Below the pieces are notes generated by a model. The model searched no databases. It was not told where the DNA came from and was given only the letters and a program-made list of their open reading frames with translations. A stretch of DNA of 33,805 nucleotides from Lachnospiraceae bacterium Zagget2. GTDB taxonomy: Bacteria > Bacillota > Clostridia > Lachnospirales > Lachnospiraceae. The translations under genes and the position numbers were made by a program. The stretch lies in NCBI GenBank assembly GCA_001941045.1, contig MSHD01000064.1:1-33805 (forward strand), read 5' to 3'. Below, piece by piece: positions 1 to 33,805 of this stretch; positions within the stretch are counted from its first letter, which is position 1; every line of letters begins with the position of its first letter.

Positions 1-16
1 ATTTTTTTCATTCTTT

Positions 17-658
17 TTAACGCACTGCGATCAGCTTGCAGATCGGACTGCCAAGGGAGGAAAATTTTTCTTCGTATTCTGTCATCACATTACCGCGCAT
101 CAGATCCTCATCATGATGCAGATCCCTGCTCACCGCGAGCAGCTTCCAGCCGGCCTCCCGCACCGACTCCAGGGAGAATTCAAAGAGATCCTGATTGTCC
201 GTCTTGAACTCGATCCGGCCATCCGGCGACAGAATGCGGTTGTAGCGCGCGAGGAACTGCGGACTGGTCAGCCTGCGCTTTGCGTGGCGTTCCTTCGGCC
301 AGGGATCGGAGAAATTCAGGTAAATCCGCGACACCTCGCCCTCTCCAAAGCCCTTTTCAATCTCTCTGGCATCCATCCGCAGAAGGCGCAGGTTCTGCGG
401 CGGCGTCTCCATCGCGTCAAGTTTCTCAATCGCGCGAAGCAGTACACTGGCATAGCGCTCGATTCCGACATAATTAATCTGCGGGTTTCTTTCCGCCAGC
501 TCCGTCAGAAAACGTCCTTTTCCCATCCCGATCTCGATATGGATCGGGTTTGGATTTCCAAATCTGCCCTGCCAGGTTCCGGCGACGTCCTCCTCCTGCA
601 CCACGTGTGCGCTCCGCGCAATGACCTCCTCCGCCCCCGGTATATTTCTCAGCCGCAT
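17..658 (-). CDS. trmB: tRNA (guanine-N7-)-methyltransferase
   Basis: SAM-dependent methyltransferase that makes m7G46 in the variable loop of tRNAs; cytoplasmic. The protein has the family hallmarks: an N-terminal MRLRNIPGA start, the SAM-binding motif EIGMGKGRF near residues 43-51, and the TrmB signature NFSDPWPKERHAKRR in the middle. Length (213 aa) is normal. I chose the ATG at 658 because it starts the typical MRLRNIPGA. A GTG two codons upstream (664) is also possible, and both lie behind the GGAAGGGGAAGA ribosome binding site. The stop is TAA, close to the window edge, so the downstream neighbour is not visible. Confidence 0.96.
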   Translation of the reverse strand: MRLRNIPGAEEVIARSAHVVQEEDVAGTWQGRFGNPNPIHIEIGMGKGRFLTELAERNPQINYVGIERYASVLLRAIEKLDAMETPPQNLRLLRMDAREIEKGFGEGEVSRIYLNFSDPWPKERHAKRRLTSPQFLARYNRILSPDGRIEFKTDNQDLFEFSLESVREAGWKLLAVSRDLHHDEDLMRGNVMTEYEEKFSSLGSPICKLIAVR

Positions 659-881
659 CTTCACTCTTCCCCTTCCGTTTTCATCCCTGCCATTGTATCC
701 GATTCCCGCTTAAAATGGAAGGAAAACTTCTCTATTTTCTGACAATAAGCCCGCTTTTCTCCCATTTTTGGTGTCAAGCGATTTTTTTAACTTTTTCCGC
801 AAAATCGTTAATTTTGTCATAAATCACAAAACATTTGTTTTCCGCAAAAAAATTTTTCGTCCTAAGTCTTTCCCCGGAAAA

Positions 882-1066
882 TGTGGATAAAGTGGATAAC
901 TTTGTGAACAACTCCATGAACTCGCGATTCCGGTCTTTTGTCCTTGTGGATAACTTTGCAGAAATGTGGGTAAATCTCAAACTGTCGTTTCCGCCTCCCG
1001 GAACTTTTTGTGCAAACTTCATACTTTGGAAATTGTCAAGCCCTTTTTCTTAATTTTTTATTCACA
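882..1066. promoter_or_regulatory. Cluster of DnaA-box-like 9-mers in a long non-coding gap
   Basis: The 665-1255 gap holds no convincing gene. It has two perfect TGTGGATAA boxes (reverse complement of TTATCCACA) at 882-890 and 945-953. One-mismatch versions lie at 891-899 and 965-973, a two-mismatch version at 903-911, and an opposite-orientation TTATTCACA at 1058-1066. A very AT-rich stretch at about 780-860 lies beside them. Clustered same-direction boxes next to AT-rich DNA are typical of bacterial replication origins or DnaA-titration sites. No dnaA, dnaN or rpmH is present, so the role is unproven. Confidence 0.5.
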
Positions 1067-1116
1067 GATAATTCAGTCAAGTTTTATATAAATTTCATGA
1101 GCCAATCACCTGTCCC

Positions 1117-1255
1117 CTACAGGTAGCTTACCGGTATCGCTCTGTCCACTCCCTTGAGCGTGATCCGTTTATCGTAAAGCCAGATCACGCCGCCCGATCC
1201 GCTGTCGGCTGGCTGATACCCACATCCCGCGCCAAAGTGCGCCTGCGGCGCGCGC
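1117..1255 (-). other. GC-rich intergenic stretch, possible 3' remnant of a gene
   Basis: Between the AT-rich DnaA-box region and the rubrerythrin terminator the base composition changes to that of coding DNA. On the minus strand one frame stays open from about 1281 down to a TAG at 1117-1119 and reads through plausible protein-like sequence such as GGVIWLYDKRIT near the end. No start codon with a ribosome binding site is present, and a TGA at 1282-1284 closes the frame upstream. It may be the tail of a lost gene or chance. I do not recognise a family. Confidence 0.2.
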
Positions 1256-1292
1256 AAAAAAGGGAACAAACCATTCCTGGTTCATTCCCTTT
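1256..1292 (-). terminator. Rho-independent terminator of rubrerythrin
   Basis: Minus-strand hairpin with a 15-bp stem (arms 1259-1273 and 1278-1292, two G-T wobbles) and a GGAA loop, followed by a run of six T at 1261-1256. It lies 35 nt after the rubrerythrin stop codon. Confidence 0.9.
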
Positions 1293-1326
1293 TGTTCTTA
1301 GAAATCCTTAAATCTCAACAAAAATC

Positions 1327-1869
1327 TTAGCCGAAATATCTCTTGAGCAGTCCCGCAAACGCACGTCCGTGTCTCGCCTCGTCACGCGCCATCTCGTGGA
1401 CAGTGTCATGAATCGCGTCAAGGTTCGCCGCCTTCGCACGCTTCGCCAGATCAAACTTACCTGCGGTCGCGCCATTCTCAGCCGCCACACGCATCTCGAG
1501 GTTCTTCTTCGTGCTGTCGGTCACAACCTCGCCAAGCAGCTCCGCAAACTTCGCCGCATGCTCTGCCTCCTCGTAAGCTGCCTTCTCCCAGTAGAGGCCG
1601 ATCTCCGGATAGCCCTCTCTGTGCGCCACACGCGCCATCGCAAGATACATACCAACCTCAGAGCACTCACCGTTGAAATTCGCTCTCAGATCCTCGAGGA
1701 TATCCTCGCTCACACCCTGCGCCACGCCTACCACGTGCTCTGCCGCCCAGCTCATGCCTTCATCCTGCTTGTTGAACTTGCTTGCCGGAACCCCACACTG
1801 TGGACATTTCTCCGGAGGAGTATCTCCCTCATGAACATAACCACATACGCTGCATACCCATTTTGCCAT
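1327..1869 (-). CDS. Rubrerythrin with N-terminal rubredoxin domain (reverse rubrerythrin)
   Basis: Cytoplasmic non-haem di-iron peroxidase that removes hydrogen peroxide in anaerobes. The rubredoxin-like iron site is at the N-terminus ([10 protein letters not shown] at residues 6-15 and CPQCGVP at about 22-28). The ferritin-like di-iron domain follows, with [20 protein letters not shown]-type and ARDEARHG helices carrying the Glu/His ligands. This domain order is the reverse of classical rubrerythrin. It is 180 aa and starts at ATG 1869 behind AAGGAGA. It has its own promoter and a palindromic operator, and perR lies immediately upstream. That arrangement suggests peroxide-responsive control (inference). 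Confidence 0.96.
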
Positions 1870-1904
1870 AATCTTTTCTCCTTTACATAATTTTCAGATT
1901 TATT

Positions 1905-1925
1905 TAACAGTAATGATTACTGTTA
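1905..1925. promoter_or_regulatory. Perfect 21-bp palindromic operator at the rubrerythrin start site
   Basis: Ten-base arms around a central G at 1915: TAACAGTAAT and ATTACTGTTA. It begins inside the expected transcription start just downstream of the -10 box at 1928-1933 (minus strand), an ideal position for a repressor. The core matches the PerR consensus in only the inner eight of 14 fixed positions, so it may bind PerR, a Fur relative or another regulator. Confidence 0.75.
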
Positions 1926-1927
1926 TT

Positions 1928-1956
1928 ATTATAATTGCTGTGTTTCTGTTTGTCAA
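1928..1956 (-). promoter_or_regulatory. Sigma-A promoter of rubrerythrin
   Basis: On the minus strand TTGACA (1956-1951), 17-nt spacer, TATAAT (1933-1928): a full consensus match. The -35 box begins only a few bases after the perR stop codon, so rubrerythrin is transcribed independently of perR. Confidence 0.92.
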
Positions 1957-1959
1957 TAC

Positions 1960-2349
1960 TTATTTTTTTGATTTCAGACAATCCGCACAGGTGCCGGAAA
2001 ACTCCAGACGATAGTCGTCGACCACACCACCGTCCCAGCGGGCATTTACCTGCGGGAGCGGATCCTGGAGCGGAACCATGACATCGAGCACCCTGCTGCA
2101 CTGCCTGCATACAAAGTGGCTGTGCGGCTCCGTCCGCGCGTCAAATCGATCCGCGCCCTCCGCGGTGATCTTACAGATCTCACCAAGTTCCACCAGCAGG
2201 GAAAGATTCCTGTATACCGTGCCAAGGCTGATATTCGGGAAATCCTGCCGGACACTCTCGTAGATCATGTCCGCGGTCGGATGGTCCTCCCGGCCCTGCA
2301 GATAGTGCTTGATCGCGTCGCGCTGTCTGCTGTGTTTTAATACTGCCAT
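1960..2349 (-). CDS. perR: Fur-family peroxide-responsive repressor, PerR-like
   Basis: DNA-binding metalloregulator of 129 aa. An N-terminal winged helix (KHSRQRDAIKHYL, HPTADMIYESV, ISLGTVYRNLSLL) is followed by the dimerisation/metal domain. That domain contains HSHFVCRQCSRVLD and a C-terminal CADCLKSKK, which together give the two CxxC pairs of the structural zinc site. The start is ATG 2349, behind GGAGGAAGACGG; the longer frame upstream of it is the AT-rich promoter and not coding. The gene next door is rubrerythrin, a classic PerR target. PerR rather than Fur or Zur is inferred from that context. Confidence 0.88.
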   Translation of the reverse strand: MAVLKHSRQRDAIKHYLQGREDHPTADMIYESVRQDFPNISLGTVYRNLSLLVELGEICKITAEGADRFDARTEPHSHFVCRQCSRVLDVMVPLQDPLPQVNARWDGGVVDDYRLEFSGTCADCLKSKK

Positions 2350-2380
2350 CCGTCTTCCTCCATCTCCATAAACAATATTG

Positions 2381-2417
2381 ATAATAATTATTATATTTAT
2401 TTTTAAGGATTTGTCAA
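2381..2417 (-). promoter_or_regulatory. perR promoter with overlapping PerR-box-like palindrome
   Basis: Minus strand TTGACA (2417-2412), 16-nt spacer, TATAAT (2395-2390). A perfect palindrome ATAATAATTATTAT (2381-2394) overlaps the -10 box. The 15-mer at 2382-2396 matches 12 of 14 fixed positions of the PerR box TTATAATNATTATAA. This fits autorepression. Confidence 0.85.
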
Positions 2418-2524
2418 GCACTTTTTTCAGGAGGTAACTTTTGGACACATTTTAACTTTTGTCCAAAAACGTGACATTTTTTTATCAGTGTACCTTTTTT
2501 CGACGCTTCTTAAAATTTGTCCCG

Positions 2525-2553
2525 TTACGGTTCCGCGTCTTTCTGTTTATAAT
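2525..2553 (+). promoter_or_regulatory. Probable promoter of the radical SAM gene
   Basis: TTACGG (2525-2530), 17-nt spacer, perfect TATAAT (2548-2553). It sits about 45 nt before the start codon. The -35 element is weak. Confidence 0.6.
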
Positions 2554-2597
2554 GATCACAGACAAGCCCGGAAACGGGCACAAAGGAGGGAATGACT

Positions 2598-3953
2598 ATG
2601 AGCAAATCATTCAAAGAATCTTTACAAACTTTTGCCCTGAATCAGGTATACAAATATCTGGAGGGAAATCCGGAAGAAAATATCCCGAAACTGATGGCCT
2701 GGGTGGACCGTCTCGCACCTGACGATTATTATGCAGAGGCGCGTGACGCAGTGCGCAAGGCGATTGATGAGAAAGGCAACTGGTATCAGCTGATCCTGAA
2801 GCTCTACGATCTGGATCCCGGCGTCCGCAAGGCAGCCTTCCAGAACTTCCTGATCAACGCAACCTTAAGCGGCACCGCGACGCAGCAGGAAATCGCAAAG
2901 CGCGAAAACTGCAATGTCCCGTGGGCCATGCTCGTGGACCCGACCTCGGCCTGCAACCTGCACTGCACCGGCTGCTGGGCTGCAGAATACGGCAACCGGC
3001 TGAATCTGTCGGTCGAAGATCTGGATTCCATTATTAAACAGGGAAATGAGCTCGGCACCTACATGTATCTCTACACGGGCGGCGAACCGCTGGTGCGCAA
3101 GAAGGATCTGATGAAGATCTGCGAAATGCATTCAGACTGCGAGTTTGTCTCCTTCACGAACGGCACGCTGATCGACGAAGACTTCTGTCAGGAGCTGCTG
3201 CGGGTCAAAAACTTTGTTCCCGCGATCTCACTCGAGGGCTTCGAGGAGGCCAACGATTCGCGGCGCGGCAAAGGTACATATCAGAAAGTACACCACGCAA
3301 TGGAGCTGCTGAAGAAGAACAAGCTTCCTTTCGGCCTTTCGATCTGCTACACCAGCGCAAACTATGACGTCGTCACGAGCGAAGAGTTCATGGATTACAT
3401 CATCGACAGCGGCGCGCTCTTCGTCTGGTTCTTCCACTATATGCCGGTCGGGGCTGATGCCGTACCCGATCTGCTGCCGACACCGGAGCAGCGGCTCACC
3501 GTCTGCAACCGCATCCGCGAATACCGCAAGACGAAAGCAATCTTCTCGATCGACTTCCAGAATGACGGCCCGCACGTGGGCGGCTGCATTGCCGGAGGAC
3601 GCTGCTATCTGCACATCAACGCCAAGGGAGATGTCGAGCCCTGCGCCTTCATCCACTACTCCGACTCGAACATTCACGAGGTCTCGCTGATGCAGGCGTT
3701 GAAGAACCCGCTGTTCATGGCCTACCATGACAACCAGCCCTTCAATGAGAACCTGTTCCAGCCCTGTCCGATGCTGGAGAATCCGTCGAAACTGCGGATG
3801 ATGGTGAACGCGAGCGGCGCGAACAGCACCGACTACCAGAACCCGGAGAGCGCGGATCAGCTCTGCTGCAAGACCGACGACTACGCCAGAAACTGGCAGC
3901 CCGCGGCGGATGAACTCTGGGCAGAGTACCAGGCCGCTAATAAGAAGAATTAA
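2598..3953 (+). CDS. Radical SAM protein of unknown substrate
   Basis: The protein is 451 aa. An N-terminal helical region of about 110 residues is followed by a radical SAM core with the cluster motif CNLHCTGC (Cys at about 119, 123 and 126) and a GGEP motif. A C-terminal Cys-rich part follows (GGCIAGGRC, VEPCAF, FQPCPML, DQLCCKTDD), likely holding an auxiliary Fe-S cluster. I chose ATG 2598, seven bases from AGGAGGG; ATG 2592 lies too close to it. The overall plan resembles the radical SAM family that includes archaeal tetraether synthase and bacterial membrane-spanning-lipid synthases. A lipid-linking role is a guess from that resemblance. The gene stands alone, and its stop overlaps the stop of the convergent amidohydrolase. 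Confidence 0.9.
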   Translation: MSKSFKESLQTFALNQVYKYLEGNPEENIPKLMAWVDRLAPDDYYAEARDAVRKAIDEKGNWYQLILKLYDLDPGVRKAAFQNFLINATLSGTATQQEIAKRENCNVPWAMLVDPTSACNLHCTGCWAAEYGNRLNLSVEDLDSIIKQGNELGTYMYLYTGGEPLVRKKDLMKICEMHSDCEFVSFTNGTLIDEDFCQELLRVKNFVPAISLEGFEEANDSRRGKGTYQKVHHAMELLKKNKLPFGLSICYTSANYDVVTSEEFMDYIIDSGALFVWFFHYMPVGADAVPDLLPTPEQRLTVCNRIREYRKTKAIFSIDFQNDGPHVGGCIAGGRCYLHINAKGDVEPCAFIHYSDSNIHEVSLMQALKNPLFMAYHDNQPFNENLFQPCPMLENPSKLRMMVNASGANSTDYQNPESADQLCCKTDDYARNWQPAADELWAEYQAANKKN

Positions 3954-5110
3954 AGGAAATCAACCGCATACTGCACTTCAGCAGCCGCTCCGCGCGCGAG
4001 TACACGCTCGTCCACCGCGAAGTGGCTGCTGTGGTTTGGCCAAGCAGCGCCAATCCCTTCGTTACGGATTCCCAGAAAGACAAACACACCCGGGACCGCA
4101 TCCTGGTATTCGGAGAAATCTTCCCCGCTCATAACTTTCTCAAAATGGGTCAGGGCCTGCTCCCCATAGTTTTCCGTGATGGCACGAATGGCGCGCGCTG
4201 AGCACTCCGCGTCATTGATCACTGCGGAGGAACCCTTACGATAATCAAGTTCTGCTTCCGCGCGGAAGGCTGCCGCCGTCTCATGAATCACACGCTCCAT
4301 AATAATAGGAAAGGATTCACGCACCTCCCGGGAATAGGCCCGCGTGGTACCACCGATCGTGACCTTATCCGGAATCGCATTGTCCGCGTCCCCGCCATGA
4401 ATCTGGCAGAGGCTGATAATGGCCGGCTCCGTTGCGATAATCTCCCGGTGAAACACGACCTGCAGATTCTGAATAATGGCCGCGGCAGCCGCGATCGGAT
4501 CGACGCCATTGTGCGGCAGCGCACCATGGGTCGCTTTGCCCCGCACCGTGATGGTGAAGAAATCCGCCGAAGCCATGCGTGCGCACGCCTCCGCGGAAAA
4601 CTTTCCCGCCGGGATATCTCCCCAGACATGTGTCCCGTAGACCGTGTCCACATTCTCCAGCGCCCCCGCCTTGATCATCGCGGACGCACCCCGCGCAAAT
4701 TCCTCCGCAGGCTGAAAGAGCAGCCGCACGCTCCCGTTCAGTTTGTCCTGTATGTCGCACAGAATCTTCGCGCAGCCAAGGTTCATCGCAATGTGTGCGT
4801 CGTGTCCGCAGGCATGCATATAGCCCTCGTTCTGCGAAGCATAATCCGCTCCGGTCTCTTCCTTCACCATCAGTGCGTCGATATCCGCCCGGATAGCAAC
4901 CGTCCGGCCGCTGCGCGCGCGATCGCCGATATCGACGACAACTCCCGTCCCGCAGAGCACCCGCGGCGCAAGCCCCATCCGGCGCAGCTCCTCGCAGATC
5001 ATCCCGCAGGTGCGCTGCTCCTGAAAGCCCAACTCCGGGCAGCGATGAAATTTCCGGCGCATTTCTATTATGTAATCACTGTATTTTTCCGCGTATTCTC
5101 TTATTAACAT
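3950..5110 (-). CDS. M20-family amidohydrolase (N-acyl amino acid / hippurate hydrolase type)
   Basis: Zinc/manganese-dependent cytoplasmic hydrolase that removes acyl groups from amino acids or peptides. Visible M20D features are FHRCPELGFQE near the N-terminus, the metal motif HACGHDAHIAM, the catalytic region LLFQPAEEFARGA, YGTHVW, and the dimerisation-domain motif GKATHGALPHNGVDP. The start is ATG 5110 behind GGGAGG, giving 386 aa, the usual family size. An upstream extension in the same frame lacks a ribosome binding site. The stop (TAA, minus strand, 3952-3950) shares bases with the stop of the convergent radical SAM gene. The exact substrate cannot be read from sequence. Confidence 0.92.
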   Translation of the reverse strand: MLIREYAEKYSDYIIEMRRKFHRCPELGFQEQRTCGMICEELRRMGLAPRVLCGTGVVVDIGDRARSGRTVAIRADIDALMVKEETGADYASQNEGYMHACGHDAHIAMNLGCAKILCDIQDKLNGSVRLLFQPAEEFARGASAMIKAGALENVDTVYGTHVWGDIPAGKFSAEACARMASADFFTITVRGKATHGALPHNGVDPIAAAAAIIQNLQVVFHREIIATEPAIISLCQIHGGDADNAIPDKVTIGGTTRAYSREVRESFPIIMERVIHETAAAFRAEAELDYRKGSSAVINDAECSARAIRAITENYGEQALTHFEKVMSGEDFSEYQDAVPGVFVFLGIRNEGIGAAWPNHSSHFAVDERVLARGAAAEVQYAVDFL

Positions 5111-5207
5111 ACATGAACCTCCCTTTTCACGAACCATTCTATCTGCTGCAGCCCTCATTTGCAAGTGTAGCTTTTATAAAGCTTTTATGAAGAATGTGTG
5201 TTCCTCC

Positions 5208-5236
5208 TTGACAAAGGCCTCCTGCCTTGTTATAAT
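5208..5236 (+). promoter_or_regulatory. Consensus sigma-A promoter of the NlpC/P60 gene
   Basis: TTGACA (5208-5213), exactly 17 nt, TATAAT (5231-5236). It predicts a leader of about 65 nt before the start at 5308. No structure is evident in the leader. Confidence 0.93.
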
Positions 5237-5307
5237 CCTTACATAAGTTGTAACAAATTCGTAATATTTCGAGAACAGATTCGTAAAGATTATTTCAGGA
5301 GGCACCT

Positions 5308-6405
5308 ATGAGAAGAAAAGCAGTGCTCATGCTTTTAACAGCGGCGGGATTGTTCCTTATCAATCCGGCCACGGCGCAGGCCGGCCAGCTGAGTCTTGGC
5401 CTGGACGGCGGCATCGCCTCCTCCATCAGCCTTGCAAGTAATGCCACTGAGGAAGATATAGAAGAAGCGCTCAACATTGCGGTCACGACGACCTACACCG
5501 GGCTCTGCGTCGCGCAGGTCAACGATTATGTCAATATACGCAGTGGTCCGAGCGAAGATTACGACGTTGTCGGCAAGCTTTACGCCAATTCTGTCGGCAC
5601 AGTGGAGGGCTATGAGGACGGCTGGTATCAGATCACTTCCGGCAATGTGACCGGTTATGTAAGTGCAGAATATGTCGTGATCGGCACAGAGGCAGAAGAA
5701 CTCGCGGAGGAGGTCGGCACGAGGATGGCGACCGTCACCACCGAGACGCTCCGGGTTCGCACGGAAGCCACGACAGAATCCTCCATTCTCGGACTGATTC
5801 CCGAGGGCGAGGAACTGGTCGTTACCGATGAGACGGACGATTTCGTCCAGGTCTCCATCGAAGAGGGCGACGGCTGGGTTTCCAAAGAATATGTCTCCCT
5901 GAGTACGGAATACGTCTACGCGGAATCCAAGGAGGAAGAAGAAGCCCGTCTTGCCAAGGAAGAGGCCGACAGAAAGGCAGCCCAGGCGGCAGCAGCGGCA
6001 GCGACCTCCAAGAGCTCCAACTCTTCTTCAGATGTGGTGATCGGTTCCGGCAGCGGCAGCGCCTCCGGGAACGCGGTTGTCAGCTACGCCTGCCAGTTCG
6101 TCGGAAATCCCTACGTATACGGCGGCACGAGCCTGACCAACGGAACCGATTGCTCCGGTTTCGTCATGAGCGTCTACGCCCACTTCGGCGTCAGCCTTCC
6201 TCACAGCTCCAGCGCGATGCGCAGTGTCGGATACGGCGTCAGCCTGAGCGAGATTCAACCCGGAGACATCGTCTGCTACAGCGGACACGTTGCAATCTAT
6301 GTCGGCAACAACACCATCGTCCACGCGAGCACCTCTTCGACCGGTATCAAATACACTTCGCCGGTCAACTACAAGACCGTGCTGGCGGTACGCAGAATCT
6401 TCTAA
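5308..6405 (+). CDS. Secreted SH3-domain NlpC/P60 peptidoglycan endopeptidase
   Basis: Exported cell-wall hydrolase of 365 aa that probably cuts stem peptides (gamma-D-glutamyl bonds). The order is a signal peptide (residues 1 to about 26, RRK then a hydrophobic core ending at AQA) and two bacterial SH3 wall-binding domains (about 68-123 and 138-197; motifs VNIRSGPS and LRVRTEAT). A Glu/Lys/Ala-rich charged linker (about 205-235) and a Ser/Gly linker come next. A C-terminal NlpC/P60 domain carries the nucleophile Cys282 (TDCSGF), His327 (SGHVAIYVG) and His339. The start is ATG 5308 behind AGGAGG. It is monocistronic, with its own consensus promoter and terminator. Confidence 0.96.
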   Translation: MRRKAVLMLLTAAGLFLINPATAQAGQLSLGLDGGIASSISLASNATEEDIEEALNIAVTTTYTGLCVAQVNDYVNIRSGPSEDYDVVGKLYANSVGTVEGYEDGWYQITSGNVTGYVSAEYVVIGTEAEELAEEVGTRMATVTTETLRVRTEATTESSILGLIPEGEELVVTDETDDFVQVSIEEGDGWVSKEYVSLSTEYVYAESKEEEEARLAKEEADRKAAQAAAAAATSKSSNSSSDVVIGSGSGSASGNAVVSYACQFVGNPYVYGGTSLTNGTDCSGFVMSVYAHFGVSLPHSSSAMRSVGYGVSLSEIQPGDIVCYSGHVAIYVGNNTIVHASTSSTGIKYTSPVNYKTVLAVRRIF

Positions 6406-6428
6406 ATACATACTACATAAGCATTCAG

Positions 6429-6456
6429 AGGCGATCCATAATGGGTCGCCTTTTTT
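6429..6456 (+). terminator. Terminator of the NlpC/P60 gene
   Basis: Stem AGGCGATCC / GGGTCGCCT (9 bp with one G-T wobble), five-base loop, then a run of six or more T at 6451-6456. Confidence 0.9.
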
Positions 6457-6465
6457 ATTTTCCTC

Positions 6466-6493
6466 TTGCATTTTCCACATGACGATGTATAAT
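6466..6493 (+). promoter_or_regulatory. Probable promoter of the hemolysin III-like gene
   Basis: TTGCAT (6466-6471), 16-nt spacer, TATAAT (6488-6493), about 67 nt before the start codon. Confidence 0.7.
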
Positions 6494-6560
6494 ATGAATA
6501 AATCAAGACATAGTTTTTAATACTAGATTATATAGTTCAAATTTACAAGGAGGAAATACT

Positions 6561-7214
6561 ATGACACATTCTGTAAAAGATCCCGGCAGCGCGCTTACTC
6601 ATTTCATTGGATTGATTCTGGCGGCATTTGCAGCAATCCCGCTCCTGATCACTGCCTCCCGTTACGGCGGCTCCGGCGCGGTACCTGCTCTGGCCGTCTT
6701 TGCCTGCAGCATGGTGCTGCTCTACGGGGCCAGCACAACCTACCACACTTTTGATATCTCGGAGACCGTAAACCGCGTTCTTCGCAAGATCGACCATATG
6801 ATGATCTTCATTCTGATCGCCGGCAGCTACACGCCGATCTGCCTGATCGCCCTGCGCGACACCGTCGGTATCCCGCTCCTCGCCCTTGTCTGGGGCATCG
6901 CGATCGCCGGCATTATAATTAAGGCCTTCTGGATTACCTGCCCGAAGTGGTTCTCCTCGCTGCTCTACATCGCGATGGGCTGGCTCTGTGTGCTGGCGCT
7001 GGTGCCACTCGTACAGACACTGCCTGCCGCCGCATTCTGGTGGCTGCTCGCCGGAGGGATCATCTACACCATCGGCGGCGTCATCTACGCGCTGAAGCTG
7101 CCGCTCTTCAACGCGCGGCATCAGGCCTTTGGCTCGCACGAGATCTTCCATCTGTTCGTCATGGGAGGGAGCCTGTGCCACTATATTGTGATGTTCTATA
7201 TCGCGCTGATGTAG
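6561..7214 (+). CDS. Hemolysin III / PAQR-family membrane protein (YqfA/TrhA type)
   Basis: Integral membrane protein of 217 aa with seven hydrophobic segments. It carries the family's conserved motifs: SALTHFIGL at the start, YGASTTYHTF after the second segment, KIDHMMIFILIAGSYTPI in the third, and HEIFHLFVMGGSLCH near the C-terminus. The His/Asp residues are the probable metal site. Bacterial members are linked to membrane fluidity or cytolysis, but their biochemistry is poorly settled. It starts at ATG 6561 behind AGGAGG and ends in TAG. Its last 99 nt (7116-7214) have a diverged copy at 11828-11926. Confidence 0.93.
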   Translation: MTHSVKDPGSALTHFIGLILAAFAAIPLLITASRYGGSGAVPALAVFACSMVLLYGASTTYHTFDISETVNRVLRKIDHMMIFILIAGSYTPICLIALRDTVGIPLLALVWGIAIAGIIIKAFWITCPKWFSSLLYIAMGWLCVLALVPLVQTLPAAAFWWLLAGGIIYTIGGVIYALKLPLFNARHQAFGSHEIFHLFVMGGSLCHYIVMFYIALM

Positions 7215-7307
7215 CCACAGAAGCACAGACCGCATCCAGTGCTCGAGCCCTCTGCCCCAAGCGCTGTATTTTCCAAAAAGCAACGGATAGCATGCCACTT
7301 AAATACC

Positions 7308-7336
7308 TTGAATCCCCTGATGCGCGGTGCTATAAT
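7308..7336 (+). promoter_or_regulatory. Promoter of the transporter/moeA cassette
   Basis: TTGAAT (7308-7313), 17-nt spacer, TATAAT (7331-7336). The predicted start near 7343 leaves a leader of about 112 nt that contains a terminator hairpin before the first gene. Confidence 0.8.
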
Positions 7337-7373
7337 TTTACCTGATAATAAATGCAAAGTTAAAATTGTTGTG

Positions 7374-7430
7374 CAGCTTTTGCGTAAGTCCGAACTTTTG
7401 GTTTGACTCGCGTAAAAGCTGTATTTTTTT
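7374..7430 (+). terminator. Leader terminator / possible attenuator before the transporter operon
   Basis: Arms CAGCTTTT (7374-7381) and AAAAGCTG (7414-7421) form the base of a long hairpin. It extends through GCG/CGC-type and AGTC/GACT pairing and is followed by TATTTTTTT (7422-7430). It lies downstream of the cassette promoter and only 25 nt before the first start codon, so transcripts must read through it. That placement suggests attenuation by metal, cofactor or protein. I recognise no known riboswitch class. Confidence 0.7.
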
Positions 7431-7454
7431 GAAAATCGTGAGGGAAAGAAAAGC

Positions 7455-8476
7455 ATGTCTTTATCGCGTGGACGGCTGCGGCTGATCCTTTCGGTTCTGC
7501 TGGCATTGCTCATTGTAGTATTTCTGGTATCTATGACGCAGGGAATTTATCCGCTGTCGCTAAAAGAAATTTTCATATTACCAGCTCGTTTTTGGGCTTT
7601 GATGCGGAGTACACACACAACGGCTATGTTGCTTTTATGAATGTCCGGCTCCCGCGTCTGAGTGCCTGCGTCTTTGTCGGCGCGGCGCTCTCTGCCTCCG
7701 GCGCGGCCTATCAGGGTGTGTTCCACAATCCTATGGTCTCTCCGGATCTTCTGGGCGCCTCCTCTGGCGCAGCCTTTGGGGCCTGTGCGTCCATCCTGCT
7801 CTCAGCTCCTCTGCTGGTACAGCAGGCATCGGCTTTCCTGTTCGGCCTGATGGCCGTAGCACTGACCCTGCTTATCAGCTCGATCGTTTCCAGACGGGAA
7901 AATAATACCACTACCCTTGTGCTGACCGGCATGGTCGTATCCTCCCTGTTTTCCGCTGGCGTGTCCATAACCAAGCTGCTGGCGGATACGGATAATCAGC
8001 TTGGTGAAATCACCTTCTGGCTGATGGGCAGCATGGCGGGTATCCGCCTGAAATCTTTGCCCATCCTGATCCTGCCTGTCCTGATCAGCGTTGTTCCTCT
8101 TCTGCTGTTTTCTTATCAGCTGAACGTAGTTACATTCGGCGACGAGGAGGCACGCATGATGGGCATCAATGTACAGGGCATCCGGCTGATTACCATCCTC
8201 TGCGCTACTCTGGCCACTTCCGCATCGGTCGCGGCCTGCGGCATGGTGGGCTGGATTGGACTGATCATCCCGCATCTGATGCGCTTTGTGGTCGGTCCGG
8301 ATTTTCGGTATCTGCTTCCGGCTTCCGCCCTTGGCGGCGCGATTTTCCTGATTTTGGTGGACAATATCACCCGGGTTTTTTTCACGGTGGAGGTGTCGAT
8401 CGGAATTCTGACGGCCATCATCGGCGCTCCCTTCTTCCTGTTTCTTCTGGTGAAAGGGAGGGACAGCTGGCTATGA
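7455..8476 (+). pseudogene. FecCD/BtuC-type ABC importer permease, frameshifted
   Basis: Membrane permease of a type II ABC importer for metal chelates or oxyanions. The N-terminal part (TM1, then YPLSLKEIF) is in one frame. The rest is in the -1 frame: LGFDAEYTHN, RLPRLSACVFVGAALSASGAAYQGVFHNP, GLIIPHLMRFV. Joining the frames at the T run near 7570-7573 restores a normal FecCD protein of about 340 aa, as if one T had been lost. The start is ATG 7455. The gene overlaps the ATPase start by 4 nt (ATGA). A sequencing error in the homopolymer is possible. Programmed slippage is unlikely because no canonical slippery heptamer is present. Confidence 0.85.
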
Positions 8477-9294
8477 TCTTCTCGGTGGAAAATCTGTGCT
8501 GCGGTTATCAGGGACATGCTGTGCTCTCCGACATAAGCTTTTCCGCGATGGACGGCGCGGTGCTCTGTATTCTCGGTCCAAACGGTGTGGAAAAGACGAC
8601 GCTGTTCCGGACTCTGATGGGACTGCTCCCCTGCCTTGACGGGGACATCAGAGTGGACGGCCGTTCCACTCTGAAATGGGGCGCACGGCAGCGCGCCCGT
8701 GTCATGGGCTTTGTCCCGCAGTCCCATGTGCCGCCCTTTCCCTATACAGTAAAGCAGGTCGTCGTCATGGGGCGTGCCTCACATCTTCGTATGTTTTCCG
8801 CGCCCGATGAGCAGGATTACGCGCTGGCGGACGACATCCTCCGCTCGCTCGGCATCGAAAATCTGGAAGACCGCGTCTACACCCGCATCAGCGGCGGCGA
8901 ACGCCAGATGGCGCTGATCGCCCGCGCGCTGATCCAGTCTCCTCGGATTCTGCTGATGGATGAACCCGCCGCAAATCTTGATCTTGCAAATCAGATCATG
9001 GTTCTCGAGACCGTCCGGAAACTGGCAGCCCGGGGAATCATTGTCATCATGACAACGCACACGCCCGATCATGCGTTCCTCTGCGGCACAGAGGCGCTGC
9101 TGCTGACACGGGACAAAGAGATGATCCACGGCGAACCGGAGCAGGTCATTACGGCAGAAAATATGCGTCGGGTCTATGGCGTCGATGTCTGTATCACCAC
9201 CGCCAGAAAAAATGGGAAACTGATCCGTGGCTGCGTGCCTGTCATGGACAGCCGCATGAATTCGTCAACACCGCCATTTCCGGCGATGAAATAA
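8473..9294 (+). CDS. ABC transporter ATPase of the FecE/BtuD type with defective Walker A
   Basis: Cytoplasmic ATPase partner of the preceding permease, 273 aa. Motifs in order are Walker A-like GPNGVEKTT (residues 35-43), Q-loop FVPQ, signature ISGGERQMALIARAL, Walker B LLMDEPAANLD, and an H-loop histidine in MTTHTPDH. The invariant glycine before the catalytic lysine is Glu40 (GAA at 8590-8592) instead of GGA/GGC, so ATP binding should be badly impaired (known of the P-loop). The frame is intact but function is doubtful. The C-terminal tail after about residue 245 is atypical. Translationally coupled to the permease. Confidence 0.9.
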   Translation: MIFSVENLCCGYQGHAVLSDISFSAMDGAVLCILGPNGVEKTTLFRTLMGLLPCLDGDIRVDGRSTLKWGARQRARVMGFVPQSHVPPFPYTVKQVVVMGRASHLRMFSAPDEQDYALADDILRSLGIENLEDRVYTRISGGERQMALIARALIQSPRILLMDEPAANLDLANQIMVLETVRKLAARGIIVIMTTHTPDHAFLCGTEALLLTRDKEMIHGEPEQVITAENMRRVYGVDVCITTARKNGKLIRGCVPVMDSRMNSSTPPFPAMK

Positions 9295-9318
9295 AAAAGG
9301 AAGAGAGAGTAAAAAAGA

Positions 9319-10536
9319 ATGAAAAACACGAAAAAATTCACCACACTGTTCCTGATCCCTGTGCTCTGCCTGACTTTGCTGGCAGGCTGCGGATCATCCT
9401 CCTCGGTGGAGACTTCCTCAGAGGCTGATGTAGAGTCCTCCAAAGGAACAGACGAGCCGGAAGATGAGACCGACGAAGCGACCACCGAAGATGCCGTGGA
9501 AAGCGAGGGGGAAAGCGAAGCTGTCACCGTAGCGGACCTCTAGGCTGATGCAGACGGAAATGTCACGATCACCGACATGGCCGGACGCGAAGTCACCTTC
9601 AAGGCGAACCCCACCATCTGGAATTCCAGTCCCACCGCGGAGGGATGGCTCTGCGCGGTCATTCCGGATCAGATCATCGGCTGGGCCTCGGAATTCACAG
9701 AGGATGCGCTCGCCTATTATCCCTCCTCTGTAAGCTCCCTGGAGACCATCGGCGGCAACTATGGCACCAGCACCGCCAACGAGGAAAATATCCTGGCGGT
9801 CAGCCCGGACGTCATTATCAACACCTACGACTGCTCGGAAACCGGCCTCGCGGCTACCGTCGCTTCAGCTGACGCTACCGCTGAGGAATATGGCATTCCC
9901 GTCGTCTGCCTGAGCCGCGATATCGAGGACTCCGCCGCGTGCGCTGCCAATATCGGCCTCTGGTTCGGTGCCGCGCAGAGAGGATACGAGGTGTCTGTCT
10001 ATATACAAAATCTGCTCGACCTGGTGACAGAAGCATCCGATGCTGCATCAGCGGCCGGGGATGTCCCCACCTACTATTATGCGGAGCAGGCGACCGGTCT
10101 GTTCACTGAGGCCATCGGCTCCATGCACGCGGCGGTATTTGAATACTGCGGCCTGGAAAACTGCGCCGGAGATGACATTTCCATGTCCGGCATGGGTGGC
10201 CTGGAGGAGGTCTCCCTGGAGCAGGTCATCCAGTGGGATCCGGATTACATCTTTGTCTGGCTGGACGTCGCATATCAGGACATTACCACCTCCGACGAAT
10301 GGTCCGGCATAACCGCAGTGCAGAACGGCGACGTATACCCAATCCCGCTGATGCCGCAGAACTGGTTTGACCGCTCCCCGAACAGTCTTCGCGTGCTCGG
10401 CTGCCTGTACTGCGCTTCCATCGTCTATTCTGATTACGTAAGCTATGACCTAGCAGAGACGATCAGCGACTACTTCAGCTATATGTATGGCGTGGAGCTG
10501 AGTGCAGAACAGCTGACCGCCATCTACTGTGACTGA
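9319..10536 (+). pseudogene. Substrate-binding lipoprotein of the metal/oxyanion ABC importer, interrupted by TAG
   Basis: Surface lipoprotein that would deliver ligand to the permease. It has a signal peptide with lipobox LAGC, a low-complexity Ser/Glu/Asp linker, then a PF01497-type binding domain beginning VTITDMAGREVTF and running to 10536. An in-frame TAG (9541-9543) splits the linker from the domain. The same frame resumes at once, and a CAG-to-TAG change would explain it. Full length would be about 405 aa. The downstream part could be translated only by readthrough or from a weak internal start. The ligand is not readable. The MoeA-like neighbour and the FecCD type (as in the Haemophilus MolABC system) make molybdate or tungstate a reasonable inference. 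Confidence 0.88.
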
Positions 10537-10551
10537 TGAAAGGAGAACATC

Positions 10552-11796
10552 ATGCGTCCTGATCTCAAAGATCTGATTACGAAGGAGGAGGCTCTCAGCC
10601 GGATTTTCGCCGTCTGGACGCCGGCGCGCGAGTCGGAGACTGTCCCGTTGTGCAAAGCGGCGGGACGGGTTCTCTTCGCGGATCAATACGCAAACTACAA
10701 TCTTCCGGTGGTGCGCGCCTCGTAGATGGACGGCATCGCGGTAAAATCCGCGCAGTTCACGGAAGAAATTCCCGACAGCTCCAGCTGGAAGTACGGCGAG
10801 GATTATGTCCGGGCGGACACCGGGGACGATTTCCCGGACGCGTTTGACGCGGTAATCGCCATTGAGAATGTCACGCTCCTGGAAAACGGCGGCGTCATCC
10901 TTCCTGAAAAAATCAATGCCTCCAAAGGTTTTAACGTGAAACCGCAGGGCGCGGATGTGAGGAAAGGTTCTCTCGTATGCCCCGGCGGAAGACTTCTGAG
11001 CGCCCGGGAACTGGCCGCGATCGCCATGGGCGGAATCGAAAGTGTCCCGGTGGTCCGCAGACCGCGGGTCGCTTTTCTGCCAACCGGCAGCGAACTTGTC
11101 TCCGTTGGCGCTCCACTGGAGCGCGGGCAGAATTTTGATACGAACAGCATCCTGGTCGGCCAATTGCTACGGGAGATGGGAGCCGAGCCAATCCTTCATT
11201 CCATCGTAAAAGACGAACGGGAAAGCCTGCGAGCCGCAATGAAAGAGCTGCTGCCCCTCTGTGATATCCTGCTCGTAAACGCGGGAACCTCCAAAGGAGG
11301 AGAAGACTACTGCGCCGGACTTCTCGCAGAAATCGGAGACTCCCTGTTTCATGGCGTTGCCGCCGTGCCCGGACGCCCTCTCAGCGCCGCTGTCGCGGGC
11401 GATAAGTTGATCCTCAACCTTGCAGGGCCTTCTTTCGCTGCTTACTATAATATGGACTGGGCTGTCCGCCCCCTGATCTGCAGGGCTCTAGGCGTCCCGG
11501 TTCCAGAGCGCACGCGAGTGAGAGCCGTGCTGAGTCAGCCGCTTCATCTCCCGCCTTTCTTCTCCATCATGATGTCTCTCCGGCTGAAAAAGGCGGATCA
11601 CTACGCGCCGGCGCCCTATACCGCAGAACCACTGTCCCTGCGCGGCTCCAGTGCCGTCGGCTCCAGTGCCGTCGGCTCCGCCGAGGCACTGACCGCCGAC
11701 GCGCTGTACATCTCCTCTCTCGGAGAGAAAAGTCACAACGCCGGGGAGGTCATCGAAGTGGAACTGCTTCGCAATCCGGCAGAGCTGAACGACTGA
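10552..11796 (+). pseudogene. MoeA-like molybdopterin-binding protein, interrupted by TAG
   Basis: Related to MoeA, which inserts molybdate into molybdopterin. ATG 10552 follows AAAGGAGA. The N-terminal MoeA domain runs to the conserved S-x-MDGxAV motif, where an in-frame TAG (10723-10725) replaces the x residue in RAS-TAG-MDGIAVKS. The rest is intact: the molybdopterin-binding domain (TGSELVSVG, GQNFDTNSI, NAGTSKGGEDY, VPGRPLSAAV) and a C-terminal MoeA domain. The GGVS-like and GLPG-like motifs are altered (NAGTSKGG, LAGPS), so it may be a specialised paralogue. It lies 15 nt after the binding-protein gene. A functional fragment from ATG 10726 would lack the N-terminal domain. Confidence 0.85.
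11644..11680 (+). repeat. 15-bp tandem repeat inside the moeA-like gene
   Basis: GGCTCCAGTGCCGTC occurs at 11644-11658 and 11659-11673 and begins a third time (GGCTCCG). It encodes a GSSAV repeat near the C-terminus and keeps the frame. Confidence 0.85.
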
Positions 11797-11827
11797 CATT
11801 AATCCAAACGCCACGGCGGTTCCGGAG

Positions 11828-11926
11828 CGGCATCAGTTTTCCGGCTCGCATGAGATCTTCCACCTCTTCGTCATGGGAGGGATCCTGTGCCACTATGTTG
11901 TAATGTTCTATATCGCGCTGATGTGA
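11828..11926 (+). pseudogene. 3' remnant of a second hemolysin III gene
   Basis: A 99-nt segment aligns without gaps to the last 99 nt of the hemolysin III gene (7116-7214), with 86 of 99 bases identical by hand count. It encodes HEIFHLFVMGGILCHYVVMF and a TGA stop. Many differences are silent, so it is an old paralogue or a copy from a relative rather than a fresh duplication. No start or upstream domain remains. It is followed by a terminator. Confidence 0.88.
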
Positions 11927-11935
11927 AACTGACAC

Positions 11936-11973
11936 AAAAATGGGATGCCGGAGAATCTGCGGCATCCCATTTT
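11936..11973. terminator. Bidirectional terminator
   Basis: Perfect 10-bp stem TGGGATGCCG / CGGCATCCCA (11941-11950, 11960-11969). T follow on the plus strand (11970-11973) and five T on the minus strand (11940-11936). It ends the operon that arrives from 16840 and the hemolysin III remnant. Confidence 0.9.
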
Positions 11974-12002
11974 CTGTAAGATCTTTTAATAGTTTTTGTT
12001 GA

Positions 12003-12791
12003 TCACGGACGAAGAACGCACTCTCCACCGTCGATGGAAACACGCTCCCCAAACATATGAGATGCCCAGTCGGAAGCCAGGAAAAGCAGCATGTTCGCGC
12101 ATTCCTCTGCAGTCGCGTAGCGTTTGTCAAAATAACCTGCGGTAAACTGAGCACTCTTTTCCTCTCGACTCACGCTGTCACCAAGCGCGTTATCTTCAAT
12201 GTTGCGTATCATCGCTGTATCTACACCGCCCGGATTAACGCTGTTTACATTGACGCCTTTGGGTCCCAGTTCCGCGGCAGCCGTCTTGACAATGGCCTGC
12301 ACTGCATGCTTGGACGCACAGTACACGCCCATACCGGCGCTGCCGAGAAGCGCGCCATCGGAAGATGTAATAACGATGGAGCCCTTCCCCTGCGCAACGA
12401 GATAATCTGCGCCATATTTAATCATATACATGACGCCCAGCACGTTGGTGCCAAACACCTTATCGAAATTCTCTTTGGTGAAGTTGTTCACATATTCCCA
12501 TTTCCCTTCATATCCGGCATTGGGGAAGAGCATGTCAAGTTTTCCAAAGTGTGCGTAAGCGCCCTCGGTGAATGCTTTCACATCCTCCTCATTATAGATT
12601 TGGCCAATATAGCAGTACAGGTCGTCTCCCATGTCGAGCTCGCGAATCAACGCGTCAGCCTTTTCCTGGTTACGGGCGATAAAACCAATCTTGCAGCCTT
12701 CCCTCTTTAACATTTTACACAGCTCACGGCCTATGCCGCCGGTAGCGCCAGAAACCAACGCAACCTTTCCGGTCATTTTTAAATCAATCAT
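12003..12791 (-). CDS. Short-chain dehydrogenase/reductase (SDR), last gene of the enoate-reductase operon
   Basis: NAD(P)-dependent oxidoreductase of 262 aa with a complete classical SDR set: cofactor loop GATGGIG (15-21), NAG (91-93), Asn116, Ser143/144, and Tyr157-x3-Lys161 (YCASK). It would interconvert an alcohol and a carbonyl. The substrate cannot be read. It starts at ATG 12791 behind AAAGGGGAACG; ATG 12776 (MTGKVALV) is an alternative. It lies 22 nt after the MFS gene and is fourth in the operon. Hydroxysteroid dehydrogenases, bile-acid enzymes and polyphenol-pathway reductases all belong to this fold, so the operon context is the best guide to function. Confidence 0.93.
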   Translation of the reverse strand: MIDLKMTGKVALVSGATGGIGRELCKMLKREGCKIGFIARNQEKADALIRELDMGDDLYCYIGQIYNEEDVKAFTEGAYAHFGKLDMLFPNAGYEGKWEYVNNFTKENFDKVFGTNVLGVMYMIKYGADYLVAQGKGSIVITSSDGALLGSAGMGVYCASKHAVQAIVKTAAAELGPKGVNVNSVNPGGVDTAMIRNIEDNALGDSVSREEKSAQFTAGYFDKRYATAEECANMLLFLASDWASHMFGERVSIDGGECVLRP

Positions 12792-12813
12792 AATCGTTCC
12801 CCTTTCTTCTAAA

Positions 12814-14079
12814 TTATTTCGCTTTTAACTTTTTCACCGGCGCTTTCGCAATCGCAGCGAGAATCAGCACCAGACCGACGATCGCGGCCACGGCGAAGAA
12901 CGTCCACGCGGTGACAAATCCATTGTTCATGCCAAGGAATACCGCCATAATCGGCGCGCACAGGAACTGGCCAAGGTAGACGGCCGTCATCATCGTCGCC
13001 GAGATCGCAGCGAAATCCTTCCCGCCAAAGAGCGACTGCCCGACCATACTCGGGACGCTGGCATTGAGCGGATAGCTGAGACCGGCCAGCAGCACAATAA
13101 AAACCATCAGCACAGCCGAAGTGCCGGAGCCGATCATGCACATGAGCGCCATGCACCCGACGAAGGCAACGCACAGAATCGTGGTGAATACGGACGCTCC
13201 CACTTTGGCAAAAATACTGCCCGCAACCAGCAGGAACAGCGCGGCGATGATGAGCTGCGCGGCATTCCAGTTCGCCGCCGTCGTGCTGGAGAGACCACAG
13301 GTCTGCCACCAGGTTGGCGCGTAGGAAGTAAATGCTGTGTAGGCCACGCAGACGCACAGCATGGCGACCGCGAACAGCCAGAAGGACGAGCTCTTCATGG
13401 CATCCGCCTTCGAGACGCCGATTGCTCCGATCTGCTCCGTCTTCGCACTGTTGTCAACCTTATCCCATCCGAGGGGCTTCTGCCCCATCTCCTCCGGCGT
13501 CTTCACCAGGAAGATCAGCGCAAAGCCTCCGATGATCAGCGCAAGCACTGAGATGATCCGATAGCACATCTTGAAGTCAAAATACTGAAAGAGCTGTCCG
13601 GCCAGGAACACCCACAGGGCGGCGCCGAATCCCGCACCTGAGAGGACAATTCCGGTGACCTTCTCACGCTTCTCGACGAACCACTCGGCAATCAGCGTCG
13701 AACACGCGGCGTGCGTGCCGAAGGTGATCGCAAAGGAGCAGACGAGTCCCCCGAGGTAGTAGCACACCAGCGTCATGACATTCTGTCCCGGCGTCGCGAA
13801 AGTGTACAACCAGACGTGGAGAATCACGCTCACAATCGAGATCAGCATACATTTGCGGACGCCGATCTTCGGCAATGCCCTCGCCGCAAGCATGCTCAGG
13901 AAAATATTGCCGATCGTGTTTGCGGTTCCGATATAGCCGCACATCGCCACCGACCAGCCGCTGTACTCCGCAAGACTGGCAAGGAAGATGCCGAGCGTCG
14001 TCGCCACACCCAGATTCACAAAGATAATCAGGAAGGCTCCCACAGCTGCTTTATAGCCGAAAAATGATTTGTTGTTCAT
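12814..14079 (-). CDS. MFS transporter (oxalate/formate antiporter-like group)
   Basis: Inner-membrane carrier of 421 aa with about 12 hydrophobic segments in two six-helix halves. They are separated by a hydrophilic loop around residues 195-230 (TPEEMGQKPLGWDK). The weak MFS loop motif appears as ARALPKIGVRKC. It lies 13 nt after the flavoenzyme gene and 22 nt before the last SDR, so it is co-expressed with them. It probably imports the operon's substrate or exports its product. Homologues near bile-acid and aromatic-acid enzymes suggest a small organic acid or amphipathic ligand, which is inference. Confidence 0.92.
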   Translation of the reverse strand: MNNKSFFGYKAAVGAFLIIFVNLGVATTLGIFLASLAEYSGWSVAMCGYIGTANTIGNIFLSMLAARALPKIGVRKCMLISIVSVILHVWLYTFATPGQNVMTLVCYYLGGLVCSFAITFGTHAACSTLIAEWFVEKREKVTGIVLSGAGFGAALWVFLAGQLFQYFDFKMCYRIISVLALIIGGFALIFLVKTPEEMGQKPLGWDKVDNSAKTEQIGAIGVSKADAMKSSSFWLFAVAMLCVCVAYTAFTSYAPTWWQTCGLSSTTAANWNAAQLIIAALFLLVAGSIFAKVGASVFTTILCVAFVGCMALMCMIGSGTSAVLMVFIVLLAGLSYPLNASVPSMVGQSLFGGKDFAAISATMMTAVYLGQFLCAPIMAVFLGMNNGFVTAWTFFAVAAIVGLVLILAAIAKAPVKKLKAK

Positions 14080-14092
14080 CTGTTTCTCTTCA

Positions 14093-16054
14093 TCAGTCCT
14101 GCATTGCCATCGCAGCGTAGAAGCCCTCGCGGATGGCCGTGCCGGCCTTGCCCGGTTTCACGCAGTCCCCGATGACGGTCGTCTTCGTCGGATACGCCCA
14201 CTGGATCGCCTCACCCAGCGCATTCGCGGGCTTCTGGCCAAAGGCGGAAATGATCACGTCGGCGGGGATGACCTTGTCACCTTCCGGCGTCGAGACCTTC
14301 ACGCCCTCCGCGGTGATCTCGCAGACCGTCGCGTTCGCCATCTGATGGATGCCGTACTCGTCGAACATGCGGAAGATGCTGATCGCGTTGATTGGCATGA
14401 TGTCGCCGCCGATCTGCGGCTTCATCTCCAGGATGGTGATATCGCGGTCCGGATCCGCCTGCGCGATCTCGAGAGCTGTATCACAGGCCGACAGTCCGCC
14501 GCCGCAGATGACGACTCTCTTTCCGGCCGGTACGCCCTGCTTGTGGGACTCTGTCACACCGATGACACGCGGATCGTCCATACCCGGCAGCTTCGGGCAG
14601 ATTGCCGCAGAACCGGTAGCCACAAAGATGTAATCCGCACCGGCAAGAACAGGATCTTCCGCGCCAACCTCGGTGTTCAGAACGATCTTGACGCCCAGCT
14701 TCTCAAGCTGTACGCGGTACCACTCCACGAGATCACGCATGCGTCCCTTGAAGCCTCCGGTCGCGATGTCGATGAAGGTGCCACCAATATAGCCATTCTT
14801 CTCATACAGCGTAACCGCAGCTCCGCGCTCCGCCGCGCAACGGGCAGCCTCAAGTCCTCCCGGGCCTGCGCCGATAACCACCACGTTTTTGGAGGTCTTC
14901 AGCTTCGTCACTTCCATGTAGTCTTCCAGTCCGGCAGCCGGGTTGACCGCGCAGCTGAGCTGCGTCAGGCGGCAGAAAATACGACCGATACATTCCTCAT
15001 TGCAGACCATGCAGGGACGGATATCCTCGCGACGTCCCTCTGCCAGCTTTTTCGGGAAGTACGGATCTGCGATGGACTGGCGGCCAAACTGGATGATGTC
15101 GGCGTTACCGCTCTCCAGGAGCTCTACCGCCGTCTCCATGGTATGGGTTCCGGTATTGATGATCGGATGCGTCAGATGCTTGCGCGCCTCCTCACACACA
15201 TAGGCCATGCAGGCGTCGCCCACGTAACGGGTCGGGAAGATATAATCCTGCGACTCGTATGCGCCGGCGTCAATATCGAAGGCGTCGATTCCGCACTTGT
15301 CGAGCACATCCAGCACCTTCATGGACTCCTCCAGGGTGCGGCCGCCGTTGAAACGATGATCCAGAGAAATGCGGTATGTAATCGGGAAATTCGGGCCGAC
15401 CACGCTGCGGATTGCCTGCACGATCTCCAGAGCAAAACGGCAGCGATTCTCAAAGGATCCGCCGTATTTATCCGTACGATGATTCCACACGGAGGACATA
15501 AACTGGTCGATCAGATAGCCGGCGTGCGCATGAATCTGAATTGCGTCAAAACCGCAGCGCTGTGCGAAAGTGGCAGCCGTCTTCCAGTCTTCCATCATCT
15601 GATCAATCTCTTCCAGTGTCATTTCACGGCAGATGACATTCGGATTATAGAACGCCGGATTGGGTGACGCAGAGATCGGCACCTGACCGAATTTCTCCGC
15701 CTGATCGCCCAGAACGGTATTGCGGCCCGTGCCCGGGCTGGCCTGCAGGCAGATCTTCGCGCCCCAGCGGTGCACGCGCTCCACCAGGACAGTCGTCTTC
15801 GGAATCGCATTGATATTGTCCAGCGCGATCGTCGGGGTGCCCTGCGCCAGAGCGCTGTTCAGAAACATCGCGCCAGTGTTGATCAGGCCGATGCCGCCCT
15901 TCGCGCGCTCCTCATAGTAACGCATACCTTCCTCGCTGTCCGTTCCGTCCTGCATGGGCGTAAAGGTACCCATCGGAGAAAAACTGATACGGTTCTTCAG
16001 AATCATGCCATTGATCTTGATCGGTTCCAGTAATTTATTGTAATTATAGCTCAT
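14093..16054 (-). CDS. NADH:flavin oxidoreductase / 2-enoate reductase family protein (BaiCD/FadH-like)
   Basis: Multidomain flavoenzyme of 653 aa that reduces activated C=C bonds. An old-yellow-enzyme TIM barrel (FMN; residues 1-345) has the IHAHAGYLIDQF motif at about 174-185, and NHRTDKYGGSFENR follows. A 4Fe-4S site follows the barrel (Cys348, 351, 355 and 368). Next come a FAD-binding Rossmann motif (GAGPGG, 395-400) and a second dinucleotide domain (VVICGGGLSACDTA). Relatives include 2,4-dienoyl-CoA reductase, 2-enoate reductase, the bile-acid enzymes BaiCD/BaiH and gut steroid and isoflavone reductases. Flanking SDR and MFS genes fit reduction of an enone-type or alpha,beta-unsaturated substrate. 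Specific assignment is not possible from sequence alone. Confidence 0.95.
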   Translation of the reverse strand: MSYNYNKLLEPIKINGMILKNRISFSPMGTFTPMQDGTDSEEGMRYYEERAKGGIGLINTGAMFLNSALAQGTPTIALDNINAIPKTTVLVERVHRWGAKICLQASPGTGRNTVLGDQAEKFGQVPISASPNPAFYNPNVICREMTLEEIDQMMEDWKTAATFAQRCGFDAIQIHAHAGYLIDQFMSSVWNHRTDKYGGSFENRCRFALEIVQAIRSVVGPNFPITYRISLDHRFNGGRTLEESMKVLDVLDKCGIDAFDIDAGAYESQDYIFPTRYVGDACMAYVCEEARKHLTHPIINTGTHTMETAVELLESGNADIIQFGRQSIADPYFPKKLAEGRREDIRPCMVCNEECIGRIFCRLTQLSCAVNPAAGLEDYMEVTKLKTSKNVVVIGAGPGGLEAARCAAERGAAVTLYEKNGYIGGTFIDIATGGFKGRMRDLVEWYRVQLEKLGVKIVLNTEVGAEDPVLAGADYIFVATGSAAICPKLPGMDDPRVIGVTESHKQGVPAGKRVVICGGGLSACDTALEIAQADPDRDITILEMKPQIGGDIMPINAISIFRMFDEYGIHQMANATVCEITAEGVKVSTPEGDKVIPADVIISAFGQKPANALGEAIQWAYPTKTTVIGDCVKPGKAGTAIREGFYAAMAMQD

Positions 16055-16084
16055 GTCTGAATTTGTCCTTTCTTCTGTTCTTTC

Positions 16085-16840
16085 TTAGATGGCCGTCCAG
16101 CCGCCGTCGCAGGTCAGAATCGTGCCTGTTACATAGGAAGACTCCTTCGCTGCAAGGAAGACGATCGAAGAATCCAGCTCGCCCTCTCTTCCCGGACGGC
16201 ACATCGGTGTGCGGTTCTCAATAAATGCGCCCATCGCTTCCATCGCCTCCGGTCCGTTTGCCTCAGATGCGAAGAATCCCGGGCAGAGCGCGTTGACATT
16301 GACGCCCTTCGTCGCCCACTCAGTCGCCGCCTGGCGGGTCATATTGATCACGCCGCCCTTTGCAGACGCGTATGCGATCACCGGAAGCTCCTTGAGGCCG
16401 CCCTTGCCAAGGATCGAAGCGATGTTAATCACACGGCCATAGCCCTTCTCCAGCATGATCTTTCCGAAATACTTCATGCAGTAATAAGCGCCGTCCAGAT
16501 CAAGGGAGAGCACCTTGCGCCACTCCTCGTTCGGGAGCTCCTCCAGCGGAATGCAGGTGCCGCCGCCGGCGCTGTTCACGAGGATATCCACCGTTCCAAG
16601 TCCCTTCACAACCGCGTCAACCGCTGCCTGGATCTCCTCCACTTTGGTCACGTCACACTTCACCGGGAGACATTTCACACCGAGTGCCCGGATCTCCTCC
16701 GCCACGCCGTCGAGCTTCTCCTTGCGTCTTGCCAGAATCGCCACATCGGCTCCCTGCCTCGCCAGAGCCAGCGCGAACTGCCGTCCAAGACCCGCGGATG
16801 CACCCGTCACAACTGCAACATTACCTGTCAAATCAAACAT
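16085..16840 (-). CDS. Short-chain dehydrogenase/reductase (SDR), first gene of the operon
   Basis: NAD(P)-dependent oxidoreductase of 251 aa. Its cofactor loop is TGASAGLG (12-19), followed by an ARRKEK basic patch after the second strand that favours NADP(H). NSAG is at 89-92, Ser142, and Tyr157-x3-Lys161 (YASAK). The usual structural Asn of the tetrad region reads Asp (LDLDGAYY), a variant seen in gluconate/3-oxoacyl-type SDRs. It starts at ATG 16840 behind AAAGGAGGAAAAAGCG, so it is the first gene after the divergent regulatory region and lies 30 nt before the flavoenzyme. The substrate is unknown. Confidence 0.93.
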   Translation of the reverse strand: MFDLTGNVAVVTGASAGLGRQFALALARQGADVAILARRKEKLDGVAEEIRALGVKCLPVKCDVTKVEEIQAAVDAVVKGLGTVDILVNSAGGGTCIPLEELPNEEWRKVLSLDLDGAYYCMKYFGKIMLEKGYGRVINIASILGKGGLKELPVIAYASAKGGVINMTRQAATEWATKGVNVNALCPGFFASEANGPEAMEAMGAFIENRTPMCRPGREGELDSSIVFLAAKESSYVTGTILTCDGGWTAI

Positions 16841-16879
16841 CGCTTTTTCCTCCTTTTAATGGTAATTATTTTACTTTAT

Positions 16880-16885
16880 TTTATA
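16880..16885 (-). promoter_or_regulatory. Candidate -10 box of the SDR/flavoenzyme operon
   Basis: Minus-strand TATAAA about 40 nt before ATG 16840. No good -35 is present at the right distance, which would fit a promoter that needs an activator such as the divergent PucR-type protein. Confidence 0.45.
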
Positions 16886-16937
16886 GCAAACTTCTCTCCT
16901 TTTCATCGTAGAAATTCCAAATATTTTTTTTATATTT

Positions 16938-16958
16938 TTGTGCATTTGCACAATGCAA
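16938..16958. promoter_or_regulatory. Overlapping palindromes, probable operator of the PucR-type regulator
   Basis: TTGTGCA-TT-TGCACAA (16938-16953) is a perfect inverted repeat. It overlaps a second one, TTGCA-CAA-TGCAA (16946-16958). It lies centrally in the 209-nt gap between the divergent operon and regulator, upstream of both promoters. Confidence 0.7.
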
Positions 16959-16971
16959 TTTAAAAAATCAA

Positions 16972-17000
16972 TTTACGGTTTACAATATTATGTTTATAAT
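16972..17000 (+). promoter_or_regulatory. Promoter of the PucR-type regulator
   Basis: TTTACG (16972-16977), 17-nt spacer, TATAAT (16995-17000). Transcription from about 17006 excludes the upstream ATG at 16990 and supports the start at 17050. Confidence 0.7.
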
Positions 17001-17049
17001 AGGATTGACAGTTCAGGCCATGAAAAGAACAGGGGAACCGAGGTGCTCT

Positions 17050-18297
17050 ATGAAAAAGGAAGTAGATTTTCTGAAATTATATGAAGAACTCTATCAAGTT
17101 CTGCCAACCAGGAACTTTCAGGAACTCATGAATGTCTGTTACCAGACGCTCGGGATTCCGATTCTGATCGTCGATATTATGTACAATGTCCTTGGCATCG
17201 CGCCGGAGACCCCCACCGGCGATCCGCTCTGGGACTATCTTCTGGAGCATCGGGGTTACGATTCCGAGCAGGTAGCCGTCATGATTCATGACGGCATCAT
17301 TCAGTCTGTAGACGACTATGAGGCTCCCTATGTAGTCGACTGGGGTTCGCAAAAGGACTATCCAAAGCTCCAGGAAATTGTACGAATCAACAACATTGCC
17401 GAAGCCTATGTCACGCTGAACTGTGCCTCTGTGGAGATCACGCCGGATCTTATGAAGGCCATGGACATTATCCAGTCCATCTGCGCCTTTTTCCTGAGCG
17501 GCAACGAGTCCAGGGGAAATGCTCTTCACACATTTCAAAAGGTCTTTATTACGGAATTATTCAGTGGAAGAATACGGAGCAAAGAACAGCTTGCCGGCTA
17601 TTTCAATGACATGAACGAACGATATGACCCGCCTTACATTGTCACTGCTGCCATCATCCCTCACAAAAAGGGCCACCAGCTTCTTTCGGTTATCCACAAA
17701 TCTTCCCAGACACTGTGTTCCAGACAGCTGATGCTGATTCAGGATAATGTGCTTTATACACTGTACTACCAGGAAAACCCCTTTGAGGAAAGCAAGGGCT
17801 TCTTCTCGGCCCTGTCCGATCTGATCAGCCGCTTCGGCGCCAGGGTCGGAGTCAGCAATGCTTTCACTGATCTGCTGGATATCACCATCTACGAACAACA
17901 GGCAGAGACTGCTGCAGTGATCGCAGAACAACTCCATGCCCCCAAATGCATCTGTTTTTACCGGGATTATTACCTTCCGGCGCTTCTGCTCCCTCAGGTA
18001 CGCAGGATTCCAAAAGAAAGCTACATCCCCGGTGTCCTTACTGAAATTCAGAAATATGATGCGGAGTATATGACCGAATTCTTTCCGACGCTGAAAAGCT
18101 ATCTCCGCAATATGAAAAGCACAGCAGCTACTGCGAAGGAACTGCATATCCACCGCAATACGCTGCTGTACCGGATCAATCAGATGGAAGAGTTGTTTCA
18201 TATCTCTTTTAATGATTACGAAACGCTGCTCCTCCTTATGAACTGTTTCTATATGCTGGATCTGGAAGCAAGCTGCTATCCGAACAGAGAAAAATAA
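17050..18297 (+). CDS. PucR/CdaR-family transcriptional regulator
   Basis: DNA-binding regulator of 415 aa. A long N-terminal sensory part runs to about residue 330. The C-terminal PucR/CdaR helix-turn-helix has the typical form MKSTAATAKELHIHRNTLLYRI, then ETLLLLMNCFYM. I chose ATG 17050 (MKKEVDFLKL), preceded by GAGGTG; the frame is open from 16990 but that ATG lies inside the promoter. It is divergent from the SDR/flavoenzyme/MFS operon with palindromes in the shared gap, so it probably activates that operon when the substrate is present (inference). Family members typically respond to small catabolic ligands. Confidence 0.9.
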   Translation: MKKEVDFLKLYEELYQVLPTRNFQELMNVCYQTLGIPILIVDIMYNVLGIAPETPTGDPLWDYLLEHRGYDSEQVAVMIHDGIIQSVDDYEAPYVVDWGSQKDYPKLQEIVRINNIAEAYVTLNCASVEITPDLMKAMDIIQSICAFFLSGNESRGNALHTFQKVFITELFSGRIRSKEQLAGYFNDMNERYDPPYIVTAAIIPHKKGHQLLSVIHKSSQTLCSRQLMLIQDNVLYTLYYQENPFEESKGFFSALSDLISRFGARVGVSNAFTDLLDITIYEQQAETAAVIAEQLHAPKCICFYRDYYLPALLLPQVRRIPKESYIPGVLTEIQKYDAEYMTEFFPTLKSYLRNMKSTAATAKELHIHRNTLLYRINQMEELFHISFNDYETLLLLMNCFYMLDLEASCYPNREK

Positions 18298-18300
18298 CGT

Positions 18301-19119
18301 CTAGTTCAGATACTCCGTCGGGTCCACGGGCTCGCCGTCACGCAGCAGCTGAAAATACAGGTTGCTGCCCTCGCGTGTATAGTACTTGGTCGGCTCACTG
18401 ATATAGCCGATCAGGGAACCGGCTTCTACCATGTCCCCCTCCTGCACCGTGAGCTCCTTCAGCTGTCCGTAGATCGCTTCATAGCCGCTGCCGAGCGTCA
18501 TCGTGAGCGTCGTTCCGGTCTCCTCATCAACCCTGATCTCGCTCACGATTCCCTGCGCCGTGCACCAGACCTCATCACCGACTTCCGCATCGATGACGAT
18601 GGCCGGATGATACTTATACTGATTCAGCGTAGAGAAGTAAATGCTTTTGTCCATGCTGTACTCCAGGATAATCTCGCCGTCCACCGGCCACATAAGCGAA
18701 CTATTGTCCGCGAAGGAGAGAAGATTCTCGCCAGCCAGCGTTTCTTCGGCCTCCTCTGCTTCTTTCTCGGTCTCCTCCGTATTTTCCTCCTCGGGAGTCC
18801 CCTCCGCGGGCACCTGCGCGGTCACACTGTCCGTCTCCGTCCTGGCAAGTGTCGCCTCTCCGATCTCATAAATATCCTCTTCGGTTTCAATTTTTGCTTC
18901 CTCTGTCTCCTTATCCTCCGTATCCACCTGTGCCACGGTGTCTTCCGAATTCGCTGTCTCTGTCTCCTGCTCCTCCGAAGTCTCTTCTGACTCCGCAACC
19001 TGCTCCTCCGGCTCCTGTGCGGCCTGTCCGCTTCTGTAACGTTGCAGGCCGTAAATACCGGACACAGAGAGGATACAGAGACACAGCGCAAGCACAAAGC
19101 CTCTTTGCCTTTTTTGCAT
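18301..19119 (-). CDS. spoIIQ: SpoIIQ-like degenerate M23 domain protein
   Basis: Membrane-anchored forespore protein of the SpoIIQ type, 272 aa. An N-terminal transmembrane anchor (about 7-24) is followed by a long Glu/Thr-rich linker (about 30-140). A LytM/M23 fold then begins WPVDGEIILEYS and ends VDPTEYL. The metal motifs are lost: the HxGxD motif reads HPAIV and the HLHF motif reads NLYF, leaving one of four ligands. It is therefore probably structural, as known for the inactive SpoIIQ of Bacillus, which docks with SpoIIIAH between mother cell and forespore. I chose ATG 19119, behind AGAGGTGATG; the upstream ATG 19137 has no site. It lies 30 nt after the spoIID-like gene. Confidence 0.8.
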   Translation of the reverse strand: MQKRQRGFVLALCLCILSVSGIYGLQRYRSGQAAQEPEEQVAESEETSEEQETETANSEDTVAQVDTEDKETEEAKIETEEDIYEIGEATLARTETDSVTAQVPAEGTPEEENTEETEKEAEEAEETLAGENLLSFADNSSLMWPVDGEIILEYSMDKSIYFSTLNQYKYHPAIVIDAEVGDEVWCTAQGIVSEIRVDEETGTTLTMTLGSGYEAIYGQLKELTVQEGDMVEAGSLIGYISEPTKYYTREGSNLYFQLLRDGEPVDPTEYLN

Positions 19120-19149
19120 AACATCACCTCTGGTCATATTTTTACCAGA

Positions 19150-20010
19150 TCAGGGCGCTGTTATACACGTCGCTCCTTCATAGAATGCCTGCAGAATTTC
19201 CTCGCAGGTACTGCCTTCCCGCGCCATGCAGTCCGCCGTATAAAGACTGATTCCAAAGCCATGACCGCTCCCCTTCACAGTCAGATGAATCCGTCCATCC
19301 TGACAGTCCAGCCAGAAACAGCTCGACGAAAGATGCAGCAGTCCCCGCAGCTCCTCTCCCTGCCAGACCATCGCCCCCGCCGAAGCGCTGATCACATAGT
19401 CCGCTCCATCGCGCACAATTTCCAGCTCCTCCGGTGCGGCATCCGTTCCCAGGGCCTCCGCGAATTCCGCCTCGCTTAAGCGAAAGCTCTGAAGCGCGCC
19501 CTCCGCCCGGATGTCGAGCGGGCACTCCACCGATTTTATATAGGAATATTCCTCTCCGAGCAGCGCGCCGTCCCGGGTCTGTCCGGCGCTGAGCGCATGC
19601 CAGGGAAGTTCGCGATATTCCCCGTCTACTGTGACAACCTGTCCCGCCGTCTCCGCTACCACCTGATAGAGTCGCTCGTAATCACCGCTGTCCATATTCA
19701 CAGTGGCATTCTCCGTTGATTCCGTCTGCACATTATCCGATACATCCTCCGTCAGTGAGCTGTCAATACACTGTTCGCTCCGCGCCCCTGTATATTCCGT
19801 GCGAAAAATCACTGCCATCAACGCAAGTGTCTCATCGTCCATCCAGGAAAAGTCCTCCTTAAGAAGCGCGGACAACGTCTGGTATTCGAGCTCCGAAAGC
19901 CTCTTATCCTGGTGAATGCCCTCCCTCCCGCTGACCAGCAGTGTAATGGTATAAGGAAGGAACAGAATCAGGAAGCAGACCGCGAGCATATTTTTCAAAC
20001 CGGTTTTCAT
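19150..20010 (-). CDS. spoIID: SpoIID-like sporulation protein
   Basis: Membrane-anchored lytic transglycosylase family needed for forespore engulfment; 286 aa with an N-terminal transmembrane segment (about 8-27). The clear family signature is C-terminal: GSGHGFGISLYTADCMAREG, then EEILQAFYEGA. The usual E-x-LKAQAVAARTY region is present only as ETLALMAVIFRTEY and is followed by a low-complexity, acidic insertion. The protein is shorter and more divergent than textbook SpoIID, and catalytic competence is uncertain. The spoIID-spoIIQ pairing is common in Clostridia. No strong ribosome binding site precedes ATG 20010. Confidence 0.78.
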   Translation of the reverse strand: MKTGLKNMLAVCFLILFLPYTITLLVSGREGIHQDKRLSELEYQTLSALLKEDFSWMDDETLALMAVIFRTEYTGARSEQCIDSSLTEDVSDNVQTESTENATVNMDSGDYERLYQVVAETAGQVVTVDGEYRELPWHALSAGQTRDGALLGEEYSYIKSVECPLDIRAEGALQSFRLSEAEFAEALGTDAAPEELEIVRDGADYVISASAGAMVWQGEELRGLLHLSSSCFWLDCQDGRIHLTVKGSGHGFGISLYTADCMAREGSTCEEILQAFYEGATCITAP

Positions 20011-20051
20011 AGTACAGCTTATGAAATTTTACGGCCTTCTATTCAAAGAAG

Positions 20052-20084
20052 AGAGGGCTGCGCAGTCAGACCGCGCAGCCCTCT
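20052..20084 (-). terminator. Terminator after glgP
   Basis: Perfect 12-bp stem AGAGGGCTGCGC / GCGCAGCCCTCT with a nine-base loop, 16 nt after the glgP stop. The T tract on the minus strand is weak (CTTCTTTG). Confidence 0.8.
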
Positions 20085-20100
20085 CCATATCTCTATACAC

Positions 20101-22566
20101 TTATTCTTCGTTCAGCTTTACCGTCACCTTATCGAGCTTCCAGATCTCATCGACATACTCCTGAATCGTACGATCCGAGGTGAACTTGCCAGAGCAGGCC
20201 ACGTTCAGGATCGCCTTCTTCGCCCAGCCATGCTCATCACGGTAGGCGGCCTCCACACGCTTCTGCGCCTCGGCATAGGAGCGGAAATCTTTCAGGATGA
20301 AGTACGGATCCGGACGGTTGTAGCCACCGTCTACGAGCAGCGCGTTGTACAGTTCGCGGAAACGCTCCGGATCGTTCGGAGAGTACTGTCCGTTGATCAG
20401 CTGCATCAACACCTGACGGATGTCCTGATCGGTATTGAACAGCTGTGACGGATCATAGCCGCCCTGCTGCTCGAGCGCGATGACCTCGTCGGAGCTCATG
20501 CCGAAGATGAAAGCGTTCTCCTCGCCGACTTCCTCGACAATCTCGACGTTCGCGCCGTCCATCGTGCCGATCGTCACCGCACCGTTCATCATGAACTTCA
20601 TATTGCCGGTGCCGGAGGCCTCCTTGGAGGCGGTCGAGATCTGCTCGGACACGTCCGCTGCCGCAAAAATCCACTCCGCGTTCGACACACGGTAGTCCTC
20701 GATGAACACGACCTTCAGCTTTCCATTTATGGAAGCGTCGTTGTTGACGACATCCGCAACGGAATTGATCAGCTTGATCGTCAGCTTCGCGCGCTTGTAG
20801 CCCGCAGCCGCCTTCGCACCGAAGATGAAGGTCCTCGGGTAGAACTCCATATCCGGATGTTCCTTAATCTGATTATAGAGGTACATCACATGCAGGATGT
20901 TCATAAGCTGTCTCTTATATTCATGGAGACGCTTCACCTGCACGTCGAAAATCGAGCGCGGGTCGACGTCGATGCCGTTGTGCTCCTTAATATATTTTGC
21001 AAGACGCACTTTGTTCTGGTATTTGATGTTCATGAACTCGCTCTGCGCCTTCTCATCATCCGCATAGATCGCAAGTCCATGGATTTTTGAAAGATCTGTG
21101 ATCCACTCGTCTCCGACGTGCGCCGTCACCCACTTCGCGAGCAGCGGATTGCCGTGCAACAGGAAACGCCGCTGCGTGACGCCGTTCGTCTTATTATTGA
21201 ACTTCTCCGGCATCATCTCGTAGAAGTCCTTCAGTTCCTGATTCTTCAGGATCTCCGTATGGAGTCTCGCCACACCATTGACCGAGTAGCCGGCAGCAAT
21301 CGCCATATGCGCCATCTTTACCTGGCCGTCCATGATAATGGCCATCTTGCGCACTTTCTCATAATTGTTCGGGTAACGCTGCTGGATCTGCGCCACAAAG
21401 CGGCGGTTGATCTCCTCGACGATCTGATAAACTCTCGGCAGCAGTCTCGAGAAGAGCTCGATCGGCCATTTCTCCAGTGCCTCCGACATGATCGTGTGGT
21501 TCGTGTAGGCACAGGTCTTCGTCGTGACCTCCCAGGCCTCGTCCCACTCAAGATTATAATCATCCATCAGCACGCGCATCAGCTCAGCCACCGCCACCGT
21601 CGGGTGCGTGTCATTGAGCTGGAAGGTCGCCTTCTCATAGAATTTGCGGACGTCATCATGCGCTCTCATATAGCGCGCAACCGCCGCCTGCACGCTCGCG
21701 GATACGAAGAAATACTGCTGCTTCAGGCGCAGCTCCTTGCCCGCCATGTGGTTATCGTTCGGATAGAGCACCTCGACGAGGTTGCGCGCGAGATTCTCCT
21801 GCTCCACCGCCTTGCTGTACTCGCCCTTGTCAAAATGGTCAAGCTCGAAGGAGTTGATCGCCTCCGCATCCCAGATGCGCAGGGTATTGACCATGTTATT
21901 GCCATAGCCGACGATCGGCAGATCAACCGGAACCGCAAGTACCGACTGATATCCCTCCTGAATGAAATAGTTCTTGCCATCGCGATGCTCCACGCGCACG
22001 TAACCGCCGAACTTGACCGTCTTCGCGTACTCCGGACGGCGCAGCTCGAATGGATTGCCATTCTTCAGCCACATATCCGGCACCTCAACCTGGTAGCCGT
22101 CGCGGATCTCCTGCTTGAACATACCATAGCGATAACGGATACCGCAGCCGTAGGCCGCGTAGCCGAGCGTTGCCAGAGAATCCAGGAAGCAGGCCGCCAG
22201 GCGGCCGAGGCCACCGTTGCCGAGCGCTGCGTCGGGTTCCTGATCCTCGATCACATCAAGATCAAGGCCGATCTCCTTCAGGGCCTCCTTGACCTCATCG
22301 TAGAAGGTCAGATTGATCAGATTATTTCCCAGGGCACGGCCCATCAGGAATTCCATTGACATGTAATAAACGATCTTCGGATCGGAACGCTCAAACTCTT
22401 TCTGTGATGCAATCCAGGCATCCATGATCGCGTCCTTCACCGCATAACCCACCGCCTGGAAGATCTGCTGCTGCGTCGCCTCCTCGATCTCCCTGCGGAA
22501 CAACGTACGGACATTATACTTTACGCTTCGAATAAAGAACTCTTTGTTGAAGTTTCGTTTCGACAT
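20101..22566 (-). CDS. glgP: Glycogen/starch/maltodextrin phosphorylase
   Basis: Cytoplasmic PLP enzyme (GT35) that releases glucose-1-phosphate from alpha-1,4-glucans. At 821 aa it has normal length. Visible motifs are GNGGLGRLAACFLDS near the active site, NDTHPTVAVAELMR, and the PLP-lysine region EASGTGNMKFMMNGA with the lysine near residue 655. It starts at ATG 22566 behind GAGGAGG. It lies 17 nt after ileS with no terminator between, so it is probably cotranscribed with ileS from the T-box promoter. Confidence 0.98.
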   Translation of the reverse strand: MSKRNFNKEFFIRSVKYNVRTLFRREIEEATQQQIFQAVGYAVKDAIMDAWIASQKEFERSDPKIVYYMSMEFLMGRALGNNLINLTFYDEVKEALKEIGLDLDVIEDQEPDAALGNGGLGRLAACFLDSLATLGYAAYGCGIRYRYGMFKQEIRDGYQVEVPDMWLKNGNPFELRRPEYAKTVKFGGYVRVEHRDGKNYFIQEGYQSVLAVPVDLPIVGYGNNMVNTLRIWDAEAINSFELDHFDKGEYSKAVEQENLARNLVEVLYPNDNHMAGKELRLKQQYFFVSASVQAAVARYMRAHDDVRKFYEKATFQLNDTHPTVAVAELMRVLMDDYNLEWDEAWEVTTKTCAYTNHTIMSEALEKWPIELFSRLLPRVYQIVEEINRRFVAQIQQRYPNNYEKVRKMAIIMDGQVKMAHMAIAAGYSVNGVARLHTEILKNQELKDFYEMMPEKFNNKTNGVTQRRFLLHGNPLLAKWVTAHVGDEWITDLSKIHGLAIYADDEKAQSEFMNIKYQNKVRLAKYIKEHNGIDVDPRSIFDVQVKRLHEYKRQLMNILHVMYLYNQIKEHPDMEFYPRTFIFGAKAAAGYKRAKLTIKLINSVADVVNNDASINGKLKVVFIEDYRVSNAEWIFAAADVSEQISTASKEASGTGNMKFMMNGAVTIGTMDGANVEIVEEVGEENAFIFGMSSDEVIALEQQGGYDPSQLFNTDQDIRQVLMQLINGQYSPNDPERFRELYNALLVDGGYNRPDPYFILKDFRSYAEAQKRVEAAYRDEHGWAKKAILNVACSGKFTSDRTIQEYVDEIWKLDKVTVKLNEE

Positions 22567-22583
22567 CTTTAAGCCTCCTCGTA

Positions 22584-25739
<3,156 letters not shown>

Positions 25740-25765
25740 CTTTCACTCCTCCTTGAAAACAAATT

Positions 25766-25888
25766 AGAATGCGCCTTGGCGCATTCTCGCGCCGAGCGCG
25801 GTCGCTTTAGCGACATAATTCGTTACGCGCGAGTGCGCATCCTGATGGCCATTTTCATTCATAGGAAAGATTTCCTATGAATGAAAAT
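25766..25888. repeat. Palindrome-rich insert in the ileS leader
   Basis: Between the T-box terminator and the ileS start lie several perfect palindromes. One is a 22-bp unit centred on CC-TT-GG (25766-25787), and another is GTCGCT-TT-AGCGAC (25801-25814). A 7-bp inverted pair CTCGCGC/GCGCGAG (25786-25792 and 25827-25833) encloses the second. A third has 18-bp perfect arms around GA (25851-25868, 25871-25888). No reading frame spans it. It resembles a dispersed palindromic element or a small non-autonomous insertion. Confidence 0.75.
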
Positions 25889-25891
25889 AGC

Positions 25892-26143
25892 CTCCCGTCC
25901 TGCAACAGGACGGGAGACCAATATCTGCCCGTTTAAAAACCACCTCTTACAACATACCAGCATATGCGTCCCGATAACGGCGGGAACCCGTCGGCGCCTA
26001 CTCAGAAATCTTTCCACCGAATCCTTTCAGCCCGCGGCTCGGAAGTGATCTTCGGATATCCGTCTACTCTGACCGGGCTTGCACCCTCCCCGGCTCGCTG
26101 CACATTTGAACGGTTCCTACTGTCTTCGTCAATGCCTTTTTCT
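25892..26143 (-). ncRNA. Isoleucine T-box riboswitch leader of ileS
   Basis: Minus-strand leader with T-box layout. A GACGAAGACAGTAGG start comes first, then a Stem I distal region (GAGCCGGGGAGGGTGCAAG), then the specifier region GAAGATCACTTCCGAG with an ATC (Ile) codon. A Stem III-like GAGTAGGCGCCGACGGG and an AGAGGTGG element that can meet the tRNA acceptor end follow. It ends in an 11-bp terminator hairpin (arms 25892-25902 and 25906-25916). The ACGGG at 25928-25932 (minus) can pair with CCCGT in that hairpin, giving the antiterminator. The T-box motif is divergent from the usual consensus. Confidence 0.86.
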
Positions 26144-26150
26144 CTTGGCA

Positions 26151-26180
26151 ATTATAAGGTGGAAACTTCCGGTTTGTCAA
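26151..26180 (-). promoter_or_regulatory. Promoter of the T-box/ileS/glgP transcript
   Basis: Minus strand TTGACA (26180-26175), 18-nt spacer, TATAAT (26156-26151). It lies just downstream of the response-regulator stop. Confidence 0.85.
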
Positions 26181-26197
26181 GGGGTGCTGCGCGAAAA

Positions 26198-26887
26198 TTA
26201 TACCTTAAAGCGGTACCCTACTCCCCATATCGTCTCGATATACTGGGGCTTCGCCGTGTTGAACTCGATCTTCTCGCGAATCTTCTTGATATGAACGGTG
26301 ACGGTCGCGATATCCCCGATCGATTCCATATCCCAGATCTTGCTGAAAAGCTCCTCCTTCGTGAAGACATGATTCGGATTCTGTGCGAGGAAAGTCAGAA
26401 GGTCGTACTCCTTTGAAGTAAAGGCCTTCTCCTCTCCGTTCACCCACACCCTTCTGGCGGTCTTATCGATCTTGATACCGCGGATCTCGATAACTTCATT
26501 TTCCTGGATGCCGCTGCCGACCAGCCGCTCGTAGCGCGCCAGATGTGCCTTGACGCGCGCCACCAGCTCGCTCGGGCTGAAAGGCTTTGTCATGTAATCA
26601 TCCGCACCAAGTCCCAGGCCGCGGATCTTATCAATATCGTCCTTCTTGGCCGAAACCATGATGACCGGAATGTCCTTTTTCGCACGAATATTTTTGCAGA
26701 TCTCAAAGCCGTCCACACCGGGCAGCATCAGATCGAGGATGATCAGGTCAAAATCTTCCTCCAGCGCACGCTGCATCCCGACGTCGCCTCTCTGCTCGAT
26801 CTCCACCTCAAAGCCGCTCAGCTCCAGGTAATCCTTCTCCAGATCGGCGATGGACTCTTCGTCCTCGATAATTAAAAGTTTACTCAC
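26198..26887 (-). CDS. OmpR/PhoB-family response regulator
   Basis: Two-component output protein, 229 aa. The receiver domain has the acidic pair at 9-10, phospho-acceptor Asp52 (LIILDLMLPG), and the conserved TKPFS lysine loop. A C-terminal winged helix (FTSKEYDLLTFLAQNP, VTVHIKKIREKIE, WGVGYRF) binds DNA. The start is GTG 26887 behind GGAGG, and the gene overlaps the 3' end of the kinase gene by 8 nt, so the pair is translationally coupled. The regulated genes and stimulus are unknown. Confidence 0.95.
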   Translation of the reverse strand: MSKLLIIEDEESIADLEKDYLELSGFEVEIEQRGDVGMQRALEEDFDLIILDLMLPGVDGFEICKNIRAKKDIPVIMVSAKKDDIDKIRGLGLGADDYMTKPFSPSELVARVKAHLARYERLVGSGIQENEVIEIRGIKIDKTARRVWVNGEEKAFTSKEYDLLTFLAQNPNHVFTKEELFSKIWDMESIGDIATVTVHIKKIREKIEFNTAKPQYIETIWGVGYRFKV

Positions 26888-27989
26888 TTACCGGTACCTC
26901 CTGATATTTTCTAAGTACAAAATGCATCGTCGTCCCGATGCCTTCCCTGCTCGTAGCCCAGACCTGTCCTCCGTGATCCTCTATGATCTTGTGGACGATC
27001 GACAGCCCGATGCCGCTGCCACCCTTGGAGGCATTGCGCGAGGTGTCGGTACGATAAAAACGGTCAAAAATGTAGGGCAGATCCTTGGCCGCGATACCCT
27101 TGCCGTTATCCTCGATCTCCACCTGAATGAAATCTCCGACATCCTTCACGCGAATTGCGATAAACCGGGTCTCCTTGTCCATATATTTTACTGCGTTTCC
27201 GACGATATTATTGATAACGCGCTTGAGCTGCTCGGCGTCGGCAATCACGATCACATCCTGCGCCACGTCGTTGTCATAGCTCAGGCCGATCTTCTGCTGA
27301 CCGAGCTCCAGTCCGACATCCTCGAAGCAGTCGTCGAAATATTCCCGCACATTGATCTTGCTGAAGGTGTAGGGAATGCGATTCGTGTCGATCTTTGAGT
27401 AGAAGGTCAGCTCGTTGATCAGACGATCCATGTCGTTCGCCTTGTTGTAGATCGTGCGCAGATATTTCTCCTGCTTCTCGGGCGTATCAGCCACGCCGTC
27501 CAGAAGGCCCTCCACATAGCCCTTGATCGCGGTGATCGGCGTCTTCAGGTCATGGGAAATATTGCTGATCAGCTCCTTGTTCTGGCTGTCGAAGACGACC
27601 TTCTCCTCCGTGCTCTCCTTGAGCCGGACGCGCATCTCCTCGAAATCCTCGCAGAGCTCGCCGATCTCGTCATTGTCCTCGATCTCCACCTCAAAGTCCA
27701 GATTTCCATCGCGGATATTCCGCGTGGCCCGCTTCAGCGTCTCCAGCGGCGTCAGAAAGCTCCGATAGAGCCAGACGAGCAGAAATCCACAGGTCAGCGC
27801 CATGATCAGCAGCATCGACAGCAGCATCTCGACCAGAAACTCCTTCGTCTGCGGCGTCACGACGCCGGCCGGCTGCAGGCTCATGAAACCCAGGAAAATC
27901 ATCGAGACCAGAAACAGCGGTACCGCGATCACGATGCCAAATGTCACGACCAGCCTCATCTTCAGATTCAAAACACGATTCCTCCACAT
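26880..27989 (-). CDS. Sensor histidine kinase
   Basis: Membrane kinase partner of the response regulator, up to 369 aa. Two transmembrane segments (about 12-37 and 53-76) enclose only a short external loop, so it probably senses a membrane or intramembrane signal. A HAMP region, phospho-acceptor His146 (ISNISHDLKTPIT), and an ATP-binding domain (IVGNAVKYM, DNGKGI, GGSGIGLSIV) follow. Start choice is uncertain. ATG 27989 has no ribosome binding site, while TTG 27971 has GGAGGAA seven bases upstream and may be the true start. Gene order is kinase then regulator. Confidence 0.93.
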   Translation of the reverse strand: MWRNRVLNLKMRLVVTFGIVIAVPLFLVSMIFLGFMSLQPAGVVTPQTKEFLVEMLLSMLLIMALTCGFLLVWLYRSFLTPLETLKRATRNIRDGNLDFEVEIEDNDEIGELCEDFEEMRVRLKESTEEKVVFDSQNKELISNISHDLKTPITAIKGYVEGLLDGVADTPEKQEKYLRTIYNKANDMDRLINELTFYSKIDTNRIPYTFSKINVREYFDDCFEDVGLELGQQKIGLSYDNDVAQDVIVIADAEQLKRVINNIVGNAVKYMDKETRFIAIRVKDVGDFIQVEIEDNGKGIAAKDLPYIFDRFYRTDTSRNASKGGSGIGLSIVHKIIEDHGGQVWATSREGIGTTMHFVLRKYQEVPVSE

Positions 27990-28051
27990 TTATAACTAAA
28001 AGTATTGTAACATAAATACAGGGGCTGTTTTATAAACTTTTTCTAAAATGC

Positions 28052-28080
28052 TTGACATTTCCATAAAGCCGGCGTATGGT
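28052..28080 (+). promoter_or_regulatory. Promoter of metK
   Basis: TTGACA (28052-28057), 17-nt spacer, TATGGT (28075-28080), about 30 nt upstream of the riboswitch. Confidence 0.8.
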
Positions 28081-28110
28081 ATTCCACAGGAAAAGTCCAT
28101 AGTGCAGTTT

Positions 28111-28256
28111 CTCTTATTCAGAGCGGTGGAGATACATAGGATCTGTGAAGCCCGGCAACCCCTGCATACAGGAAGGTGCTAACCTGAGCGAGTAATCGAA
28201 CAATAAGAGAACCTGAAATATGTTATCAGGTTCGCTTATCACGCGGACCTTTCTTT
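28111..28256 (+). ncRNA. SAM-I (S-box) riboswitch with transcription attenuator
   Basis: Aptamer 28111-28209: P1 CTCTTATT / AATAAGAG, the conserved AGAGCGGTGGAGA start, the GAAGCCCGGCAACC core and an AGGTGCTAA segment. The terminator has arms GGTTCGC (28229-28235) and GCGGACC (28243-28249) followed by TTTCTTT. The alternative antiterminator pairs 28203-28216 with 28226-28239 (13 of 14 positions). It uses the 3' strand of P1 and the terminator's 5' arm. SAM binding should therefore stop metK transcription. Confidence 0.97.
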
Positions 28257-28289
28257 ATACCATTTATTTATCGGAAGGAGTACGAAAGC

Positions 28290-29477
28290 ATGGAAAAAAT
28301 CTTATTTACATCTGAATCGGTAACGGAAGGACATCCGGATAAAATCTGCGACCAGATCTCCGACGCCATCCTCGATGCCCTGATGGAGCAGGATCCGATG
28401 AGCCGCGTGGCCTGCGAGACGGCCACGACCACCGGTCTCGTAGTCGTCATGGGTGAGATCTCGACCAAAGCCTATGTCGATATTCAGAAAATCGTCCGCG
28501 ACACGATCCGCGAGATCGGTTACACACGCGGAAAATATGGTTTTGATGCGGACAACTGTGCGGTCATCACAGCCATCGACGAACAGTCCACTGATATCGC
28601 GATGGGCGTCGACCGCGCGCTCGAGGCAAAGGAGCACACGATGGACGAGAGCGAGATTGAGGCCATCGGGGCCGGCGACCAGGGTATGATGTTCGGCTAC
28701 GCGACCAACGAGACGCCGGAGCTTATGCCTTATCCGATCGCGCTCGCACACAAACTTGCCCTGCAGCTTACCAGGGTGCGCAAAGACGGCACGCTGCCCT
28801 ACTTAAGGCCGGACGGCAAGACGCAGGTGACGGTGGAGTACGACGAGGCCGGAAAGCCGGTGCGTCTGGACGCGGTCGTGCTCTCCACGCAGCACAGCGA
28901 GGATGTCACGCAGGAGCAGATTCACGCCGACATCCGCAAATATGTATTTGATCCGATTCTTCCGCCGGATATGGTCGACGCGGACACGAAGTTCTTTATT
29001 AATCCGACCGGGCGTTTCGTCATCGGTGGCCCGCACGGTGACAGCGGCCTGACCGGGCGCAAAATCATCGTCGACACTTACGGCGGCTACGCGCGTCACG
29101 GCGGCGGCGCCTTCTCCGGGAAGGACTGCACGAAGGTCGACCGCTCTGCTGCTTACGCCGCACGCTACGCGGCGAAAAACATCGTGGCGGCCGGACTCGC
29201 CGACAAATGCGAGATCCAGCTCTCCTACGCGATCGGCGTCGCGAGGCCGACCTCCATCATGGTGGACACCTTCGGCACGGGAAAGGTCTCCGATCAGAAG
29301 CTCGTGGATATCATAAGAGAAAACTTTGACCTGCGCCCCGCCGGCATCATCAAAATGCTCGACCTGCGTCGCCCGATCTATAAACAGACCGCGGCCTACG
29401 GACATTTTGGCCGCACAGATCTTGATCTGCCATGGGAGCGGACAGATAAGGCAGAGGCTCTGAAAAAATACCTGTAA
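28290..29477 (+). CDS. metK: S-adenosylmethionine synthetase
   Basis: Cytoplasmic enzyme that makes SAM from methionine and ATP; 395 aa, full length. Motifs are [15 protein letters not shown] near the N-terminus, [21 protein letters not shown] and DLDLPWE near the end. The start is ATG 28290 behind GGAAGGAG. It is monocistronic, controlled by the SAM riboswitch immediately upstream, and closed by a bidirectional terminator shared with murA. Confidence 0.99.
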
Positions 29478-29482
29478 AGTTC

Positions 29483-29525
29483 AAAAACCCCGCGAGGATC
29501 TGTCGCCTCGCGGGGTCTTGTCTTT
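29483..29525. terminator. Bidirectional terminator between metK and murA
   Basis: Perfect 10-bp stem CCCCGCGAGG / CCTCGCGGGG (29488-29497, 29506-29515). T-rich tracts on the plus side and five T on the minus side (29487-29483) follow it. Confidence 0.93.
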
Positions 29526-29528
29526 TTG

Positions 29529-30821
29529 TCAGCCGACCTTCAGCCGGAACTTCTGAATCTCCTTCTCACCGGAAACCTTCTCGATCTTCGCGCCGAGCTG
29601 CTGCAGCTTCAGATCCAGATTCTCATAGCCGCGCTCGATATAGTAGATATCATCGACAATCGTGATACCTTCCGCCGCAAGCCCCGCAATCACGAGAGCC
29701 GCGCCTGCCCTGAGATCCGGAGTATTCACATGAGCCCCGGTAAAGCGCTCCACGCCTGTAATCACAGCCACGTTCCCCTCAACCTTGATCGAAGCGCCCA
29801 TACGGATAAGTTCATCCACGTAACGGAAGCGGTTTTCAAAGATACTCTCTGTCACGATGCTGGTGCCGTCCGCCAGAGCGAGCGATACCGCAATCTGCGG
29901 CTGCATATCGGTCGGAAATCCGGGATAGGGCATCGTCTTCACATGTGTGCTGTGCAGCTTCTCCGGACCGATGACCTGTATCGCATCGTCGTACTCACGC
30001 ACTCTGCAGCCAAGCTCGAGCAGCTTGGATGTCGTCGCCTCAAGGTGCTTCGGAATCACGTTGTGCAGCAGTACATCCCCGCCAGTCACGGCCGCCGCGA
30101 ACATAAATGTTCCGGCCTCGATCTGGTCCGGGATAATCGAATAATCGGACTTGTGGAGCCTCTGTACACCGGTCACACGGATGACATCCGTCCCCGCGCC
30201 CTTGATGCGCGCTCCCATACTGTTCAGGAAACTGGCAACATCCACGACATGCGGTTCCTTCGCCGCATTCTCGATCGTCGTGTTGCCCTCCGCCATAGAG
30301 GCGGCCATCATGATATTGATCGTCGCGCCCACGCTGACCATATCCAGGAAAATATGAGCTCCGTGCAGGCGCTTCGCCTCGGCGATAATAAAGCCGTGCT
30401 CAATCCTGGTCTCCGCGCCCATGGCCTTGAAGCCCTTAAGATGCTGATCGATCGGGCGGCTGCCGATATTACACCCGCCCGGCAGCGGTACCTGCGCCTT
30501 TTTGTATTTGCCCAGCAGGGCTCCGAGCAGATAGTAAGACGCCCGGATCTTCTTCATATTTTCATTTTCTACGATGCAGTTCTCCACACAGGATCCGTTC
30601 ACCGTCACGGTATGGCGATCCACACGCTCCACATGGGTGCCGATATCCTGCATGGCTTCAAGAAGCACATTGATATCTCTTACATCAGGAAGATTCTCTA
30701 TCCGGACGGTCTCGTCCGTCATATTCGCGGCCGCCAGAATGGCAAGCGCCGCGTTCTTCGCGCCGCCGATGCCCACTTCACCTTTCAATGGGACGCCGCC
30801 TTTGATTACATATTGTTCCAC
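29529..30821 (-). CDS. murA: UDP-N-acetylglucosamine 1-carboxyvinyltransferase
   Basis: First committed enzyme of peptidoglycan precursor synthesis, adding enolpyruvate from PEP to UDP-GlcNAc; cytoplasmic, 430 aa. It shows GGAKNAALAILAAA, the active-site Cys117 in PLPGGCNIGSRPID (the residue alkylated by fosfomycin) and the FPTDMQPQ motif. The start codon is GTG at 30821 behind GAGGTG. Firmicutes often carry two murA copies. Which one this is cannot be told here. Confidence 0.98.
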   Translation of the reverse strand: MEQYVIKGGVPLKGEVGIGGAKNAALAILAAANMTDETVRIENLPDVRDINVLLEAMQDIGTHVERVDRHTVTVNGSCVENCIVENENMKKIRASYYLLGALLGKYKKAQVPLPGGCNIGSRPIDQHLKGFKAMGAETRIEHGFIIAEAKRLHGAHIFLDMVSVGATINIMMAASMAEGNTTIENAAKEPHVVDVASFLNSMGARIKGAGTDVIRVTGVQRLHKSDYSIIPDQIEAGTFMFAAAVTGGDVLLHNVIPKHLEATTSKLLELGCRVREYDDAIQVIGPEKLHSTHVKTMPYPGFPTDMQPQIAVSLALADGTSIVTESIFENRFRYVDELIRMGASIKVEGNVAVITGVERFTGAHVNTPDLRAGAALVIAGLAAEGITIVDDIYYIERGYENLDLKLQQLGAKIEKVSGEKEIQKFRLKVG

Positions 30822-31017
30822 GTTTACACCTCGGTAACGACTTATATTCTTATATTCAGCTTGCTCCGAACGAGCTGTTTTTATTCAACACAAAATCGCA
30901 TGTCAGCCTTGACATACTGGGTTCATTATAGACCACTGATCAGGAAAATGCAATCCATACATTTACAGAAAAAGGATATTTTTTTCGAGAATCCTCCGGC
31001 ACTGTTTTTCTCTTCTA

Positions 31018-31048
31018 AAAAGAAAACTGCCGCATTTTATGCGGCAGT
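31018..31048 (-). terminator. Terminator after the dCMP deaminase gene
   Basis: Stem ACTGCCGCAT / ATGCGGCAGT (31026-31035, 31039-31048) with a three-base loop and a T-rich tract on the minus strand beyond 31026. It ends the transcript from tsaC and the deaminase gene. Confidence 0.88.
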
Positions 31049-31082
31049 CCCGTTTTATCCTCGTGTTATTTCTGTGTTATCC

Positions 31083-31568
31083 TTATACTTCCAGGCTGAT
31101 CGTCCGCCCGCTCTTTTTGTAGGGCGTCACCTTTACCCCCGCGGCGCGCAGCATGCGCTTCGACGCCAGATTCGCGGGCGTCCCGCCATACTTGTCATCC
31201 GCGTAAACAATCTCGCCAATCCCCGCCTGAATAATCGCCTTTGTGCACTCATTGCAGGGAAACAGCGTCACATAGAGTTTCGTTCCGTCCAGGCCGCCTC
31301 CCCGGTAATTCAGGATCGCGTTCAGCTCGCTGTGCGTCACGTAGGCGTACTTGCTGTCATACAGCTCCCCCTCACGGCACCACGGGAACTCGTCGTCGTC
31401 ACACCCTTTTGGAAATCCATTATACCCCATAGACAGGATTTTATTCTCCTTACTGACAATACACGCGCCGACCTGTGTGTTCGGATCCTTGGAGCGCATG
31501 GCAGCCAGCTGCGCAATGCCCATAAAATATTCGTCCCACGAAATGTAATCTGTCCTCTTATCGCTCAT
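31083..31568 (-). CDS. dCMP deaminase-like cytidine/deoxycytidylate deaminase
   Basis: Zinc-dependent deaminase of 161 aa. The zinc/catalytic motifs are THSELNAIL (an HSE variant of HAE) and PCNECTKAI, with DPNTQVGACIV before them, as in deoxycytidylate deaminase and the ComEB group. It would convert dCMP to dUMP for thymidylate synthesis. The start is ATG 31568 behind GGAGG; an upstream TTG at 31586 is less likely. It begins 14 nt after the tsaC stop, so the two genes are cotranscribed. Confidence 0.93.
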   Translation of the reverse strand: MSDKRTDYISWDEYFMGIAQLAAMRSKDPNTQVGACIVSKENKILSMGYNGFPKGCDDDEFPWCREGELYDSKYAYVTHSELNAILNYRGGGLDGTKLYVTLFPCNECTKAIIQAGIGEIVYADDKYGGTPANLASKRMLRAAGVKVTPYKKSGRTISLEV

Positions 31569-31582
31569 GTTTCCTCCTTTTC

Positions 31583-32653
31583 TCAAAGTGTGATCACCTG
31601 ATGTCCCGCCGCTTTCAGAAGGCGGTTCATAATCGCCTGTCCAAGTCCCGGAGCCTCAAAAGATTCTGAATAAATCTCCTCCACGCCGTCCGCGTCAAAT
31701 TCCCGCAGGATCGCGAACAGGTGGTTCGCGATCGAGAGCTCGTCCTTTCGCGAACCCACGCACTTCACATCTCCGCGCGGATAACGCGCTTTCGTCTCTT
31801 CGGTGCAGATAACGCCGACCTTTTTCTCACCGGCAGCTTTTTCGTTGATATAAGAAATAACCTGCTCCTGCGGGCCCTCCACAATCTTCAGATCCGCCTG
31901 CGGCGCATAATGCCGGTATTTCATGCCGGGCGCTTTCGGGCGCACGTTCGAATCATCAACAATCAGCCCCCGATCCATCCGGACTTCGCCCAGTACCGCC
32001 CGCAGCATTTCCATCGAAATATAGCCCGGCCGCAGAACCGTCGGCACGTCCTCCGTCAGATCCACAATCGTCGATTCCAGCCCGATCTGCACCGCTCCGC
32101 CATCCAGAATCAGGGGAATCCTGCCCTGCAAATCCTCGTAGACATGCTGCGCGGTCGTAGGACTCGGCCGCCCCGAAGTATTCGCGCTCGGCGCCGCCAC
32201 GTAGCCGCCTCCCCGGCGAATCAGCTCCAGCGCAATCGGATCCGATGGCATCCGAACCGCCACCGTATCAAGACCGCCGGTCGTACCGTAGGGTACGCGG
32301 TCACTCTTCTGAAAAATCATCGTCAGCGGCCCCGGCCAGAACGCCTCCGCCAGCTTCCGCGCCGCCTCCGGTACCTCCGTCACAATCTCCGCAAGATGTT
32401 CCATATCCGCGATATGAACGATCAGCGGATTGTCCGAAGGGCGTCCCTTCGCCGCATAGATCCTGCGCGCCGCACTCTCATCCAGCGCGTCCCCGCCGAG
32501 TCCGTAGACCGTCTCGGTCGGAAATGCCACCAGGCCACCGCTTCGCAGAATGCGTCCCGCCTCCTCCATCGCCGCGGCATCGATCTGCGCGCGGTCGATC
32601 TTCTGTACAATTGTCTGCAAATCCTTCACCTTCCGTCCCGTCCAGTGTAGCAT
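31583..32653 (-). CDS. tsaC: Threonylcarbamoyl-AMP synthase (Sua5/YwlC type)
   Basis: Makes threonylcarbamoyl-AMP for the t6A37 modification of ANN-decoding tRNAs. About 356 aa: a YrdC domain (GGLVAFPTETVYGLGGDA, KGRPSDNPLIVHI, PSANTSGRPSPT) plus a C-terminal Sua5 domain (PKAPGMKYRHYAPQA onwards). The start is uncertain. ATG 32653 has almost no ribosome binding site. GTG 32629 and TTG 32620 (behind GGAAGGTG) remain possible. Further upstream the frame is only antisense to the ACT-domain gene. Confidence 0.94.
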   Translation of the reverse strand: MLHWTGRKVKDLQTIVQKIDRAQIDAAAMEEAGRILRSGGLVAFPTETVYGLGGDALDESAARRIYAAKGRPSDNPLIVHIADMEHLAEIVTEVPEAARKLAEAFWPGPLTMIFQKSDRVPYGTTGGLDTVAVRMPSDPIALELIRRGGGYVAAPSANTSGRPSPTTAQHVYEDLQGRIPLILDGGAVQIGLESTIVDLTEDVPTVLRPGYISMEMLRAVLGEVRMDRGLIVDDSNVRPKAPGMKYRHYAPQADLKIVEGPQEQVISYINEKAAGEKKVGVICTEETKARYPRGDVKCVGSRKDELSIANHLFAILREFDADGVEEIYSESFEAPGLGQAIMNRLLKAAGHQVITL

Positions 32654-32678
32654 CCTGTAAGAAAAAAAGCAATCGGCA

Positions 32679-32707
32679 TTGCGAAATGGAAAATGATTTG
32701 CTACAAT
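32679..32707 (+). promoter_or_regulatory. Promoter of the ACT-domain gene
   Basis: TTGCGA (32679-32684), 17-nt spacer, TACAAT (32702-32707), about 70 nt before the start codon. Confidence 0.75.
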
Positions 32708-32777
32708 CGACATTGTAGTTCGAAGCGATCTGCTGCTCCGGCACACCAGACATTTACATATAAAGGAGAACAACATC

Positions 32778-33182
32778 ATGCTGAAACAACTGTCCATATA
32801 CGCGGAAAACAGAAAGGGCGCTGCCCAGGCGATCACCGGCCTGCTCGCAGAGCAAAACATCAATATCCTCGGCTCCGTCATCAACGACGGCGCGGAGTTC
32901 GGCATCATCCGCATGGTCGTATCCGACCCGGAGAAGGCGCAGCGCACACTGGAGACGGCCGGATATCTGTGCAGGCTCATCGACGTGCTCGGCGTCGAGG
33001 TGGCCGACGAGGTCGGCAATCTCAATAAGCTTCTGAAAGCACTCTCCGACAGCAATGTGAACGCCACCTACATCTACCTCTCCTTCAACCGCGATACCGC
33101 CAAGCCAGTCATGGTGATGCACACGGAGGATATCTTTGAAACGGAGTCCTGCCTCGAATCCAAGGGCTTTTCACTGCTGTAA
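32778..33182 (+). CDS. Tandem ACT-domain protein
   Basis: Small cytoplasmic protein of 134 aa made of two ACT domains (about 1-70 and 71-134; QLSIYAENRKGAAQAITGLL and VEVADEVGNLNKLLKAL). ACT domains bind amino acids and usually regulate metabolic enzymes. A free-standing pair suggests a regulator or sensor. It starts at ATG 32778 behind AAAGGAG. Its last 12 nt overlap the 3' end of the convergent amidase gene. No enzyme partner is adjacent, so the ligand is unknown. Confidence 0.9.
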   Translation: MLKQLSIYAENRKGAAQAITGLLAEQNINILGSVINDGAEFGIIRMVVSDPEKAQRTLETAGYLCRLIDVLGVEVADEVGNLNKLLKALSDSNVNATYIYLSFNRDTAKPVMVMHTEDIFETESCLESKGFSLL

Positions 33183-33773
33183 AGATTCGTTCAGATATTC
33201 CATCACCCCCATCGTCACCGCCCAGGCGACCCGGCTCTGATAGCTTTCCTCCTGGAGCAGCTTCGCCTCCTCCCAGTTCGAGAGGAAACCGCACTCCACG
33301 ATCGCGATCGGAGCCTCCGTCTTTTTCAGAAGATAATAGCTCTCATTCGCCTTAGCCTGCCGCGTATTCTCCGGGTCAAGGTACGAGATGAGCTTCGCCT
33401 GCAGCGTCTCCGCCAGCCTCTGCGCGTCCGCCGACGTCCCGTAGTAAAAGACCTGCGCACCGCTGACGTATTCCTCGTGATAGCTGTTCTGGTGAATGCT
33501 GACCACGCAGTCCGGCTGTGTCTCATTGATCAGCGCGCAGCGATTCTTCAGATCCTGCGCCTTTTTGTTGGAAGAATTCTCATCATAAAGGCCGATGTCC
33601 TCCTCGCGCGTCATGATGACTTCGACGTCCTGCTGCTCCAGCATGGCCTGTACCTTCTTCGCGATAATCAGGTTGATATCCTTCTCCAGGGAGTCGTCCA
33701 CGCCGATCTTGCCCGGGTCGTTGCCGCCGTGGGGCGGTAGTAAGTTGCGGTAATTTGTACCGATACGGTACAT
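33171..33773 (-). CDS. N-acetylmuramoyl-L-alanine amidase (Amidase_3), N-terminus irregular
   Basis: Zinc amidase that cuts the MurNAc-L-Ala bond of peptidoglycan. The metal and catalytic residues are visible: His in PHGGNDPG, Glu in SLEKDINL, His in VVSIHQNSYH, and catalytic Glu in VECGFLSN. The usual strand reading DPGHGG is shortened to LLPPHGG, so the first beta-strand is altered or the true start lies elsewhere. The frame is also open to the window edge (33805) with no other start, so the gene may be partial. No signal peptide is visible in this part. Confidence 0.85.
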   Translation of the reverse strand: MYRIGTNYRNLLPPHGGNDPGKIGVDDSLEKDINLIIAKKVQAMLEQQDVEVIMTREEDIGLYDENSSNKKAQDLKNRCALINETQPDCVVSIHQNSYHEEYVSGAQVFYYGTSADAQRLAETLQAKLISYLDPENTRQAKANESYYLLKKTEAPIAIVECGFLSNWEEAKLLQEESYQSRVAWAVTMGVMEYLNESLQQ

Positions 33774-33805
33774 TTGATTTTTCTTAAATGTGCTTCGTAG
33801 AAAAT

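Follow-up and report, generated by a model that had tools for sequence, protein, structure and literature searches.

Five genes in the window, the whole 33,805-nucleotide stretch of Lachnospiraceae bacterium Zagget2 DNA that was analysed, form what is, as judged by genome comparison, a self-contained and movable cassette that is carried by some gut-type anaerobes and absent from close relatives. We tentatively propose, at a little under an even chance, that it is a substrate-inducible metabolic cassette in which reduction of a C=C bond by NADH would be paired with two carbonyl/alcohol steps. Gut transformations by Fe-S flavoenzymes matter to the host, yielding secondary bile acids, urobilinogen and equol (PMC11574389). 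The five-gene module was not found described in a literature search at the level of titles and abstract openings, with subscription papers and preprints largely outside its reach. What is new here, from the sequence comparison, is the recurrence across genera, the five-gene unit, the conserved palindrome and a clade with an altered active-site motif.

Organization of the five-gene locus

An ORF check found all five ORFs at the positions given in the earlier note. The predicted operon runs from 16840 to 12003 on the minus strand in the order SDR1 (16085..16840), flavoenzyme (14093..16054), MFS carrier (12814..14079) and SDR2 (12003..12791), with intergenic gaps of 30, 13 and 22 nt, as had been described, and is followed by a terminator. 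The PucR-type regulator gene (17050..18297, plus strand, ORF open from 16990) is divergent. Pfam domains were adh_short/adh_short_C2 in both SDRs (PF13561, 187 bits in SDR1 and 169.6 bits in SDR2), MFS_1 in the carrier (PF07690, 99.5 bits), Oxidored_FMN and Pyr_redox_2 in the flavoenzyme, and PucR HTH_30 in the regulator. The region 11925-12010 (minus strand) folded at -26.8 kcal/mol with a z of -4.07, and 0 of 200 shuffles were as good, in agreement with the strong terminator noted before. This predicted intrinsic terminator (11930..11972, minus strand, ends approximate) did not appear in the output of the consensus terminator scan because, in our reading, its loop exceeds the 8-nt limit of the scan.

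Recurrence and mobility of the cassette

The gene set recurs in other genera, Lactonifactor longoviformis and Schaedlerella among its carriers; of 26 loci examined beyond the window's species group, 15 have the cluster. These results bear out the earlier description of a divergently regulated redox operon built around an FMN/4Fe-4S/FAD flavoenzyme, and show that the genes are kept together as a set across genera. Where flavoenzyme identity was about 60% or higher (16 loci), SDR1 was in the cluster in 14; the two loci without SDR1 are cut at contig ends. Module-bearing genomes of the window's genus have trhA on one side of the five genes and an M23 peptidase gene on the other, and these two flanking genes were adjacent in all four module-free genomes examined. 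Since the flanking genes directly adjoin each other when the module is missing, comparison with module-free relatives narrowed the functional unit to five genes.

The flavoenzyme grouped with Oscillospiraceae types, and its grouping with Lachnospiraceae types was rejected (p-AU 0.0002). SDR1 was most alike to Lachnospiraceae types; its grouping with Oscillospiraceae was not formally rejected (p-AU 0.062). A mosaic origin of the cassette is a lead from these trees. Among flavoenzyme relatives without an adjacent SDR1, neighbor genes differed and no common substrate theme was found, as judged partly by eye. Neighbors of flavoenzyme relatives included DUF3237 in L016 and L031, a Gfo/Idh gene in L033, and branched-chain-type ABC permeases and ADP-ribosylglycohydrolases in L041.

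The flavoenzyme forms a clade with an altered active-site motif

The enzyme is an Fe-S flavoenzyme of the Old Yellow Enzyme (OYE) superfamily, with an N-terminal Oxidored_FMN barrel (PF00724, 228.8 bits), 4Fe-4S cysteines between the domains (C348, C351, C355 and C368, invariant in 33 of 33 aligned rows) and a C-terminal FAD/NAD(P) domain. Its full-length fold is of the 2,4-dienoyl-CoA reductase type; the VIA-align 2 matches comprised eight full-length chains and otherwise single-domain OYEs, so the C-terminal part of the fold was tested by those eight chains alone. The second Rossmann motif is intact and contains Glu543, and we read it as NADH-binding.

Among solved structures, the best profile scores were for 2-naphthoyl-CoA reductase (549 bits; PDB 6qkg/6qkr) and E. 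coli 2,4-dienoyl-CoA reductase (499 bits; 1ps9), both about 30% identical to the flavoenzyme. By profile comparison, its nearest solved relatives are therefore C=C or aromatic-ring reductases. The active-site motif is HAHAGY in the window, in contrast to CAIVGY in 2-naphthoyl-CoA reductase and MGSEGY in 2,4-dienoyl-CoA reductase. By their names, these two enzymes act on CoA thioesters, whereas the cassette has no such gene.

An enzyme of the trimethylamine or histamine dehydrogenase kind, acting as an amine dehydrogenase or N-demethylase and releasing an aldehyde or ketone for the SDRs to process, would be an unlikely alternative on these data. Profile scores were lower for this kind than for the reductases (an amine oxidase, 361 bits; trimethylamine dehydrogenase, 348 bits), the weaker matches comprising trimethylamine/histamine dehydrogenases and the amine oxidase HisD (6l6j). 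Gly29 of the flavoenzyme aligned with Cys30 of wild-type trimethylamine dehydrogenase, which we take to be the site of covalent FMN attachment. An undamaged second Rossmann motif also fits an enzyme fed by NAD(P)H, and the five genes include no electron-transfer flavoprotein gene.

Scores for the three nearest curated families were far below their cut-offs, and the flavoenzyme fits none of them. The best was bilirubin reductase, long form (BilR; NF045599), at 407 bits against a cut-off of 750, under which the bilirubin reductase reference rows used for comparison also scored. Mycofactocin-system OYE 2 (TIGR03997) gave 382.3 of 793 bits and BaiCD of bile acid 7-dehydroxylation (NF041087) 380.6 of 825. 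The tree placed the flavoenzyme in a 26-row clade (support 100/100) that excluded the BaiCD row L046. The earlier note had named a place inside a characterised clade as grounds for rejecting its reading; no such place was found with BaiCD, bilirubin reductase or mycofactocin OYE, the three covered by the comparison, beyond which lie daidzein reductase, BaiH, steroid 5-beta-reductase (ci2350), and flavone and flavanone reductases. The altered active-site motif was found in 24 of 24 clade rows compared and in 0 of 9 other rows. Clade motifs were GTGRN, HxHAGYLxDQF, RIxxDH and DxDxxxYExxDYxF, and the clade-specific residues His177, His233, Asp260, Asp262 and Asp270 are polar. With such an active site, this branch may act on a compound for which no enzyme of this kind has so far been described.

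The earlier note had suggested a steroid, bile acid, isoflavone or cinnamate-type substrate. None of the results indicates a bile acid, an isoflavone or a cinnamate, and the polar clade-specific residues argue weakly against a steroid. A module of known type for steroid, bile-acid or isoflavone reduction that has lost its sequence resemblance appears very unlikely. BaiCD has the same domain order and cofactor motifs as the flavoenzyme, and BaiCD, BaiH and daidzein reductase are placed in this class in PMC11574389; gut-bacterial steroid 5-beta-reductases are also of the OYE family (PMC12238238). The equol gene cluster can be likened to the cassette by description, with C=C reduction by an Fe-S flavoenzyme (daidzein reductase) followed by two more reductions (PMC11574389). 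The module also occurs in Lactonifactor longoviformis. This species reportedly converts lignans. Against such a module stand the BaiCD model score, an identity of 29% to the single BaiCD row above the cut-off, and the polar motif, which leave a steroid or bile-acid identity unsupported, though not disproved. BaiCD also keeps an HxxH motif that the window flavoenzyme does not, and the cassette contains none of the remaining bai genes. On the BaiCD contig (L064), inspection by eye found no second large flavoenzyme fit to serve as BaiH.

The two SDRs and the MFS carrier

SDR1 was closest among curated models to gluconate 5-dehydrogenase (PRK08213, 249 of 279 bits), and SDR2 among solved structures to levodione reductase (122 bits). 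In neither SDR does beta-2 end with an acidic residue, and we therefore read both as favoring NADP(H) and hence as working reductively. This reading, together with the reductases nearest to the flavoenzyme among solved proteins, argues against a mainly oxidizing cassette, in which the flavoenzyme would desaturate or aromatize a ring ketone produced by an SDR. We consider such a direction improbable, even with the altered His motif, which could suit a changed reaction, and with BaiCD reported to act in one oxidative and one reductive step of its pathway (PMC11574389).

SDR1 has the Ser-Tyr-Lys residues. At the position of the Asn that is presumably a member of the catalytic tetrad, Asp was found in 17 of 17 module rows (including L038 and two rows of the window's species) and Asn in three order-level relatives (L043-L045). 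This Asp was considered as a mark of the module and rejected: seven of eight unlinked relatives at 51-56% identity also carry it (L141, the ninth row, was set aside as a copy from the module), and the Asp is thus typical of a broader group of SDRs. SDR1 showed 85-90% identity. Recent transfer of SDR1 was ruled out as the cause, since its fourfold third-base identity in seven Lachnospiraceae-type loci was as low as that of the flavoenzyme (32-48% vs 26-46%).

The MFS carrier scored 83.3 bits against a cut-off of 400 for the conjugated bile salt MFS carrier (NF038246) and 73 of 320 bits for NF049980, and thus distantly resembles bile-salt and lactate carriers.

In the NADH-driven reduction that we propose, the carrier would transport a small carboxylate-like compound, the substrate being perhaps a polar carboxylate. 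SDR1 would interconvert a hydroxyl and a ketone beside a double bond. In the flavoenzyme, electrons would travel from NADH by way of FAD, 4Fe-4S and FMN onto the activated C=C bond, and SDR2 would work on the carbonyl so formed or on another one. Gene content, repeated linkage, presence or absence as a unit of five genes, the palindrome with its spacing, and the folds and cofactor motifs are observed; we infer the direction and order of these reactions and the type of substrate, and likewise an activator role of PucR.

The PucR-type regulator and a proposed operator

The regulator has a C-terminal PucR helix-turn-helix domain (PF13556 HTH_30, 58.6 bits vs a cut-off of 27). The divergent PucR-type call was upheld and its start at 16990 was not: 17050 (residue 21) is more likely as the true start. 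Alignments to full-length orthologs outside the genus began at residue 14-20 in five of seven (L019, L020, L027, L038 and L040) and at residue 3-4 in two (L021 and L034). GAGGTG lies upstream of ATG 17050, and a promoter predicted by the consensus scan (16972-17000) overlaps ATG 16990. The orthologous PucRs adjoining the module in these seven loci were 41-49% identical.

The divergent promoter holds the palindrome TTGTGCAnnTGCACAA (16938..16953; arms TTGTGCA and TGCACAA around TT), also present in nine other loci with orthologous PucR, in one of them weakly. In all 12 loci with orthologous PucR, 11-14 of the 14 arm letters matched; it was not found in five loci without orthologous PucR. An operon promoter-like site (16878..16906, minus strand; -10 TAAAAT, poor -35 ATGAAA) was among nine sites returned by the consensus scan, against 5.0 expected. 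The palindrome lay 54 nt from the -10 in 10 of 12 loci with orthologous PucR (spacings of 40-65 nt scanned, the hexamer needing A at position 2 and T at position 6). The exact palindrome occurred once per genome in each of five genomes. From its conserved letters, spacing and single copy, we propose that the palindrome, centered about 74 nt upstream of the operon's start of transcription, is the operator of the PucR-type protein, which would bind there and activate the promoter with the poor -35 in the presence of the compound.

This single operator per genome and the strong constraint on SDR1, seen in its 85-90% identity at low fourfold-site identity, suggest one specific compound, and the carrier is closest to carboxylate carriers. 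These points speak against detoxification, in which reactive unsaturated aldehydes or ketones would induce the cassette and be reduced by its three enzymes, with export of the products through the MFS protein. Old Yellow Enzymes reduce many electrophiles, and the MFS gene is dispensable, being missing in L016, L021 and L027; even so, detoxification has a low probability in our view. Beyond the inducible reductive cassette favored here, it is possible, if rather doubtful, both that the clade represents a functionally new class of Fe-S flavoenzymes acting on a polar compound unlike known family substrates and that the cassette, with its own operator at a single site, makes up the complete pathway for that compound, horizontally assorted, in gut anaerobes.

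The conserved, one-per-genome palindrome offers a direct route to the inducer and hence to the substrate. Such a test is practical because a named type strain, Lactonifactor longoviformis DSM 17459, has the module in its genome. A wider regulon was considered and set aside: one-mismatch sites beside an aspS-like gene in the window's own genome and within a sensor-kinase-like ORF in the L. longoviformis genome look like chance. The G851 genome had four further one-mismatch sites.

Gene layout and insertion site of the module

The five open reading frames and their order, as well as the gaps of 30, 13 and 22 nt between the operon genes, were as an earlier note had described them: SDR1, flavoenzyme, MFS carrier and SDR2 run from 16840 to 12003 on the minus strand, and a PucR-type gene diverges from them. 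Pfam domains were SDR, MFS_1, Oxidored_FMN with Pyr_redox_2, SDR, and PucR HTH_30. The strong terminator claimed for the operon end was likewise found, as a hairpin with a T run (-26.8 kcal/mol, z -4.07) that was equalled by 0 of 200 shuffles. The PucR start codon is probably 17050, because this ATG is preceded by GAGGTG, the upstream ATG is overlapped by a predicted promoter, and matches to the seven full-length orthologous PucRs outside the genus start at residue 14-20 in five and at residue 3-4 in two. A 532-aa frame is open antisense to the flavoenzyme gene (14069-15667, plus strand); similar antisense frames lie over flavoenzyme orthologs in several loci, and it was taken for a codon-bias artefact.

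We found the five genes between trhA and an M23 peptidase gene in genomes G856 (L130) and G867 (L132), whereas trhA and the M23 gene adjoin, 46-158 nt apart, in all four fetched same-genus genomes that are free of the module (L133-L136). Judged from this comparison, the five genes appear to come or go as one set. In L131, PucR adjoins the M23 gene before the contig ends, and the flavoenzyme is on another contig. Between trhA and SDR2, the window itself has an additional segment of 4.7 kb, missing from L130 and L132 and apparently a second, window-specific insertion or duplication. This segment carries genes that, by eye, resemble ABC-transporter and MoeA genes, and it is flanked by a 98-nt direct repeat, 89% identical, of the trhA 3' end (7115-7212 and 11827-11924).

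Recurrence of the module in other genomes

A scan with one genome per species gave 30 loci. Four (L012, L013, L025, L032) are the window's species group, with flavoenzymes 98-99% identical. SDR1 was in the cluster at 15 of the other 26 loci, being 61-90% identical in L014-L021, L023, L024, L027, L030, L034 and L040 and 46% identical in L038; at 14 of these 15 loci SDR1 and the flavoenzyme were immediate neighbours, and in L016 they lay two genes apart. The remaining 11 (L022, L026, L028, L029, L031, L033, L035-L037, L039, L041) had no SDR1 beside the flavoenzyme (50-72% identical). At a flavoenzyme identity of about 60% or more, SDR1 was present in 14 of 16 loci (L040 by its first piece); in the other two, L022 and L041, the contig ends inside the flavoenzyme gene. 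Among these 14 loci, 11 have a window-type MFS (none in L016, L021 or L027) and 11 have SDR2, which was not found in L024 or in the module region of L040; L015 ends early. Gene order varies, with SDR2 ahead of SDR1 in L014, L017 and L030, and the cluster is followed by a Zn-alcohol dehydrogenase gene in L024 and by a CitMHS carrier gene in L016.

A search from the SDR1 side found SDR1 at E <= 1e-75 in 17 of 391 genomes of the class. Only the window's copy and that of G364, which adjoins a flavoenzyme gene, exceeded 60% identity, in agreement with the flavoenzyme-side scan. At order level, 4 of 295 genomes, the window's included, carried SDR1 at E <= 1e-70, the other three copies being 49-52% identical. 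The flavoenzyme at E <= 1e-150 was present in 9 of 391 genomes at class level and in 6 of 200 at family level, with one copy besides the window's above 60% identity in each set (66% and 64%, respectively), and it was found in 5 of 17 genomes of the genus; these counts, too, include the window's genome. Some records are the same as in the scan (G790 is L019, G856 is L032, G867 is L013) and hence non-independent.

Several loci had features of their own. In L040 (Enterococcus raffinosus, 8001-11190), one frame break splits the flavoenzyme gene and another the MFS gene; the module there may be decaying, or these may be assembly errors. In two distant loci, the gene immediately after that of the flavoenzyme is a DUF3237 gene (L016, 9871-10443; L031, 9968-10474); in L089 a look-alike, seen by eye, precedes the flavoenzyme gene. 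In L041 (1185-8927), the 64% identical, truncated flavoenzyme comes after genes encoding two ADP-ribosylglycohydrolases and ABC transporters with branched-chain-type permeases.

Candidate operator and promoter

The divergent region contains the palindrome TTGTGCA-TT-TGCACAA (16938-16953), a putative operator and the window's sole match at up to two mismatches (0.07 expected; one in 7 of 100 shuffles). We compared 12 loci with orthologous PucR, three of them from the window's species group. All 14 arm letters were kept in seven loci, 13 in L018, L027 and L034, 12 in L040 and 11 in L023; the L023 score was reached by 6 of 300 shuffles and the others by none of 300. In 10 of the 12 loci, exactly 54 nt separate the palindrome from a -10-like hexamer that matches at 4-6 of 6 letters; the spacing is 53 nt in L032, and L040 has no good hexamer. 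Such constant spacing, combined with a gap of variable length (94-138 nt) between palindrome and SDR1, would fit an activator touching polymerase. The -35 of the operon promoter is poor, and the window has an equally scoring second TAAAAT 64 nt from the palindrome.

The palindrome was absent ahead of SDR1 in L024, L014, L017, L030 and L016, and in the last three also ahead of SDR2 or the flavoenzyme, where that gene comes first. The regulators at these loci are non-orthologous (19-24%, or HTH_30 alone in L016), except that the L014 contig does not include one; the sequence of L015 is too short for the check. The exact palindrome is single-copy in the genomes of the window, L019, L020, L021 and L038, and those of L027 and L034 each have a single site, which lies at the module and carries one mismatch. 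Away from the module, one-mismatch sites occurred once each in the genomes of the window and L019 and four times in that of L020; a reversed control pattern had no match across the seven genomes. Locus L038 (Lachnospiraceae, 5722-9932) combines the exact palindrome with orthologous PucR (41%), SDR1 (46%) and flavoenzyme (51%); neither MFS nor SDR2 was found there, and the locus may represent a minimal version of the module.

Flavoenzyme active site and possible substrate

We aligned 24 rows of the flavoenzyme clade (a 26-row tree group including the window, without BaiCD row L046) with nine reference rows, among them the own-genome paralog L003; this reference set is small, since L046 alone in the BaiCD search (1 of 196 genomes) passed the curated cut-off, and no bilirubin-reductase row (0 of 116) was above its own. 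Thr109 (a one-residue insertion), Asn112, His177, His233, Asp262, Tyr271 and Phe273 were in 24/24 clade rows and 0/9 references. The same held for Ala/Ser178 and Asp525, where all nine references have His and Glu, respectively. Asp183, Asp260 and Asp270 (1/9 references each) and Glu267 (2/9) were also in every clade row. The HxxH segment of the family faces FMN and substrate. Therefore, these clade-specific residues may be read as a rebuilt, polar active site.

The MFS carrier was nearest to bile-salt and lactate carriers, far under both cut-offs. The best solved matches were levodione reductase and borneol dehydrogenase for SDR2, and 3-oxoacyl-ACP reductase and gluconate 5-dehydrogenase for SDR1. 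From these matches and the polar motif, our low-confidence guess is a small oxygenated, perhaps cyclic, carboxylate. Steroid reductases of the OYE family are reported from the gut and set apart from the BaiCD clade in PMC12238238, and the flavoenzyme class, BaiCD, BaiH, BilR and daidzein reductase are described in PMC11574389. Our literature search, over publications available in part, recognised none that describes the module.

Evolution of the parts

In the flavoenzyme tree, the window groups with Oscillospiraceae types (100/100), and the alternative was rejected (p-AU 0.0002); these results suggest that module parts may have been reassorted. The counterpart topology test for SDR1 did not reject a grouping with Oscillospiraceae types (p-AU 0.062). 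SDR1 is 85-90% identical to Lachnospiraceae types despite low fourfold-site identity, and is thus under strong constraint. SDR1 (16085-16840) has Asp at the position of the catalytic Asn that is usual in short-chain dehydrogenases; this Asp was in 17/17 module rows, 7/8 unlinked relatives and 0/3 of L043-L045.
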